A program made the translations under genes and the position numbers. Positions 1 through 64,000 of a stretch of DNA of 64,000 nt are shown piece after piece. The DNA is from Rhodobacteraceae bacterium Alg238-R152 (GTDB lineage Bacteria; Pseudomonadota; Alphaproteobacteria; Rhodobacterales; Rhodobacteraceae), in assembly GCA_900537125.1 (NCBI GenBank), contig UNRJ01000007.1:186001-250000 (forward strand), written 5' to 3'. Position 1 is the stretch's first letter. Every line of letters begins with the position of its first letter. Under the pieces are notes generated by a model. It was not told the origin of the DNA, did not search any database, and saw nothing but the letters and a program-made list of their open reading frames with translations.

Positions 1-2
1 GT

Positions 3-251
3 ATTGTTGGCTTCTTCATGCGGCGGCACGGGTTCTCTGTTGTGCCTATGGCCATTGGCCTGATCCTAGGCGGCATGCTGGAAACACGCCTTGGTCAATC
101 CATGGTGATGCTGGACGAAAAATGGTGGCTGATGGCCACTCGCCCACTGTCCCTCTTCTTTTTTGTTCTCACCATTCTGGCCCTGTTTGGTCCCATGGTT
201 TGGGGACGCATTTTCAAACAACGCTCGCCCCTTAAGTCGACCGGAGAATAA
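3..251 (+). CDS. tctA: TctA-family permease, C-terminal end (partial)
   Basis: The reading frame is open from the left edge to a TAA at 249-251, so only the last 82 or so residues are present. They hold a glycine-rich loop reading [12 protein letters not shown], then one clear membrane segment ([19 protein letters not shown]) and a short basic tail. A glycine-rich loop before a final helix is typical of the large membrane subunit of tripartite tricarboxylate transporters, which import organic acids with a periplasmic TctC protein. The stop is two bases before the next start, so it is the upstream member of the sugar-acid operon and probably supplies its substrate. The assignment rests on a short fragment and on context. 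Confidence 0.7.
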
Positions 252-253
252 CA

Positions 254-1429
254 ATGACCAAAATAAAATCCGTCCGTACCCGTGTTTGGAACTGGAAAGG
301 CAAAACCGTTCCCCCAACCGGCAACTTTTGTACCAATGCCAGCGATGTCCTCTGGGACAAAGGCGATGCGATGGCATCTTTCCGATTTCACCAATGGTTG
401 ACCTGTGAAATTGAGACCGAGGATGGCACCATCGGCATTGGCAACGCGGCATTGGCACCCACCGTGGTCAAAAAAGCCATCGATGACTGGTTTGCCCCAA
501 TGGTCATTGGCGAAGACCCGTTTGATTACGCTTACCTTTGGGAAAAGATGTACCGCCGTTCCCACGCCTGGGGCCGCAAAGGAATTGGCATGACCGCAAT
601 CTCTGCGGTTGATCTCGCGATCTGGGATCTGATGGGCAAACTTGCGGGCAAACCAGTGTTTAAACTGCTCGGTGGTCGCACCAAGGAAAAAATCCCGGTC
701 TACTACTCCAAACTGTATTCCGGCCCAATTGAGGCCATGCAGGCCGAAGCCGAAGAGGCAAAGAAGAGCAACTACCAAGGGTACAAAATGCGCTTTGGCT
801 GGGGGCCGAAAGACGGCATGTCGGGCATGCGCGAAAACCTGAAGCGGGTCGAAGCAGTGCGTGAGGTTGTTGGCTATGACGCGGACCTAATGCTGGAGTG
901 TTATCAGGGTTGGAACCTCGATTACACCAAACGCATGCTGCCCAAGCTGGCTAAATATGAACCGCGCTGGCTCGAAGAGCCGGTGATTGCTGACGATGTT
1001 GAGGGCTACCGCGAACTCAACGCCATGAACATTGTCCCGATTTCAGGCGGCGAACATGAGTTCTCGGTGATCGGCTGCAAAGATCTTATCGAAAAGAAAG
1101 CTGTGAGCGTGCTGCAGTATGACACCAACCGCGTGGGTGGCATCACGGCGGCACAGAAGATCAACGCCGTCGCCGAGGCCTTCCAAGTACCGGTGATCCC
1201 GCACGCTGGGCAAATGCACAACTATCACCTGACTATGGCCAACGCCAATTGCATGATCAGTGAATATTTCCCGGTATTTGACGTAGAGGTGGGCAACGAG
1301 CTGTTCTACTACATCTTTGACGGTGATCCGGACGCGGTTGACGGCTACCTGGATCTGGATGACAACAAACCGGGACTGGGGATCGAAATCTCGGACAAAT
1401 ACTTGGATCAGTTCGAGGTGGTGGAATGA
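254..1429 (+). CDS. Enolase-superfamily acid-sugar dehydratase (rhamnonate/lyxonate dehydratase-like)
   Basis: A 391-residue mandelate racemase/muconate lactonizing enzyme family protein, the usual length. The N-terminal capping domain is followed by a barrel with three acidic magnesium ligands in LMLECYQGW (about 210), WLEEPV (about 241) and SGGEHEF (about 267), an Asp in YDTNRVGG and the catalytic His in [12 protein letters not shown] (about 318). The family abstracts the alpha proton of a sugar acid and eliminates water to give a 2-keto-3-deoxy acid. The HAGQMHNYH segment and the downstream enzymes suggest a dehydratase of the L-rhamnonate/L-lyxonate type making 2-keto-3-deoxy-L-pentonate. 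The exact substrate is inferred. Its stop overlaps the next start in ATGA. Confidence 0.85.
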
Positions 1430-2340
1430 GCAGCATGTACAAAGGCATCTGGCCCGTTGCTCCCACGCCATTCAATCCCGACGGCACGCTTGATCCGGAA
1501 GGTATGAAGCGGGTGCTGGACTGCCTGATTGATCAAGGAGCGGACGGCATCTGTGTGCTTGCCAACTTCTCTGAGCAGTTCTTGATCTCTGATGCGGAGC
1601 GCGAAACGTTGGCGCGCCTGTCTGTCGAACATGTCGCGGGGCGGGTGCCGGTGATTGTCACCATCAGCCACTACGCCACCCAGATTGCCGTTGAACGGGC
1701 GCAATTTGCCAAAGACCTCGGTGCGGATGTTGTGATGATGATGCCGCCCTATCACGGCGCGTTACTCAAAGGCACGCCGGAGCAAAGCTTTGAACAATTT
1801 GCCGCCGTTGGCGAGGTGGGCATTCCTATCATGGTTCAGGACGCCCCCCTTTCTGGTGTCGATCTCCCGGTATCGTTGCTGGTGCGCATGGCGAAAGAGA
1901 TTGAGGCCGTGAAGCTGTTCAAAATCGAATGCCCTCGCGCCGCCAACAAAATCCGCGCTTTGATCGAAGAGGGCGGCGACGCCGTTGAAGCACCATTTGA
2001 TGGCGAAGAGGCGATCACACTTTTGGCCGATCTGGATGCGGGCGCGACTGGCAGCATGACTTCGGGCATGATCGTGGATCAGATCAAACCGGTTCTGATG
2101 CATCACTACGCAGGACGCATTGACGAGGCAACGGCCGCTTATGGCCGTGTGGCCATGGCCATCAACCATGAAAATCGCCAATGTGGCTGGCAATCGTGTA
2201 AAGCGGCCATGGTGGAAGGTGGGGTCATCAAATCCGAATTCTGTCGCCATCCTATCCCCCCGCTGCATCCGGCCATCCGGTCACGGCTGATTGACCTGTT
2301 AAAACCGCTGGACCCGATGGTCCTGAAATGGGGGAAATGA
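1426..2340 (+). CDS. 2-keto-3-deoxy-L-pentonate (arabinonate) dehydratase, DapA/NAL family
   Basis: A 304-residue class I aldolase-fold protein. It begins with the typical [12 protein letters not shown] and has MMPPYHG in the active-site region and the Schiff-base lysine in KLFKIECP (K166). The sequence, including ILANFSEQF-like and [11 protein letters not shown] segments, resembles from memory the Azospirillum L-2-keto-3-deoxyarabonate dehydratase. That enzyme converts 2-keto-3-deoxy-L-arabinonate to alpha-ketoglutarate semialdehyde. The semialdehyde dehydrogenase two genes downstream supports this over dihydrodipicolinate synthase or an aldolase. Start and stop overlaps point to translational coupling with the dehydratase before it. 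Confidence 0.85.
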
Positions 2341-2341
2341 C

Positions 2342-3052
2342 ATGAGCAGTGATTGGCTAGAAGCTCTCAAGCAACAAGGTGGCGTCCGTCCGCGCAAAAC
2401 ACTGGCCGAAGAAGCCGCTGACAATCTCCGTGAGCTGATTTTGCTTGGAAAATTGGCACCGGGCACGGCTATTCCGGAGCGGGATCTGGCCGAAGGCCTT
2501 GGTGTGTCGCGCACCCCGTTGCGCGAGGCACTCCGCCTTTTGGAAGTAGAGGGGCTGATAGAGTATTCGGCCACGCGCCGCCCACACGTAGCGGATCCGT
2601 CGTTGCACGAGCTGACCCAGTACATATCCGTATTGGGCGCGCTAGAAGCCTTGGCTGGTGAAACGGCTTGCCGCGAAGCCACCATGGCGGAGATTGCAGA
2701 TATAGTTCGTCTTGGAGCGCAGATGGTGGAGGGATCAGACCACTTGCCTCCTCTGGAGTTCTTCAAACTCGATATGCAGTTCCACGCGGCGATTGTTGAG
2801 GCAAGCCGGAACGAACCTCTGATTGAAACACACAGGCAATACAATGCCCGCCTGTGGCGCGCCCGGTTCTTGTCGTCCCAACAAGCGGACCGTCGCGACA
2901 ACACTATGGCACAACACGCTGACATTACAGAAGCGCTGCAAACGCGTGATGCCAACGCCACCCGCCGTGCCTTGCGCGACCACCTGAAAAGTACAATCGA
3001 GAACATCGCCCGCATCCGCAGTGAAGATGCTGGCGCAGCCTCCGAGGATTAA
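2342..3052 (+). CDS. GntR-family regulator, FadR/FCD subfamily
   Basis: A 236-residue protein. The N-terminal winged helix (about 18-85) contains the GntR signature with PERDLAEGLGVSRTPLREALRLLEVEGLI. An all-helical FCD ligand domain follows, whose metal or carboxylate-binding residues appear as KLDMQFHAAIVEASRN, QHADITEAL and LRDHL. FCD regulators usually repress sugar-acid catabolism and release DNA on binding the acid or an intermediate. It starts one base after the preceding stop, within the operon it presumably controls. No operator is visible here, and the operon promoter must lie left of the window. Confidence 0.9.
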   Translation: MSSDWLEALKQQGGVRPRKTLAEEAADNLRELILLGKLAPGTAIPERDLAEGLGVSRTPLREALRLLEVEGLIEYSATRRPHVADPSLHELTQYISVLGALEALAGETACREATMAEIADIVRLGAQMVEGSDHLPPLEFFKLDMQFHAAIVEASRNEPLIETHRQYNARLWRARFLSSQQADRRDNTMAQHADITEALQTRDANATRRALRDHLKSTIENIARIRSEDAGAASED

Positions 3053-3054
3053 AC

Positions 3055-4059
3055 ATGAAACCAAAAATTGGCATTATCCCCGGTGACCCGAGCGGCATCG
3101 GCCCTGAACTCATTGCCCGCCTTCTGACGTCTGAGGGCGTGGCGGAGGTGGCAGACATCCTGCTGATTGGCGACCGTCACGTGTTTGAGGCCGGCCAGAC
3201 AGTCGCGGACTGCAGCTTTGACGTGGTGCCTGTTTCAGATACGGCGTCTTGGACGAACACGGACTGCGGCTTTGCGCTTTATGAAATGGATACGATCCAA
3301 CCTGAGGCCGTCAAAACCGCCGAAGTCACCGAGGCGGGTGGGGCTTCTGTCTTGTCTACTTTGGATCAGGCGCTGGCCTTTGCGCAGGATGGCACCATCG
3401 ACGCGATTGTCTTTGCTCCGTTTAACAAAGCCTCAATGCATTTGGCCGGATTGGGCCATGATGACGAGCTGCACTACATAGCTGAAAAGTTGGGCGTGAC
3501 GGGATACATTTCCGAACTCAACACGCTGGACGGAATGTGGACCAGTCGCGTCACCAGTCACATAGCGCTGCGAGACGTGGCCGATACCATCAGTGAAGAG
3601 CGAGTGAGCCAGGCGGTGCATTTGATCCACAATGTACTGCGCCGCTCCGGCGTGGCACGCCCTCGCATTTCGGTGGCTGCGATCAACCCGCATGCCGGGG
3701 ATGGTGGCAACTTTGGCACCGAGGAAATCGACATTCTGGAACCCACTGTGCGCAAACTGGCCGAAGGCCAGATGTCGGTGGACGGCCCGTGGCCCTCCGA
3801 TACGGTGTTCCTGAAAGCTGTGGCCAAAGAAATCGACGCCGTGGTCACCATGTATCACGATCAGGGGCAAATTGCCCTGAAGCTGCTGGGGTTTGATCGG
3901 GGCGTCACCGTGCAAGGCGGCCTGCCCATTCCAGTGTCGACACCTGCCCACGGCACCGCCTTTGACATCGCTGGGCAGGGGCGCGCCGATGTTGGCGCCA
4001 CCCGTGCCGCCTTTGATATTGCCTGTGACATGGTCACCCATTGGGACAACGAAACATGA
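3055..4059 (+). CDS. PdxA-family NAD-dependent dehydrogenase (PdxA2-like)
   Basis: A 334-residue protein of normal PdxA length, starting with IGIIPGDPSGIGPELIARLL and ending in the diagnostic MYHDQGQIALKLLGF and ISTPAHGTAFDIAG-type region. Metal-binding His residues are seen in the YHDQG and INPHAGDGG segments. True PdxA oxidises 4-hydroxythreonine-4-phosphate for pyridoxal phosphate synthesis. Paralogues inside catabolic operons act on other hydroxy acids, such as four-carbon acid-sugar phosphates or cis-diols. The operon setting favours a catabolic paralogue of unknown substrate. No DUF1537-type kinase, the usual partner of PdxA2, is present in the window. The 3' end overlaps the next gene in ATGA. 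Confidence 0.8.
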   Translation: MKPKIGIIPGDPSGIGPELIARLLTSEGVAEVADILLIGDRHVFEAGQTVADCSFDVVPVSDTASWTNTDCGFALYEMDTIQPEAVKTAEVTEAGGASVLSTLDQALAFAQDGTIDAIVFAPFNKASMHLAGLGHDDELHYIAEKLGVTGYISELNTLDGMWTSRVTSHIALRDVADTISEERVSQAVHLIHNVLRRSGVARPRISVAAINPHAGDGGNFGTEEIDILEPTVRKLAEGQMSVDGPWPSDTVFLKAVAKEIDAVVTMYHDQGQIALKLLGFDRGVTVQGGLPIPVSTPAHGTAFDIAGQGRADVGATRAAFDIACDMVTHWDNET

Positions 4060-5564
4060 GCTTTACACCGCACGGAAAACACCTGATTGCCGGTCAGTGG
4101 ACTGACGGAGACAGCCACTTTGCCTCTGAGCCCGCCCACGGCCCGGCCCACCGCTTTGCGGTTGGCAGCCCAGTCGATGTAGAAGCCGCCGTTCAAGCTG
4201 CCGAGGAGGCGTTCTGGTCGTTTGGCTATTCGTCGCGCCAAGCGCGCGCGGATTTCCTCAACGCCATTGCGGACGAAATTGAAGCGCGTGCCGACGCAAT
4301 CACTCAAATCGGCACGCAGGAAACCAGCCTGCCAGAGGCGCGTCTTCAAGGCGAACGCGGTCGCACTACGGGCCAACTGCGTTTATTTGCATCCCATATT
4401 TTGGCCGGAGACTATCTTGACCGCCGCCAGGACGCGGCTCTGCCGCATCGCGCGCCCCTGCCGCGTCCCGATCTGAAAATGATCCAGCGCCCGATTGGGC
4501 CTGTGGCCGTGTTTGGCGCGTCAAACTTCCCGCTGGCGTTCTCCACTGCCGGTGGCGACACGGCTGCTGCGCTGGCCACAGGTTGCCCGGTAGTGGTGAA
4601 AGGCCACTCAGCTCACCCCGGCACCGGCGAAATCATTGCCGAGGCCATTTTTGCTGCAATCAAAACCTGCAATATGCATCCGGGTGTTTTTAGCCTGATC
4701 CAAGGCGGCAATCGCGCCGTGGGCGCAGCCCTGGTGCAGCACCCGCTGATCAAAGCTGTCGGCTTCACCGGGTCCCTGGCGGGGGGGCGCGCGCTATTTG
4801 ACCTCTGTGCCCAGCGACCAGAGCCGATCCCCTTTTTTGGCGAGCTTGGGTCCGTCAATCCGATGTTTGTCCTGCCTGCCGCCGCAGCCGCACGAGGGGC
4901 CGAAATTGGCACAGGCTGGGCTGGATCGTTGACCATGGGGGTAGGGCAGTTTTGCACCAACCCGGGCATCGTTGTGATCCTGAAAGATCAGGCCGACGCC
5001 GTTGTTGTGGCAACAACCGCCGCGCTGGGTGAGGTCGGGGCGCAAACCATGCTGACCGATGACATCGCCGCCGCTTATCGGGACGGCCAAGCCCGTATCG
5101 CATCCTATGAGGGTGTGCAGGAGGTGCTGAGCACCAGCCATGCCCAACGCGACGCCTCCCCATTCCTCTATCAGACCACAGCAGACACGTGGCTGGCCAA
5201 TGAGTCCCTGGGCGAAGAGGTCTTTGGCCCGCTTGGCTTGGTGGTGGTAGCAGACGATCTGGAACAGATGGTTGCCGTGGCGCGGTCTCTGCAAGGCCAA
5301 CTCACCTGCACCTTGTTCATGGATGACGCGGACACTGCCGCCGCCCAAAGGCTGCTGCCAGCGTTGGAGCGCAAAGCAGGCCGTATTCTGACCAACGGAT
5401 ATCCAACTGGCGTAGAGGTTAGTGACACCATGGTGCACGGCGGCCCATACCCGGCATCCACCAATTTTGGGGCCACCTCGGTGGGTACACTGGCAATCCG
5501 GCGTTTCCTGCGTCCGGTGTGTTACCAGAACCTGCCAGATAATCTCTTGCCAGAAGCGTTTTGA
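4056..5564 (+). CDS. Alpha-ketoglutarate semialdehyde (2,5-dioxovalerate) dehydrogenase
   Basis: A 502-residue aldehyde dehydrogenase. The ATG at 4056 is chosen because it overlaps the preceding stop and gives the family N-terminus SFTPHGKHLIAGQW; an in-frame TTG lies 15 bases upstream. The NAD(P) site lies around VFGASNFPLAFS, the general-base Glu is in FFGELGSVNP and the catalytic Cys is in VGQFCTNPG. The enzyme would oxidise the semialdehyde made by the upstream dehydratase to 2-oxoglutarate and so feed the TCA cycle. It appears to be the last gene of the operon. Confidence 0.88.
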   Translation: MSFTPHGKHLIAGQWTDGDSHFASEPAHGPAHRFAVGSPVDVEAAVQAAEEAFWSFGYSSRQARADFLNAIADEIEARADAITQIGTQETSLPEARLQGERGRTTGQLRLFASHILAGDYLDRRQDAALPHRAPLPRPDLKMIQRPIGPVAVFGASNFPLAFSTAGGDTAAALATGCPVVVKGHSAHPGTGEIIAEAIFAAIKTCNMHPGVFSLIQGGNRAVGAALVQHPLIKAVGFTGSLAGGRALFDLCAQRPEPIPFFGELGSVNPMFVLPAAAAARGAEIGTGWAGSLTMGVGQFCTNPGIVVILKDQADAVVVATTAALGEVGAQTMLTDDIAAAYRDGQARIASYEGVQEVLSTSHAQRDASPFLYQTTADTWLANESLGEEVFGPLGLVVVADDLEQMVAVARSLQGQLTCTLFMDDADTAAAQRLLPALERKAGRILTNGYPTGVEVSDTMVHGGPYPASTNFGATSVGTLAIRRFLRPVCYQNLPDNLLPEAF

Positions 5565-5920
5565 TCTTGGGTGGGCCTTCTTACGAAGGTGGAAAGGCTC
5601 ACTCGCTATTGTTGCGACTACTTTGAGTGAAGGGTCATACATCTTAGCCCACAGTCCCGAATTTGCGTGAGCGACGGCACAATGTCTGCTTTGGACCGTC
5701 GATAGCTATACGGACGGCCAAGAGATCCAACTTTGGTCAAAGATTAAGTGTTGCGTCCACCTGTTGAGCCCACCGCGCATTGCCGCCATATGACTTTGGC
5801 GCAGCAACGTTCAATCGGGTTCTTCCAGACCGCAGAGGCGGTGCCGCAATTCGATGATAATGTGCCTGGTCAACGCCGGGTTGTCGTTGTGGGAGGGAGA
5901 GGTGGATAGGAGGATCAGTT
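5565..5920. other. Intergenic region, possible decayed mobile-element sequence
   Basis: 356 bp without a convincing gene. A weak hairpin (CCTTC TTAC GAAGG) lies at about 5578-5591, just after the dehydrogenase. On the minus strand around 5760-5840, one frame contains NPIERCCAKV, which loosely recalls the IER..AK segment near the end of IS5-type transposases, but stops lie on both sides and the rest does not match. I can only say that it may be an old insertion-sequence remnant beside the recombinase gene. Confidence 0.25.
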
Positions 5921-6553
5921 ATGGAAACACCAAACTTACCTGCCATTCGGGCGCTACGCCCTGCCTGGAACAAGGGACGGATCGTCGGTCAGAAGCGACC
6001 ACTCAAGCCCAAACACGTCTGGGCAATCAGGGTTCGATTAGAATTGGCTGAGAGCCATCGCGACTTAGCGCTCTTTAATTTGGCCATCGACAGCAAGTTA
6101 CGCGGCTGCGATCTGGTCAAAATGAAGGTCGTCGATGTAATGGCGTCAGGTCAAATCAAGGAACGCGCTTCGATTCTGCAAAGCAAGACGCAAAAACCTG
6201 TCCGCTTCGAAATCTCCGAAGGCACCCGCGCCTCACTCGAAAAGTGGATGCAAGACCCGCTGATGGTTGGATCCGCACACCTCTGGCCTGGCCGGTTTCA
6301 CGAACGCCTTCATATCTCCACCCGCCAATATGCGCGGATCGTCCGTGACTGGGTGACGTCGATTGGCCTTGAGGCAAGCGCATACCGCACGCATTCGATG
6401 CGAAGGACCAAGGTAACGCAAATCTACAAAAAGACGGGCAACCTTCGCGCAGTGCAGCTGCTGTTGGGCCATACGAAGATGGACAGCACTGTTCGATACC
6501 TCGGCGCCGAGCTTGAGGATGACCTTGCGATTGCAGAGGCCATAGAAATCTAA
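5921..6553 (+). CDS. Stand-alone tyrosine recombinase/integrase catalytic domain
   Basis: A 210-residue protein that is almost entirely a phage-integrase catalytic domain. The active-site set is visible: Arg in DSKLRGCDLV, Lys in QSKTQKPVRF, HxxR in THSMRRTK, His in LLLGHTKMDST and the Tyr nucleophile in VRYLG. It lacks the SAM-like core-binding domain and arm-binding domain of full integrases (usually 300-400 residues). Such short integrases recur in proteobacterial accessory DNA, but their substrate is not established. It stands alone between two catabolic operons, and no attachment site or flanking repeat was recognised. A good ribosome-binding sequence (AGGAGG, about 5908-5914) precedes the ATG. 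Confidence 0.85.
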   Translation: METPNLPAIRALRPAWNKGRIVGQKRPLKPKHVWAIRVRLELAESHRDLALFNLAIDSKLRGCDLVKMKVVDVMASGQIKERASILQSKTQKPVRFEISEGTRASLEKWMQDPLMVGSAHLWPGRFHERLHISTRQYARIVRDWVTSIGLEASAYRTHSMRRTKVTQIYKKTGNLRAVQLLLGHTKMDSTVRYLGAELEDDLAIAEAIEI

Positions 6554-6560
6554 GGAATCT

Positions 6561-6582
6561 GGGCCGTCTTCACTGACGGCCC
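6561..6582 (+). terminator. Hairpin after the recombinase gene
   Basis: A perfect 8-bp inverted repeat, GGGCCGTC and GACGGCCC with a 6-base loop, begins 7 bases after the recombinase stop. No T-run follows on either strand, so it would be a poor intrinsic terminator and may instead stabilise the 3' end. Confidence 0.4.
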
Positions 6583-6932
6583 AAATCGGACTTTTGCCAA
6601 CTGAGACAATGCTGCGATGCAGCTTTCTCACAGCGGTCATTCGACATAACTGCTGCCTTTTGGTACGCTCAAAATCATGTGCGCGTAGTGGGCAATTTGT
6701 AAAAAGTCCAATTGGGTGGAAACGCTGCGTCCTTTTGCCAGCGCCTATACGGTTGCCGTATTTCATGGCAGCCTTTGAATGGTATGCGGTCTTCAGCCGG
6801 CGGTGAAACAGCAATGTTTACAGCTTGGTTTTGAACAAAACCCGGCTTGAAGTCGAACGGTCTGGAATGATCGCCTCTCTTGTCTAGCCGACTTGCCACC
6901 CGGGGAACGCGGGAGCGTCTCGAGCCATAAAC
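6583..6932. other. Intergenic region between recombinase and ABC operon
   Basis: About 350 bp between the 3' ends of two convergent units. Short open frames exist on both strands but none has a recognisable protein, a good ribosome-binding site or a conserved-looking pattern. I see no terminator with a T-run for the minus-strand ABC operon that ends at 6933. Confidence 0.4.
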
Positions 6933-7982
6933 TCAGCAAACCGCTTTTCCCTCTCTATCGAAGAAATGAATTCGTTCTGTCGGGAACTTCAAACCAACCC
7001 TGTCGCCCGACTTCAAAGTGGTTTCGCCAGAAACGCGGGCTGTTAATTTCCCCAACTGGCCACAGTCCAAGATGACAAAACAGTCAGCGCCCAGATATTC
7101 GACCACATCAATCACACTGTCCAGCGCGCCTTCTCCAACAGCCACCAGTTCCATATGCTCAGGGCGAATGCCAAGTTGGATGGCTACGCTTGCCCTTTGA
7201 TAGTCGCCGCCACGCCCGCCAGGGAGGCTATACGAAGTTCCCTCTGTGCTGCATGGAATGACATTCATCTTTGGTGAGCCGATAAACTGCGCCACAAAAA
7301 GATTAGCCGGACGTTCATACAATTCCCTGGGCGAACCAACTTGCGCGATTTTTCCAAACTCTAGGACCACGATCTTGTCCGCAAGCGTCATGGCTTCGAC
7401 CTGATCGTGCGTCACATAGATCATTGTCGACCCAAGTGATTGATGAAGCTTGGCAATTTCGTAGCGCATCTCTACACGGAGAGCCGCATCCAAATTCGAC
7501 AATGGCTCATCAAACAGGAAGGCCGTTGGGTCGCGCACAATCGACCGCCCGATCGCAACCCTCTGGCGTTGCCCTCCAGAAAGGTCCTTGGGGCGTCGGT
7601 CGAGGTATTGCTCCAGCTTCAGCACACTGGCTGCGTGATTGACCTTTTCGTCAATCTCAGACTTGGGTGCCCCGGCGGTTTTTAGCGAGAACCCCATGTT
7701 GTCGCGTACGCTCATATGCGGATACAGCGCATAGCTTTGGAACACCATTGTCAGGCCGCGTTTTGCCGGTGGCTCTGCGGTCACATCGCGACCATCGATC
7801 CTAATGGCTCCGCGTGAGGTCTCCTCGAGGCCGCCGATCATCCGCAGCAGTGTGGATTTTCCGCATCCAGACGGGCCGACAAAAATGACAAATTCGCCGT
7901 CCTCAATGTCAAGATCGATGCCTTTGATGACTTGGACATCGCCAAACCATTTTTCGACGGCTTCAAGTTTGATCGACCCCAT
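6933..7982 (-). CDS. Carbohydrate ABC transporter ATPase (MalK/UgpC type)
   Basis: A 349-residue ATPase; the start at 7982 gives [14 protein letters not shown] and overlaps the stop of the upstream gene by one base. The nucleotide-binding domain shows Walker [13 protein letters not shown], signature [14 protein letters not shown] and Walker [14 protein letters not shown]. The C-terminal 110 residues form a TOBE/OB regulatory domain as in MalK and UgpC. It energises uptake through the two permeases encoded upstream. It is the last gene of the lacI-headed operon, the position expected for this transporter class. Confidence 0.93.
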
Positions 7983-9250
7983 TAGGACGCTCCTTTTGGT
8001 CGTGATGGCGATGCCCAGCCCAGCCATACAGCCGCAGTCCAGGTGAATGTGCCCCCACCTGCGGCGTCTCCTGAAATGGGATCGAAATATTCGGCAAAGC
8101 CGTGTTCACGGATCAAGTCAGCCGTTGATGTGCGCAGGTTTTCTGCTCTTTCAACAAGGCCGCAGTCTTGTAAGCCAATTCCAATGAGCGCATTCATGAT
8201 GCCCCATGTTGGCCCCCTCCAATACCGTTTGGGATCAAACCGGTCAGAGCTAGGGTCATGACTGGGAACGGGAAAGGTGCAGACCGACGTGATGCGATCG
8301 TATTGAGCTTCCATGGCGGAGTTCTGGATTCCTGCATACCAACATAGAAAGGAGGCGTTAGAAACACAGTTGGACCATTGTCCTGAGCGGACATCCCGTG
8401 CATCGTAGCTGTCGAGATCGGCGTTCCAGAGCGTCTCAGCACCAGCCTCCAAAACCTCGATGGCGGCTTCGATTTCGCTCACGTCCTCATTCAAGATCCG
8501 GCCCAGCGCCGCTAGATCACGTTGAGCGCGTAAAAGGGTGAATGTCATTGTCGGGTCGGCCACGCGGAAGGGATTTTGCTCCAGCAAGGCGGCCTCATCC
8601 CAGTTTAAGCGACGACCCAGTCGCACCAGCCAGACATATCTGTCGTAGTCGTACTTTGTGGGTCGCATCTCGGGATCAACATGCGAGGTGTCGCGACGTG
8701 TGTAGTCCCCAACATCTTTGGGGTCGATGCCCGCCATCGCCCCATCCCAATCTGGCGTGTTATCTCGCCCCGCTTCCCAAGGATGCGTGATACAGACAGC
8801 CCCCTGATCCAGGCGCCATTCCATAAACCACCGGTGCCACGCCAACATCTTAGGAAAAAGTCGAGCCACCACTGGCAGGCTAGCCTTTGGATCAAGATCA
8901 TAAATCCGCCGCGCGAAGCTCGCGGCGACAGGTGGCTGGCTGATGCCAGATGAGGCCACGGGCCCTATGCCGCCCCATACCTCAGGTCCCGGAAAGTATC
9001 CTGGGTCAGGGCGATGAAACAAGATGTGCGGCACCATGCCATTGTCCCACTGACCTGAGAACAAAGTCTCAATTTCATCCCAGCCTCTTTCGACATCGAA
9101 GGTGGCAAATCCCCAGGCGGCAAAGGCGCTGTCCCAGTTCCATTGATAGGGGTATAATCCGGCCGTCGGCACAGTATATCCACCGCGATCGTTGCCGCGC
9201 AAAATCGCGCGCGCTTGTTCATCCATATCTGGCATAGCTTGCGCGTTCAT
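7982..9250 (-). CDS. GH63-like glycoside hydrolase (MGH1-type, six-hairpin fold)
   Basis: A 422-residue protein without a signal peptide. It resembles the (alpha/alpha)6-barrel hydrolases annotated as mannosylglycerate/glucosylglycerate hydrolase-like or trehalase-like. Diagnostic stretches are [16 protein letters not shown] near the start, [26 protein letters not shown] (a likely catalytic carboxylate region), [18 protein letters not shown] and GFAEYFDP with [13 protein letters not shown] at the end. It probably cleaves the imported alpha-glycoside in the cytoplasm. Its start overlaps the preceding permease stop by 4 bases, which ties it to the transporter. The substrate is unknown; a compatible solute such as a glucosyl- or mannosylglycerate is an inference. 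Confidence 0.75.
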
Positions 9251-10455
9251 CCTTTCACGCTCCCTGCAGTAAGACCTTTGGTCATGAATTTCTCCAACCC
9301 GAGGAACAGAACCATGACCGGCACGGTCGCTATGACCGCCCCTGCCATCAGATGTTCGCGGGGAATTTCTGAGCTGTTAAGCATGGCGACGCCACGCGTG
9401 AGTGTGAATTTCGAAGGATCGTCCAACAGCATGAAGGCCAAAAGAAACTCGTTCCAGGCAATCATGAAGACATACAGGCTCACCGATGCCAGCGCGGGCA
9501 GAGCCAAAGGCAGTGTGATTTTCCAGATGACCTGCAGGCGGTTCAAACCGTCCATAAGACCCGCTTCTTCCACCTCCGGCGGCAGTCCGCGAAAATAGCC
9601 CTGCAACATGTAGAGCGCCACGGGGATCGTAGTGACTGGGTAGATCAGAATGATGCCGATCACCGTGTTGCGCAGGCCAGTGACCGAAAACGCTATGTAG
9701 ATTGGCAACGCCAAAACGATCATTGGCACCATGTAGATCAAGAGAATCGAGCGCGAAAAGGCCTTTTGACCGCGAAAATTCAAGCGCGCGACGGCATAGG
9801 CCCCTGGAATGGAGAACGCCAGCGTTATCAGAACGGTTAGCACCGAGACATAGAAACTGGTCCACATATAGGTGCCAAAATTGAAGTCTCGGAACAGCTC
9901 ATAGTAGCTGCGAAACAGCGCCGCCCCTTTGTCGAGATCCAGCGAGAAATCCAGCGGGTTTTGCAACAGATCAGATTGCGACTTCAGCGAGGTCATCACC
10001 ATCACATAGAACGGGATCAACACGATTGCGGTGAAGAAAATATAGCCAAACCCTGTCAGGAAACGGATCCAGGCCTCCTCCATTTCATGCCGTGACAAAC
10101 TTCCAAATGGCATGCCAGCCATAATCGCGACCATCGACCAACCCATCACAAGTGCCAGAAAGATTGCGACAATGCCGTGAGATGTTGCTGTACTCTGCAT
10201 CACAATTGGGCCGAAACCGGTGAGGGATAGTGCAAAAACCAAAGCTGAGATTATGGCAATCTTTGTGATTTTACCTTGGGGCACCGCCGCGACCCAACCT
10301 GCCAGGGCACCCAAAACCAGAGAAGCCACCAATGCTGGCCTGAACGCGTCGCCGGTGGCGAAAGACATTGTGACCGAAATGGTGGTGGCGAGGACAAAGA
10401 GCCAGATGGCACCGATGACCGGACCACTCACATATCCATACCGTAAGAGGTTCAT
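9247..10455 (-). CDS. Carbohydrate ABC permease (MalG type) with N-terminal membrane extension
   Basis: 402 residues, against about 280 for a typical MalG-type permease. The canonical part starts around residue 130 (membrane segment FGYIFFTAIVLIPFYVMV) and includes the EAA-loop region with VEEAGLMDGLNRLQVIWKI. Before it are about 115 extra residues with four predicted membrane segments (about 8-33, 41-58, 67-86 and 94-114) and no recognised motif. It forms the inner-membrane channel with the MalF-type subunit. Both ends overlap their neighbours by 4 bases, so translation is probably coupled. Confidence 0.9.
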   Translation of the reverse strand: MNLLRYGYVSGPVIGAIWLFVLATTISVTMSFATGDAFRPALVASLVLGALAGWVAAVPQGKITKIAIISALVFALSLTGFGPIVMQSTATSHGIVAIFLALVMGWSMVAIMAGMPFGSLSRHEMEEAWIRFLTGFGYIFFTAIVLIPFYVMVMTSLKSQSDLLQNPLDFSLDLDKGAALFRSYYELFRDFNFGTYMWTSFYVSVLTVLITLAFSIPGAYAVARLNFRGQKAFSRSILLIYMVPMIVLALPIYIAFSVTGLRNTVIGIILIYPVTTIPVALYMLQGYFRGLPPEVEEAGLMDGLNRLQVIWKITLPLALPALASVSLYVFMIAWNEFLLAFMLLDDPSKFTLTRGVAMLNSSEIPREHLMAGAVIATVPVMVLFLGLEKFMTKGLTAGSVKG

Positions 10456-11693
10456 AGCCCTTCCTCCCGGCTGATAAATTTGAAGAAGAAAACACTGAAC
10501 ACCAACAAGCAGCCAAAGATAACAACCGCCACTGCAGCACCGGCACCGATGTTTGAGACCGCAAAAGCTTGCTCATAAACGTTCACCGTCAATGTGCGCG
10601 TTCCTGCGTTGCCGCCGGTCAACAGGAAGATGTCGTCAAACTTGTTGAACGTCCAAATGAAGCGCAACAGGAACAGAACTGACAGAATGCCCAACAACAT
10701 CGGCAAACTCAGGTACCAGAACTTCTGGAACGGCGAGGCCCCATCCATATCTGCGGCCTCATACATGTCAGTGTCGATCGATTGCATGCGCGCAAGAATG
10801 AACAGAAAACTGAGAGGGAAATAACGCCAAATCTCGAACACTGTGACCATAATGAGTGCCAGGGGCTTCTGCCCAAAAAAATTGATAGCCTCACTGGTCA
10901 CACCCATCTGCAATAGCAGCGCATTTGCCGATCCAGAGAACGGATCAAACAGGTTGACCCAGGTAAATGCCACCGCGATCACTGGGGCCACATATGGAAA
11001 CAGGTAGAGCCCGCGCAGGATGCCCTGTCCCCGAAAACTCTTGTTCAACAGAAGTGCCGCAAACAGGCCGAGGAGCAAGGCTCCCACGGTGCCAAACACG
11101 GTGTAGAAAATCGTGATCCACATCACGGACCAGAATTCGTCGCCGTCAAATACCTTTGCAAAGTTGTCGAGCGTAAACTCAAAATTTGTCAGGATCGACT
11201 CTGCATCGCCGCGCACCTGCGGCTTGGTGCCTTCGGCGGCGTCTTCCGCCGTATCCTTGTCGGCGCCATCAGCCAACATAACCGGGACACGCAGCCGTTC
11301 ATTGAAACCAGGCTCTAAAGTACCCAGTTCACAGGCAAATACGGTGCCAACCAAATCACATCCCGAAGGTAAGTCGCCGACAACAATCAGGCTTTCAGGC
11401 CAGGTGTCGCGTATCGTGACGTCAGTTATTTCCGTGTTTCGGCTCGAATTTCGAAGCCGATATTCGATCCGCAAGTCGTCTCCCGCGCCGCGCAAGCTCT
11501 CGCGCAACACAGGTGCAGGTGGGCGTAAATCTGCGAGCCCAATGGGTTTGAAGCTGATCCAGAAAATCGCCAGCAACGGCAGGATCACCACCAGCGACAC
11601 CATCGTGATCGTTGGCAACAGCAAAGACCACGCCAATCGGGCTTCGCGCTTTGCCAGCGGGCCACGCCCTTTAGGAGGGGTTGCAATGTTCAT
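10452..11693 (-). CDS. Carbohydrate ABC permease (MalF type) with periplasmic beta insertion
   Basis: 413 residues. The first membrane segment (about 21-48) is followed by an insertion of about 110 residues (55-165) before the second, at about 188. The insertion is rich in beta-prone stretches (LRIEYRLRN, TDVTIRDTWP, RLRVPVML) and resembles a DUF11/CARDB-like Ig fold. It contains two cysteines (C112, C121) that could form a disulfide. The rest is a standard binding-protein-dependent permease with an EAA region near YEAADMDGASPFQKFWYL. The insertion would face the periplasm and could touch the binding protein; that role is inferred. Confidence 0.9.
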   Translation of the reverse strand: MNIATPPKGRGPLAKREARLAWSLLLPTITMVSLVVILPLLAIFWISFKPIGLADLRPPAPVLRESLRGAGDDLRIEYRLRNSSRNTEITDVTIRDTWPESLIVVGDLPSGCDLVGTVFACELGTLEPGFNERLRVPVMLADGADKDTAEDAAEGTKPQVRGDAESILTNFEFTLDNFAKVFDGDEFWSVMWITIFYTVFGTVGALLLGLFAALLLNKSFRGQGILRGLYLFPYVAPVIAVAFTWVNLFDPFSGSANALLLQMGVTSEAINFFGQKPLALIMVTVFEIWRYFPLSFLFILARMQSIDTDMYEAADMDGASPFQKFWYLSLPMLLGILSVLFLLRFIWTFNKFDDIFLLTGGNAGTRTLTVNVYEQAFAVSNIGAGAAVAVVIFGCLLVFSVFFFKFISREEGL

Positions 11694-11774
11694 GAAGGTC
11701 TCCGGTCAACACATTGGTCGAGTTGATTGGTGCCCTGCCCCGAAACACGTCGGGGCAAGGTATTGGGTCAATCT

Positions 11775-13127
11775 TTACTCGACTGCGGCAAGCTGCTCGT
11801 TCATGGCGGCCACAGCGGCGGCGGCATCAATTTCGCCATCGATATACTGACGCACCACGCGGTTGATAACTTGGCTGTTGATCATTTTGGACGCGAGTCC
11901 CAGCTGACCTTCCGCAACACCCCAACGCTTGGCGACATCCAGACCACCAACAATTTCGTTGATCATCGCTTGTTCATACAGGTCGCCAAGGGGCGCTTTG
12001 CGGTCCACACCAACAGGCAACATCGACCAGGCCTCTGAGAATTTTGAAGGCTCATCTGCCGTGCCCCGACGCACTGGGAACTTCCCTTCCGGCGCAATCG
12101 ACAGTGTCTGGGTGTAGCCCTCATCCATCGAGAACTTCACAAAATCCATGGCCAGATCGGTGTCAGCGTCATTGGTGATACCAAAGTAACGCACATCACC
12201 CCATGCGGCCCCATCTGGGTTCGACGGTCCAGAGAAGTTGGTTACGATGCCAGTCTTAGACGCCAACTCAGACGAAGTAGGGTCATCATTGATGGTGGGC
12301 GGAGCGCTGTCGCGTAAACCGGCCAGCTCATCTAGAATAAACGGTGACCAGATGATCATCGCCGCTTGTCCGGCAAAAAACAGCTCGCGCGATTGTTTCC
12401 AGTACAGTTCACCGGGTGGCGAGGCTTCGGCGATGGCTTTGTAGAATTCGAGCACCTCGGTGGTTGCAGCCGGTTCAAGCGCCGCAGCCCCGTCATAGTT
12501 CACAGGCGAAACGCCATTGGCGAGGAACACATGCTCCAGCACCTGCGACATGAAGTTTTCGTCAACTTTTGTTGCCGCAACAAAGCCGTACATCTCTGGT
12601 GGGTTGTGAAGTTTGTCGAGCGCCGCAACGACATTGGCGAATGACGTCGGTGCTTCTAGGCCAGCTTCTTCGAACTTGTCCGCACGGTAGACGATCATTT
12701 GGGTCCAACCATCTACAGGAACGGAGGCGACACCACCTTCGACGGCTGCCATCGCAAGTGGACCAGGTGCAAACGTGCCTTGGCCAAGCCCATCGACAAC
12801 TTCTGATGCAGCCTCGGTATCCAAGATACCGGCTTCTGCCCAAGGCAGCGCATATTGCAGCGGGTGGTAAATCACGTCAGGCAAATCGCCAGCTGCAAAT
12901 GCAGCCGTCGCGCGTGTGCCCAGGTCGGATTCTGTCACCGGAATGACCTGCACTTCGGTGCCGGTTGCGGCTTGGAATTCAGCGGCCATCTCTTGTTGCT
13001 TCGCGAGCCGCTCAGGTTGCTCTTCGGTTGTCCAGAACCGGATCGTATCCGCATTGACGGCACCCGACACCATCACCAGCGCAAGTGCCGCGCTGCTCAG
13101 TAATTTGGTTTTTCTCTGAAGTTTCAT
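11775..13127 (-). CDS. Carbohydrate ABC transporter substrate-binding protein
   Basis: A 450-residue family 1 extracellular solute-binding protein. The start at 13127 follows a GGAGG ribosome-binding site with proper spacing and gives a signal peptide (MKLQRKTKLLSSAALALVM, ending SGAVNA). The mature part has the usual ATGTEVQVIPVT opening of MalE-like lobes. It would capture the sugar or compatible solute in the periplasm and deliver it to the two permeases. It lies 21 bp after lacI and 81 bp before the MalF-type gene; this larger gap often gives the binding protein higher expression through mRNA processing. Confidence 0.93.
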   Translation of the reverse strand: MKLQRKTKLLSSAALALVMVSGAVNADTIRFWTTEEQPERLAKQQEMAAEFQAATGTEVQVIPVTESDLGTRATAAFAAGDLPDVIYHPLQYALPWAEAGILDTEAASEVVDGLGQGTFAPGPLAMAAVEGGVASVPVDGWTQMIVYRADKFEEAGLEAPTSFANVVAALDKLHNPPEMYGFVAATKVDENFMSQVLEHVFLANGVSPVNYDGAAALEPAATTEVLEFYKAIAEASPPGELYWKQSRELFFAGQAAMIIWSPFILDELAGLRDSAPPTINDDPTSSELASKTGIVTNFSGPSNPDGAAWGDVRYFGITNDADTDLAMDFVKFSMDEGYTQTLSIAPEGKFPVRRGTADEPSKFSEAWSMLPVGVDRKAPLGDLYEQAMINEIVGGLDVAKRWGVAEGQLGLASKMINSQVINRVVRQYIDGEIDAAAAVAAMNEQLAAVE

Positions 13128-13148
13128 GTTGGTTCCTCCCATTGGACT

Positions 13149-14264
13149 TCATGTTTTTTGTATGTCCTTTAGACACTGTGCCAATTCGGCGGGTGTCAGA
13201 CGTGGAGGCCCATCTGACCCCCGCTCAACGAGCGTGGCCGGAGCCAACTCGCGAAGTTCTTCCGGAGCGGTGCCCCGAATTCGTTTGATCAATAATGATG
13301 CGAGCCGATCCCCCGCTTGACGGCTGTTGACCGCAAATGTTGTGAGACCTGGGTCCGCATAGGCGCCCTCTGGAATACCATCGTAGGCAATCACCGAGAT
13401 GTCTCTCCCAATACGCAGCCCCAAATCCTGCACCGCCCGATAGGCTCCAAGCGCTGCGCGATCCACTGCGAAGGTGATTGCTGTAGGAGGTTCCGCCATC
13501 ATCAAAAGCGATCGTGTTGCGGCCTCTCCAGCGTCATGTGTAATCGCAGGCGCAGTGATCAAGGCTGGGTCAAACGAGAGGCCGGCCGCCGCCAGGCCGT
13601 CGCGATACCCGCCAATGCGCAGCTTGGAATATGTGTATTCGCCACCGCCAGGCACGTGCGCGATCCTACTGTGTCCTTGACTGGCAAGACGTGCGGTTGC
13701 GGCACGCATCGCGTCTTCCCCTTTGATGTCGTACCAGGAACACTCTGTTGGATCTTCAGTGCGCCCAAACATGACAAACGGGATGTTCTGAGCACGCAAA
13801 GTCTCAACGCGCTTATCGCGAAGCCGCGTACGAGGAAGGATAAACCCGTCCGCTTTTTGCTCATCAACCAAGCGTGACAGCGTCTCCCGGACCCCGCGTT
13901 CGGTTTCGGCAGTGGCAATTGTGACAGTCCAATTTTCGGCGCTTGCTGCTTGAGTGACCCCTGCGATGAAATCCGCAAGAAAAGGGCGGGCACTGTCTTC
14001 GTTGTCGATTTGCAGAACCAGACCGAGCGACCTTACGCGTCCTGTACGAATTGCTTGCGCATGGCTGAGCGGACGATACCCAAGCCGCTCCGCCGCCCGA
14101 CTGATACGCAAACGAGTGCCTTCCGCGATGTCGGTGTAACCGTTTAAGGCGCGACTTACCGTACTTTTGGTCACGCCCAGATCATTGGCAACATCGGCAA
14201 TTGTCACCCTTCTGCGCGTGCGCGCCAACTGCGATGTAGGCGTTTTTGTCGTTCCGGTTTGCAC
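13149..14264 (-). CDS. LacI-family transcriptional repressor
   Basis: A 371-residue regulator. An N-terminal helix-turn-helix and hinge (about 19-75) contain VTIADVANDLGVTKSTVSRALNGYTDI, followed by a periplasmic-binding-protein-like effector domain with GLVLQIDN and YDGIPEGAYADPGLTTFAV. It heads the minus-strand ABC/glycosidase operon and so is probably its local repressor, released by the imported sugar. A perfect palindrome 34 bp upstream of its start fits autoregulation of the whole operon. Confidence 0.92.
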   Translation of the reverse strand: MQTGTTKTPTSQLARTRRRVTIADVANDLGVTKSTVSRALNGYTDIAEGTRLRISRAAERLGYRPLSHAQAIRTGRVRSLGLVLQIDNEDSARPFLADFIAGVTQAASAENWTVTIATAETERGVRETLSRLVDEQKADGFILPRTRLRDKRVETLRAQNIPFVMFGRTEDPTECSWYDIKGEDAMRAATARLASQGHSRIAHVPGGGEYTYSKLRIGGYRDGLAAAGLSFDPALITAPAITHDAGEAATRSLLMMAEPPTAITFAVDRAALGAYRAVQDLGLRIGRDISVIAYDGIPEGAYADPGLTTFAVNSRQAGDRLASLLIKRIRGTAPEELRELAPATLVERGSDGPPRLTPAELAQCLKDIQKT

Positions 14265-14297
14265 GAGTCATCCTCCCTTGGAAGACTAGCAAAGTTT

Positions 14298-14313
14298 CCG
14301 AAACCGGTTTCGG
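14298..14313. promoter_or_regulatory. Probable LacI-family operator
   Basis: A perfect 16-bp palindrome, CCGAAACCGGTTTCGG, with the central CG typical of LacI-family operators. On the minus strand it falls between a possible -35 (TTGCCG) and a weak -10 (TTTGCT) spaced 17 bp, so binding would block transcription of lacI and the transporter genes. The match to family operators is from the sequence; occupancy is inferred. Confidence 0.7.
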
Positions 14314-14493
14314 CAAGAGGTTTTGACGACTTTTTGCAAAATGGTTGAAACGGCCTTTGGCGGTTGGTGCAAAATGGATCAGATTTCAGAGGTCGAAATC
14401 GTAGCGCTTAGTAGGCTAAATGGTCTGCTGCGGTTGAGGTATTTTGCCTCGCTCCGTTGGGGTGCTCGGCTCTTTTACCGCCCAGGTTTCCAC

Positions 14494-15189
14494 TCACACA
14501 GAAACGCCTTTCAGCAGGTCCTCTTTTGAAATGGTGTCTTTCGTGCCAGCCATCATGACTTCACCACGCCGCAAGACCACGAACCTATCCGCCAGCTCAT
14601 AGGCAAACTCAAAATATTGCTCCACCAGAACAATCGCCATGTCACCTTTATCTCTTAATTGCCGGATCACCTCACCGATCTGCTGAATAATATTGGGTTG
14701 AATGCCCTCCGTGGGCTCGTCCAAGAGCAACAACCGTGGCTTGGTGATTAATGCCCTGGCAATCGCCAACTGCTGTTGCTGTCCGCCGGACAAATCCCCG
14801 CCACGCCGGCTCTGCATTTCTTTAAGAACAGGGAAGAGCTCAAAAATTTCATCCGGTATGAAATGCTCGGCAGGTGGCAAACACACAAACCCGGTTTCCA
14901 GGTTTTCGCGCACTGTCAGAAGGGGAAAGATTTCCCGCCCTTGAGGCACATAGGCAATCCGCTTATGCGCCATTTTTTGCGCCGGCAAAACGTCCAACAC
15001 TTCGCCCGCCAGTTCAATGTTGCCACCCGATCTCGGGTGGGTTCCTGAGATGGCTTTAATCAGGCTGGTTTTACCAACTCCGTTGGTGCCCATCACACAA
15101 GTCACTTCGCCGGGGTCGGCCTGCATCGAAATTCCGTTGAGAATTTGCGAGTGCCCATAGTGCAAGGTAAGATCTTGAAGTTTCAACAT
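14494..15189 (-). CDS. urtE: Urea ABC transporter ATP-binding subunit UrtE
   Basis: A 231-residue LivF-type ATPase: Walker A GTNGVGKTSLIKA, signature DLSGGQQQQLAIARAL and Walker B LLLLDEPTEGIQPNII. The EGIQP motif is characteristic of UrtE. It is the last gene of the urt operon, three bases after urtD. With UrtD it powers high-affinity urea uptake through UrtBC. The urea assignment over branched-chain amino acids rests on the full urtABCDE order and the divergent urease operon. Confidence 0.95.
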   Translation of the reverse strand: MLKLQDLTLHYGHSQILNGISMQADPGEVTCVMGTNGVGKTSLIKAISGTHPRSGGNIELAGEVLDVLPAQKMAHKRIAYVPQGREIFPLLTVRENLETGFVCLPPAEHFIPDEIFELFPVLKEMQSRRGGDLSGGQQQQLAIARALITKPRLLLLDEPTEGIQPNIIQQIGEVIRQLRDKGDMAIVLVEQYFEFAYELADRFVVLRRGEVMMAGTKDTISKEDLLKGVSV

Positions 15190-15192
15190 GAT

Positions 15193-15933
15193 TCAGCGCC
15201 CCAGATAGACATCAATGACGTTTTGGTTGGAGGTGACATGGTCAAGGCTGCCTTCGGCCAAGACCGACCCCTCGTGCAGTACGGTCACCTTGCAATTCAA
15301 ACGTCGCACAAATTCCATGTCATGTTCCACCACCACCACAGCGCGGGTTTTGGCCGCTTCCAACAATAGGTCAGTGGTGTGTTCGCGCTCTTGCGGTGTC
15401 ATCCCGGCGGCTGGTTCATCCACCAGGAGCAGGCGTGGCTCCTGCGCCAGCAACATGCCAATTTCCAGCCATTGCTTTTGCCCGTGACTCAATTCGCCGG
15501 ATTTTCGGCTCAACTCTTCTAGCAATCCAATTTCCTGCGCCAGGGCTGCTGTTTTTTCAAGGTCCGCAGTGTTGGCCCGATACATCAGAACTGAAAGCCA
15601 GCCGCGCGGTTTTTTCAGCGCCATCAGCAGGTTTTCTTGAACCGTCTGGTCTTCGAACACCGTAGGTTTCTGGAACTTGCGGCCAATTCCAGCCTGCGCA
15701 ATTTTTGCCTCATTCATTTTCAGAAGGGACTGGGATTTGTCCCCCCAGATCACGCGGCCCTCGTCCGGTCTGGTTTTACCGGTGACGATATCCATAAAGG
15801 TGGTTTTGCCCGCTCCGTTGGGGCCGATAACCGCACGCAGCTCAGCGTCACCAATCTGGAACGATAGATTGTTGATGGCGCGAAAGCCGTCAAAGGTGAC
15901 TGATACGCCGGAAACTTCAAGGAGCGTATTCAT
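15193..15933 (-). CDS. urtD: Urea ABC transporter ATP-binding subunit UrtD
   Basis: A 246-residue LivG-type ATPase with Walker A GPNGAGKTTFMDIVTG, signature ELSHGQKQWLEIGMLL and Walker B LLLVDEPAAGMTPQE. The variant signature LSHGQKQWLEI is typical of UrtD. The start overlaps the urtC stop by 4 bases. It pairs with UrtE to drive urea import. Confidence 0.95.
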   Translation of the reverse strand: MNTLLEVSGVSVTFDGFRAINNLSFQIGDAELRAVIGPNGAGKTTFMDIVTGKTRPDEGRVIWGDKSQSLLKMNEAKIAQAGIGRKFQKPTVFEDQTVQENLLMALKKPRGWLSVLMYRANTADLEKTAALAQEIGLLEELSRKSGELSHGQKQWLEIGMLLAQEPRLLLVDEPAAGMTPQEREHTTDLLLEAAKTRAVVVVEHDMEFVRRLNCKVTVLHEGSVLAEGSLDHVTSNQNVIDVYLGR

Positions 15934-17159
15934 TGGCTTGCCTCCTGTTCGCGCAAAGCGCCGTCGTCCGGGCCCAAGTCTGCGCCATGACGATTGGGGC
16001 TTTTACGTTGCGTCAGCAGATCAACCAGACCACCCATACCTTTGGGGGCAAACAGGGTGACTACGACAAAAGACAAGCCCAAAAGCACCAGCCACCAGTC
16101 GACCCATTTGACCGTGTAAAACCCCAGCGGAATGTCCGGTGCTTGGCCTCCGGTGAACCACGTGCTTAGAAGGCTGACAAAGGCGGCGCCGATTACAGCA
16201 CCATAAAGCCGACCACGCCCACCAATTGCGACCCAGACCGCCAGATAAATCGACGCAATAGGTGCGATTTCAGCGGGATTGATGATCCCTGCCTGCGGGT
16301 AGTAGAGCGCTCCAGCGATTGCGGCGATACAGGCGGTAAATGTGAAGACCACCAGCTTGTAGGTCTCGACCGAATAGCCAAGAAAGCGCACCCGCGCCTC
16401 GTTGTCTCGGATGCCAAGAATAACAGAGCCAAGCTTGCCGGAAACAACCCAAGCCGCCAGCAGATATCCAAGGCCAAGGGCCAAAGCTGAGGCCCAGAGG
16501 AACCATAGGGACACCTCGTCCTGAGAAGCGGTCACACCCGGCAAATTTTGCAGGCCTGAGAGCCCGTTGTTACCACGCAGACCGCTGTCGTTTTGGAATA
16601 GATACAAAGCCAGAGCCAGCGTCATCGCCTGGGTCAGGATTGACAGGTAAACCCCGGTGACGCGGCTTCGGAAGGCGAACCATCCAAACACCAGTGCCAA
16701 CAATCCTGGCACCAGAACCACCATTGCGAGCTGTAGAACCAGACTGTCCGAAAAAGCCCAGATCAGTGGGAAATCACTAGAGCCGACCACGCCGAAGATT
16801 TGGTTTCCAATGCCGTCAATAATTTCGGAACTGGTGGCAGGAATTTCTGTTTGGCTGAGTGACTCAACCACGATCAGGCGGGTGCGCTCATACATCAGCC
16901 ACATGCCAATCATGTAGCCCCCCAGGCCAAAGAAAGCGAAATGGCCAAGCGACAGGATACCGGTAAATCCCCAGATCAAGTCCATGGCCACTGCAACCAG
17001 ACACAGGCACAGAGTCTTGCCCAGTGTTTTGACAAAGCTAGTTGAAATCACCCCGACGCCGAAACCTTCAGACAGAACTGTCACAATCAGTGTGAACAAG
17101 GCCAGGCAGGCAAGAAAGATCAGAACCGAAGGGTTCTTGGCAATGAAAGACCGTTGCAT
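15930..17159 (-). CDS. urtC: Urea ABC transporter permease UrtC
   Basis: A 409-residue LivM-type permease with about nine or ten membrane segments. An early GFTGILSLGHFAFFGLGGYMIG loop and the ESFRGRVxGVYLSILTQA-like segment are typical. A loop of roughly 50 residues (SLSQTEIPATSSEIIDGIGN) between membrane segments is longer than in LivM. It forms the membrane channel with UrtB. It follows urtB by 3 bases. Confidence 0.94.
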   Translation of the reverse strand: MQRSFIAKNPSVLIFLACLALFTLIVTVLSEGFGVGVISTSFVKTLGKTLCLCLVAVAMDLIWGFTGILSLGHFAFFGLGGYMIGMWLMYERTRLIVVESLSQTEIPATSSEIIDGIGNQIFGVVGSSDFPLIWAFSDSLVLQLAMVVLVPGLLALVFGWFAFRSRVTGVYLSILTQAMTLALALYLFQNDSGLRGNNGLSGLQNLPGVTASQDEVSLWFLWASALALGLGYLLAAWVVSGKLGSVILGIRDNEARVRFLGYSVETYKLVVFTFTACIAAIAGALYYPQAGIINPAEIAPIASIYLAVWVAIGGRGRLYGAVIGAAFVSLLSTWFTGGQAPDIPLGFYTVKWVDWWLVLLGLSFVVVTLFAPKGMGGLVDLLTQRKSPNRHGADLGPDDGALREQEASQ

Positions 17160-17162
17160 GGA

Positions 17163-19118
17163 TCAATCCCCCGCAGCGCGGCCTTTGAGGGCGATGATGC
17201 CCCTTGGCCGGAATTGAATGAAAATGATGATGAAGACGATCATGTAGGTCTGTGCGGCGAGAGTGTTTGACGGGTTCAGCCACTCGATCCCTTTTTGGAA
17301 GAAGCCGATCATCGCGGCGCCCGCAAGCGTTCCCCAAATATTGCCCACCCCGCCGACCACCACGGTCATGAAGCTTTGGACGATGTAATCGCTGCCCAGC
17401 TCGGACGTCACTTTTGCAAAGAGACCGATAGCGACACCTGCGATGCCGGCAATGCCTGACCCAAGACCAAAAGTCAGCATATTCACTTTGCCGGGGTTGA
17501 TCCCCATTGAAGCGGCCATGCGGGGATTTTGGGTCACAGCGCGTGTTTCCAGCCCCAGCCTAGTGCGCTTCATGATGAATAGGAAAACGCCAAGGAAGAC
17601 GAGCGCAAGGATGAAGATGGCGATGCGAATAAAACTGATCGACACCACATCGTTCACCACAAGCGCGCCGTCGAGCCACCCTGGTGCAGTCAGGGGACGG
17701 GCTTGCGTGCCAAAGATGTTTTTTGCCAGCTGTTGCAACGCAATTGAGATGCCAAAGGTTGCAAGCAGCGTTTCCAGTGGGCGGTCATAAAGCCATCGGA
17801 TCACCAACCGCTCCATTGCCACACCGGCAGCAAAGGTCACGGCGAAGGCCATTGGGATTGCGACAATGATCGACAAGGTGTGATCCGGGATGATCTGTTG
17901 CACCACGTAGCCCGTATAGGCGCCCATCATGATGAATTCGCCATGCGCCATGTTGATCACTCCCATGACGCCAAAGGTGATTGCGAGGCCGATTGCCGCG
18001 AGAAAATAGATCGACGCCAAGGACAGAGCGTCAAGAGTCAGGTCGAGGGTTTGGTTCAATCCAACTTTCAGGTTGATGGCCTCCAACGCATCGGTGGCCG
18101 CCGTTGTCACCTTAGCTGAAGGTTCTGCAAAAGTTTCGAAGAAGACATGGCTTGCAATTGCGGCGTCCGTGTCCGCTGGTGTGATCAATGCGGGCACTTT
18201 TCCGGCATCTGCGAGCGCCGCGTAAGCAGCTTTGCGCGCCGTAACGGTGTCCAGCTGAGCCACCGGAATGCCGCCAACACGGCCGCCTTCTATGTTTGCG
18301 GCCAGTGCCGTGCGAATATCGCCAGACGAAACCAGAGCAGGAGCCATGCTCTTGGCCACCAATAGGTCGTAGGCGTCGGTCTTGGAAAAATGTTCTGTGC
18401 CGGGTTCAAGTATTCCAGCCACGTTTAGCCCAGTTGGAATGCCGCCGGCTGCTACATTGCGTGTCTTTGCCACCAAGGGGTTGAGTGTCGCACGGACATC
18501 GACACCAAGGTCGCCTGACATGTCTTCGATCGCAGCGACGCGCGCTTTGGTGTCTTGATCGTAGCCAATGGTGAGCAAGCGCTCGAGCCGTTGTTTCTGC
18601 GCCTTCAGCGTCGGATCGCGCTCACTGTCAATCGAGGCGCGCAAAGGGGCCAGAAGCGTGGGACCAGGGTCTCGTTGAATTGAGGTCAGCGCATCTTGCC
18701 GTTTGGCCGCATCCGGATCCATCAATTGGAATTGGACCAACGCTGTCGCAATCATGGCGCGGACGCCGCTGTTTGGTTTAAGTTGTTTCAGGTCACTCTT
18801 GGCATAGTTTCCAACAACGTCCCCGCTGTCAAAATCTGTGAGCATGTAGCTTTTGGTGTCAGTTTTCACTCCGACAAAAAATAGACCGTCCGACTTGCGC
18901 ATCCACATATTTTTGGCGGCCCATGTCTCAAGCATGTACTGAGCCTTTGGTGACCCGCTGCTAGCGATTGCATCAATCACCGGGCCAATGGTCTTGCGCG
19001 AGCTTTTGGCAATTTCTGCCTGATACTCTTGCAAGATGGGCTGGATGTTCGCGTCCTGCGCAGTGGCCGTCAGGCACGACAATAGAATTGCGAGACCCGC
19101 AAGGAATGGTCTTATCAT
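17163..19118 (-). CDS. urtB: Urea ABC transporter permease UrtB
   Basis: 651 residues. A cleavable-looking signal peptide (ending LTATAQ) precedes a soluble helical domain of about 330 residues with HEAT-like spacing (residues about 25-355), then a LivH-type permease domain with INMAHGEFIMMGAYTGYV and GVVGxIWG-like motifs. The long periplasmic N-terminal domain is a regular property of proteobacterial UrtB rather than a fusion peculiar to this genome. It lies 65 bp downstream of urtA. Confidence 0.94.
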   Translation of the reverse strand: MIRPFLAGLAILLSCLTATAQDANIQPILQEYQAEIAKSSRKTIGPVIDAIASSGSPKAQYMLETWAAKNMWMRKSDGLFFVGVKTDTKSYMLTDFDSGDVVGNYAKSDLKQLKPNSGVRAMIATALVQFQLMDPDAAKRQDALTSIQRDPGPTLLAPLRASIDSERDPTLKAQKQRLERLLTIGYDQDTKARVAAIEDMSGDLGVDVRATLNPLVAKTRNVAAGGIPTGLNVAGILEPGTEHFSKTDAYDLLVAKSMAPALVSSGDIRTALAANIEGGRVGGIPVAQLDTVTARKAAYAALADAGKVPALITPADTDAAIASHVFFETFAEPSAKVTTAATDALEAINLKVGLNQTLDLTLDALSLASIYFLAAIGLAITFGVMGVINMAHGEFIMMGAYTGYVVQQIIPDHTLSIIVAIPMAFAVTFAAGVAMERLVIRWLYDRPLETLLATFGISIALQQLAKNIFGTQARPLTAPGWLDGALVVNDVVSISFIRIAIFILALVFLGVFLFIMKRTRLGLETRAVTQNPRMAASMGINPGKVNMLTFGLGSGIAGIAGVAIGLFAKVTSELGSDYIVQSFMTVVVGGVGNIWGTLAGAAMIGFFQKGIEWLNPSNTLAAQTYMIVFIIIFIQFRPRGIIALKGRAAGD

Positions 19119-19183
19119 GTCGGAGTTGTCCGCGTGTTTTGTTGGAAGAGGGTCAAGATCGACCCTCTTCGCAAGTGCTGGTC

Positions 19184-20464
19184 TTAGTAGTTCGACAAAG
19201 TCTGAACGCAGGTCTTGGTCTCGGTGTTGTACATACCGCAGTCCAAGTCCTTCCAGTCGGACATCAGAACAGCCGATTCCGGTAGGAAGTCAGTCCAGGC
19301 ATCGCCTGGGACTTCGCTTGTCTGGCTGATGATATCAAACTGACCGTCGTCCTGAATTTCGCCAATCAATACTGGCTTGGCCAAGTGGTGGTTTGGCAAC
19401 ATCACCGCAGTCCCGCCTGTCAGGTTCGGGTATTCTTGTCCGTACATGGCAGACCGCACGGCATTTACTTCAGTAGACCCAGCTTCGGTGGCCGCATTCA
19501 CCCACATGTTGAAGCCGATGAAGTGGGCCTCCATTGGATCGTTGGTGACCCGCTCCTCACCCATTGTGGCCTTCCAAGTTTTCACAAACTCGGCGTTCAC
19601 CTCAGCATCTGCAGACTGGAAGTAGTTCCACGCTGCGAGGTGACCAACGAGGTTAGACGTATCGAGGCCTGCCAGTTCTTCCTCACCCACTGAGAAAGCG
19701 ACAACGGGAATATCGTCGGCAGACACACCCGCCGCGGCCAGTTCTTTGTAAAAGCCGATGTTGGCGTCACCGTTGATGGTGGAAATCACGCCGACCTTTT
19801 TTCCATCAGCACCCAGAGCCACAACATCAGCCACGATTTTGGACCAGTCTGAATGGCCAAACGGCGTGTAGTTCACAAATAGGTCGTTATCGGAAACGCC
19901 TTTGCCTTTGAGATAGCTCTCAAGGATGTTGTTTGTGGTGCGTGGGTACACATAGTCTGTTCCCAGCAGCGCAAATTTTTCAACGCCGAGCTCCTCCAGG
20001 AAGTAATCTGTAGCCGGGATAGCTTGTTGGTTGGGCGCGGCACCGGTGTAGAACACGTTCTTAGAGGATTCTTCGCCTTCATACTGCACCGGATAGAACA
20101 GCAGACCGTTCAGTTCTTCGATCACCGGCAGCACCGATTTACGTGACACAGATGTCCAGTTTCCAAAGATCACATCAACATCATGCACCGTCAGCAATTC
20201 GCGTGCCTTCTCGGCAAACAGCGGCCAATCTGATGCCGGGTCTACCACCACAGCTTCCAGTTGCTTACCGAGCAGACCGCCCTTTGCATTCTGCTGATCA
20301 ATCAGCATCAACATGGTGTCTTTCAACGTGGTTTCAGAGATCGCCATTGTACCGGAGAGTGAGTGCAGAACACCAACCTTGATAGTGTCTTCGTCAGCCA
20401 TGGCGGCACCGGCCAGCGACGCAAAGACAACTGATCCGGCGAGAGTGGATTTGAGAAAATTCAT
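19184..20464 (-). CDS. urtA: Urea ABC transporter substrate-binding protein UrtA
   Basis: 426 residues from the ATG at 20464, which follows a GGAGG ribosome-binding site and starts a signal peptide (MNFLKSTLAGSVVFASLAGA, cleavage after AMA). The mature part has the UrtA hallmarks IKVGVLHSLSGTMAISE, NGLLFYPVQYEGEESSKNVFYTGAAPNQQ and the C-terminal DWKDLDCG. Longer upstream frames are open but lack a ribosome-binding site. It binds urea, or short amides, in the periplasm. It is the first gene of the operon, divergent from the urease genes. Confidence 0.95.
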   Translation of the reverse strand: MNFLKSTLAGSVVFASLAGAAMADEDTIKVGVLHSLSGTMAISETTLKDTMLMLIDQQNAKGGLLGKQLEAVVVDPASDWPLFAEKARELLTVHDVDVIFGNWTSVSRKSVLPVIEELNGLLFYPVQYEGEESSKNVFYTGAAPNQQAIPATDYFLEELGVEKFALLGTDYVYPRTTNNILESYLKGKGVSDNDLFVNYTPFGHSDWSKIVADVVALGADGKKVGVISTINGDANIGFYKELAAAGVSADDIPVVAFSVGEEELAGLDTSNLVGHLAAWNYFQSADAEVNAEFVKTWKATMGEERVTNDPMEAHFIGFNMWVNAATEAGSTEVNAVRSAMYGQEYPNLTGGTAVMLPNHHLAKPVLIGEIQDDGQFDIISQTSEVPGDAWTDFLPESAVLMSDWKDLDCGMYNTETKTCVQTLSNY

Positions 20465-20786
20465 ATTAGCCTCCAGGCAGGGCGCGGGAGAGAGACCTTG
20501 CACATATGTGCCGATTTCTCTTACCTGTCCCCGCAACGTCATGTTGCAATTCGTGTGGCGGCCGCTTCGAGGTCCAATTCGTATGGTCGTCACACACCTC
20601 CGGTTTTTGACAGCGTGTCTCCGGCAGGTGTCCAATCGATTCTGCATTGCCGCGAAATAAGCAAACCTGAGGCACTGCAATTTCTTAACGGCCTTCGCGT
20701 ATGCTTTTTTTTTGAGCTAAAATCACGGTGAGCGCGTAAAAAATAGACGATCACCCTTGCGCAAGGCCGCAACGCTGCCAATTTGG
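20465..20786. promoter_or_regulatory. Divergent urt/ure control region
   Basis: 322 bp between urtA and ureD, which must contain both promoters. A perfect 12-bp palindrome, GCACATATGTGC, sits at 20500-20511, 36 bp upstream of the urtA start. Nitrogen control by NtrC would be expected for urea genes, but the palindrome has a 4-base centre rather than the longer spacer of NtrC boxes, so its binder is unknown. No sound sigma-54 promoter was found. Confidence 0.45.
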
Positions 20787-21686
20787 ATGGCGTTTTGCCC
20801 TCTAGACGTCAGAACCAAGAACAGTTCTACGCGCCAAGAGGATTCGCCGATCACACGTCTGGCAGACATATCGTCCCACCACGCTACGCAGCCTCCGCGC
20901 GCGAAGGGAACGTTGCGCGTGGGCACAAAAATGGTTGGGGATCGTTCTGTTTTGGACGACCTTCACCAAGCCGGCTCGTTTAGATGTTTGTTCCCCAAAA
21001 CCTGCGGGGCAGCGATGGATGTCGTCCTGTTGAACACCGCAGGTGGGATCACAGGTGGCGACCAATTCACCTTCTCAGGTCATTTGGCGATGGACACAAC
21101 ACTCACCTTGACGACCCAAGCTTGCGAGCGGGCTTATAAGGCGCAACCCAATCAGACTGGCCAGATCCGCAACCGCCTTCGGGTTGAAGCGGGGGCGCGG
21201 TTCAATTGGTTGCCTCAAGAAACCATTCTGTTCAATGGGAGTGCATTGGACCGTCGCCTGAGCATTGATCTGGATCCGGGCGCGTCTCTGCTTATGGTCG
21301 AGCCTTTGGTCTTTGGTCGCCCGGCAATGGGCGAAGTGCTGACCAAGGTTCGGTTTCGCGACCGGATTGAGATCCGGCGCGCGGGCATGCCGCTCTTTAT
21401 CGATGCGATGTCTTTGGCAGGAAACGTGCAGGCGCATCTGGATAAGCCATTTATCGGCAACGGCGCTGGGGCGATGGCTCTGGTGGTTTTGGTTGCAAAG
21501 GATGCGGAGCGGCATCTGGCCACGCTGCGAGAGACGCTTCCGGAAACCGGCGGCGTGAGCCTGCTCCAACAGGATGTGTTGGTTCTGCGCCTGCTTGCGG
21601 AAGACGATTTCACCCTCAGAAAAACCCTGCTGCCAGTTCTGCGAGAGCTGCATGGTGGCGACCTTCCTCGATGCTGGATGATCTGA
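20787..21686 (+). CDS. ureD: Urease accessory protein UreD
   Basis: 299 residues from the ATG at 20787; a TTG 30 bases upstream is also possible, and the first 40 residues are poorly conserved, so the start is uncertain. The family core is clear: [57 protein letters not shown] and [15 protein letters not shown]-like segments. UreD scaffolds UreF and UreG on apo-urease during nickel delivery. It heads the urease operon, two bases before ureA. Confidence 0.93.
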
Positions 21687-21687
21687 T

Positions 21688-21990
21688 ATGAACCTGACCC
21701 CAAGAGAAAAAGACAAACTGTTGATTGCCATGGCTGCCGAAGTGGCCCGCAAGCGCTTGGCACGGGGTGTTAAACTCAACCACCCTGAGGCTATCGCTTT
21801 GATTACCGACAGTGTTGTTGAAGGCGCACGTGATGGCCGTTCTGTTGCCGATATGATGGAAGCCGGCGCACAGGTTGTCACAGTCGACCAATGCATGGAG
21901 GGCATCCCGGAGATGATCCACGAAGTGCAGGTCGAAGCCACTTTCCCGGATGGCACCAAGCTTGTCACCGTTCACAACCCAATTCGTTAG
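21688..21990 (+). CDS. ureA: Urease gamma subunit
   Basis: 100 residues, the standard length, with the family start [20 protein letters not shown] and [20 protein letters not shown]. The C-terminus ([14 protein letters not shown]) is typical. It is one of the two small structural subunits that assemble with UreB and UreC. It starts two bases after ureD. Confidence 0.97.
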
Positions 21991-22004
21991 AGGAGCTTGA
22001 GCCG

Positions 22005-22172
22005 ATGAAATATGTTGTACCGTTTTTGGGTGGGCTCTTGGCCTCTCCTGCCATGGCCCATTCCGGAGCACATACCCATAGTCACGGGGAATACGCTTGG
22101 ATTGCCGTGGTTCTGTCCGCAGTGATCGTCGGTGGGACGATGACGGTTGTCCGGATACGGCGGCGCACATGA
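22005..22172 (+). CDS. Small His-rich single-pass membrane peptide in the urease operon
   Basis: A 55-residue gene starting at the ATG at 22005 behind AGGAG, inserted between ureA and ureB, whose start it overlaps in ATGA. It has a signal-like N-terminus ([18 protein letters not shown]), a His-rich stretch [12 protein letters not shown] exposed after the likely cleavage site, one membrane helix ([17 protein letters not shown]) and a basic tail. The position and histidines suggest metal (nickel) handling at the membrane, but I do not recognise a named family and the function is inferred. Confidence 0.75.
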
Positions 22173-22501
22173 TCCCGGGCGAAACATTTCCTGCCGAGGG
22201 GTCGCTCACACTCAACGCCGGGCGCAGTGCGCGTATGGTGTTGGTGGCCAATACCGGCGATCGCCCCGTGCAAGTGGGCAGTCACTATCATTTTGCCGAA
22301 GCAAACCCAGCACTGGAATTTGATCGGCATGCGGCTTTAGGGCGGCGATTGGACATTCCAGCTGGCACTGCCGTTCGGTTCGAACCAGGACAACGCCGGG
22401 AGGTTATGTTGGTGCCCTTTATGGGACGGCAACACATTTACGGCTTTAATCAACACATCATGGGAGCGCTGAAAGATGCCGGGCAAGATAAGCCGGAGTG
22501 A
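22169..22501 (+). CDS. ureB: Urease beta subunit
   Basis: 110 residues from the ATG at 22169, giving the canonical [11 protein letters not shown] start, then [19 protein letters not shown] and [19 protein letters not shown]. It is the second small structural subunit of the urease trimer. The upstream stop and its start share ATGA, and its 3' end overlaps ureC by 26 bases. Confidence 0.97.
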
Positions 22502-24236
22502 CTATGCTGCTATGTTCGGCCCCACTGTGGGCGACAAAGTGCGGCTGGCGGACACGGACCTCATCATTGAGGTTGAAAAGGATCTGATCGTGGAGCGCGC
22601 CACTGCCGCGCAATTCAGTGCGACGGGCTTGCGAGAGGAAGTCTACGGAGAAGAAGTGAAGTTTGGTGGCGGCAAGGTCATCCGCGATGGGATGGGACAA
22701 TCCCAGGCCACACGCGCCGAAGGGGCCGTGGACACGGTTATCACCAACGCGCTGATCGTCGATCACTCTGGCATTTACAAAGCGGACGTCGGCCTAAAAG
22801 ATGGGCGTATTCAGACCATTGGCAAAGCCGGAAACCCGGACACACAGCCCGGTGTAGATGTCATTGTTGGCCCGGGCACCGAGGTCATTGCGGGCGAAAA
22901 CCGCATTCTGACCGCCGGTGGTTTTGACAGCCACATCCATTTCATCTGCCCTCAGCAGATCGAGGACGCGCTGCATTCCGGACTAACCACAATGTTGGGT
23001 GGCGGTACCGGTCCCGCGCATGGCACCTTGGCGACCACCTGTACCCCGGGTCCGTGGCATATCGGTCGGATGTTGCAGGCTGCGGATGCCTTTCCAATGA
23101 ACCTCGCCTTTGCCGGCAAGGGCAATGCGTCCCTTCCAGCTGCCTTGGAAGAACAGATTCTTGGGGGCGCCTGCGCCTTGAAGCTTCACGAGGACTGGGG
23201 GACAACGCCTGCCGCCATCGATTGCTGCCTGTCAGTTGCCGATGACCTGGATGTCCAGGTGATGATCCACACAGATACTCTTAATGAATCCGGTTTTGTT
23301 GAGAACACTGTGGCAGCCCTAAAAGGCCGCACAATCCATGCCTTTCACACCGAAGGTGCAGGTGGTGGCCATGCACCGGACATCATCAAAATTTGTGGCG
23401 AAGAGCATGTCTTGCCGTCCTCAACCAATCCCACCCGCCCTTTTACAATGAACACTCTGGAAGAGCATCTCGATATGCTGATGGTCTGTCACCACCTCGA
23501 CAAGTCGATCCCAGAAGATGTCGCCTTTGCAGAAAGTCGGATACGTCGCGAAACCATCGCTGCTGAGGATATTTTGCACGACATGGGGGCGTTTTCCATT
23601 ATCGCCTCGGACAGTCAGGCCATGGGCCGCGTCGGCGAAGTGTTGATCCGCACTTGGCAGACAGCCGACAAGATGAAAAAGCAGCGGGGCAGACTGTCTG
23701 AGGAAACAGGAAACAACGACAATTACCGCGTGCGCCGCTACATCGCCAAATACACGATCAACCCCGCTATTGCCCACGGCATTGCCCATGAGATCGGTAG
23801 CATTGAAGTTGGCAAACGTGCTGATTTGGTGCTTTGGGATCCGGCCTTCTTTGGTGTGAAACCTGAGATGGTTTTACTTGGCGGCAGCATCGTCATGGCA
23901 CAGATGGGTGACCCCAACGCTTCGATCCCTACGCCGCAACCTGTCTACTCCCGTCCGATGTTTGGAGCTTATGGACGCTCGGTTGAAAACTCCGCCGTCT
24001 GCTTTGTCAGCGAGGCCGCGCAAGACGCCGGAATTGGCGCGCGCCTGGGCCTCGCCAAGGACACGGTCGCTGTAAAAAACACCCGCAATATTGGAAAATC
24101 CGATTTACTTCTCAACGATGCGACGCCCGAGGTTGAGGTAGACCCCGAAACCTACGAGGTGCGCGCTGATGGCGAGCTACTTACCTGCCAACCCGCCGAG
24201 GTTTTACCTATGGCACAACGATATTTCATGTTCTGA
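22476..24236 (+). CDS. ureC: Urease alpha (catalytic) subunit
   Basis: 586 residues, about 19 longer than the Klebsiella enzyme because of extra N-terminal sequence around residues 30-60. All active-site residues are visible: His153 and His155 (HIHF), the carbamylated Lys236 (ALKLHED), His265 (MIHTDTL), His291 (HTEGAGGGH), the acid-base His in VCHHL and the nickel Asp in [12 protein letters not shown]. It hydrolyses urea to ammonia and carbamate at a dinuclear nickel centre in the cytoplasm. Confidence 0.98.
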
Positions 24237-24247
24237 AGGTGCATCCA

Positions 24248-24700
24248 ATGACCACGCTTCCCCCCAGCCGCCAAATTCGCAAACCCGGCCATTGGTCCGG
24301 TGCTTATGATTGTGTAACGCTCAACTACGACGACCGTTTCCTACGGCGCAAGATGCTGTCGACTGTGCGTGCCGAACAGTTCCTTGTTGATTTAGCGCAC
24401 ACCACATCGCTCGACCATGGAGACGCATTTGCCTTGGAAGACGGTCGCTTGATCGAGGTTGTTGCCGCCAAAGAAGAGTTGCTGGAGGTCACAGGAGACG
24501 ACCTGCCGCGCCTTGCTTGGCATATCGGAAACCGCCATACGCCCTGCCAAATCGAGGAAGATCGACTGCTCATTCAGTGCGACCATGTTATCCGCGATAT
24601 GCTGGGCAAGATTGGCGCCACGGTGCGTGAAGTTGTCGAGCCCTTCACTCCGGAAGGCGGGGCCTATGGACTCGGACGCACTCATGGCCACAGCCACTGA
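24248..24700 (+). CDS. ureE: Urease accessory nickel chaperone UreE
   Basis: 150 residues from the ATG at 24248, preceded by AAGGTG; an in-frame GTG is 9 bases upstream. The N-terminal domain is followed by the metal-binding domain with WHIGNRHTPCQI and RDMLGKIGATV. The C-terminus [10 protein letters not shown] is a short His-rich tail. UreE delivers nickel to the UreDFG-urease complex. The gene overlaps ureF. Confidence 0.93.
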   Translation: MTTLPPSRQIRKPGHWSGAYDCVTLNYDDRFLRRKMLSTVRAEQFLVDLAHTTSLDHGDAFALEDGRLIEVVAAKEELLEVTGDDLPRLAWHIGNRHTPCQIEEDRLLIQCDHVIRDMLGKIGATVREVVEPFTPEGGAYGLGRTHGHSH

Positions 24701-25328
24701 TACCCTCACCCTGACACAGTGGTTCTCGCCTGCTTTTCCGGTGGGCGCTTTCGCTTATTCACATGGGTTGGAGCGGACCATTGAGGCCGGAGACGCGGCC
24801 AACTCAGAGCAGGTTGGCGCTTGGATCGCCGATGTGTTGCAACATGGTGCTGGGTGGAACGACAGCCTGTTCATTGGCGCGGCCTACAGTGCAAGCGCCA
24901 AAGACCTTTGCGAGGTAGACGCCACAAGCCGCGCATTTTCGGCGTCGGCAGAGCGGCTGAAGGAAACCCAGCTTCAGGGCGCGGCGTTTTGTAAAGTGAC
25001 AGGTGAAATCTGGGCTGCAGACTTAAGAGGACTGACCTACCCGGTTGCTGTTGGCCGCGCTGCGCGGTTGCAAGGCTTGCCGCTTGAGCTCACCAACCAA
25101 GTCTATTTGCAGGCCTTCGTGTCCAATCTCGCGGCGGTCGCGATGCGTCTTGTGCCCCTTGGCCAGACGGAAGGTCAAAAACTGATCCATGCACTGACCC
25201 CACTTTGCTGTACGATCGCGGAAGGCGCTGCGACTGCCACGCTGGATGACTTGGCCAGTTCGAGCTTTGTGACGGACATCGCCGCGATGAAACACGAAAC
25301 CCAATATTCAAGGATATTCCGCACATGA
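24666..25328 (+). CDS. ureF: Urease accessory protein UreF
   Basis: About 220 residues from the ATG at 24666, which has a GGAAGGCGGGG sequence just upstream; the ATG at 24684 is a second possibility. Either start lies inside the ureE 3' end. Family features are [21 protein letters not shown], the central helical region and the C-terminal [13 protein letters not shown]. UreF bridges UreD and UreG and acts as a checkpoint for GTP-dependent nickel insertion. Its stop overlaps the ureG start in ATGA. Confidence 0.93.
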
Positions 25329-25948
25329 CCCAGATGAATGGCCCGCTTCGTGTCGGTATTGGTGGCCCTGTTGGCGCCGGAAAAACGACGCTCACGGCAG
25401 CTCTGAGCGAAGCGTTGCGGGACACCCACTCAATAGGTGTCATCACCAATGACATTTACACGCAGGAAGATGCTGAGGCGTTGATGCGCATGCAGATTCT
25501 ACCACAGGATCGCATTATCGGGGTTGAGACCGGCGGGTGTCCTCACACCGCAATCCGCGAGGATGCGTCGATCAACCTTGCTGCCGTGGCTGAGATGGTG
25601 GACCGACACCCGGATGTCGAAGTTGTTTTGATTGAAAGCGGTGGCGATAATCTGTCGGCCACTTTCAGCCCCGAGTTGGCGGATGTGACGCTTTATGTGA
25701 TTGATGTGGCCGCGGGTGAAGAAATCCCTCGCAAAGGTGGGCCAGCCATCACCAAATCTGACATTCTAATCATCAACAAGACAGATCTTGCCCCTTATGT
25801 TGGCGCGTCACTGGAGGTTATGGACCGGGATGCCAAAAGGATGCGCGGCACGCGACCATTTGTCTTTGCCTCGCTGCGCAATCGCGAAGGTGTGGACAAG
25901 ATTGTAGCCTTGCTAGCGAGTGCTGGTGGGCTGATCCCGCAAGTTTAG
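25325..25948 (+). CDS. ureG: Urease accessory GTPase UreG
   Basis: A 207-residue SIMIBI-class GTPase with P-loop [15 protein letters not shown], the metal-binding [12 protein letters not shown] (Cys-Pro-His), the [15 protein letters not shown] switch and the NKTD specificity motif in [14 protein letters not shown]. It supplies GTP-driven nickel transfer to the urease apoenzyme. It ends the operon. Confidence 0.97.
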
Positions 25949-25957
25949 CTTAGAGGC

Positions 25958-25972
25958 TCGGGCGGTGCCCGA
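25958..25972 (+). terminator. Small hairpin after ureG
   Basis: A perfect 6-bp stem, TCGGGC and GCCCGA around a GGT loop, 10 bases after the ureG stop. No T-run follows, so it is at best a weak terminator or a 3'-end stabiliser. Confidence 0.3.
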
Positions 25973-26778
25973 TATCCAAAAGCGCATCGCCTGCGGTAAC
26001 GACACGGTGTCGACTTTTGGCAATATTCGAATTTCCCAGCTTAAGCGTCGCGAAAGCTCCAACTGGCTTGCGCCTCTGTCGGGCAACCGGTTGATTATGG
26101 TCTTTCGCTGAATGCGGTCACCTCCCAAAGATCGACAAGAAACGCTTAGGTTGTTGAAAAGCGAAGCCAGAAGGGAGTACCACCTCCATGTCCGCTTCCA
26201 ACCCTTTGGGGCGAATTACTCGTGACTACAGCAAATGTCCGCTTCCCGCCCTTCTGCCCGTGCGAGGATCGGTGGCGCGCAGCGCGCAGGTCATCCAGGG
26301 TTCCCGGGTTACATCCTCATTGAGATTATTGGTGTTGTAGGCTCACATGGTGTTCTGCAAGGCAGAGATAAAATTGACCAGGAATATGGCGGCTCGCTTT
26401 AGGGGGGTCTTAGGGCTTATCGGGTTTTCACAATTGGGTGGGGTATTTTTTGTGGTACAAATTCATGCGTTACATTTTTTTACTTTTCCTGGTAGTAACT
26501 TGCGGGATTTAAAAGGCGGACTGCTTCTCCGCCGTCTTCTATTAATATCAGGGTTCTCTGCGTAAATGATCGTGATGCTCCGAGTGCGACAAGGCTGGCC
26601 AGGCAAATGTACTAGACGCGCCTAATACTCTTGTTGGCTTAGGTCACTTTGGATCCCACAACCCAATAAGCACGTTGCCCTCGCACATTGGGTTTGGGGT
26701 GTTTATGCGCTTGCTGGGAGCAGTTTTTCGCCACATGCTATTTGGTAGCCGACTTTTTACACCCTGAGGTTTGAACAA
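25973..26778. other. Long intergenic region, partly AT-rich
   Basis: About 800 bp without a supportable gene. The 12-base sequence ATGTCCGCTTCC occurs twice, at 26188-26199 and 26235-26246, and a near relative (AATGTCTGCTTTGG) is at about 5682, so it may be a degenerate intergenic repeat. From about 26340 the DNA becomes T-rich with several homopolymers. Short open frames (for example 26347-26565) lack ribosome-binding sites and recognisable motifs. Confidence 0.4.
26515..26533 (+). terminator. Isolated hairpin in the intergenic region
   Basis: A 6-bp stem GGCGGA/TCCGCC with a 7-base loop is preceded by AAAA and followed by a T-rich stretch (GTCTTCTATT). It has the look of a terminator, yet no gene is recognised upstream; it may mark the end of a decayed gene or a small RNA. 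Confidence 0.3.
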
Positions 26779-27585
26779 ATGACACTTTTTCTCACGGTCT
26801 TGCTCCTTGGCGCAGTGGCTTTGGGGGGGCGATATTGGGTAAACCGTCAGCGAACCGCCGGACTTCTGGCATCCGCCCTTTCGGTGGAGCAGCGTGCCCT
26901 TGTTGAAACGCAGGTTCCCTTGGTCCTGAAGCTTCCTCCTGAGCTGCGTGGCAAGCTTGAGGGTAAAATTAATCTGTTTTTGAACCAAGTTGAGTTTGTG
27001 GGGTGCAACGGTCTGGAGGTCAGTGAAGAGATGCGGGTTTCCATTGCCGCTCAGGCCTGCCTGTTGGTGGTGAACAGCGACGCCTGGTATGAGCATCTGA
27101 ATACGGTGCTGATTTATCCAGATGCCTTTAAATCGATGCAAACGCGACACAGCGGCTATGTGGTGGTCGAGCGTGAAATTGTGCGGACCGGGGAGAGCTG
27201 GTTGCGTGGGCCGGTGATTTTGTCTTGGGCACATTCCCAGCAAGGGGCCATTAACGCTACAGATGGGCACAATGTTGTCTTTCACGAATTTGCACATCAG
27301 ATTGATGACCTCTCAGGCCGCACCGACGGAGTGCCTAATCTGGGCAAAAACCAAACCTTTTCGGGATGGGAACGGGTGTTTGTCGCAGCATATAAACGGC
27401 ACGTACGTCATGTCCAAGCGAGACGTCGGACGGTGATTGATCCCTATGGCGCAGAAGGATACGAAGAGTTTTTTGCCGTTTCCGTCGAGGTTTTCTTCGA
27501 ACGAGCAGCTGCGCTGAAACACGCAGAACCTGAGGTTTATGAGCAGTTGTCGCAGCTTTTTCAGCTGGATCCGTCGAGCTGGTGA
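26779..27585 (+). CDS. mtfA: MtfA-like zinc metallopeptidase (M90 family)
   Basis: 268 residues. An N-terminal hydrophobic segment (about 2-18) could anchor it in the membrane. The MtfA core carries the HEFAH zinc motif at residues 169-173 in NVVFHEFAHQIDDLSG and the downstream YGAEGYEEFFAVSVEVFFE, which holds the third ligand region. In E. coli, MtfA cleaves peptides and binds Mlc to relieve repression of glucose transport. Mlc is not in this window, so a general peptidase role is as likely. It stands alone after a long intergenic gap. Confidence 0.88.
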   Translation: MTLFLTVLLLGAVALGGRYWVNRQRTAGLLASALSVEQRALVETQVPLVLKLPPELRGKLEGKINLFLNQVEFVGCNGLEVSEEMRVSIAAQACLLVVNSDAWYEHLNTVLIYPDAFKSMQTRHSGYVVVEREIVRTGESWLRGPVILSWAHSQQGAINATDGHNVVFHEFAHQIDDLSGRTDGVPNLGKNQTFSGWERVFVAAYKRHVRHVQARRRTVIDPYGAEGYEEFFAVSVEVFFERAAALKHAEPEVYEQLSQLFQLDPSSW

Positions 27586-27893
27586 ACAGGTCTCAATTGG
27601 CGCTTTTGCACGCGGTGAGTTGGACGGTTGGTATCTGCCTTTTCGCCAATTTTTTGATGCGCGCTTTGGATCCAGGGCTGTACCGCAAGCTTGCAAGTTG
27701 CTGATGTCGATCGGGTTGACCAAAGTGCGGTGCGGCGTTAGGCAGAGATCAGGGTCGAAGACACCCGCCACCCGCTGACAAATGTCTTGGTGAAGTTCTT
27801 CTTGATTGACTATCTCAATCTCTTTCCGCTTGTCGCGCGGATGGTAATGCGGGTCCCATCATATGCTGCGCGCGTGTTTTGAGGGATATGGGC
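27586..27893. other. Intergenic region between mtfA and MATE genes
   Basis: 308 bp. I see no gene, strong hairpin or recognisable regulatory site. The MATE ribosome-binding site (GAGGG) lies at about 27881. Confidence 0.4.
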
Positions 27894-29282
27894 ATGTCAG
27901 AAGACCGCCACAACTCGTTTGTTGATGGGCCATTGGGCGCCATCTACCTGAAGACGGCTTTGCCGATCATATTTGTGATGGGGATGAACGGACTTTTGTC
28001 TGTTGCTGACGCATTGTTTTTGGGGATCTTTGTTGGCCCTGAGGCTCTTGCTGCGGTCACACTTATGTTTCCGGCCTACATGTTGATTATTGCGCTTTCG
28101 ACGTTGGGGGCCAACGGAATGTCGAGCCTTTTGGCGCGCGCATTGGGAGAGGGAGATGCGGCCAAAGCGGGGGCGGTTTTTGCGGGTGCGCATGGTCTGG
28201 CATTGCTGTTGGGGGGCGTGCTGATCCTGCTTTTTGTCGCATTCGGCAAAACTTTAGCTCTTCTGACTGCGGCAGGTTCAGAAGAGTTATCACAGCTGGG
28301 CATGATCTATCTGCGCATCACAGTATTGTTCTGTCCACTTTTGTTTGTCTTGTCGATCAACTCTGATGCTTTACGCAACGAGGGGCGGGTTGGCTTTATG
28401 GCGGCCATGAGCCTGCTGGTATCGGTGGCCAACATCGTATTCAATTATGTGCTGATCGCAGTGTTGGACATGGGGGTGGCAGGGTCGGCCTATGGCACCG
28501 CGGCGGCACAAACGCTGGCGTTTGCGATCATTTTGGCCTTTCGCCTATTTGGGGACACCGAACTGAAACCCGCAGCATTGCGGCACCACTCTTTGGTCTC
28601 CTATTGGGGGCGTATTCTTGCACTGGGCGCGCCGCAAAGCCTGAACTTCATCGGTCTCGCGCTGGGTGCGACGGCCATCATTACTGCTCTGCAATGGGTT
28701 GGTAGCCCGGGTTATGAAGACACGATAACGGCATATGGAATCATCACACGTGTGATTACTTTCGCCTTTTTGCCACTTTTGGGCCTGTCGTTTGCGATGC
28801 AAACGATCACTGGAAACAACTACGGTGCATCTTTGTGGCATCGCTCTGACAAGAGTTTGCGGATCGCGATTTGGACTGCGGGCATCTATTGTATTCTGGT
28901 GCAGGTGGTTGTGATGACGGCGCCGCGACAGATTGCTGGCGCGTTTGTTGAAGACGCCGCCGTGATCTCAGAGGTCGCGCGTATCTTGCCAATTATGACC
29001 AGCGTGTTTTGTTTGGTGGGGCCGTTGATGATGGTGGCGAGTTATTTTCAAACCATCGGATCGGCAAGCAAAGCCGCCATTCTGGGGCTCAGCAAAACAT
29101 ATCTGTTTGCGATCCCATTGACCTTCCTTTTGCCAATTTGGTTTGGAGAGATTGGCGTGTGGTTTGCGGGTCCACTTGCCGAACTCCTGCTGTTGGTGCT
29201 CACGGTATTGCTGTTGCGCAGCGTTGCAAGAACCAATGACTTGAAGTGGGGATTGTTTCAGCCTGCGAAGGGGAGACTATAA
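27894..29282 (+). CDS. MATE-family multidrug/Na+ exporter
   Basis: 462 residues from the ATG at 27894, which is spaced correctly from GAGGG; an ATG six bases earlier and a TTG at 27879 are also in frame. There are twelve hydrophobic segments in two halves, with MATE-type repeats such as GMNGLLSVADALFLGIFVG in the first half and LPLLGLSFAMQTITGNNYGA in the second. The family expels drugs or organic cations in exchange for protons or sodium. It overlaps the next small gene by one base (TAATG), so the two are probably co-expressed. Confidence 0.9.
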   Translation: MSEDRHNSFVDGPLGAIYLKTALPIIFVMGMNGLLSVADALFLGIFVGPEALAAVTLMFPAYMLIIALSTLGANGMSSLLARALGEGDAAKAGAVFAGAHGLALLLGGVLILLFVAFGKTLALLTAAGSEELSQLGMIYLRITVLFCPLLFVLSINSDALRNEGRVGFMAAMSLLVSVANIVFNYVLIAVLDMGVAGSAYGTAAAQTLAFAIILAFRLFGDTELKPAALRHHSLVSYWGRILALGAPQSLNFIGLALGATAIITALQWVGSPGYEDTITAYGIITRVITFAFLPLLGLSFAMQTITGNNYGASLWHRSDKSLRIAIWTAGIYCILVQVVVMTAPRQIAGAFVEDAAVISEVARILPIMTSVFCLVGPLMMVASYFQTIGSASKAAILGLSKTYLFAIPLTFLLPIWFGEIGVWFAGPLAELLLLVLTVLLLRSVARTNDLKWGLFQPAKGRL

Positions 29283-29713
29283 TGGCCGCCTATCCGACAT
29301 CGAGCGCGCAGGCCAAACAAATGGCCAAAGAGTTGCGTCGCAACCTTGGCAACAGTGGCAAGCCCGTCAACCATGCAAAATCTCTGGAACTGATTGCGCA
29401 TCAAGCGGGCTTTCGGGATTGGAATGCGCTGGTCGCGACCTTCGAGAATGGTCCGCCAGCTCGGTGGTGTGTTGGCGAAACCGTCAGTGGCACTTATTTG
29501 GCGCATCAGTTTACGGCGACGGTGTCGAATATCACAATGGTGGAGCCCGGTTGGTTTCGGGTGACTTTGGACTTGCACGCGGCCATTGACGTGGTCACCT
29601 CTGAATCGTTTTCAAACCTGCGCAAGCGAATACGTGGTACCGTCGGACCCAAAGGGCATACTGTTGAGCGGACTTCGGACGGGCAGCCGCATCTTACGCT
29701 CGATCTGTTCTAG
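29282..29713 (+). CDS. Small conserved protein (glyoxalase-superfamily-associated N-terminal type)
   Basis: 143 residues starting in the TAATG overlap with the MATE gene. The N-terminal half reads like a short helical module seen in proteins annotated as glyoxalase superfamily (AKSLELIAHQAGFRDWNALVA). The C-terminal half is beta-prone (FTATVSNITMVEPGWFRVTLDL) and shows no metal ligands of a VOC enzyme. I cannot assign an activity. Coupling to the exporter hints at a shared role. Confidence 0.7.
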   Translation: MAAYPTSSAQAKQMAKELRRNLGNSGKPVNHAKSLELIAHQAGFRDWNALVATFENGPPARWCVGETVSGTYLAHQFTATVSNITMVEPGWFRVTLDLHAAIDVVTSESFSNLRKRIRGTVGPKGHTVERTSDGQPHLTLDLF

Positions 29714-29933
29714 CTGCGTGGTTGGCGGGTAGTTTGTGCAATTGTCACGCGGCTTAGGAATGGTCTTGATGCAGCGCGGTTGAAGGCCGTGCTGCCCCCT
29801 CAATGCTGAGGCAGATCGATGCTAGCCCTGATGGTCATTGACTGATGACATTGCCACCGTACTGGACAGGGGCCAAAGTCCGACCTAGGCTTCTTTAGTC
29901 CCTATTTTGTTTGCCTCTGCGCGGGAGGTCTAA

Positions 29934-31703
29934 GTGACTACACCACCTTCTAGGCCGGAAATTGTATCAAGAATAGCAGTCTTCGCGTTTGCGGATATTG
30001 CTGAATATACACGGCACATCGCACGTGACAGTGTTGAGACGGTCAAAAAATGGGCCCGGATGCAGTCGGAGGTTTTGCTCCCAGGGTTGGATATGCACGG
30101 CGGGCGTGTTGTGTCCAGTGCTGGAGATGCTGTGCTTGTGGAATTCGGCAGCGCCACAGGTGCGGTTTCTTGGGCGCAAGCGGTTCAGGCCACGCTTCGC
30201 CAACGCCCACCAAATGAACGGGACATGCATCTGCGCATTGGGATAAACTTGGACGATGTTCTTGATGATGGCGACACGCTCCAGTCCGATGGGGTTGTTC
30301 TGGCTGCGCGTATTCACCAGTTTGCCGCGCCGGGTGAGATTGCATTGACTCAGCCTGTCAAAACCATCGTACGCAACCGGTTGCAGGTTGCGTTTCGAGA
30401 CTTGGGAACCCCGCCGTTAAAAAATATGGACCGGCCTGTTCGCGTTTTTGTGCTTGAAAACCGCCTTCGGGCGCAGGATTTGCCGGAAGCCCCACATGTT
30501 ATGTGGGAAACACGGCCAACGTTGGCGGTGCTGCCGTTTCGGGATGCTGCGGCGAAGAAGAGCGACCGGTATTTTGGTGAAGGTATTACCGAAGCCATCA
30601 TCGAAGGGGTGTCCCGCAGCCGCACAATGTTTGTTGTGTCCCGTGATAGTGCCGTGCAAATTTCTGACAGCAACCGCTCGCAAAAATCGATCGCAGCAGC
30701 GCTGGGGGTGAAATACCTCCTTAGCGGATCTATCCAACGTCAGGGAGATAGGCTTCGTCTGCACACAGAACTCAAGGACATTGACCACAACCGTGTATTG
30801 TGGACCGAACACTTTGATGGCGAGTCTTACGACCTGTTTGAGTTCCAGGACCAGATTGTTGCGAATATTTCGGCAGCGTTGGAACCCAAGGTGATGCATG
30901 CCGAAACTCAGCGCTTGGGTCAGCGGCCAACGGAAAGTCTGGATGCTTATGACTGCCTGCTGCGGGCCTTGGCTGCCGGCTATAAGGTTGATGAGACGGG
31001 ATTTTGCGAGGCGGTTTCGTTCAGTGAGCGGGCCATTGCGCTGGATCCCAACTATGCGCGTGCCCATGCCAATCTAGCGTGGAACCTGAATTTTGTGATT
31101 GCCGAAGGATACTCGAACGACGTTCAGGCGGACAAGAAAAGGGCGCTGGAGCACGCGACACGGGCGGTGGAATTGGATTTCGAGGATGCGTTTGGTTTGG
31201 TGGTACGTGGCCACATCATGGCTTTGTTGGAAAGTAACCCATTAGAGGCGCTTGATATTCTTGAGGACGGGTTGCGACAAAACGGCAATTTGCCGTTGGC
31301 TTGGGCATTGAGCGCCACCTGTCATGCCTATTTGGGGAATGGCGCCGAAGCGCGAGAGCGGCTGCGAAACGTGTCTCGACTGACGCCTTATGACCCGCTA
31401 AATTACTTTTTCCTCGCAGCCGGAGGATTGGCGGAGTTTGTGGATGGCCAATATGCCGATGGCATCAAACTGCTGCGCAAGGCGCACTACAATAAGCCAC
31501 ATTTTGTCGCCACGCTGAGGCTATTGGCTGCTGCGTTGGCGCTGGTTGGCGATAAGGCAGAAGCGCAGGCAATTGGCGCTGAACTTCTGGTGCAGGACCC
31601 AGCTTTCAAGATTTCAAATTTTATGGCATGGTATCCAATAACACGACCCGACGTGCGCGAGAGCCTTGTGCTTGGACTGAGTGCGGCAGGACTGCCCAAC
31701 TAA
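29934..31703 (+). CDS. Class III adenylate cyclase with TolB-like and TPR domains
   Basis: 589 residues from a GTG at 29934, five bases after GGGAGGT. An N-terminal cyclase homology domain (about 12-175) has metal Asp21 (FADIAEYT), Asp65 (SSAGDAVLVEF) and SDGVVLAARIHQFAAPGEI. A TolB/FlgO-like domain (about 195-300) follows, starting LAVLPFRDAA and including YLLSGSIQRQGDRLRLHTEL. TPR-type helices fill the rest (for example ERAIALDPNYARAHANLAW). No membrane segment is seen, so it is a soluble enzyme probably making cAMP and regulated through its C-terminal domains. This three-part arrangement is widespread in alphaproteobacteria. Confidence 0.88.
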   Translation: MTTPPSRPEIVSRIAVFAFADIAEYTRHIARDSVETVKKWARMQSEVLLPGLDMHGGRVVSSAGDAVLVEFGSATGAVSWAQAVQATLRQRPPNERDMHLRIGINLDDVLDDGDTLQSDGVVLAARIHQFAAPGEIALTQPVKTIVRNRLQVAFRDLGTPPLKNMDRPVRVFVLENRLRAQDLPEAPHVMWETRPTLAVLPFRDAAAKKSDRYFGEGITEAIIEGVSRSRTMFVVSRDSAVQISDSNRSQKSIAAALGVKYLLSGSIQRQGDRLRLHTELKDIDHNRVLWTEHFDGESYDLFEFQDQIVANISAALEPKVMHAETQRLGQRPTESLDAYDCLLRALAAGYKVDETGFCEAVSFSERAIALDPNYARAHANLAWNLNFVIAEGYSNDVQADKKRALEHATRAVELDFEDAFGLVVRGHIMALLESNPLEALDILEDGLRQNGNLPLAWALSATCHAYLGNGAEARERLRNVSRLTPYDPLNYFFLAAGGLAEFVDGQYADGIKLLRKAHYNKPHFVATLRLLAAALALVGDKAEAQAIGAELLVQDPAFKISNFMAWYPITRPDVRESLVLGLSAAGLPN

Positions 31704-31793
31704 TCGGGCATCGGGACTGATTTCAAATTTTGAAAGACCTTTTGGCGTGCCAGCTCGGCAGCGCCGTATCAGTCATTTTTAGGAGTGAATTCG

Positions 31794-33113
31794 ATGAGTG
31801 ATTTCGGAAGTACATCAAATGTTGGGTCAGGCGGATTAGGAGCCAGCCGTGGCTTGGGGCTTGGATTGGGACTAGGTACCTCCCGTGGGCTGGGACTGGG
31901 TCTTGGGCTTGGCCTGGGAAATGCGCGAGGTCTCGGACTTGGGTTGGGCCTTGGAAACGGGCTTGGCCTGGGCAATGGGCTTGGATTGGGCCTTGGCAAT
32001 GGGCTTGGTCTTGGAAGCACATCGTTTCTTGAGGGAGGGGCAATCCCGGAAGGTGCAGATGGCGGCATTGGTCTTGTACGCAGTTACTATGCAACACCCA
32101 TTGAGTTGGCGCTGCTGCCGTGGTCGCTGGATTTCACACCAGACAGCCGGGGCGCATCGCCATTCCCAACTGACTTTTTGATCAACCCCTATCAGGAAGA
32201 TCTCCCGCCGCTGGAATGGCGTACCGAGGACTGGGATCCGGCTCTTCGGTTTTGGACTCTGCCATTTGACAAGCATCTTACCGAATGGCTGCGGGCAGCT
32301 GATCGCTCAGAACCTGCAACACTTGCAGCCCTGGAACTGGCAGGGCACTGGAGAATATGGAAACCGGAGGCGGCGCTGCCACAGACCTGGATGGCAGCTG
32401 ATTTGGGATGGCAGCCTAGCAATCCAAATGCCTTTGATCAGGTTATCAAGCCGGAACTAGGAGCGCTGGTGGATTACATGGAGGATTCCCGGCAAAGTTA
32501 TTTGGTCGAGAGTGATGTGCAAGCAGATGGGCTGCCTGCGTATTTGATCCATTTCCTTGGGGCGAATGCCTTTGATCATCCCTACACCCTCAAATTGATT
32601 GATGTGGGTCTCGCTATGGGAAATGTGGTCTACATGGCCTATAAGGCCCACTACAAAAGGGTGCGCCCCTCGATTTTATGTCCGGGCCTGACGGTTCCCT
32701 TTGGCCCACCAGCCCATCCTGCGTTTCCCAGCGGGCATAGTTTTTTGGCGCATCTGATTGCTCTTTTGTTGCTTGAAATACCGGGGATTTATCAGCGTTA
32801 CGGAGTGTTGCCGATAACGGGTGATCCAGCGACAGAACCAGAACCGGGTGATGGCGTGCTTTTGGAAAAACCGCAATTTGGGGTCTTGGATGGCACAGAC
32901 ATTGTACGGTCTCCGTTGTTGCAAATCGCCCATCGCATTGCGGTCAACCGTGAGAGAATTGGGGTACATTACCTGTCAGATTCCATGGGGAGCCGTCATT
33001 TGGCTGGCGGAATATGGAAAGCCTTGATGGATGGAACCACTAATTGCCCAACTCTGATGACAATTATTGCTCACGCCAAAAGCGAGTGGCCGACACCATG
33101 GCCGGTTGACTAG
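31794..33113 (+). CDS. Vanadium haloperoxidase/PAP2-family protein with Gly-Leu repeat N-terminus
   Basis: 439 residues from the ATG at 31794, 8 bases after AGGAG. Residues 14-75 are an almost pure Gly-Leu repeat. The C-terminal half has the full vanadate/phosphate pocket of the haloperoxidase/PAP2 fold: K284-x6-R291-P292 (KAHYKRVRP), P-S313-G-H315 (FPSGHSFLAH) and R386-x5-H392-x3-D396 (NRERIGVHYLSD). These could serve haloperoxidase or acid phosphatase chemistry; sequence alone does not decide. There is no signal peptide. It lies 90 bp after the cyclase and is convergent with a giant zincin 18 bp away. Confidence 0.85.
   Translation: MSDFGSTSNVGSGGLGASRGLGLGLGLGTSRGLGLGLGLGLGNARGLGLGLGLGNGLGLGNGLGLGLGNGLGLGSTSFLEGGAIPEGADGGIGLVRSYYATPIELALLPWSLDFTPDSRGASPFPTDFLINPYQEDLPPLEWRTEDWDPALRFWTLPFDKHLTEWLRAADRSEPATLAALELAGHWRIWKPEAALPQTWMAADLGWQPSNPNAFDQVIKPELGALVDYMEDSRQSYLVESDVQADGLPAYLIHFLGANAFDHPYTLKLIDVGLAMGNVVYMAYKAHYKRVRPSILCPGLTVPFGPPAHPAFPSGHSFLAHLIALLLLEIPGIYQRYGVLPITGDPATEPEPGDGVLLEKPQFGVLDGTDIVRSPLLQIAHRIAVNRERIGVHYLSDSMGSRHLAGGIWKALMDGTTNCPTLMTIIAHAKSEWPTPWPVD
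31833..32018 (+). repeat. In-frame Gly-Leu coding repeat
   Basis: A degenerate tandem repeat encoding residues 14-75 of the haloperoxidase-like protein. Blocks of (GL)2-5 are separated by ASR, TSR, NAR or N spacers. The underlying DNA alternates GGN and CTN/TTG codons with varied third positions, so it looks selected at protein level, although slippage could change the copy number. Confidence 0.92.
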
Positions 33114-33131
33114 GTGCCATCAGGCGCGCGG

Positions 33132-35939
33132 TCAGTCCCGAAACATCAAGCCGAGGTTGTTGTCACCAGACACAAGATCGATAAGGCTCCGCGGGTGCGT
33201 CGGAGGATCTTGGTGCGGTGGTATCGACACCATCACGTTAGACAACGGGAAGGTATTGGCGATGTCCGCCTGACAGGAGATTTCCAGCAGAACGACCCTT
33301 TGGTGTGTTGAATTTGGCGGCTGGTTTTGAAGTGCAGCTTCCAACTCTGGCAGATCCAAGTCGAAGCTGTCTTGAGGGGGTGAGGCTGGCACCGGGTGGA
33401 AAGCGCTCTTATGCGTCCAGTCGATCTCATGGACCTGTCCAGATGGCGTGGCGATGGGGACTCTTCCAAGCCAAAACCGCGCGAGCACTGGGCCAGACGG
33501 GGCTGCACCGCGGTTGCCGATATGAAACACCGTTTTTGAGGGGGTGGACCACAGTCGCTCTCCTTCCCAATTGAGCGAGACCGGAGTGTAACTGCCGGGG
33601 TCGTAGGTTTCTCGGCCGGCGGGGGTGCGCACCTGTTCGGGACGGTCATCTTTCACATAAATGTCGACCCTTGGTGGTTGTCCTGCCTTGTTGACCACAA
33701 CCTCCGGATCGTTGGGGAACATGCCCTGTGCCTCAAAGGCCCATCGCACAACCTTTTGCGCCTGCCCACCACGCCACACAGGGTGGTTCGCGACATCATC
33801 CGGCATCGTCAAGGGCACTTGCATCTGCCGGCTGGCGTCCTCCATGCCCAATTCTAACATCTCTGCCCGAGAGGGGGATTGGGCCAATCCTGCGATGGCA
33901 CGCACCAAGAGGAATAGCGTGATGTGGGCGGCGCGTTTGCGCACCTCTACATCTGAGACACCTGCGCGCAGCGTATCACCTCCAAGTGATCGATAGAGCC
34001 GGAACAGTGTTGACGACAGGATTTGCTCGGTCAGATAGCCTTTGGTGACGTGGCAATCTGCAGGTGGTGCTTGTAAGATTGCACGGTTCAGCAGCCCGTA
34101 CCAAGCCCAGCCCGTAAGGGGTGAACGATCATGGCGCCGTGGTGCAAACACAAACGGATAGGTGATGCCCCTGAACCGGGTTGAGATTTCCTCTGTGGCT
34201 CGGTTGAGACTGGAGCGTGGATCAAAATAGATCGCCGCCATGGCATCGCCCGCACTATGGGCAAAATCAAACTCAAGTTTGCCTATTCTGGCGGCGAGCA
34301 AATAGTGCCCAAATTCATGCATCATCCAGCGGCCACTCACCGAGATGCCTAGCGGCTCTGGTCGGCCAAAGGTGCCGTCATCGTTTTTTGGCCTAGAGAA
34401 GCGGTTCAAGTTCGCAAGCGCGAGATGCATGTTTATATAGGGTTTAGGCGGAGGAGGTGAGGCAGCGTCATCGTCATTCGACTGCTCCTGACAGTTGAAG
34501 GTCACCTGTGCATTGATCGTGCGCCCGCTGCGGCCTGGTCCGGGAGAAATGCCTGAACGGTAAAATACCTGGAGCTCTTGCTGAGCGCGCGTAACAAAGG
34601 TGTCAGGTGGATGGCCAAACTTCGACATCATCTCAAAAAAATCGAGACTGTTGGCATAGGCACTCAGCGCAGAGAAATCGTTGCGGCGCGGTAGGGGAGC
34701 TTGCCCGCCATTCAAATGGACAGATTTCACAGTCTCGCCCGCGTTCGAAAGAGCGTCATCTGCGGGTACATACCAAGGGCAGAGGCGGACTTGAAACCCC
34801 GATTGCTGTAAGCGGAGGCCCACACCACGCGCAAAGTCTCGCGCGGTTCGGAAGCGCATTAGTATGTCATCTTTGCGGGCAGGCCGCCGCTGAACCCAGT
34901 TGTAAATGTTGCCAGCGCCAAGATGTTTGGGAGAGGAAGAGGGCACCTCCGCAAACACCATCGCTTCGCCGGGTAACGCCGCGTGTGTGGTTAAGGCGCA
35001 AGTTTGGCTTCGGATCAGTTCTGGGTCTTTTCCGGGCGAGAAGCGGATGTCGCTTAGGACCTGAAAGCTCTCGGGTTCAGGAGGCTTGTTACTGGGTCTC
35101 AAGGCTTGCGAGGACAGGCGGAGTGTGATCGGATCCAATCGATTACGCGCGACGGCAGGACGCATAAACGAAATTTGATTGTGCCGAATGGAAGTTTTGG
35201 AAACACCTGCTTTGGCGGCAATGTGGTCTCGCATGTCAGACTGAATCGCGCGCTGCGTCATGCCGCCAACCAAGGCGTCGCCGAAATCGGGAAACTCGTC
35301 GGGATCAACGGTTTCCAGTAGCTCGGTGGCGCTTTGTCGTCCGACCGAAGGGAATTCAGCTGTCATAGAGCGAACAATGACCCGATATACAGGTCGGTTT
35401 TCAGTACCGCGCACTTCTACATCCATCGGGACCCGGACGCCGCTGTCAAAGCCTGAGATGGAGCCGTCCGTAGTGTAGAATTCAGTGGCGACCATCACGA
35501 TGGGAGCTGGCAAAGCGTGGTGCTCATTGCGAGATAAGTTCCAGCTGGCAATCGATGGCACCGGTGCAGTGATTGGTGCATTCCATGGGGGCCAAATGTT
35601 CAGCCAACGGATGGTTGCAGCTGCGTCACTTGTTGGCGGGGCAGTGCCAGTAGGCGATGCAAGCTGGGCGCGCCAGGGCTCCGGCATGAGGATGTCATCA
35701 TCCTCCATAAACCTCGACAGCGCATTCAGATATCTACTCGCAACCGTCTTTAAGCTTTCGGGCAATGTGTTGGCGGCATCTTCGCCGTCAATATCTGCGA
35801 TGTAGGGGATGGCGGCATGTTCAACCAGACGCGAAGGGCGCCCGGAACCGGGGTATTGCCTGCCCAACCTTAGCCACGGTGGTGGGAAAAAATCGGCCTG
35901 GTATTCATCTGGCGGCCATTGCGGATCACTAATAGGCAA
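33132..35939 (-). CDS. Large uncharacterised HEFGH zincin-like protein (935 residues)
   Basis: I do not recognise the family. The 935-residue protein has no signal peptide or membrane segment. A zincin motif H541-E-F-G-H545 sits in a helix (WMMHEFGHYLLAARIG), followed by DFAHSAGD and NRATEEIS, either of which could carry the third zinc ligand. The N-terminal 500 residues are mixed and proline-rich. A run of four Asp/Asn and five Pro residues lies around 500. The last 200 residues are beta-prone, with an Ig-like VDIYVKDD and VVLLEISCQADIA. It is convergent with the haloperoxidase-like gene. A peptidase activity is plausible, not shown. Confidence 0.75.
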   Translation of the reverse strand: MPISDPQWPPDEYQADFFPPPWLRLGRQYPGSGRPSRLVEHAAIPYIADIDGEDAANTLPESLKTVASRYLNALSRFMEDDDILMPEPWRAQLASPTGTAPPTSDAAATIRWLNIWPPWNAPITAPVPSIASWNLSRNEHHALPAPIVMVATEFYTTDGSISGFDSGVRVPMDVEVRGTENRPVYRVIVRSMTAEFPSVGRQSATELLETVDPDEFPDFGDALVGGMTQRAIQSDMRDHIAAKAGVSKTSIRHNQISFMRPAVARNRLDPITLRLSSQALRPSNKPPEPESFQVLSDIRFSPGKDPELIRSQTCALTTHAALPGEAMVFAEVPSSSPKHLGAGNIYNWVQRRPARKDDILMRFRTARDFARGVGLRLQQSGFQVRLCPWYVPADDALSNAGETVKSVHLNGGQAPLPRRNDFSALSAYANSLDFFEMMSKFGHPPDTFVTRAQQELQVFYRSGISPGPGRSGRTINAQVTFNCQEQSNDDDAASPPPPKPYINMHLALANLNRFSRPKNDDGTFGRPEPLGISVSGRWMMHEFGHYLLAARIGKLEFDFAHSAGDAMAAIYFDPRSSLNRATEEISTRFRGITYPFVFAPRRHDRSPLTGWAWYGLLNRAILQAPPADCHVTKGYLTEQILSSTLFRLYRSLGGDTLRAGVSDVEVRKRAAHITLFLLVRAIAGLAQSPSRAEMLELGMEDASRQMQVPLTMPDDVANHPVWRGGQAQKVVRWAFEAQGMFPNDPEVVVNKAGQPPRVDIYVKDDRPEQVRTPAGRETYDPGSYTPVSLNWEGERLWSTPSKTVFHIGNRGAAPSGPVLARFWLGRVPIATPSGQVHEIDWTHKSAFHPVPASPPQDSFDLDLPELEAALQNQPPNSTHQRVVLLEISCQADIANTFPLSNVMVSIPPHQDPPTHPRSLIDLVSGDNNLGLMFRD

Positions 35940-36150
35940 GGCGCTGCTCCTTGTCTGAGAATATCAAAATGGTCTTGTGGATAATTGCTCACATACTAGC
36001 CCAAACTCCGATTTTTTTCCAGTGCCGTTGATTTACCGCGCGTACCCACGTGTTTTGGGGCGGGTGCATTCGACGGAATATTGCGGTGCTGATTTGCGTT
36101 GTGGTTGTGAATGGTTTGGGGTTTGGTGACGTCAAGAGAAGGAGGGTACG

Positions 36151-36759
36151 ATGCTGACATTGGATCATCTGGCGGTGGCCGGGGAAACGCTTGAGGATGC
36201 AGTGGCGCATGTCGAGGAGGCGTTGGGCGTGAAAATGGGCCCCGGTGGCGAACATGCTCATTTTGGCACCCATAACCGGCTGATTGGATTGGCAGACGGA
36301 ATCTATCTGGAAGCGATATCAGTTAACCCGTCGGTAGACGCGCTGCCATATCCACGGTGGTTTGATCTGGACCGTTTGCAGGGGGCGCCACGGTTGAGCA
36401 ATTGGATTTGTCGAACCGACGATATGGCTGCGGAGCTGGCGCGGATGACAGTGGACGCAGGGCAGCCAGTGCATCTGACACGCGGCAATCTGCGCTGGCG
36501 CATGGCGGTGCCGGAGAGTGGTGTTCTGCCGTATGACAACCGGTTTCCTGCCCTGATCCGATGGGACGTGGTGGTGACGCCAGCTGAAATACTGGCACCC
36601 TCAGGACTTGCACTCACGCGATTGGAAGTTGCGCACCCAGAGGCGGAGGCTTTGGCCAAGGAGGTTGGGCTGGAAGATACACGGGTGGTTTATGTTCCCG
36701 GTGAGTCTGCCTTGCAGGCAACATTTGATACGCCGCATGGTACACGGGTTTTGCGATGA
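36151..36759 (+). CDS. VOC-family protein (glyoxalase-like domain 3)
   Basis: 202 residues opening with LTLDHLAVAGETLEDAVAHVEEALGV, a first VOC module with a His metal ligand, then GGEHAHFGTHNRLIGL and a Glu in YLEAISVNP. The shape fits the Glyoxalase_3 type of two-module protein. Substrate unknown. AGGAGG lies just before the ATG. Its stop overlaps the next gene in ATGA. Confidence 0.8.
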   Translation: MLTLDHLAVAGETLEDAVAHVEEALGVKMGPGGEHAHFGTHNRLIGLADGIYLEAISVNPSVDALPYPRWFDLDRLQGAPRLSNWICRTDDMAAELARMTVDAGQPVHLTRGNLRWRMAVPESGVLPYDNRFPALIRWDVVVTPAEILAPSGLALTRLEVAHPEAEALAKEVGLEDTRVVYVPGESALQATFDTPHGTRVLR

Positions 36760-37232
36760 AAATTCGGCCAGCCAGCTCCGCAGATGCCAGCGCTATTGCG
36801 GATATCTGGAACCGGGAGATCCGGGAAGGGATCAGCACGTTCAACACCGTTGAAAAGGGGTTGGGTGGCTTGAAGGCCATGATCGCGTCAGAAGCCGTGG
36901 TTTTGGTGGCCGAGGTGGGCGGGCAAGCGGTGGGATTTGCCACTTTTGGTCCATTTCGCAGCGGACCCGGCTATGCACGGACAATGGAGCTCACAATTTA
37001 CGTATGCGAAGCGGCGCGTGGTCAGGGCGCAGGGCGGGCTCTGATGAATGCGCTGGAGGCACAAGCGAAAATGCGAGGCGTGCATATTCTTGTGGCTGGG
37101 GTTGGCGGTGAGAACAGTGCAGGAATCGCGTTCCACCAACATCTGGGCTTTGAGAACGTCGGGCGTATGCCGCAGGTTGGGCGTAAATTTGACCGCTGGA
37201 TGGATTTGGTGCTGCTGCAAAAAATGCTGTGA
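36756..37232 (+). CDS. GNAT N-acetyltransferase (phosphinothricin acetyltransferase-like)
   Basis: 158 residues. The order is typical: IRPASSADASAIADIWNREI at the start, ELTIYVCEAARGQGAGRALM as the acetyl-CoA site (motif A, with the R-G-x-G-x-G/A pattern) and GIAFHQHLGFENVGRMPQVG near the end. This pattern is shared by phosphinothricin and methionine-derivative acetyltransferases. The substrate is inferred only. It is translationally coupled to the VOC protein. Confidence 0.87.
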   Translation: MKIRPASSADASAIADIWNREIREGISTFNTVEKGLGGLKAMIASEAVVLVAEVGGQAVGFATFGPFRSGPGYARTMELTIYVCEAARGQGAGRALMNALEAQAKMRGVHILVAGVGGENSAGIAFHQHLGFENVGRMPQVGRKFDRWMDLVLLQKML

Positions 37233-37274
37233 CGCAGCACTGGCCATTTGATTCAGAACCGCTAAGGTGACGAC

Positions 37275-37952
37275 ATGTCGATTTGGTCCCGCATATCCCA
37301 TGCTTTGTCTGCCCTTGGTCAGGGCGAACCTTTATCCTCGGTGTTTGATCATTTACGGGCGCCACCGGAGCGTTCTGTGGCGTTTACCATTGCTGTGATT
37401 GCTCTTGGTGCAAAGATGGCCAAGGCGGATGGATTGGTGACCCGCGATGAAGTCACGGCCTTCCGCGAGGTGTTTCAAATCGCACAAAAAGATGAGGCCA
37501 ATGCGGCTAAGGTCTTCAACATGGCGCGGCAGGATGTAGCGGGCTTTGAGGAATACGCGACTCGCATCAGGGGCATGTTTGGGGCTGTGCACGGGCGGCC
37601 TGATGACCTGATGGAAGGGTTGTTTCACATTGCGGTTGCCGATGGGGAATACCACCCTAACGAAGATGCGTTTCTGCAACGTGTGGGGGAGATCCTTGGG
37701 GTCGACGATCATGCATTTAAGGCGATGCGGTCTCGATTTGTACCCGATGCAGAGGCGGATCCCTACACGGTTCTTGGGGTGACCCCGGAGATGCCGGTAG
37801 AGGAAATCCGTCAGGCATGGCGCCGCTTGGTTCGCGAGACTCACCCGGATGCGATGATTGCGCGCGGTGTGCCGGAAGAAGCCGTGAAGATTGCCGAGAA
37901 GCGCATGATTGACATCAACCGCGCCTGGGACCAAATAAACGAGGCCGCTTGA
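37275..37952 (+). CDS. TerB/DjlA-like protein with C-terminal J domain
   Basis: 225 residues. A TerB-like helical domain (about 35-150) contains ALGAKMAKADGLVTRDE and FHIAVADGEYHPNEDAFL, both with acidic metal-binding style motifs. A C-terminal J domain (about 160-225) has the HPD motif in VRETHPDAM. No membrane anchor is seen, unlike E. coli DjlA. It would stimulate a DnaK ATPase on some client. The stop overlaps the following start in TGATG. Confidence 0.9.
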   Translation: MSIWSRISHALSALGQGEPLSSVFDHLRAPPERSVAFTIAVIALGAKMAKADGLVTRDEVTAFREVFQIAQKDEANAAKVFNMARQDVAGFEEYATRIRGMFGAVHGRPDDLMEGLFHIAVADGEYHPNEDAFLQRVGEILGVDDHAFKAMRSRFVPDAEADPYTVLGVTPEMPVEEIRQAWRRLVRETHPDAMIARGVPEEAVKIAEKRMIDINRAWDQINEAA

Positions 37953-38977
37953 TGCGGATCGCCACGTATAACGTGGAGTGGTTTTCGAGCCTTTTTGACG
38001 ATCAAAATCAGTTGCTTATCGACGATGGTTGGTCTGGTCGCCGGGGGGTAACCCGGGCCCAGCAGATCGAGGCCGTGGGCACAGTTCTCACAGCGCTTGA
38101 CGCGGATGGGGTGATGGTGATTGAGGCACCAGATCAAGGCAGTAAACGCGACACTGTGCTGGCTTTGGAACGGTTTGCGGCAGCCTTTGAACTGCGCGCA
38201 CATAAGGCAATGTTGGGCTTTGCCAACACCACGCAACAGGAGATTGCACTGCTCTATGATCCAACGTCGCTGACGCCGAAGCATGATCCGCGGGGGGCTA
38301 TGGTCGCAGGGCAAGGCGACACTGGTGCACCTCGGTTTGATGGCGTCATGCGGTTGGATCTGGATGTCGATGCCAAAGAAGATCGGGTGGTGTTCTCAAA
38401 GCCACCGTTGGAATTGGACGTCACCACAGCGGCAGGCCGCAAGCTGCGGCTGATTGGTGCCCATCTGAAATCCAAAGCCCCACATGGCGCACGTACACGT
38501 GATGAGGTGATGAGAATTTCGATTGCCAATCGTCGCAAACAACTGGCGCAGGCGATTTGGCTGCGGCGGCGGATTGAAGAGGAAGTTGCCGCTGGAGAAG
38601 ATGTCATTTTGCTTGGGGATCTGAATGATGGTCCCGGGTTGGACGCGTTTGAGGACCTGTTTGGGCGTTCGTCCGTGGAGATCCTTTTGGGCGACAATGG
38701 TGGGCCGCGTATGTATGACCCACATGCCGTGATGGCCTTGCGCCACAAGTTGGCGGCACAGCCCACCACGGCTCGGTTCCATATTGAACGGGAAGGGCGC
38801 TATTTAAATGCGCTTCTGGATTATGTCATGGTGTCTGAGGGACTGCGATCGGCAAATCCGCGCTGGCGGATTTGGCATCCGTTTGAGGATCATACATGCT
38901 GGGAGGTGCCAGCGCTGCGCGATGCGTTGTTGGCGGCATCGGATCATTTTCCAGTGGTTCTGGATATTGAGATTTGA
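37952..38977 (+). CDS. Endonuclease/exonuclease/phosphatase-family protein
   Basis: 341 residues from the ATG at 37952. The DNase I-like fold is indicated by IATYNVEWF at the start, LIGAHLKSKAP, ILLGDLNDGPG (Asp-Asn catalytic pair) and ASDHFPVVLDI at the end. No signal peptide is visible, so a cytoplasmic phosphodiesterase or nuclease is likely. The substrate is unknown. Confidence 0.87.
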   Translation: MRIATYNVEWFSSLFDDQNQLLIDDGWSGRRGVTRAQQIEAVGTVLTALDADGVMVIEAPDQGSKRDTVLALERFAAAFELRAHKAMLGFANTTQQEIALLYDPTSLTPKHDPRGAMVAGQGDTGAPRFDGVMRLDLDVDAKEDRVVFSKPPLELDVTTAAGRKLRLIGAHLKSKAPHGARTRDEVMRISIANRRKQLAQAIWLRRRIEEEVAAGEDVILLGDLNDGPGLDAFEDLFGRSSVEILLGDNGGPRMYDPHAVMALRHKLAAQPTTARFHIEREGRYLNALLDYVMVSEGLRSANPRWRIWHPFEDHTCWEVPALRDALLAASDHFPVVLDIEI

Positions 38978-39000
38978 CCTAAGTTTGGCAGGGTAGGCCC

Positions 39001-39375
39001 ATGAAAATTCTAAGAACTCTAATTGTGTCCGGGGTCCTGTGTGTTTCCGCCGGTGGGGGAATCGCAGAGGAAGATAACCCCGGCCGCAGTCTAATGGCGG
39101 AAGGTATGGAGCTGTTCCTAAAGGGACTGCAGGATGAGATTGCTCCAACCCTTGAAGGGTTTACAGCCCTAATGGACGAGATCGGGCCAAGCTTACAAGG
39201 ATTTCTTGAAGAGATGGGGCCGAAGCTGGGCGACGTGTTTTCAAAAGTGGAAGACTGGAGCAGTTATCATGCGCCTGAGATGCTGCCCAATGGCGACATC
39301 ATCATGCGCAAGAAGGCGCCGGAAGACTTGACCCAACCGGTAGAGGGCACTGTGTCAGAAGGGGTAGAGCTGTAG
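39001..39375 (+). CDS. Small secreted helical protein, hypothetical
   Basis: 124 residues with a signal peptide (MKILRTLIVSGVLCVSAGGG, cleavage near GIAEE). The mature part is largely amphipathic helix, with repeated spacing of L/F and acidic residues (GLQDEIAPTLEGF, MDEIGPSLQGFLEEMGP), and ends in a flexible tail. No catalytic motif is seen. It lies 23 bp after the nuclease-like gene and could be co-transcribed. Confidence 0.75.
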   Translation: MKILRTLIVSGVLCVSAGGGIAEEDNPGRSLMAEGMELFLKGLQDEIAPTLEGFTALMDEIGPSLQGFLEEMGPKLGDVFSKVEDWSSYHAPEMLPNGDIIMRKKAPEDLTQPVEGTVSEGVEL

Positions 39376-39402
39376 CGCAGAAACAAGCGGGGAATAGACC
39401 CG

Positions 39403-40938
39403 CTAGTCCTTAAGTCGTACCGTTGATGTGGCGCCCAAAGTGCCGACCAATGCATTGAAGCGGGCCTCAGCGACTTCGCCGTACAAAGGTCCGGTGCTGG
39501 TGGGCAGTTTCAGATGTAATTCAGCCTTTTTGGGGTGGTATTTCAATGTGCCCATGTTGTCTCTGTCCTGTTGCCACAGCATGGCTCCAAAGCGCATCGC
39601 TTTGCCGATGACTTCGGCTTGATGGCGCTCTTTGTCGCTCAGAAGCTGGGCGAGCTCCTCAAAGCGTGTGCCCTCAGATTTGTTGCGGTAGCGGTGCAGC
39701 AAAGCCAGGCCAAGAAAGACGCGTTCTTCGTGTTTGAGGCCGCCAAGGTTGGCGCGGGTTGTGCTGTCAAACACGGTTTCGGCGCGGTAATCAGGGTGCG
39801 CGCGCCAACTCACGTCATGCAAATAACAAGCAGCTTTGATAAGGCGTAACTGCTCCGGTTTGGCGGATTTGAAGATCGGAAAGATGAATTTGTAGAGCGA
39901 TTTGCCAAAGCCCGGTATGCGGGCATCTTTGGCTTCCATAAAGCGGCAGGCTTCGATCAGCGGGTCGCGTTCCCGGATGTGATCGGACATTTGCTCATAA
40001 AGCACACCTTCGCGGATGCCGTATGAACTGATCGCAATGTCGTGCGGCTTGAAGCGGCGCAGCACGCCTTTGAGAACTTCGATGGCCAGCGGAACCAACG
40101 CCATACGAGAACTGGACACGCCGCATCGGGCGCGCAGTTTGTCTGGGTCGTTTTCTTGGATGTAGCGGGCCGTGTCGCGTATCGCTGAGGCGGTCATGCG
40201 GTATTCATGCAGAACCTTCAGTGGATAGCCACGCCGCTCCATGTCGATGCGGGCAATGGCGCGCCAGGAACCACCTACCAGGAAAAGGCGATTTCGTTGA
40301 TTGCCCATCTGTTGGTAAAGATCATCCAGCGTGTCGTTGATGAAGGCGCGACGGCCTTTTTTTCCGCCCTTCACATCACGCAATTTCAGCGGGCCGAGCG
40401 AGGAGGTCACGCGTTTGCCAACCTCACCGTCGTTGATTTCCGCAAGCTCCATAGAGGCGCCGCCGATGTCGCAGATCAAGCCATACGCTCCGGGCCAGCC
40501 GGTGAGAACACCTTGAGCGGAGAGACGGGCTTCTTCGGCGCCGTCGATCACGTGGATGTTCACCCCAGTTTGGCTCAGCACGTCGGCGCAGAAGTCGGGG
40601 CCATCTGTTGCTTCGCGCACGGCGGCGGTGGCTACGGCGGTGAGCCCGTTGAGGCGCATGGACTGGGCCAAACGTGAAAAGCGGGCGATCGCTGCCAGCG
40701 CCCGGTCGCGGCCTTTGGGATTCAGCATGCCGGTTTCGGCAATGCCTGCGCCAAGCGCACACATGATTTTTTCGTTGTAGAAATAGGCCGGGCTGCGAGC
40801 GGCACCGTCAAACACCACAAGTCGTACGGAGTTGGAGCCTACGTCGACAACACCAACGCGGGACAGGGCGCGGGCCTGGGGATCCTCAAAAATGGGGCGT
40901 TCAAACAGGCTGTGGTCCTGCTGCGGGTCGTGGGGCAT
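39403..40938 (-). CDS. ppx: Exopolyphosphatase/guanosine pentaphosphate phosphatase family
   Basis: 511 residues. The N-terminal actin-like fold has VGVVDVGSNSVRLVVFDG as phosphate loop 1 and AYGLICDIGGASMELAEI as loop 2. A C-terminal HD-like helical domain includes CYLHDVSWRAHPDYRAE. It releases phosphate from polyphosphate or pppGpp. It lies 67 bp downstream of ppk in the same direction, the classic pairing of synthesis and breakdown. Confidence 0.94.
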   Translation of the reverse strand: MPHDPQQDHSLFERPIFEDPQARALSRVGVVDVGSNSVRLVVFDGAARSPAYFYNEKIMCALGAGIAETGMLNPKGRDRALAAIARFSRLAQSMRLNGLTAVATAAVREATDGPDFCADVLSQTGVNIHVIDGAEEARLSAQGVLTGWPGAYGLICDIGGASMELAEINDGEVGKRVTSSLGPLKLRDVKGGKKGRRAFINDTLDDLYQQMGNQRNRLFLVGGSWRAIARIDMERRGYPLKVLHEYRMTASAIRDTARYIQENDPDKLRARCGVSSSRMALVPLAIEVLKGVLRRFKPHDIAISSYGIREGVLYEQMSDHIRERDPLIEACRFMEAKDARIPGFGKSLYKFIFPIFKSAKPEQLRLIKAACYLHDVSWRAHPDYRAETVFDSTTRANLGGLKHEERVFLGLALLHRYRNKSEGTRFEELAQLLSDKERHQAEVIGKAMRFGAMLWQQDRDNMGTLKYHPKKAELHLKLPTSTGPLYGEVAEARFNALVGTLGATSTVRLKD

Positions 40939-41005
40939 GGGGATCGTCTTACGTCAGGAACAGAGAGTGGTGGTGACCCAAGTCTGCGCCACCAATCGGG
41001 TTGGG

Positions 41006-43180
41006 TCAATCATCCGTATGGGTCAATTTTGGTACGTCTGATGCACCGGCAGATCCGCGGCCAGAAAGCGACGGGTTTTCCATAAAAAAGCGGTGGCAGT
41101 TGAAGGCAAATTCACCTTCGGGCACGGGAGTGCGTTCAAAACTACCATCAGATTTCATCACCCAACTTTGGGCGGTGTCGGCCATGTTGGCGGCCATGAC
41201 TTGTGACATGATCTGCGCTTTCACGGTTGCGTTTTTGACTTCAACCAGTGTTTCCACACGGCGGTTGAGGTTGCGGCCCATCCAGTCCGCTGAGGACATA
41301 AACACGCGTGCCTTTTTGTTGGGCAGCTCCTGACCGTTGGCAAAACAGACCAACCGGGAGTGTTCCAAGAAACGGCCAACCACCGACTTCACGCGGATGT
41401 TGTCAGACAGTCCTTCAATGCCGGGGCGCAGACAACAAATGCCACGCACGATCAGTGATATTTTTACACCCGCTTGGGACGCGGTATAAAGTGCATCTAT
41501 GACTTCGGCTTCGACCAGCGAGTTCATTTTGGCCCAGATGGCGGCAGGTTTGCCGGAACGGGCATTCTCGGCTTCTTGGCCAATCATCTCAATCAGTTTG
41601 GGTTTCAAAGTGATCGGGGAAATTGCGAGGTTTTCAAGCATGTCTGGTTCGACGTAGCCAGACAAGTAATTGAACACGCGGTTGGCGTCCCGCCCCAAGG
41701 CAGCGTCGCAGGTGAAGAGGCTTACGTCGGTGTAAATTTTGGCTGTAATCGGGTGATAGTTGCCGGTGCCATAGTGGGTGTAGGTCACCAATTTGTCGCC
41801 CTCACGACGGACAACCGTGGAGATTTTTGCGTGGGTCTTTAGGTCCAGGAAGCCATAGACCACATGTGCGCCCGCGCGCTCCAGACGGCGGGATTGACGA
41901 ATGTTGGCGGCTTCGTCAAATCGTGCTTTGAGTTCGACCAACGCGGTCACGGATTTACCGTCTTCGGCCGCCTCGCAGAGCGCGCTGACAATAGGGGAGT
42001 CTTTGGATGTGCGGTAAAGCGTCTGTTTGATTGCCACGACATTGGGGTCGCGGGCAGCCTGCTGTAGGAAGCGCACCACCATGTCAAAGGTCTCATAGGG
42101 GTGGTGCAGCAACATGTCTTTCTGCTGGATGGCTGCAAACATGTCGCCGTCAAAATCCTGTACGCGTTCAGGAACCCGTGGGGTGAATGATGGCCAAAGA
42201 AGGTCATGGCGGTTGTCCACCACCATTTCTTTCAGATCGGCGAGACCAATCATACCGTCGATGTCGACCACTTCATCACCGGTGACTTCGAGCTCTTGCA
42301 TGATCAGCCTTTTCAAGGCTGAGGGCGCATCTGTGGAAATTTTCAGGCGCACCACTTCACCGCGGCGGCGGCGTTTGAGGGCCACTTCAAATTCGCGCAC
42401 GAGGTCTTCGGCTTCGTCTTCAACTTCGAGATCACTGTCACGTAGTACACGGAAGGCGCAGTGGCCTTTTGTTTTGTAGCCGGGAAACACGCTGTCCAAA
42501 TGCAGGATCAGCAGCTCTTCCAACGGCAAGGCACGCGTAGTGCCTTCCGGGGATGGGAGGAAGACAAAGCGGTCGATCTGATTTGGGATCGGGAGCAAGG
42601 CCTTGAGGATGCGTTTGTTTTTCTTACGCTCAAGTTGCAGCGCCAGGGAAAATCCGGTGTTTGGGATAAATGGAAAGGGGTGCGCGGGGTCGATGGCCAG
42701 CGGCGACAACATCGGGAACACGCGGTTCATAAACACGTCAGCAAGGAACGTGCGGTCGTTGTCTGTAAGGGCGTCGCGCTGTAGGATGTGGATGTTTTCT
42801 TTTTCCAGATCTTCCCGCAGGCTGATGAACATACGCTGCTGCTCTTGCAGAAGGGTACGTGCGTCCGCGTTGATCAACACCAGCTGGTCTGCAGGGGATA
42901 AGCCGTCTTGGGCTGGTGTGTTGTGACCCTCCCGCACGAGTTCGCGTAATCCCGCGACACGGACGGTGTAAAACTCGTCGAGGTTGGTGGCCGAGATCGA
43001 CAGGAAACGCAGGCGTTCCAGCAGGGGCACTCGTGGGTTTTCGCTCTCTTCCAGCACACGCCAATTGAAGCTCAGCCAGCTGAGTTCGCGGTTGAAAAAA
43101 CGGTCTGGCCCCGTGAGGTCGGCGTCCTGGAGCGCCACAGGCGTGGGAAAGTTGGATTTGAGAAAGTCAGCTTGGGTCAT
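41006..43180 (-). CDS. ppk1: Polyphosphate kinase 1
   Basis: 724 residues, normal for Ppk1. The N-terminal domain starts RFFNRELSWLSFNWRVLEE. The catalytic PLD-like domains include LVTYTHYGTGNYHPITAKIYTD (autophosphorylated His in THYGTGN) and VRGICCLRPGIEGLSDNIRV with the basic residues that bind ATP and polyphosphate. It reversibly transfers the gamma phosphate of ATP to polyphosphate at the membrane. Confidence 0.97.
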   Translation of the reverse strand: MTQADFLKSNFPTPVALQDADLTGPDRFFNRELSWLSFNWRVLEESENPRVPLLERLRFLSISATNLDEFYTVRVAGLRELVREGHNTPAQDGLSPADQLVLINADARTLLQEQQRMFISLREDLEKENIHILQRDALTDNDRTFLADVFMNRVFPMLSPLAIDPAHPFPFIPNTGFSLALQLERKKNKRILKALLPIPNQIDRFVFLPSPEGTTRALPLEELLILHLDSVFPGYKTKGHCAFRVLRDSDLEVEDEAEDLVREFEVALKRRRRGEVVRLKISTDAPSALKRLIMQELEVTGDEVVDIDGMIGLADLKEMVVDNRHDLLWPSFTPRVPERVQDFDGDMFAAIQQKDMLLHHPYETFDMVVRFLQQAARDPNVVAIKQTLYRTSKDSPIVSALCEAAEDGKSVTALVELKARFDEAANIRQSRRLERAGAHVVYGFLDLKTHAKISTVVRREGDKLVTYTHYGTGNYHPITAKIYTDVSLFTCDAALGRDANRVFNYLSGYVEPDMLENLAISPITLKPKLIEMIGQEAENARSGKPAAIWAKMNSLVEAEVIDALYTASQAGVKISLIVRGICCLRPGIEGLSDNIRVKSVVGRFLEHSRLVCFANGQELPNKKARVFMSSADWMGRNLNRRVETLVEVKNATVKAQIMSQVMAANMADTAQSWVMKSDGSFERTPVPEGEFAFNCHRFFMENPSLSGRGSAGASDVPKLTHTDD

Positions 43181-43281
43181 ATCGGTCTCATGCCATTGGC
43201 AGGTAACGAGAAGATGACATTAGGGGGGATTTTACGCAGGGTCCATAGACAGAAGGCAGGCAGGGTGTCGCGGCCGCCAGC

Positions 43282-43956
43282 TCAGGCCTCGCGCTGTCCT
43301 ATCACTCGTTTGGCCAGCGCCTTGGTGATGGGGCGCTTCTCGCTGAGGCTGAGTTGATCAAGTGACTCAACCACACTGGCTGCACTGGCAAAGCTGCGGT
43401 CCATGTGTTTGGCGATGTAATTGAGCACGTCTGGTACGGGCATAAGCTGTCGGTCGCCGAATTGCTTTGCCATGACTGCCATAAGCAGCATGTCGTCCGG
43501 TTGCTCCAGTGTGGCCACGGTGGTGCCTTGCATACGGCTGAGCAGGTCAGGCAGCGTTAGCCCCCACTGCAGAGGAGCTCCGATGCCGGTGAGAAGCAGA
43601 GTGTTGCCTTCCGCAAGGGTCAGGTTGTGCAGATGAAAAAGCGCGGTTTGGGATTCTGGGGTGTTTGCGATCAGATGTACGTCTTCCACGGCCACTGGTG
43701 TATGGGCCAATGCCGGAACCAAATCTATAGTGAGATCAGCGGCGGTGATGACCTGTGCATCTGCGAGAGCGGCCCACACATGCGTTAGGTGGGTTTTACC
43801 AGAGCCCGCGGGGCCGGACAAAACCAGTTTTCCGCCGGCCCAATTGGGCCAAAGGTCGACCAGGCCAAGCGCCATAGCGTTGGCTGGGCTAACAAAAAAA
43901 TCATCACGCCCAAGAGCGGCCCGAACTGGTAGGTCAAAGTTCAGCTGTTCAGCCAT
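43282..43956 (-). CDS. hdaA: DnaA-homologous regulatory protein HdaA
   Basis: 224 residues from the ATG at 43956. The N-terminal AEQLNFDLPV matches a beta-clamp-binding motif. The AAA+ domain has Walker A SGPAGSGKTHLTHVW and sensor-type LLLTGIGAPLQW. It lacks DnaA's DNA-binding domain IV. In alphaproteobacteria such proteins promote ATP hydrolysis by DnaA on loaded clamps and prevent re-initiation. It follows the perM-like gene closely. Confidence 0.9.
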   Translation of the reverse strand: MAEQLNFDLPVRAALGRDDFFVSPANAMALGLVDLWPNWAGGKLVLSGPAGSGKTHLTHVWAALADAQVITAADLTIDLVPALAHTPVAVEDVHLIANTPESQTALFHLHNLTLAEGNTLLLTGIGAPLQWGLTLPDLLSRMQGTTVATLEQPDDMLLMAVMAKQFGDRQLMPVPDVLNYIAKHMDRSFASAASVVESLDQLSLSEKRPITKALAKRVIGQREA

Positions 43957-43960
43957 TGTT

Positions 43961-45046
43961 TTAGTCTGCGTCCTGTACGCTGGCAGTGGCCTCGTCGCTG
44001 CGACCACGGTAGAGTTTGGAGGACGTGTATTGGCCGGTCACAAAACGTGCAAGTACTCCGAGAGCCGCAGCAACAGGCACAGCAACCAGCATCCCAACAA
44101 ACCCAAACAGTGCGCCAAAGACCGACAAGGCCAGAAGTAGCCAGACCGGGTGTAGGCCCACGGATTTGCCAACCAGTTTTGGTGTGAGGACGTTGCCTTC
44201 TATCATTTGCCCGAGGGCAAAAATTGCAGCGACAAGGCCAATTTGTAGCCAATCGCCCCAGAATTGAAACAATGCTAGGCCGATGGCCAGCGCGCCGCCA
44301 ATGAGGGCACCCAGATAAGGGATGAAGGTGACGAGACCTGCGATAAAACCAACGACAAGGCCGAAGTTGAGGCCAACCACCATGAGGGTGACCGCGTAAT
44401 AGGTGCCGAGGATCAGGCAAACGGTGCCCATACCGCGCACAAAAGACGCTAGGGTTTTGTCGATGTCAGCAGCCAAGCGGCGGATAGTTGGCGCATGGTC
44501 GCGTGGCAAGAGTGAGTCGACCTCTGCCACCATACGGTCCCAATCCAACAGTAGGTAAAAGGCCACGACGGGGACAATCACCAGCAATATAACGACGTTG
44601 ATCAGAGAGGCTGCTGAACTCAACGCGCCTTGGACAAAATCTCCGCCGCGGTCTTGAAGGAATTCGCTGACTTTTAGCAGGGACTGGTTCATGACCGAGT
44701 CTGGCTGCAGTAGGCTGGGGAAGCGCTCGGAAACAAAGGTGCGCAGCTGGGTAAAGGCTTCAGGTAAAGTTTTTGCCAGCTCTTCAGCCTGTTGGATCAG
44801 AGATGGTACAACCGCCAGAATGCCAACCACAAAGATGAGCACCCCAAAGAGCGTGATAACAGTGGTGGAAGCTGCGCGAGACAAGCCGCGTGCCTCCAGT
44901 CGATCAGCTAGTGGATCCAGGAAGTAGGCGATGGCGCCGCCTAGGACAAAGGGCAACAGCACATCCCCAAGCGCCCAGAGCACCACGGAAAAGAAAACTA
45001 CAAAGAGTCCCCAGAACTGTAACTGTTTGTTGGCGGGAAGGGCCAT
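43961..45046 (-). CDS. perM: AI-2E/PerM-family membrane transporter
   Basis: 361 residues from the ATG at 45046 (MALPANKQLQFWGLFVVFF). About seven membrane segments have the family core PYLGALIGGALAIGLALFQF and VGKSVGLHPVWLLLALSVFGALFGFVG. Family members have been linked to autoinducer-2 export, sodium/proton exchange or general permease roles; none can be chosen from the sequence. It sits directly upstream of hdaA, a common alphaproteobacterial pairing. Confidence 0.88.
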   Translation of the reverse strand: MALPANKQLQFWGLFVVFFSVVLWALGDVLLPFVLGGAIAYFLDPLADRLEARGLSRAASTTVITLFGVLIFVVGILAVVPSLIQQAEELAKTLPEAFTQLRTFVSERFPSLLQPDSVMNQSLLKVSEFLQDRGGDFVQGALSSAASLINVVILLVIVPVVAFYLLLDWDRMVAEVDSLLPRDHAPTIRRLAADIDKTLASFVRGMGTVCLILGTYYAVTLMVVGLNFGLVVGFIAGLVTFIPYLGALIGGALAIGLALFQFWGDWLQIGLVAAIFALGQMIEGNVLTPKLVGKSVGLHPVWLLLALSVFGALFGFVGMLVAVPVAAALGVLARFVTGQYTSSKLYRGRSDEATASVQDAD

Positions 45047-45737
45047 AGGCTCTGCACTCCGATCTGTCGCGTTTGGCACAGTGATCGCGCAAGCGAGCAG
45101 GGGTTGCAAGCCTTTGAGGGGAAGAGGGTGCGCGCGCGTGGGCAGTGCGCAGAGTTCCGCCCGTCGGCACGCCTTGGCAAACAGAGGTCAAATTCCTTCT
45201 GCAGTTACTTGGCAGTGCGTTCTGAAACACGTTGGCAGTCACGACCACCAGTTAGCGCAGTTTTGGTGTGCTGTCGTTGGCGAACAAATCGCGCAGGGCA
45301 CTGGCAATTTAATTGCCGCTCGCATCGCCGTCCATCAGATCAATTGCCGACACCAGGGAGTGTCCATAATTCAGCTCACCTACTTACCAGAAGTGGAAAA
45401 GGGCTCGGAACGTTGCCAAGATCAGCTGCTTTGCTAAGGCCTGCCTGTCTGGCCGAAGCAAAAAGAGAATTGACCCAGAGGGCAAATTTCGGAGCACCTT
45501 TTCCAATTCTGAGTAAACACATAAAAGGTTAATGGCGCCCAAACTGATAGAATTCGGACAAAGAGTTATGTGGGCTTCCAAAACACATCAACGCCCAAGG
45601 GGATTGGCAGGGGCTGTGAAGCGCGCACAGCGTTGCATGGCTTGCCTCGCCTGCCTGATTGGGCTAGCCCAAGGCTGATGTTTTGAGACGGCAGTCCAAC
45701 TTTGTGAGGACAGCCCAAGCCGAGAGAGTAAGTGCCG
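45047..45737. other. Divergent intergenic region before proS
   Basis: 691 bp between the divergent perM-like gene and proS. Open frames are present on both strands but none has a convincing start, ribosome-binding site or motif. The perfect 14-bp palindrome TTGGGCTAGCCCAA at 45659-45672 lies 65 bp upstream of proS and could be a regulatory site. Nothing else stands out. Confidence 0.4.
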
Positions 45738-47090
45738 ATGCGCCTGTCCCGCTATTTTCTGCCTGTGTTGAAGGAAACCCCTTCAGAGGCACAGATTGTC
45801 AGCCACCGTTTGATGCTGCGTGCTGGCATGATCAAACAGTCCAGCGCTGGGATTTATTCCTGGTTGCCGCTGGGCTTCAAAGTGCTGCGCAAGATCGAGA
45901 ATATTGTGCACGAAGAGCAGGTACGTGCCGGCCATATTCCAATGCAGATGCCAACGCTGCAGTCGGCGGATCTCTGGAAAGAGAGCGGGCGCTATGACGC
46001 TTATGGCGAAGAGATGCTGCGCATCACAGACCGCCATGACCGGGATATGCTCTATACGCCAACTGCGGAAGAGCTGATCACCGACATTTTCCGCAGCAAT
46101 GTGAGCTCTTACAAAGACTTGCCGCTGACCATGTATCAGATCCAGTGGAAGTTCCGTGATGAGATCCGCCCGCGTTTTGGCGTGATGCGTGGACGTGAAT
46201 TCTACATGAAGGACGGCTATAACTTTGACCTCAGCAAAGAGGACGCGCTGCATGCGTATAACCGTCACCTGGTAAGCTACCTGCGCACCTATGAGCGGAT
46301 GGGGCTTCAGGCAATTCCGATGCGCGCGGACGGTGGCCCAATTGGCGGCGACTATACCCACGAATTCCTGGTGCTGGCAGAAACCGGTGAATCTGAGGTG
46401 TTCTACGATTCTGCAGTGACTGACCTGTCTTTTGGTGATCGTGAGATCGACTATGACAACGTGGAGCAGTGTCAGGGTGTTTTGGAAGAATTCACCACCA
46501 AATACGCCCGTACCGATGAAACCCATGATGACGCGCTGTTTGGTGAGGTTCCAGAAGAGCGTCGCCGCACCGCGCGCGGTATTGAAGTGGGGCAGATTTT
46601 TTACTTTGGCACCAAATACTCTGACGCGCTTGGTGCGCAGGTGCAGACGGCTGAGGGCGAGAAAGTCTCTGTGCATATGGGCAGCCACGGCATTGGCGTG
46701 AGCCGTCTGTTGGGTGCGATCATTGAAGCCAGCCACGACGACAACGGTATTATCTGGCCAGAAGGTGTGACACCGTTCCACGCAGGTATCGTAAACCTCA
46801 AGCAGGGCGATGCAGAGGCCGACGCGGCGTGTGAAGCACTGGAGAAGGCACTGGAAGCGGCTGGTCTTGAGCCGCTGTACGACGACCGCAAAGAGCGTGC
46901 GGGCGGCAAGTTTGCCACTATGGATCTGATTGGTCTGCCGTGGCGCATCACCGTTGGCCCGCGTGGTCTAAAAAATGGCGTTGTTGAGCTGACCAGCCGC
47001 CGGTCCGGCGAGAGCGAAGAGCTGGCACCGGAAGCGGCGGTGGCTAAGCTGATTGAGATCTATGCGGATCACCGTGTGACCGGCCTTTGA
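45738..47090 (+). CDS. proS: Prolyl-tRNA synthetase (short alphaproteobacterial form)
   Basis: 450 residues from the ATG at 45738, giving the family start [15 protein letters not shown]; an in-frame GTG is 6 bases upstream. Class II motifs are visible: [17 protein letters not shown] (motif 1 region), [21 protein letters not shown] (motif 2) and [13 protein letters not shown] (motif 3), then an anticodon-binding domain. It lacks the roughly 180-residue INS editing insertion of enterobacterial ProRS, as is normal for this lineage. An intrinsic terminator follows. Confidence 0.97.
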
Positions 47091-47121
47091 TCGGGAGCTT
47101 CAGCTCAATTGGAAGTTGGAG

Positions 47122-47150
47122 GGCCCTCGCATCACGCGAGGGCCTTTTTT
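47122..47150 (+). terminator. Intrinsic terminator of proS
   Basis: A perfect 9-bp stem, GGCCCTCGC and GCGAGGGCC around ATCAC, followed by six T residues, 31 bp after the proS stop. On the minus strand no T-run follows, so it acts in one direction. Confidence 0.95.
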
Positions 47151-47151
47151 G

Positions 47152-47562
47152 TTAGACTGCAGACACTTGCGCAGGAAGTTTGACTGGCAGTGATTGTAGC
47201 ACCGCAAAGCTGACTTCAATGATGAGGAAACCCCAGATCAGCGGGCTCGCGCCGTTCAGCACTGCGTTGAGCATCCAAGCGGAGAACAGCCAGCGGCCGA
47301 CGGCGTCGTAGCGGGCGAGTTGTGGACTGTTCAGGCGCAGGCGAACTACCGACCAGATGATCACCACACTGCCGAAGAAATTCCCAAAGAGTATTGCGTA
47401 GGCATTTAACTCAGGTAGCGGGGGAAGGCCTGTGGCGGCGTGAGCGCCATTTAAGGCGCTCCACAGGAGGCCAAGTGTGAGTGGCGTCATATAGGGCCAG
47501 GTGATCAACAGATCATACCAGGCAGAGACACGGTACAGGCGATGAAAGGCGGTGGGTGACAT
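47152..47562 (-). CDS. Small four-helix membrane protein, MerR-divergent
   Basis: 136 residues from the ATG at 47562 (MSPTAFHRLYRVSAWYDLL). Four hydrophobic helices are separated by short loops (YMTPLTLGLLWSAL, AYAILFGNFFGSVVIIWSVV, WLFSAWMLNAVLNG, LIWGFLIIEVSFAVLQ). I do not recognise a named family. It is divergent from a MerR-type regulator, whose dyad operator overlaps its promoter, so it is the likely regulated target. Confidence 0.8.
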   Translation of the reverse strand: MSPTAFHRLYRVSAWYDLLITWPYMTPLTLGLLWSALNGAHAATGLPPLPELNAYAILFGNFFGSVVIIWSVVRLRLNSPQLARYDAVGRWLFSAWMLNAVLNGASPLIWGFLIIEVSFAVLQSLPVKLPAQVSAV

Positions 47563-47605
47563 GGTGCATCCTTTTGTCAGTTGTGTTGGATGCGGGGAGG
47601 TGTAA

Positions 47606-47627
47606 ACCTTGGAGTAAGGTCCAAGGT
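47606..47627 (-). promoter_or_regulatory. MerR-type operator and stretched promoter
   Basis: A perfect dyad with 8-bp arms ACCTTGGA and TCCAAGGT separated by 6 bases. On the minus strand it fills the spacer between a -35 TTGACC and a -10-like TTACAC, 19 bp apart. That overlong spacer with a central dyad is the hallmark of promoters activated by MerR-family proteins through DNA distortion. It points at the divergent membrane-protein gene. Confidence 0.85.
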
Positions 47628-47641
47628 CAAGGAGAAAAGAG

Positions 47642-48028
47642 ATGCGGATCGGGACATTGGCTGAGGCAAGCGGCGTGAGCCGGGACACCTTGAGGTATTA
47701 TGAAAAACAAGGGCTTATCCGCGCGGATCGTTGGCCAAATGGGTATCGCGACTACCCGGAGGGCATGGTGGAAATGGTGCGACTGATCCGACAGGGGCAG
47801 GCGTTGGGGTTTTCGCTCAAGGAAATCGGCGCGTTGGTGCAGGGGCTTGGCGGTGGGCTGTCGCAGGGGGAGGTTGAGACGCTTCTAAGCGGTAAGCTGG
47901 CGGAGATTGATGCGCGAATGCAAGAGCTTAGCAACCTGAGGGCGGTTGTTGCACGGCGGTTGGCTGAGGCCTGCCCGTTGGGATTGGATGCGCCGGGATC
48001 GCTTGACCCTAAGCGGGTGGCCTCATAG
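47642..48028 (+). CDS. MerR-family transcriptional regulator
   Basis: 128 residues. The N-terminal winged helix MRIGTLAEASGVSRDTLRYYEKQGLI is followed by a long dimerisation helix (LLSGKLAEIDARMQELSNLRAVVARRL). The C-terminus has a single Cys (EACPLG), not the paired cysteines of CueR or ZntR, so a metal signal is not evident. Its ribosome-binding site AAGGAG overlaps the edge of the shared operator region, which suggests autoregulation. Confidence 0.92.
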   Translation: MRIGTLAEASGVSRDTLRYYEKQGLIRADRWPNGYRDYPEGMVEMVRLIRQGQALGFSLKEIGALVQGLGGGLSQGEVETLLSGKLAEIDARMQELSNLRAVVARRLAEACPLGLDAPGSLDPKRVAS

Positions 48029-48057
48029 GGTCGCGCCAACACAGAACCGGAGCAGTT

Positions 48058-49344
48058 ATGGCAGGTCGCACAGCCCCTTTTTCCCGCTTTGAATGGATGA
48101 TCGCATGGCGGTACTTGCGCGCGCGCAAGGCCGAGGGCGGAGTCAGCACGATGACCTGGATCAGCCTGATTGGCATCACCTTGGCGGTGTTTGCCTTGAT
48201 CGCCACTTTGGCCGTGCGGGCCGGGTTTCGCTCCGAGTTTGTCGGGACGATTTTGGGCGCAAACGCCCATGTAACCGTTTATCAAAGCGGGGAAATTTCC
48301 GAGGCCGGTCTGATCGACCGCACCATCAAAGACTTTGATGGCACGGCGGCCAAGCTGCGGGATGTCCCGGGCGTGATCCGGGCCGCACCGCTGGTGAAAG
48401 GGCAGGTTATGGGTAACCTGCGCAGCCGGAACGCCGGTGTCGAAGTCTTTGGCATGCGGGCGGAGGATTTGGCGCAGTTGCCGCGGATTGCAGACCCGAC
48501 CACTAGTGATGGCGAGATTGGGCGCTACAACGAAGGCATCGCGATTGGCTCTGGGGTGGCACGAGAGCTGGGTGCGCGGGTTGGGGATCGCATTAAGTTG
48601 ATTTCGCCCAACGGTGTCAAGACCGCCTTTGGCACCTCGCCGCGGATCAGCAGCTATGAGGTCGTCTATATCTTCTCCGCTGGGCGGTATGACATTGATC
48701 GCACACGAGTTTATTTGCCATTCTCCGAGGCACAAACGTTCTTTGATCGGGACGGTGTCGCAGATGAAATTGAGGTCATGGTTGCGGAGCCTGAGAAGGT
48801 GGAGGCGCTGGCAGTGCCGTTGATGATGGCTGCAGGGGATCGTGCTTTGGTGTGGACCTGGAAACAGGCCTCGGGTGGATTTTTGAATGCATTGGAAGTG
48901 GAGGACAACGTGATGTTTGTGATCCTCTCCATTCTCGTGCTGATCGCCACAATGAACATTGTTAGTGGTTTGATTATGTTGGTGAAAAACAAAGGACGTG
49001 ACATTGGTATTTTGCGCACCATGGGTCTGACCGAGGGATCGGTGTTACGGGTGTTCTTTATCTGCGGAGCTTTTACCGGCGTGTTGGGCACGGTGTTTGG
49101 CGTGGCGCTGGGGTGTCTGTTTGCGCTCTACATTGATCCTATTTTTTCCTTTGTAAACGTACTCTTAGGTGGTGATGCTTGGGATCCGTCAATCCGAGGA
49201 ATTTACCGATTGCCGGCAAAGCTAGAGCCAGGGGATGTTCTCTCAGCGATGAGCCTGTCACTTGGCCTGGCTTTTGTAGTGACCATTTTTCCGGCGCGGC
49301 GGGCGGCGCGCATGAACCCAGTGGAGGCGCTGCGCTATGAATGA
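48058..49344 (+). CDS. lolC: Lipoprotein-releasing ABC permease LolC/E
   Basis: 428 residues: an N-terminal membrane helix after [22 protein letters not shown], a periplasmic MacB-like domain of about 220 residues, then three C-terminal helices with [24 protein letters not shown] (the FtsX-type coupling helix). Alphaproteobacteria usually carry one LolC/E-type permease, and only one is seen here. With LolD it extracts lipoproteins from the inner membrane. It overlaps lolD by 8 bases. Confidence 0.94.
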
Positions 49345-50020
49345 TGTTGTGCTGACGCTAAACGGCGTAGAGAAGTTTTATAACAAAGGCTTAGCCAATG
49401 AAATTTGCGTTCTGAGCGGGGCGCAATTGAACTTGGTCCCTGGTGAACTGGTGGCGCTTGTGGCGCCGTCTGGGGCTGGAAAGTCGACGCTTTTGCACAT
49501 CGCCGGTTTGCTGGATGAAGCGGACAAGGGCTCCGTTGAAATTGACGGGCAAATGTTGAGTGGAAAATCAGATCGACGGCGCACTCGCGCGCGGCGGGAA
49601 GACATTGGATTTGTCTATCAGTTTCACCATTTGTTGCCGGAATTCAGTGCCCTAGAAAACATTGCGCTGCCGCAGATGGCCAATGGGGTGAGCAAGTCTG
49701 ACGCGGAAGTGCGGGGGCGGGAGCTATTGAACACCGTCGGGGTGGCGCATCGGGCCAAACACCGTCCGGCGGAGCTGTCTGGAGGCGAGCAGCAACGGGT
49801 GGCATTTTGCCGAGCGTTGGCCAATAAGCCTCGGATATTGTTGGCAGATGAGCCCACGGGTAATCTTGACCCTGCGACCAGTGATCAGGTGTTTGACGCG
49901 TTGATGACACTGGTGCGGGAAACCGGATTGGCAGCCTTGGTGGCAACCCACAACATGGAATTGGCCGCCCGTATGGATCGGGTGGTGCGGTTAGAAAACG
50001 GTGTTCTGGTGGACGGCTGA
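49337..50020 (+). CDS. lolD: Lipoprotein-releasing ABC ATPase LolD
   Basis: 227 residues with Walker [13 protein letters not shown], signature [16 protein letters not shown] and Walker [16 protein letters not shown]. The start [14 protein letters not shown] is family-typical. It hydrolyses ATP to release lipoproteins to LolA. Overlap with lolC shows one operon. Confidence 0.96.
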
Positions 50021-50211
50021 AACAGGCCGGTCATCGGCCCGTTGCGCACTCTGTTAACGGCCAGAAATTCCACAATTCTTACGTCGGTTTTACGTCTGTA
50101 TCACAACTGTATTGCGGTGGTGGCCCCTTGGTGGTGCTGCCGTGTGTGAGCACAAAGTGCGTTGCGCGGTGTCACAGCCATTAGACTGGATACCTGTACC
50201 CCACAAACGCA

Positions 50212-50241
50212 AAACGCGGCCCTTTTACAAGGACCGCGTTT
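50212..50241 (-). terminator. Intrinsic terminator of the cold-shock gene
   Basis: On the minus strand an 11-bp stem (AAACGCGGTCC with GGGCCGCGTTT, one G-T wobble) and an 8-base loop, followed by T-rich sequence, 21 bp downstream of the csp stop. Confidence 0.85.
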
Positions 50242-50262
50242 CGAATGTCTTTCGCGTTTGGC

Positions 50263-50469
50263 TTATGCCAGTGCGAGGTTGGACGCGGATTCGCGACCGT
50301 CGCGACCTGCTTCGATGTCGAAGGTCACTTTTTGGTTGTCAGCCAGACCAGTCAGGCCGGAGCGCTCAAGCGCGGAAATGTGTACGAACACGTCCTTGCT
50401 GCCGCCGTCTGGCGCGATGAAGCCGAAGCCTTTAGTTGTGTTGAACCATTTTACGGTGCCAGTAGCCAT
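50263..50469 (-). CDS. cspA: CspA-family cold-shock protein
   Basis: 68 residues. RNP1-like KGFGFIAPD and RNP2-like DVFVHISAL identify the single OB-fold domain. It opens MATGTVKWFNTTKGFGFI with AAGGAG before the start. It binds single-stranded nucleic acid as an RNA chaperone. About 120 bases of leader lie upstream without another gene, long enough for a structured 5' UTR as in cspA, though I did not find a defined fold. Confidence 0.96.
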   Translation of the reverse strand: MATGTVKWFNTTKGFGFIAPDGGSKDVFVHISALERSGLTGLADNQKVTFDIEAGRDGRESASNLALA

Positions 50470-50632
50470 TCCGTAGTCTCCTTAAAATAATCTGCCCGCG
50501 ACATGCGGCAGCGCGGCGTGGTCGTCTGTATCGAGAGACTGAACGCCGTTTGAAGGGAGACAGTGGTCGAAATAGAAAAACGTTAGCGGGAGTTACATAA
50601 AGCGATCTGGTGTGACTTGCAAGAGGCGGGTT

Positions 50633-51261
50633 CTATTTTGGTGGCTTCGAGAAAAACGCGGATCGATGTTGGCCGAATTTATGATTGTGCCAGTTGGTAC
50701 GCAAATCGGCGTAAGAAAGCTGTCGCACGCGGCTGGAGGGCAAGTTTGGGTCTCGCACAATAATCACTTGGTTGGCGTTGTCAAAACCCATGACAACAAA
50801 TGTGTGTCCCGGACCCTGATGCACCTCTATCATCACCGGCCGACCCTTTTTTAGACTGCGCTTTATGTCTGCAAGCCCTTTTGAAAACCCGGCATTGGTT
50901 TTTGGGTAGAACCGGATGGACCAATTATACCCTAAACTGCGCAGGCCTTTCTGCATGTCGGCCCAGTAAGTAAACGTCCAGTTTTGTTGTGATTTTGGCT
51001 TGTGATGTTCTGCACGCATTTTGAGGTCGGTTTGTGAATGGGTGCGGCCGTAGTAGGCCAAGACCATGCTGGTGGAGCTTGGCACACAGTAGTCAGGCTT
51101 TTGCCGGACGTGTGGGACGTCTAAGACAACAAGTGTCGAACTCACCGTCACGGGGGGAGTTTATGTTTCGGTATTTCACCGGTGCGGGTGCCTAGTTCCG
51201 CTTGCGCAAAAGAGGTCGAAAGGGCGATTGTGGCAAGTAGACTGAGTATTCGGCGCGGCAT
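50633..51261 (-). pseudogene. Secreted C39-like cysteine peptidase, frameshifted at a C6 run
   Basis: Two frames together make one protein. From the ATG at 51261, behind GAGG, 37 codons encode a signal peptide (MPRRILSLLATIALSTSFAQA) and a short linker ending in KLPP, then TGA at 51150-51148. From 51151 the neighbouring frame encodes 172 residues of a C39-like peptidase: Cys in KPDYCVPSSTSMVLAYYG, His in GPGHTFVVMGFD, Asp in IIVRDPNLP. The break coincides with six C residues (51152-51157); one more C would join them as KLPPVTVSSTLVV. It may be a real mutation, a phase-variable switch or a sequencing error. Confidence 0.8.
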
Positions 51262-51281
51262 ATACTGGTCCTCGCTTCAGT

Positions 51282-51407
51282 TCATTTACGTCGCCGAGTT
51301 TGCGGCAAAAATCCGCTTTGGTCAAAAATAACCGCAATCACCTGGCTGATCTCGGTCTGGTTGCCATTGGCATGATGCATCCAGATATTTAGAGCGCCAG
51401 TGGATTT
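51282..51407 (-). pseudogene. C-terminal remnant of a second 3-methyladenine glycosylase-like gene
   Basis: The minus-strand frame from 51407 encodes KSTGALNIWM and then QTEISQVIAVI. Aligned with the end of the intact tag-like gene 0.7 kb away (KVQDAFNIWM then LTEISRVLAMSL), over half of 26 positions match. A TGA directly upstream (51410-51408) and the lack of any further homology show that only the tail survives. It probably comes from an old tandem duplication, with the acetyltransferase gene now between the copies. Confidence 0.65.
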
Positions 51408-51442
51408 TCACAGGCCAATCTTCGTGAAACGTAAGCGTCATT

Positions 51443-51982
51443 TTACCAGAACTGCGGGTCGTTTAAGGCGGCGACGCAGGTTGGTGTGCCTTGAAGGGGC
51501 GTTAGCGGCGCCTGCGTTAGGGACTGACCTATCCAGCCATGCGGAAAGCTGAGCGGCAATGGCGCCGCGGCCGTGTCCTCGGTGATCGGCTGGAACCCGG
51601 TTTTGCCATAAAACACGGGGCTGCCATAGGTGAGGGCGATATCCGTGCCCTGCGCCCGCAATTCTGCAAGCGCGTGATTGATCAAAGCCTGCCCGATGCC
51701 TTGGCTGTGGCGCCCTGTGGCAACTGCCATGGGGGACAGCAGGCGCACGTGCCGGGGATCTTGGTCGTAGACCATGCGGGAAAACAGAACTGCGCCAACG
51801 AGAGCGTCGCTGTCGAACGCGGTGAACACCCGTGTATCATCGCGTTTGGCATCGCGCAGAAGATTGCTGACCAACATGCCGATTTGCGCACCTTCGTCGG
51901 CGCCTTCTGACGCGGCAAAGGTGGCGGCAAAGAGGGTGATGATCCGGTCTGCTTGGTCTTCAATGCGGTCTGAAAATTCCAT
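51443..51982 (-). CDS. GNAT N-acetyltransferase (YhbS-like)
   Basis: 179 residues from the ATG at 51982; an ATG 39 bases upstream is in frame. The motif A region is AVATGRHSQGIGQALINHAL (acetyl-CoA loop), followed by ALTYGSPVFYGKTGFQPI as in YhbS-type acetyltransferases. Substrate unknown. It lies between the tag-like gene and the fragment of its paralogue. Confidence 0.87.
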   Translation of the reverse strand: MEFSDRIEDQADRIITLFAATFAASEGADEGAQIGMLVSNLLRDAKRDDTRVFTAFDSDALVGAVLFSRMVYDQDPRHVRLLSPMAVATGRHSQGIGQALINHALAELRAQGTDIALTYGSPVFYGKTGFQPITEDTAAAPLPLSFPHGWIGQSLTQAPLTPLQGTPTCVAALNDPQFW

Positions 51983-52042
51983 GTGGCCTGATCTCCGGGT
52001 TGCAAATTGCTTTGCCATCATTCGTGATTGCGGTGGGAAATG

Positions 52043-52705
52043 CTACAGGCTCATCGCCAATACGCGGCTGATTTCAGTGAGGCTGCGGCCGGATTGATCC
52101 ATCCAAATGTTGAAGGCGTCTTGCACCTTTTTCATCGCGCCTTTGGAGGTGGGTTGTTTGTCGATTATGCCTTCGGCAATCAAACGGGCGACCACATCTC
52201 GGGATAAGATGAAGCTGTCTTTGCCGAGGAACCGCAAGGCATACTGCCCGGTGGCGCCGCCGATGCGGGAACCGCCTTTTTTTATGAACTCGAGTTGGGT
52301 GACGTAGTCGGTGCTGGCCCAACCTCCGAGCACTTTGCCTGCGCCGCCGTCTTCGCGTAGGGATTGGATGAAATGGGCGTTTTCCAGCACGGTGCGGATT
52401 TTGGGGCCGTTGCGCACAATGTTGGTGTTGGACATCAGGCTGTCCATGTCCTCGTCATGCATGAAGGCGCAGCGGTCGACGTCAAAGCCGTGAAAGGCTT
52501 CTTCAAAACCGTCCCATTTGGTTTCGATAACCTTCCAGCTGAAGCCTGCCTGAAACACACCTTTGGTGAATTGCGCAAGCCAGCGGTCTTCGGGAATTTG
52601 CGCAAGCTCAGCGGCGGATTTGGGTTTGGCGAGCAAAGCTTCGAGGGCGTCAGCGCCGCCTTTGCGCTCGGCGGAGATGGCGAAGAGGTCGTCGAAGGGG
52701 CGCAT
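52043..52705 (-). CDS. tag: 3-methyladenine DNA glycosylase I-family protein
   Basis: 220 residues. The helix-hairpin-helix region and the core VFQAGFSWKVIETKWDGFEEAFHGFD match Tag glycosylases, which excise 3-methyladenine from alkylated DNA. The N-terminal zinc-binding Cys and the usual CxW start of E. coli Tag are absent, so it belongs to the divergent alphaproteobacterial group and its activity is less sure. A short C-terminal homologue fragment lies at 51282-51407. Confidence 0.82.
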   Translation of the reverse strand: MRPFDDLFAISAERKGGADALEALLAKPKSAAELAQIPEDRWLAQFTKGVFQAGFSWKVIETKWDGFEEAFHGFDVDRCAFMHDEDMDSLMSNTNIVRNGPKIRTVLENAHFIQSLREDGGAGKVLGGWASTDYVTQLEFIKKGGSRIGGATGQYALRFLGKDSFILSRDVVARLIAEGIIDKQPTSKGAMKKVQDAFNIWMDQSGRSLTEISRVLAMSL

Positions 52706-52908
52706 GTTGGTGGGTCCTTTGGTGGCGGATCATTTGAGCGTATTGTCGCCATTTTTGCGTCGAACGCTAGAGCTTGGCCTGTGCATTTTCTCGCAAGGTA
52801 CGGACCAAAATGCTCACGGTGAGGCCAGAGCTTCCTGCAGAGGTCGTTGTAAAACACCACTACGGGCTCTAACTCTTTGTCCAAAGATCGCGTGAAAGGT
52901 GAAATCTT

Positions 52909-53358
52909 ATGGAATGGGACGACTGCAGGGACGCATTTCATGCCGACGGATCGCTGCGCGATATTTATGTTCTCAACACAACAACAGAGGACTGGAGACG
53001 CCTTTTTGACGCGTTTTTGCAGTATGAAAGGACGCTCTATTGCGACGGTGATCCGACGACGATGATCGAAGATCCGGCGACGATATTTGAGGGATGCAGT
53101 GAGCACCACTATCTACTCAAGGTGCTGGTGAGAGGCGTGGCTCTGCATTGCCATTTTTTCACCATTGAAGAGATTGAGATCGATGTTGATCCCAAGGAAA
53201 TCAACTCGCAGCGGGATTTGGATGCTGTTCTGGATGCGATGGGTTCTATCGGACGCGCCTTGGCGAGGCCGGTCATCCTGACTGAGGAAACGACTCAAAA
53301 TATTGTGTGGATCGCATTTGATCCTGCAATGAATGCGTTTGAGTATTTTGAACACTGA
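52909..53358 (+). CDS. Hypothetical cytoplasmic protein, immunity-protein-like size
   Basis: 149 residues, acidic and tryptophan-containing, with no signal peptide, membrane helix or known motif. It reads as a small alpha/beta protein (LFDAFLQYERTLYCDGD, FFTIEEIEIDVDPKEI). Its size and composition recall stand-alone SUKH/immunity-type proteins, but I see no diagnostic residue and no toxin gene beside it. The ATG at 52909 is the most upstream plausible start. Confidence 0.65.
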   Translation: MEWDDCRDAFHADGSLRDIYVLNTTTEDWRRLFDAFLQYERTLYCDGDPTTMIEDPATIFEGCSEHHYLLKVLVRGVALHCHFFTIEEIEIDVDPKEINSQRDLDAVLDAMGSIGRALARPVILTEETTQNIVWIAFDPAMNAFEYFEH

Positions 53359-53472
53359 CGAATTTTAGCGCCATTCAGATTTGGCACTAAGAAAGTCGTG
53401 ACCGGCCACACAGATTTGCGCCCTCAAGCGCCCCATCTTTACCTCCCCTTAACTCAAAAAACCTTAGGTGGC

Positions 53473-53501
53473 CTTGCAGCCCCTCAAACCCATGACTAAG
53501 A
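53473..53501 (+). promoter_or_regulatory. clpP: Possible heat-shock (RpoH) promoter of clpP
   Basis: CTTGCA, 17 bases, then CTAAGA. The CTTG -35 core fits alphaproteobacterial sigma-32 promoters; the -10 matches only partly. It lies 55 bp before the clpP start, a sensible leader length. The call leans on clpP being heat-inducible in this group. Confidence 0.35.
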
Positions 53502-53555
53502 CTCTCTTGGTAGGGTCCGACGGGCGGGCCGCAGAGCGATCAACAGGCAGGCGAT

Positions 53556-54188
53556 ATGAACGACCCTTTTGAAACCTATATGAATACCCTTGTGCCCATG
53601 GTTGTGGAACAGACCAGCCGGGGCGAACGCGCGTATGACATTTTCTCGCGCCTGCTCAAAGAGCGCATCATTTTCCTCAACGGTCCGGTGCATGACGGCA
53701 TGTCGTCCCTGATCGTGGCGCAGCTTCTGCACCTTGAAGCGGAAAACCCGTCCAAAGAGATCAGCATGTACATCAACAGCCCGGGTGGCGTGGTGACCTC
53801 TGGTCTGTCGATCTATGACACCATGCAGTACATCAAGCCGAAGGTATCGACACTGGTAATTGGTCAGGCGGCCTCTATGGGCTCGTTGCTGCTGACCGCG
53901 GGTGAAGCCGGTATGCGCTTCTCCCTGCCAAACAGCCGCGTGATGGTGCACCAGCCGTCCGGTGGCTATCAGGGTCAGGCAACGGACATCATGATCCACG
54001 CCGAAGAGACGCTGAAGCTGAAGCGGCGCCTCAATGAGATTTACGTCAAGCACACCGGCCGCACCTATGAAGAGGTGGAGCAGGGACTTGAGCGCGACAA
54101 CTTTATGTCCGCAGAAGACGCCAAAGAGTGGGGTTTGATCGACGAGATTGTCGAAAACCGCGCCAAAGGTGGTGAAGACGAAAGCTAA
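53556..54188 (+). CDS. clpP: ATP-dependent Clp protease proteolytic subunit
   Basis: 210 residues. The catalytic triad is visible as Ser107 ([11 protein letters not shown]), His132 ([16 protein letters not shown]) and an Asp near 180. Processing and axial-pore sequences are normal ([34 protein letters not shown] region). It forms the tetradecameric peptidase with ClpX, encoded 134 bp downstream. Confidence 0.98.
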
Positions 54189-54195
54189 CTATTGG

Positions 54196-54227
54196 GTGCC
54201 CGGTGGCGCAAACACGCTGCCGGGCAC
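54196..54227 (+). terminator. Hairpin between clpP and clpX
   Basis: An 8-bp stem GTGCCCGG/CCGGGCAC with a 16-base loop that can pair further, 7 bases after the clpP stop, followed by TTTCGC. The short T-run suggests partial termination or a processing site that sets the clpP to clpX ratio. Confidence 0.5.
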
Positions 54228-54322
54228 TTTCGCATTGTGCCCACTTTGACGCTGGCCTAAGCTGGCTGAAACGTGGGTAGCCCTCTCCAAATGGGGGCAA
54301 GATTTGGCCTGAAAGGTACGAC

Positions 54323-55588
54323 ATGTCGAACACGTCCGGTGGTGACAGCAAGAACACGCTTTACTGCAGCTTCTGCGGCAAAAGCCAGCACGAGGTGCGC
54401 AAGCTGATTGCGGGCCCAACTGTATTTATCTGTGATGAATGCGTTGAGTTGTGCATGGACATCATCCGCGAAGAGACCAAGGCCAGCGGGCTGAAGTCTT
54501 CTGAAGGCGTGCCAACCCCACGTGAGATTTGTGACGTGCTGGACGACTATGTGATTGGCCAGGCCACGGCGAAACGCGTGTTGTCTGTGGCGGTGCACAA
54601 TCACTACAAACGCCTGAACCACGCGGCCAAAACCGGCGATATTGAGCTGGCAAAATCCAACATCCTACTGATTGGTCCAACCGGCTGCGGTAAGACCCTG
54701 CTGGCGCAGACATTGGCGCGGATTTTGGATGTGCCGTTCACCATGGCGGATGCAACCACACTGACCGAGGCCGGTTATGTGGGTGAGGATGTGGAGAACA
54801 TCATCCTCAAGCTGTTGCAGGCGTCTGAATACAACGTGGAGCGCGCGCAGCGCGGCATCGTCTATATCGACGAAGTGGATAAGATCACCCGCAAGTCCGA
54901 GAACCCGTCGATCACACGCGACGTGTCTGGCGAAGGGGTGCAGCAGGCGCTGCTGAAACTGATGGAAGGCACTGTGGCCTCCGTGCCGCCGCAGGGTGGC
55001 CGGAAACATCCGCAGCAGGAATTCCTGCAGGTCGACACCACCAACATCCTGTTTGTCTGTGGCGGCGCGTTTGCCGGTCTGGACAAGATCATTGCCGCAC
55101 GTGGCAAAGGCTCTGCGATGGGCTTTGGCGCCGATGTGCGTGACAATGATGAACGTGGCGTCGGTGAGATATTCCAGGACCTGGAGCCGGAAGATCTGTT
55201 GAAATTTGGTCTGATCCCGGAATTTGTTGGCCGGCTGCCGGTTCTGGCAACGCTGGAAGATCTGGACGCGGATGCGTTGGTGATCATCCTGACACAGCCG
55301 AAAAACGCGCTGGTGAAACAGTATCAGCGTTTGTTTGAGCTGGAAGACACCACGCTGACGTTTACCGATGATGCGCTGAAGGCGATTGCCAACCGTGCGA
55401 TCGAACGCAAGACAGGTGCGCGGGGCTTGCGCTCCATTCTGGAAGAGATTCTGCTCAACACCATGTTTGAGCTGCCCGGTCAGGACAGCGTGACCGAAGT
55501 GGTTGTGAACGAGGAAGCAGCCACCGGTGCTGCGGCGCCGTTGATGATCCACGGTGAGGCCGAGAAAGAGCCTGCTGAGGCAGGCTGA
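54323..55588 (+). CDS. clpX: ATP-dependent Clp protease ATPase subunit ClpX
   Basis: 421 residues. The N-terminal zinc-binding domain has four Cys (YCSFCGKS and [10 protein letters not shown]). The AAA+ domain has Walker [14 protein letters not shown], Walker [12 protein letters not shown] and the pore loop YVGEDVEN. The IGF-type ClpP-docking loop and sensor 2 ([12 protein letters not shown]) are present. It unfolds substrates and feeds ClpP. A strong terminator follows. Confidence 0.98.
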
Positions 55589-55616
55589 GACCTGGCGGCA
55601 GGCTGAGAGAGATTAG

Positions 55617-55646
55617 AAAGGCGTCCCGGTGGGGCGCCTTTTTTTT
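55617..55646 (+). terminator. Intrinsic terminator of clpX
   Basis: AAAGGCG and CGCCTTT arms with inner C/G pairing, followed by a run of eight T residues, 29 bp after the clpX stop. Confidence 0.93.
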
Positions 55647-55806
55647 GGGGGGGGCATGCATGGCGGCATGGAGTCGTTTTGCCATTTTACTGAGATAGCC
55701 CTTGTCGGTTGGACCAATCGCGTTTTGGTAACATAGCCATTGGCTAACGCTGAGGTGGGTTGTAATCCTTGAGTGTGAATAAATAAACGAATGGTGTTTC
55801 AAAACG

Positions 55807-56082
55807 ATGTTCTTAGGCTTTATGAGTGTCTTTGACCGGTGTGTCGTGATGGTTGATCGGCGTGTTTTTGGCGCGAAAGACCTGAGCAAGTCTCAAGTAG
55901 ATCTTCGCACACTGATCTGTTGCTTCGTGTGTGTGATCGGTTTTTTAGCAGGACTCGCGCTGGTCTCGTTTTTGCGATCAGAAATTGTCGATTTTGTAGT
56001 TTGGTTGTTGATGAGTGTGCCTTTGGTGTGTGTCTTTGTTGCACGACATAGGCGACAAACCGGAAAAAGCAGACGTCTTTAA
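55807..56082 (+). CDS. Possible small two-helix membrane protein
   Basis: 91 residues with two hydrophobic segments (CCFVCVIGFLAGLALVSFL, VVWLLMSVPLVCVFVA) and a basic C-terminus. No clear ribosome-binding site precedes the ATG and no family is recognised. The membrane pattern is the only support that it is a real gene. Confidence 0.4.
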   Translation: MFLGFMSVFDRCVVMVDRRVFGAKDLSKSQVDLRTLICCFVCVIGFLAGLALVSFLRSEIVDFVVWLLMSVPLVCVFVARHRRQTGKSRRL

Positions 56083-56191
56083 GTAGCGCTGAGCATATGA
56101 TTCCCACTCAGCGGTATTCCTAAATTAGTTGAATTCGAACCGCGCACGAACCGAGGGGCTAGGACGCGAAGCGCCCGCGTTTTGTCGGAGG

Positions 56192-56286
56192 CAAACCTTT
56201 GGTTTGATGGGGGCGGTTCACCTCTCGGGAGCTTGTTGCGCAAGCCCCTGACGGCCAGTGGGGCGCTGCCAAATCTTTGATTTGGC
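56192..56286. repeat. Cluster of three perfect or near-perfect hairpins
   Basis: Three stem-loops within 95 bp: CAAACC-TTT-GGTTTG (56192-56206), GCTTG-TTGCG-CAAGC (56231-56245) and GCCAAATC-TTT-GATTTGGC (56268-56286). The first and third share the TTT loop and a related core. No gene overlaps them. The pattern looks like an intergenic repeat element (REP- or ERIC-like) or a structured RNA. Confidence 0.5.
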
Positions 56287-56380
56287 TTAGGGGGAGGGCT
56301 TCTCAGTGAAGGATTAGCTCGATGTTGCTGCAAGTAATTGAGACACGCGCGGCCTTGAAGCGCATTATGTTTCGACTAGC

Positions 56381-56713
56381 TTATTCTGCGGGCAACACTG
56401 CTTTCTGAACTGCATCGTCCCACCCGAGATAATACGCGCCGTCATGTTGGATCACAGGACGTGCCATCAGCTTTGGTTTGGACGCGAGTTGGTCTTCGGC
56501 TTCGGAGTGTTTCAACCAGTCGCTCAATCCCCGCCAGTCGTTTGTGGTTCGATCGACCAGTCGATCCCCAAATTCTGCGATCAACACCGCAAGCTCTGCT
56601 TCGCTGAGCGGGTCGGCGCGGATGTCTCTGAAGTCGCATTCGACCCCTGCATCCTCAAGCGCTTTGAGGGCTTTTTTGCAGGTTGAGCACGTGCTTAGTC
56701 CATAGACCAACAT
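56381..56713 (-). CDS. ArsC/Spx-family thioredoxin-fold protein
   Basis: 110 residues from the ATG at 56713, behind AAGGAG. The N-terminal redox motif is CSTC in YGLSTCSTCKKAL. The rest (FRDIRADPLSEAEL, RTTNDWRGLSD, KPKLMARPVIQHDG) follows the ArsC/Spx/YffB pattern. True ArsC arsenate reductases use one catalytic Cys with three Arg; here the motif and Arg set resemble YffB/Spx more, so an arsenate role is not implied. Confidence 0.87.
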   Translation of the reverse strand: MLVYGLSTCSTCKKALKALEDAGVECDFRDIRADPLSEAELAVLIAEFGDRLVDRTTNDWRGLSDWLKHSEAEDQLASKPKLMARPVIQHDGAYYLGWDDAVQKAVLPAE

Positions 56714-56926
56714 GGCGGAGTCTCCTTTGGTTCCAGCTTGGCAATCTCCTATATAAAATCCAACCACACAAGGGATCCACTTCTGGAAAGCGCCCAAAAG
56801 CCGGTCTTCTCTGCATTACTTGAGCGGTCGCGACGCCTTGCACATTCCAGTGACTGCGCATTGCCGCATTGACACTCCGCTGCCCCCAGAGGATGTCTTA
56901 GCCAACCCAGTTTTAGGAGCCTCCCC

Positions 56927-57310
56927 ATGTCTGTACGCCACATCTCCACCGGATCTCCGTTTGAAGAAAAAATCGGGTATTCCCGCGCGGTTGTGGCGGA
57001 TGGGTGGGTCTTTGTTGCCGGAACCACGGGGTATGATTACACAACCATGACCATGCCTGAGGATGTCGCGGATCAGTGTCGCAACACGCTCGATACCATT
57101 GGCAAGGCGTTGGAAGAGGCGGGCAGCTCGCTAGATGACGTTGTGCGGGTGAACTACATTTTGCCCAACGGCGATGACTTTGAGAAATGCTGGCCGGTGA
57201 CCAGCGAGGTGTTTGCCAAGGCGAAACCTGCGGCAACCATGATCATTGCCAATCTGATGGAAGAGGCGATGAAGATCGAGATCGAAGTGACCGCACGGGT
57301 CTCCAAATAA
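56927..57310 (+). CDS. RidA-family reactive imine deaminase
   Basis: 127 residues, standard length. Family landmarks are GYSRAVVADGWVFVAGTTGYD near the start, DDVVRVNYILPNGDDFEKCW and AKAKPAATMIIANLM. RidA proteins hydrolyse 2-iminoacids released by PLP enzymes. The catalytic Arg of archetypal RidA (in PxRxxxGV) is not seen; the corresponding segment reads KPAATM, so it belongs to an Rid subgroup of less certain activity. It starts 10 bp before the EamA gene. Confidence 0.85.
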   Translation: MSVRHISTGSPFEEKIGYSRAVVADGWVFVAGTTGYDYTTMTMPEDVADQCRNTLDTIGKALEEAGSSLDDVVRVNYILPNGDDFEKCWPVTSEVFAKAKPAATMIIANLMEEAMKIEIEVTARVSK

Positions 57311-57320
57311 GGCTTTCCAG

Positions 57321-58217
57321 ATGACATCGCATATTGCTACCGACCGCGCGGCCAACCGGCTGGGCGCCTTGTTTATGGTTGTCGCCATGGCAGGGTTTGC
57401 CGTGGAAGACGCGTTCCTGAAGGCGGCCGCGCAAAGCTTGCCAATTGCGCAGGTGATGGTGCTGTTTGGGGCGGGCGGCGCGATGGTGTTTGCGCTGTGG
57501 CTGCGGGCAAAATCGCAACCTTTGGCGCCCAAAGAGGTGGTGTCGCGCCCGATGCAGGTTCGGGTGGTGTTTGAGATTGTTGGACGGTTGTTTTTCACGC
57601 TGTCACTGGCGTTGACGCCGCTCAGCTCGACCACGGTGATCTTGCAGGCCACGCCTTTGGTGGTGGTGGCTTTTGCGGCGCTGGTGCTGGGCGAGCAGGT
57701 GGGCTGGCGGCGCTGGTTGGCGATTGTGATTGGTCTGATCGGCGTGGTGCTGATTGTGCGGCCAGGTGGGGAAAGCTTTAGCTGGCTGTCGCTGTTGGCG
57801 GTGGCTGGAATGTTGGGCTTTGCAGGGCGGGATCTGGCCAGCCGTGCCGCACCCGCGAGCTTGAGCACTGCCGTGTTGGGCCTGTATGGGTTTCTGGCGA
57901 TTGTGGTGGCTGGGGCTGCCTATGGCGTGCTCTGGGAGCAGGTGCCGTTTCACACGCCGCCACCGATGGCGTTGCTGTCCGTGGTTGGGGCTGTGGCCTG
58001 TGGGGTGTTTGCCTATAGCGCGTTGATGCGGGCGATGCGGACAGGGGAGGTGTCGGCGGTGACGCCGTTCCGCTACTCGCGCCTGCTGTTTGGTGTGGCG
58101 CTTGGCGTGGGGGTGTTTGGCGAGCGGCTGGACAGTTGGATGTTGATGGGCAGTGCGTTGATTGTGCTCTCTGGGCTGGTGATCATGGTGCGTGGGCGGG
58201 CTGCCGCCAAAGGGTGA
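57321..58217 (+). CDS. DMT-superfamily transporter (EamA)
   Basis: 298 residues with ten hydrophobic segments in two EamA repeats (GALFMVVAMAGFAVEDAFL at the start of the first, LLAVAGMLGFAGRDLASRAA at the start of the second). The ends are KSQPLAPKE and a basic tail. The family exports amino acids, nucleosides or other metabolites; the cargo here is unknown. It is coupled to ridA by a 10-bp gap. Confidence 0.9.
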   Translation: MTSHIATDRAANRLGALFMVVAMAGFAVEDAFLKAAAQSLPIAQVMVLFGAGGAMVFALWLRAKSQPLAPKEVVSRPMQVRVVFEIVGRLFFTLSLALTPLSSTTVILQATPLVVVAFAALVLGEQVGWRRWLAIVIGLIGVVLIVRPGGESFSWLSLLAVAGMLGFAGRDLASRAAPASLSTAVLGLYGFLAIVVAGAAYGVLWEQVPFHTPPPMALLSVVGAVACGVFAYSALMRAMRTGEVSAVTPFRYSRLLFGVALGVGVFGERLDSWMLMGSALIVLSGLVIMVRGRAAAKG

Positions 58218-58302
58218 TAGCATTCAAGCGAAGTGCGCCGTTCCGCCACTGGACCTTTGTGGCCAAATAGTCCATATGGGGGAAGAATTTGCGGAGACTC
58301 CC

Positions 58303-58692
58303 ATGGGCATTTTGAGCACAATCAACAATGTTTTGACCTGGTGGAACGGCGGCACGCTGAACACCAAGCTGTTTACGGCGCGCAAAGGCGTGAAAATGGG
58401 CGAAGACGAACAAGGCAACGTCTATTATCGCACCGCCAATGATTCCAAACGCTGGGTGATGTTCAACGGTGAAGTGGAAGCCAGCCGGATCAGTGCCGAC
58501 TGGCATGGCTGGTTGCACCGGACGTTTGACGAAGTGCCATCGCAGAAGCCGTTGAAACACCAAGAGTGGGAAATCCCACATCAGGAAAACGTAACCGGCA
58601 CCGCGCTGGCCTATGCGCCTGCGGGCACAATCCGCGCGATGGGCAAGGCCCCGGTGGACCGGTCCGACTATGAGGCGTGGAGCCCCGAGTAA
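58303..58692 (+). CDS. Complex I accessory subunit (NDUFA12/B17.2 family)
   Basis: 129 residues from the ATG at 58303, behind GCGGAG. The domain is recognised by WWNGGTLNTKLFTARKGVKMGEDEQGNVYY and WHGWLHRTFDEVPSQ. In alphaproteobacteria and mitochondria it is a supernumerary subunit of NADH:ubiquinone oxidoreductase near the hydrophilic arm. The separate location from the nuo operon is usual. Confidence 0.95.
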   Translation: MGILSTINNVLTWWNGGTLNTKLFTARKGVKMGEDEQGNVYYRTANDSKRWVMFNGEVEASRISADWHGWLHRTFDEVPSQKPLKHQEWEIPHQENVTGTALAYAPAGTIRAMGKAPVDRSDYEAWSPE

Positions 58693-58697
58693 CCCTG

Positions 58698-59147
58698 ATG
58701 TCGGCCGTACGTACAGAGACATTTGTTGGCGCTGCTGTGGTGGCTGCGGCCGCAGGCTTTTTGCTCTACAGCGCGCAGTTTGCCAATGTGGGGCAAAGCG
58801 GTGGCGGCTACGGGTTAAACGCGTCGTTCCGCTCGATTGAGGGTGTGAGCGTAGGCACGGATGTGCGGTTGGCCGGCGTGAAAATCGGCAGCGTGACGGA
58901 CATCCAGCTTGATCCACAGACATTCCGTGCGTTGACCACATTTAGCGTGTTGGACGGCATTGAGCTGCCGGACGACAGCGCGGTGGTGATTTCATCTGAA
59001 GGCCTGCTGGGTGGGAATTTTGTCGAGATCCTGCCGGGCGGCTCGCCGTTCAACTTTGCTGCGGGGGATGAGATTGAGGACACGCAGAGCTCTGTGAGCC
59101 TGATTTCATTGCTCCTGAAATTTGTAAGTGGTGGTGATGATGCGTAA
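58698..59147 (+). CDS. mlaD: MlaD/MCE-domain lipid transport protein
   Basis: 149 residues from the ATG at 58698: an N-terminal membrane anchor (FVGAAVVAAAAGFLLYSAQF) then one MCE domain (about 38-125) with GVSVGTDVRLAGVKIGSVTDIQL and SEGLLGGNFVEILPGG. It forms the periplasmic hexameric ring of the Mla retrograde phospholipid pathway. The mlaE and mlaF genes are not beside it here. It follows ndufa12 by 5 bp and overlaps the next gene. Confidence 0.93.
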   Translation: MSAVRTETFVGAAVVAAAAGFLLYSAQFANVGQSGGGYGLNASFRSIEGVSVGTDVRLAGVKIGSVTDIQLDPQTFRALTTFSVLDGIELPDDSAVVISSEGLLGGNFVEILPGGSPFNFAAGDEIEDTQSSVSLISLLLKFVSGGDDA

Positions 59148-59637
59148 CCTTGGTTTGACGGCTTTGCTATTGGGGCTGCCGGTGATGGCGCAGGCGCAGG
59201 ACATCCAGATTGAGATGCTTGAAATTGAGCCGCTCAAGTATGAGACGCTTAAAATCCCGCTGGGGGATGTGAAAAGCGAGAGCGTGGTTGCGGCCACGGT
59301 TGGTAAAGGCGCATTGCTTCGAGGGTTGGATAAGCTGACCGGGCAAGTTGCGGACTTTGAGCTTGATAACGGCTATTCGGTTAACTTTGGCACGCTGCGG
59401 GTGGATATGGCGCAGTGCCGTCATCCCAGCGAGAATCCAAATGGCGACGCTTTTGCCTTTCTCTCGGTTTATGAGGAGCAGGGTGCGGGAACCAATGTGT
59501 TTCAGGGCTGGATGATTGCATCGTCTCCGGCGCTCAGTGCGTTAGACCATGCGCGCTATGACGTCTGGGTGCTGCGCTGTACCGGCTTGGATCAAGCTGA
59601 GGCGGTAAGCACCTCTGAGGGCGACGGTAACGAGTGA
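59140..59637 (+). CDS. DUF2155 secreted protein
   Basis: About 165 residues from the ATG at 59140; the ATG at 59137 is equally possible. A signal peptide ends near VMAQAQ. The mature region has the DUF2155 pattern GKGALLRGLDKLTGQVADFEL and CRHPSENPNGDAFAFLSVY, with FQGWMIASSPALSALDHARYDVWVLRC at the end. It is a periplasmic protein of unknown function conserved in alphaproteobacteria next to aat. Its 3' end overlaps that of aat by 46 bp on opposite strands. Confidence 0.9.
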   Translation: MRNLGLTALLLGLPVMAQAQDIQIEMLEIEPLKYETLKIPLGDVKSESVVAATVGKGALLRGLDKLTGQVADFELDNGYSVNFGTLRVDMAQCRHPSENPNGDAFAFLSVYEEQGAGTNVFQGWMIASSPALSALDHARYDVWVLRCTGLDQAEAVSTSEGDGNE

Positions 59638-60218
59638 GCCGTGATGTCGGCTTCGTGCCGCAGCGCCCAGGTCAGCATCTTTTGATAATCGGCCCGTGGG
59701 ACTTCGATAGCGCCCAATGAGGCGAGGTGGTCGGTGAGGAACTGTGTGTCAAACAAGGTGAAGCCACAGCGACGCAAGTGTTCGATGAGGTAGGCCAGTG
59801 CCATTTTTGAAGCATCGGTTTTGGTGGAGAACATGCTTTCGCCAAAGAAGGCCCCGCCCAGAGTGACGCCATATACACCGCCCACAAGATTGTCGTGGTC
59901 CCAAATCTCAAGGGAATGCGCGTCTCCGCGTTTGTGAAGCGCCATGTAGAGATCGTGGATTTGGTCGTTGATCCAAGTCTCCTCGCGATCCGCGCAGCGG
60001 ATTAGAACCCCCTCAAAATCGGCGTTCAGCGACGCAGTGTAGCCGCCACGTCGGATGCGTTTGGCAAGGCTGCGAGAAATGTGGAAACTGTCGAGGGGGA
60101 AGATGCCGCGGCGGATTGGGTCCACCCAGAAGATGTCCGGGTCGTCGCGGTTTTCAGACATGGGAAAAACCCCCATGCCATAGGCGCGCATCAAGAGGTC
60201 TGGTGTGACCTCACTCAT
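59592..60218 (-). CDS. aat: Leucyl/phenylalanyl-tRNA-protein transferase
   Basis: 208 residues from the ATG at 60218, giving the family start MSEVTPDLLMRAYGMGVFPM. Motifs are FWVDPIRRGIFPLDSFHISRS, ETWINDQIHDLYMALHKRG, GGVYGVTLGGAFFGESMFS and LFDTQFLTDHLASLGA. It adds Leu or Phe to N-terminal Arg or Lys residues, marking proteins for ClpS/ClpAP. It lies 20 bp after accC in the same direction. Confidence 0.95.
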   Translation of the reverse strand: MSEVTPDLLMRAYGMGVFPMSENRDDPDIFWVDPIRRGIFPLDSFHISRSLAKRIRRGGYTASLNADFEGVLIRCADREETWINDQIHDLYMALHKRGDAHSLEIWDHDNLVGGVYGVTLGGAFFGESMFSTKTDASKMALAYLIEHLRRCGFTLFDTQFLTDHLASLGAIEVPRADYQKMLTWALRHEADITAHSLPSPSEVLTASA

Positions 60219-60237
60219 GATGCGCGCCCATAAGGTA

Positions 60238-61590
60238 TCAGCCCTCGGCCATATTGGCGTCGAGCCATTTTTCCAGCCAGTGAATGTTGTACTCACCGGT
60301 GTGGATGTCTTTTTCCTGAAGCAGGGCGTGGAACAGCGGTGTGGTGGTGTCGATGCCATCCACAATCAGCTCACCCAAGGCACGATCCAGACGCGCCAGC
60401 GCTTCGGCGCGGTCGCGGCCATGTACAATGAGCTTGCCAATCAGGCTGTCGTAGTAGGGCGGAATGGAATAGCCCTGATACAGCGCTGAATCCATCCGTA
60501 CCCCAAGACCACCAGGCGCATGATAGGCCGTAATTTTACCCGGGCAGGGGGCAAAGTTTGGCAGGCGCTCGGCGTTGATGCGGACCTCAATTGAGTGGCC
60601 GTTGATCTCCAGATCATCCTGACCAAAGGTCATGGATTCACCAGCCGCCACAAGGATCTGCTCGCGCACCAGATCGACGCCAAAGATGGCTTCGGTCACC
60701 GGGTGTTCCACCTGAAGACGGGTGTTCATTTCGATGAAATAGAACTCGCCGTTTTCATAGAGGAACTCGATGGTGCCGGCGCCGATGTAGTTGATTTTGG
60801 CAACCGCATCCGCACAGACCTTGCCAATTTTGGCGCGTTCTTCGGGGGTGATGGACGGGCCGGGGGCCTCCTCAAACACCTTCTGGTGACGCCGCTGCAA
60901 AGAGCAATCCCGTTCGCCAAGGTGCACCGCTTTGCCTTTGCCGTCGCCAAAGACCTGAATCTCGATGTGGCGCGGTGTGGTGAGGTACTTCTCGATGTAA
61001 ACTTCGTCGTTGCCGAAGTTGGATTTGCCCTCGGCCCGCGCGGTCATAAAGGCGCTTTCCATGTCAGCGGCGGTGGCCGCCACTTTCATGCCGCGCCCGC
61101 CGCCGCCAGCGGTGGCTTTGATGATGACCGGATAGCCCATCTCGTCGCCCAGCTTTTTGGCCGCAGCCAAATCAGGGACACCGCCCTCAGAGCCGGGTAC
61201 GCAGGGCACGCCCAGTTTGATCATCGTATCTTTGGCTGTGATCTTGTCGCCCATGGTGCGGATGTGTTCCGCAGTGGGGCCGATGAAGGTCAGGCCGTGA
61301 TCTTCGATAATCTGTACAAAACTGGCGTTCTCCGACAGGAAACCATAGCCCGGATGGATCGCTTGCGCGCCGGTGACTTCGCAGGCCGCGATGATCGCCG
61401 CCATGTTCAGATAGCTCTCAGTGCCCGGAGCTGGGCCGATGCAGATGGCCTCGTCTGCCATACGCACGTGCATCGCGTCAGCATCAGCGGTGGAATGCAC
61501 CGCAACCGATTTGATGCCCATTTCGCGACACGCACGGATCACGCGCAAAGCGATCTCTCCGCGGTTGGCGATCAGGATTTTGTCAAACAT
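60238..61590 (-). CDS. accC: Biotin carboxylase subunit of acetyl-CoA carboxylase
   Basis: 450 residues, normal length. The ATP-grasp glycine loop is KATAGGGGRGMKVA. The biotin/bicarbonate site region has EMNTRLQVEHPVTE, where the Arg and Glu are catalytic. It carboxylates the biotin of AccB in the first step of fatty-acid synthesis. It follows accB by 9 bp. Confidence 0.97.
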   Translation of the reverse strand: MFDKILIANRGEIALRVIRACREMGIKSVAVHSTADADAMHVRMADEAICIGPAPGTESYLNMAAIIAACEVTGAQAIHPGYGFLSENASFVQIIEDHGLTFIGPTAEHIRTMGDKITAKDTMIKLGVPCVPGSEGGVPDLAAAKKLGDEMGYPVIIKATAGGGGRGMKVAATAADMESAFMTARAEGKSNFGNDEVYIEKYLTTPRHIEIQVFGDGKGKAVHLGERDCSLQRRHQKVFEEAPGPSITPEERAKIGKVCADAVAKINYIGAGTIEFLYENGEFYFIEMNTRLQVEHPVTEAIFGVDLVREQILVAAGESMTFGQDDLEINGHSIEVRINAERLPNFAPCPGKITAYHAPGGLGVRMDSALYQGYSIPPYYDSLIGKLIVHGRDRAEALARLDRALGELIVDGIDTTTPLFHALLQEKDIHTGEYNIHWLEKWLDANMAEG

Positions 61591-61599
61591 TGGACTGCC

Positions 61600-62094
61600 T
61601 TATTCGATGATCGCCAAGGGTGCGCCGTATTCTACAGTGTCGCCATCACCAACCAGAATGCGCTTCACGGTGCCGGATTTTGGTGCCGGGATGTGGTTCA
61701 TGGTTTTCATGGCTTCCACGATCAGCAGCGTGTCGCCTTCGGTCACGGTCTGGCCCACAGCTGCAAAGGCAGCGGCGCCTGGCTCTGGCGAAAGATACAC
61801 GGTGCCAACCATAGGAGAGGTCACGGCGCCCGGGTGGCTGGCTGGATCGTCTTGGGATGTGGCTGCGGCGGCGGCAGGTGCCGCGGCGGGTGCGGCAACC
61901 GGAGCGGCGGCTGGTGCAGCCATGGCGACGGGTGCTGCGGCAACAACTTGTGTCTGACGGCTCACACGCACGTTCAGGCTGTCATCTTCGCCATATTCGC
62001 GCATCACTTCCAGCTCGGTCAGATCATTTTCCCGCAGCAGCTCTGCCAAAGCAGAGATGAAGGCCACATCAGAATCGTGATTTTGTTTGCTCAT
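61600..62094 (-). CDS. accB: Biotin carboxyl carrier protein of acetyl-CoA carboxylase
   Basis: 164 residues. A helical N-terminus is followed by an Ala/Pro-rich linker of about 35 residues and a C-terminal biotinyl domain. The biotinylated Lys lies in [10 protein letters not shown], the standard MKT variant, and the loop [18 protein letters not shown] contains the protruding thumb. It carries biotin between AccC and AccAD. Confidence 0.96.
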
Positions 62095-62242
62095 TTTCCG
62101 TTTCTATCCCCTACGCGCTTATGCGCTGTTGAGTCTTATTGGTTTCCCCTGCGGCGCTTATAGAGAAAAAGCTGCCCCTAGGAAAGCTGAACTGGGGTTC
62201 AGATGGGGGGAAATGGACGCGGTTTCCAGCCCTAAATCGGGC

Positions 62243-62785
62243 TTAAAGCGGCATTCCAGAGAGTTTGGCCACCAATTCCGCTAGTTTACGGGCGCCAAAC
62301 TTGCGCAACAGGCGGGCGCGGTATTCTTCGACCGTGCGATAAGACAAGCCAAGATCGAGGCCAATTTCTTTGGACGTCATGCCGCGGCAGGTCAAGATGG
62401 CCACTTCGCGTTCACGTTGTGTCAACTCCACCACGGGGCGATCCTCGGACAGATCGGCAAAGGACCAGACGCTTTTTTGAAACGGATTTTCCGGCGAAGT
62501 GGATTGCCCCCGCACGCGGCACCAAAACAGCGTGCCGTCCATGCGCTGCATCACCCGTTCGTCGCTATAGCGCCCGGTGTTGCCCATGGTGGTGTAGACC
62601 TTTTGGCCCAACTTCTGGAAATCTTCGTCAGAGGCGTAGAAATCGGCAATCGAGCGGTTGGCACAGGCCTCAGCTGGGGTGGCAAACATCTCGCCAAACC
62701 GCAGGTTCACCCGTTGGATGATGCGGTTTTCGAGGATGCAGAGCCCGACAGGGGCGTGATCAAAGGCCAGTGCGTTTAGTTCCAT
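62243..62785 (-). CDS. PAS-LuxR transcriptional regulator
   Basis: 180 residues from the ATG at 62785; a GTG 18 bases upstream is also in frame. The N-terminal PAS domain (about 5-112) includes FDHAPVGLCILENRIIQRVN and MDGTLFWCRVRGQ. The C-terminal LuxR helix-turn-helix includes TQREREVAILTCRGMTSKEIG and SYRTVEEYRARLLRKF. A single-protein sensor of a small ligand or redox cue is likely. It is a solo regulator, with no kinase or target adjacent. Confidence 0.9.
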   Translation of the reverse strand: MELNALAFDHAPVGLCILENRIIQRVNLRFGEMFATPAEACANRSIADFYASDEDFQKLGQKVYTTMGNTGRYSDERVMQRMDGTLFWCRVRGQSTSPENPFQKSVWSFADLSEDRPVVELTQREREVAILTCRGMTSKEIGLDLGLSYRTVEEYRARLLRKFGARKLAELVAKLSGMPL

Positions 62786-62934
62786 GGGGCGCAGTGATGG
62801 CACAGGTGCGGTGGAAGGGGAAGGGGGGGGCGACGCAGGTCATGCGATGGGTGTTGGGAGCAGGCGTGAGCGAAGGTTGACCGATTGCGGTTCCTTGCCG
62901 CTACTATGGGGCTTCATTTGTTAGGAGCTTAGGC

Positions 62935-64000
62935 ATGAAGATATTTTCCTCAATGCTGGGTGCAACCTTGTTATCTCTTGGGATCGCAACATCTGGCCAG
63001 GCACAAGAACAACCAAACATCGTATTCATTTTTCTCGACAACTTTGGCTGGGGTGAGCCCGGTTTCAATGGCGGGGGCATCATTCGGGGCACGCCGACAC
63101 CGAAGATGGACGCGTTGGCGGCGGAAGGATTGCGGCTCACCAACTTCAATGTAGAGAGCCAATGTACGCCGTCACGCGCGGCAACCATGACCGGACGCTA
63201 TGGCATTCGCAGCGGCAACCACACTGTGCCGCTTGGTGGCGGTGTTTATGGCCTCACCCAATGGGAGGTCACGATGGCCGAGATGTTGAAGGATGCCGGA
63301 TACAGCACTGCGATGTATGGAAAATGGCATCTTGGGTGGTCCGAAGGGAGGTATCCCACCAACCAGGGATTTGACGAGTTTTATGGAGTTGAAACCACGG
63401 ACGTTACGGTTTGGCGGACGTTGCCGGGTTTTGCCGAGGCCAATTTGGATGAGCCGGTTGTTATGCAAGCAGTCGCTGGGGCGCCAGCGACTGCCGCGCG
63501 AGATTACGACCTAGATTATCGCGGGGAGATCGATGGCGACCTCACAGAAAAAGCCATTGAGTTCATTGAGAGCAAAAGCAGCGAAGACGCACCGTTTTTT
63601 GTCTATCTTGCGTATACGCAGACCCACTACCCCAACATCGTGTCGGAAGAATTTAACGGTTCGACCGGCAAGGGTGTTTGGGCGGATATCCTGCATCAGA
63701 CCGACAGCTACATCGGGCGCATCGTTGACGCGCTTGAGACCGCAGGTGTTTCAGATGACACGGTGGTGATTTTCACAGCCGACAATGGCCCAGAAGCGCT
63801 GCCTGTGGGCAACGCCAATGTGTCGCCAACCCCGGCGGTGCACGGCACGGCAGGGCCTTGGCGTGGTACCCTGTTCACCAGTTTAGAAGGCAGTATGCGG
63901 GTGCCTTTTGCCATCAAATGGCCCGGACAAATACCCGCGGGGTCCGCAAGCAACGACGTGGTGCATTCCATGGACCTGTTTCCCACGCTTGCAGCGTTTG
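62935..64000 (+). CDS. Secreted arylsulfatase, partial at the right edge
   Basis: Open from the ATG at 62935, behind TTAGGAG, to the end of the window (355 codons). A signal peptide (MKIFSSMLGATLLSLGIATS, ending GQAQ) is followed by a sulfatase N-terminal domain: NIVFIFLDNFGWGEPGF (metal Asp), the formylglycine site QCTPSRAAT and YGKWHLGW. The Cys in CTPSR is modified to formylglycine by a sulfatase-modifying enzyme. Marine bacteria use such enzymes on sulfated glycans, but the substrate is not evident and the C-terminus is missing. Confidence 0.93.
   Translation, partial: MKIFSSMLGATLLSLGIATSGQAQEQPNIVFIFLDNFGWGEPGFNGGGIIRGTPTPKMDALAAEGLRLTNFNVESQCTPSRAATMTGRYGIRSGNHTVPLGGGVYGLTQWEVTMAEMLKDAGYSTAMYGKWHLGWSEGRYPTNQGFDEFYGVETTDVTVWRTLPGFAEANLDEPVVMQAVAGAPATAARDYDLDYRGEIDGDLTEKAIEFIESKSSEDAPFFVYLAYTQTHYPNIVSEEFNGSTGKGVWADILHQTDSYIGRIVDALETAGVSDDTVVIFTADNGPEALPVGNANVSPTPAVHGTAGPWRGTLFTSLEGSMRVPFAIKWPGQIPAGSASNDVVHSMDLFPTLAAF

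Follow-up and report, generated by a model that had tools for sequence, protein, structure and literature searches.

A PAP2-fold enzyme with an exchangeable tandem-repeat array in a conserved cassette with a TPR regulator and a protease

Comparison of homologous loci shows that a predicted gene for an enzyme of the PAP2/haloperoxidase fold is the middle member of a conserved three-gene cassette, with a TPR regulator and a protease as the other two members. The gene was read in the window, a stretch of 64,000 nucleotides from Rhodobacteraceae bacterium Alg238-R152, and it carries a tandem peptide array ahead of the catalytic domain. As judged from the translated reading frames, the slot is conserved while its unit is not: the array peptide is stable over species and neighbouring genera and is swapped over longer times. 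A slot with a near-perfect repeat but no fixed unit is unusual in bacterial proteins. It implies that selection acts on the repetition as such or on a fit that is private to some partner.

The repeat-bearing gene and its predicted enzyme

The coding sequence occupies positions 31794-33113 of the plus strand (ATG at 31794, stop at 33113) and encodes 439 amino acid residues. A likely ribosome-binding site, TAGGAG, was recognised by eye at 31780-31785 on the same strand, ending 8 bases before the ATG. The Gly/Leu blocks that the earlier note had described at residues 14-75 were borne out. This array spans 31833-32018 (plus strand) and consists of 28 Gly, 21 Leu, 4 Asn, 3 Ser, 3 Arg, 2 Ala and 1 Thr residues. 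The protein reaches a tandem score of 14, whereas 2000 shuffled versions of it scored no higher than 6. AlphaFold prediction for the window protein and three homologues gave a pLDDT of 31 and a pTM of 0.23 and was unusable.

The PAP2 domain comprises residues 271-412 (32604-33029, plus strand). The match of the window protein to PF01569, with an E-value of 6e-6 and 26.5 bits, falls slightly short of the gathering score, 27.2 bits, a cut-off exceeded by 8 of the 10 homologues checked. The pocket behind the leader had been read as intact, and all seven residues named, K284, R291, S313, H315, R386, H392 and D396, are indeed present. They are also invariant in 22/22 rows of an alignment of homologues, which were hand-picked and leave out L023, the sole first-round homologue with no array.

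The catalytic motif of the PAP2 superfamily, to which class A acid phosphatases and vanadium haloperoxidases belong, is KX6RP, PSxH, RX5HX3D. The repeat-bearing proteins have the same motif, and they differ from this superfamily in bearing the array and sitting in the cassette. The vanadate-pocket residues are present, but the acid phosphatases share the motif, and these residues are therefore not decisive for a haloperoxidase. The best solved relatives of the profile are class A acid phosphatases (7e-21), followed by vanadium bromoperoxidases (2e-10); a greater sequence closeness to haloperoxidases than to phosphatases was not found. The residue H308, located seven residues before the histidine of PSGH, is invariant in the alignment, and a histidine in this type of position is typical of algal bromoperoxidases. 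The protein had been described as a vanadium-haloperoxidase-like enzyme. The fold in this description stands, the haloperoxidase label is tentative, and the enzyme is best regarded as a putative phosphatase or haloperoxidase.

Distribution and composition of the arrays

The query for the homologue search was the 363 residues behind the repeat, chosen so that the repeat would not bias the result. It matched 27 of 295 family genomes at 1e-5, and also three named genome contigs, from Ruegeria conchae, Tateyamaria and Sulfitobacter. With a catalytic-domain profile of 22 rows, matches at 1e-10 were obtained in 129 of 394 genomes of the family and in 36 of 385 of the class, and matches at 1e-20 in 28 of 398 genomes of the phylum; these profile counts include array-less relatives. 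Profile A1 covers the catalytic domain alone and array-bearing members only.

The 123 distinct homologue ORFs that were read come from loci found before the phylum search, and they cover part of the places listed by the profile search of the family genomes. A strict detector found a tandem array ahead of the domain in 97 of them. There are 70 different units, some of which are variants of each other (GLGLGL and GLGLGS), and the units GL, GM, NSQ, GGMN, DAR, NR, GWT and others occupy the same slot. The earlier note had proposed a search for the same repeat before this domain; the homologues retain the slot, and the unit in it differs by lineage.

Among the 26 ORFs with no array by the strict detector, 9 score above 114 bits and 17 below 109 bits. 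Inspection by eye of the nine high-scoring ORFs revealed degenerate or interrupted arrays in seven (L076, L100, L104, L105, L107, L109 and L154), while L103 is truncated and L084 has none. The 17 ORFs below 109 bits, the weakest of the 123, have no array, and many of them begin with a signal-peptide-like N-terminus (by eye). L084 and L093 are PAP2 homologues of approximately 480-500 residues from other families of the class, with scores of 127 and 107 bits, and neither an array nor a regulator was found in their short flanks.

The search of the phylum gave 17 loci, two of which are known genes; G250 C7, G294 C2, G920 and G924 are left out of the phylum loci read. Of the new loci, the 13 that score above 105 bits all carry an array (by eye) next to an S8 gene, and both features are missing from the remaining two, which score 100.5 and 77 bits. 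The arrays at the 13 loci (by eye) are built of NK, GGAS, GGA, GVA, GGNWF, ASG, AGR, GNQ, GGF and TQQ, and two of these loci, L247 and L248, come from outside the class. The distribution of the cassette is patchy, as the same-genus genome G210 has no match. No relative was found in the viral contigs searched. On plasmids, the window domain found a single weak record, from Bosea, and the S8b-type domain matched 109 records, of which 68 are from Rhizobium and 21 from Phaeobacter. An array is present (by eye) in all 18 plasmid loci examined.

The periods of the 97 arrays are 3 (56 arrays), 2 (18), 4 (15), 6 (5), 8 (2) and 5 (1), with a median copy number of 9. Compared with the composition of the domain, the arrays are enriched five-fold in Asn and four-fold in Gly. 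Pro and Cys are absent from the units of all 97 arrays; for independent arrays with the composition of the domain this would have a chance of about 1e-9 (about 1e-8 for Pro alone), although related arrays are not independent. The unit is basic in 23 arrays, neutral in 65 and acidic in 9, and ranges from hydrophilic through hydrophobic. Membrane association or hydrophobic assembly had been suggested earlier for the Gly-Leu leader. The homologue units, such as NR, SR, KT, DAR, NSQ and HEG, run from basic to acidic to hydrophobic, and the Gly-Leu chemistry as such is therefore not supported; this role was dropped, because the units span every polarity. A genome-wide shared tag was also rejected. 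In its own genome the Gly-Leu array has, beyond itself, only two weak overlapping matches (E-values of 0.007 and 0.011), and the paralogues within G190 carry the different units DGAV, GS and AYS.

A tandem score of at least 12 is reached by 77 of 85 repeat-PAP2 genes. As a background, none of 166 partner ORFs reaches it, and neither does any of 1073 other nearby ORFs (of at least 150 residues and not overlapping the repeat-PAP2 or partner ORFs; many are probably not genes). The earlier note had taken the varied codons as a sign of selection on the peptide. In the window array alone, the 21 Gly-Leu dipeptides are encoded by 13 different hexamers and identical successive pairs number 0 against 1.3 expected (P = 0.26), which is not significant. 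The test pooled over 97 arrays is clearer and has the same direction. Neighbouring residues are identical in 2523 of 2574 pairs. Neighbouring codons are identical in 758 of 2433, against 1062 expected from the domain codon usage of each gene and 938 expected when synonymous codons were shuffled inside the arrays. For single arrays the shuffle z is below -2 in 15 of 97 and above 2 in 4 of 97. The predicted array peptide is shown by these comparisons to be under purifying selection. Unlike most arrays, the two GM arrays, L034 and L006, show more identity between neighbouring codons than expected and are perhaps recent expansions.

Closely related species retain the unit. All six species of the genus of G383, with pairwise domain identities of 84-96%, carry NSQ, in 9 copies in five species (with one altered copy in two of them) and in 8 copies in one; two of the six have in addition a second, different homologue. 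Nine copies of NSQ are also found in G320 and G002, whose domains are about 78-80% and 66-69% identical to those of this genus, and at 59-60% identity G020 carries 19 copies of GNQ. In the 21 pairwise comparisons of seven NSQ arrays, which left out the 8-copy array, 5-18 of 27 codons differ against 0-2 of 27 residues. Ser is encoded by AGY or TCN at some NSQ positions, which suggests that whole units were gained and lost. Five Phaeobacter strains carry NSF, in 6 copies in three strains and 7 in two, and both states occur in each of two species. The PAP2 tree, built on 107 rows, contains a well-supported clade with ten members that holds the units AVE, EGH, EGW, GVQ, GGQ, GNQ and NSQ. The earlier note had named homologues with no repeat at all, and a randomly varying length, as the outcome that would count against it. 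The survey shows another pattern, with a strict array in 97 of 123 ORFs, none in the 17 weakest, and a nearly constant copy number within the genus of G383.

The regulator and the protease partners

The earlier note described neither of the other two members of the cassette. The upstream member in the window is the TPR regulator at 29934-31703 (plus strand), which matches TPR_19 at 4.6e-9 and, below threshold, TolB_N (0.0032) and a class III cyclase (0.019). In its weak cyclase-like N-terminus the first aspartate region, FADIAEYT, is present; the usual lysine and asparagine positions of a cyclase seem to be missing, and presumably it may be a pseudo-cyclase. Clustering of neighbours placed a TPR protein immediately upstream, or in divergent orientation, at 79 of 123 homologues, many with short flanks, and at none of the 17 low-scoring homologues within their short upstream stretches. 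A longer context was read in 84 stretches with 85 repeat-PAP2 genes, the window and L034-L036 included. A regulator homologue was found by HMM near 80 of the 85 genes, on the opposite side in three of the 80, and none was found by HMM at L163, L169, L206, L223 and L231. The regulator of L157 combines TPR with BTAD and a weak match to Trans_reg_C.

The RefSeq annotation of plasmids from Rhizobium, Phaeobacter and Aliiroseovarius has the same order of regulator (SARP or winged helix), PAP2 and S8 peptidase. The cassettes of Palleronia and Rhizobium johnstonii are annotated likewise with the regulator unnamed. In Terrarubrum the regulator and the S8 protein are annotated as hypothetical proteins, and both were recognised by HMMs. 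The S8 gene is absent from the annotation table of R. beringeri TP6, which is incomplete, and two plasmid records have no annotation to compare. In L268, from Phaeobacter inhibens M647, the annotation shows the regulator and the S8 region just as shorter ORFs and the cassette looks broken, while the array reads through as usual. Two Rhizobium plasmids have genes for an HEXXH putative peptide modification protein and a ThiF adenylyltransferase after the cassette (L264, 6910-9434; L265, 7047-9436), which hint at peptide modification. In Palleronia (L262, 6955-9579) the cassette is followed by heme peroxidase and C1 peptidase genes, another instance of a protease next to a peroxidase.

A protease ORF lies within the stretch for 84 of the 85 repeat-PAP2 genes, mostly within some 350 bases, and the protease families are unrelated by HMM or motif. 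The best-scoring types are S8a (40), S8b (15), fused PAP2-S8 (3), zinc HExGH (8), papain-like C1 (8), S8c (7), A4 (2) and S1 (1). Exceptions are the S8a gene of L213, located upstream at a distance of about 2 kb, and those of the S8c type, which are divergent and some 2 kb off, beyond the regulator. Only for L236 (4231-5193), with the short array GGGE x3, was no protease found nearby. At four loci (L170, L197, L204 and L210) a single natural protein combines the array, PAP2 and an S8 subtilase; the fused class counts three since L170 is tallied under its S1 trypsin neighbour. A trypsin-family gene follows L170, L197 and L210, and the fusions L170 and L210 start with a Tat-like signal (by eye).

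The partner in the window is convergent, located at 33132-35939 on the minus strand. It is a zinc endopeptidase of 935 residues as predicted from its motifs, HEFGH at residues 541-545 (34305-34319, minus strand), which is of the HExGH type, and then HSxGD; both are invariant in 8 homologues. No match to Pfam or NCBIfam was found for this protein. Its homologues adjoin all 8 GL/GM/GQ-type genes that have longer context, and it looks like a member of an undescribed zincin family conserved in 8 loci, the window included. For representative partners of the other types, Pfam gave S8 matches of up to 5e-19, A4 matches of 3e-23 and 1e-27 and trypsin matches of 4e-9, 3e-12 and 1e-5. The C1 matches of three proteins are under the cut-off (0.0016-0.0024) and L184 has none; Cys, His and Asn motifs of the C1 type were seen by eye in six full-length proteins. 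In sets of 40, 19 and 7 putative subtilases, a loose Ser pattern occurs in 39, 19 and 7 proteins and a loose His pattern in 18, 10 and 0, respectively.

The unit matches the protease type roughly, in groups that are clades and so are not independent: Lys or Arg occurs in the unit of 14/14 S8b-linked genes with a detected array (and, by eye, in the LHK of L169), 3/4 fusions, 7/40 S8a-linked and 2/7 S8c-linked genes, and in 0/8 metalloprotease-linked, 0/8 C1-linked and 0/2 A4-linked genes. Partial Mantel tests of unit against protease given the regulator yielded p = 0.036 for S8a (n = 37) and p = 0.0016 for S8b (n = 14). When PAP2 was controlled for, the same comparison fell short of significance (S8a: p = 0.07, n = 37; S8b: p = 0.22, n = 14), and unit against PAP2 given the protease yielded p = 0.0066 for S8b and 0.19 for S8a. 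With such mixed results, shared ancestry is sufficient to account for the co-variation of unit and protease. A close PAP2 clade, with S8a partners wherever the context was read, has the units NSQ, GNQ, HEG, WEG and AVE; this diversity strains a strict match of specificity.

Possible roles of the array and comparison with known systems

These features hint at a control system that is undescribed. The reading that we tentatively prefer, while rating its chance at somewhat under even, is that the array serves as a tether or propeptide with many sites, which the cassette's own protease would cut to control the enzyme. The regulator would signal, the protease would cut the array, and the enzyme would be freed or switched. 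Identical units would provide redundant cutting and an equal fit of every copy to one protease, and when the specificity of the protease shifted the whole array would be replaced by a new unit. Pro would be shunned because it blocks most proteases, and the codons may be scrambled because repeats at the DNA level would be unstable. We infer the action of the protease on the array from its near-constant linkage across unrelated families, the fusions, the absence of Pro and the rough match of unit and clade. In the S8b-type proteins several tens of residues precede the array (about 95 in Rhizobium), so that the array there is a linker and not a leader. Perfect repetition is not fully explained by a tether, as one site suffices for cutting. 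In addition, L236 has an array although no protease was found near it, and 33/40 S8a-linked units are non-basic.

Alternatively, the array could be a multivalent docking tag for the TPR regulator, whose copies would give avidity in a mutual control of regulator and enzyme. Short linear peptides are bound in the grooves of TPR domains, and the regulator is the partner common to all protease types. We consider this unlikely. The unit does not track the regulator given PAP2 (partial Mantel p = 0.20 for S8a, 0.76 for S8b and 0.26 when 76 genes were pooled), nor does it given the protease (0.25 for S8a and 0.88 for S8b), and the near-constant protease would be left unexplained.

Somewhat more doubtful is a physical device, in which any regular Pro-free repeat would give ordered assembly, condensation or a spacer. 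This is consistent with a composition that is free while regularity and the absence of Pro are kept, and with the enrichment of Gly and Asn. However, oppositely charged units of two, three and four residues have no obvious common geometry, and a generic linker needs neither a perfect repeat nor a protease neighbour.

The array might also be a peptide precursor, chopped into copies of a lineage-specific peptide that is read by the TPR regulator or by other cells. The near-perfect identity inside an array and the turnover between lineages would suit a private signal, the combination of SARP or winged-helix regulators with TPR recalls the TPR peptide receptors, and the genes that follow the Rhizobium cassettes would fit such a role. 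However, a signal made of only 2-4 residues would be very short, the neighbour clusters contain no exporter as a constant neighbour, and paralogues of one genome carry different units; we therefore regard a precursor as improbable. The same low probability is given to its most specific form, a lineage-private peptide code in which the protease would release copies (NSQ, GL or NR), the TPR regulator would recognise them and PAP2 would be the output. If true, it would unite enzyme, processing and self-recognition in one gene set, with the code word replaced wholesale between lineages. Neutral replication slippage in an unconstrained linker, which the copy changes between Phaeobacter strains and the four arrays with excess identical codons would favour, is very improbable and was rejected, because the codons are scrambled below chance while the peptide is conserved, both within arrays and across the NSQ species, and because other nearby ORFs have no such repeats.

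The near-constant regulator and the exchangeable protease make the array a testable system. Besides two genomes outside the class, its range includes Roseobacter-type bacteria and plasmids of Rhizobium and Phaeobacter. Should the protease target the array, the cassettes would offer dozens of natural protease-substrate pairs; if it is not, they would point to a new recognition code.

None of ten cassette proteins matched a known anti-phage defence system in PADLOC-DB 2.0.0 at an E-value of 0.01. In the literature, among the matches listed (titles and starts of abstracts, with few subscription papers), neither the array nor the cassette is described. It is useful to compare the cassette with systems of similar logic. 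The RRNPP systems consist of a TPR regulator and short peptides processed by proteases, with precursors encoded by small separate ORFs. The TPR regulator is common to both, and short peptides processed by a protease may be; in the cassette the regulator has BTAD and a weak Trans_reg_C match (L157) or a weak cyclase-like N-terminus (window). The repeat here lies inside an enzyme and not in a separate ORF. In bacterial gasdermins the effector, a pore former with an inhibitory peptide and no tandem array, adjoins a protease whose family varies between operons. The cassette shares this operon logic of an effector beside a protease of varying family, but its effector is an enzyme with a tandem array.

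The trait of a protease-activated pair, an effector with an adjacent protease gene, is seen for 84/85 repeat-PAP2 genes and at 13/13 new loci above 105 bits. The nearest published logic that we encountered is that of HamM (PMC12799240). HamM-type pairs of nuclease and protease, in which cutting by the protease activates the effector, recur in otherwise unrelated systems, and the HamM pair itself joins a nuclease to a trypsin-like protease, with two sites mapped (PMC12799240). The two are alike in pairing an effector enzyme with a protease, although cutting in the repeat-PAP2 cassette is only presumed; they differ in that the cassette has a PAP2 enzyme, an array and several unrelated protease families (PMC12799240).
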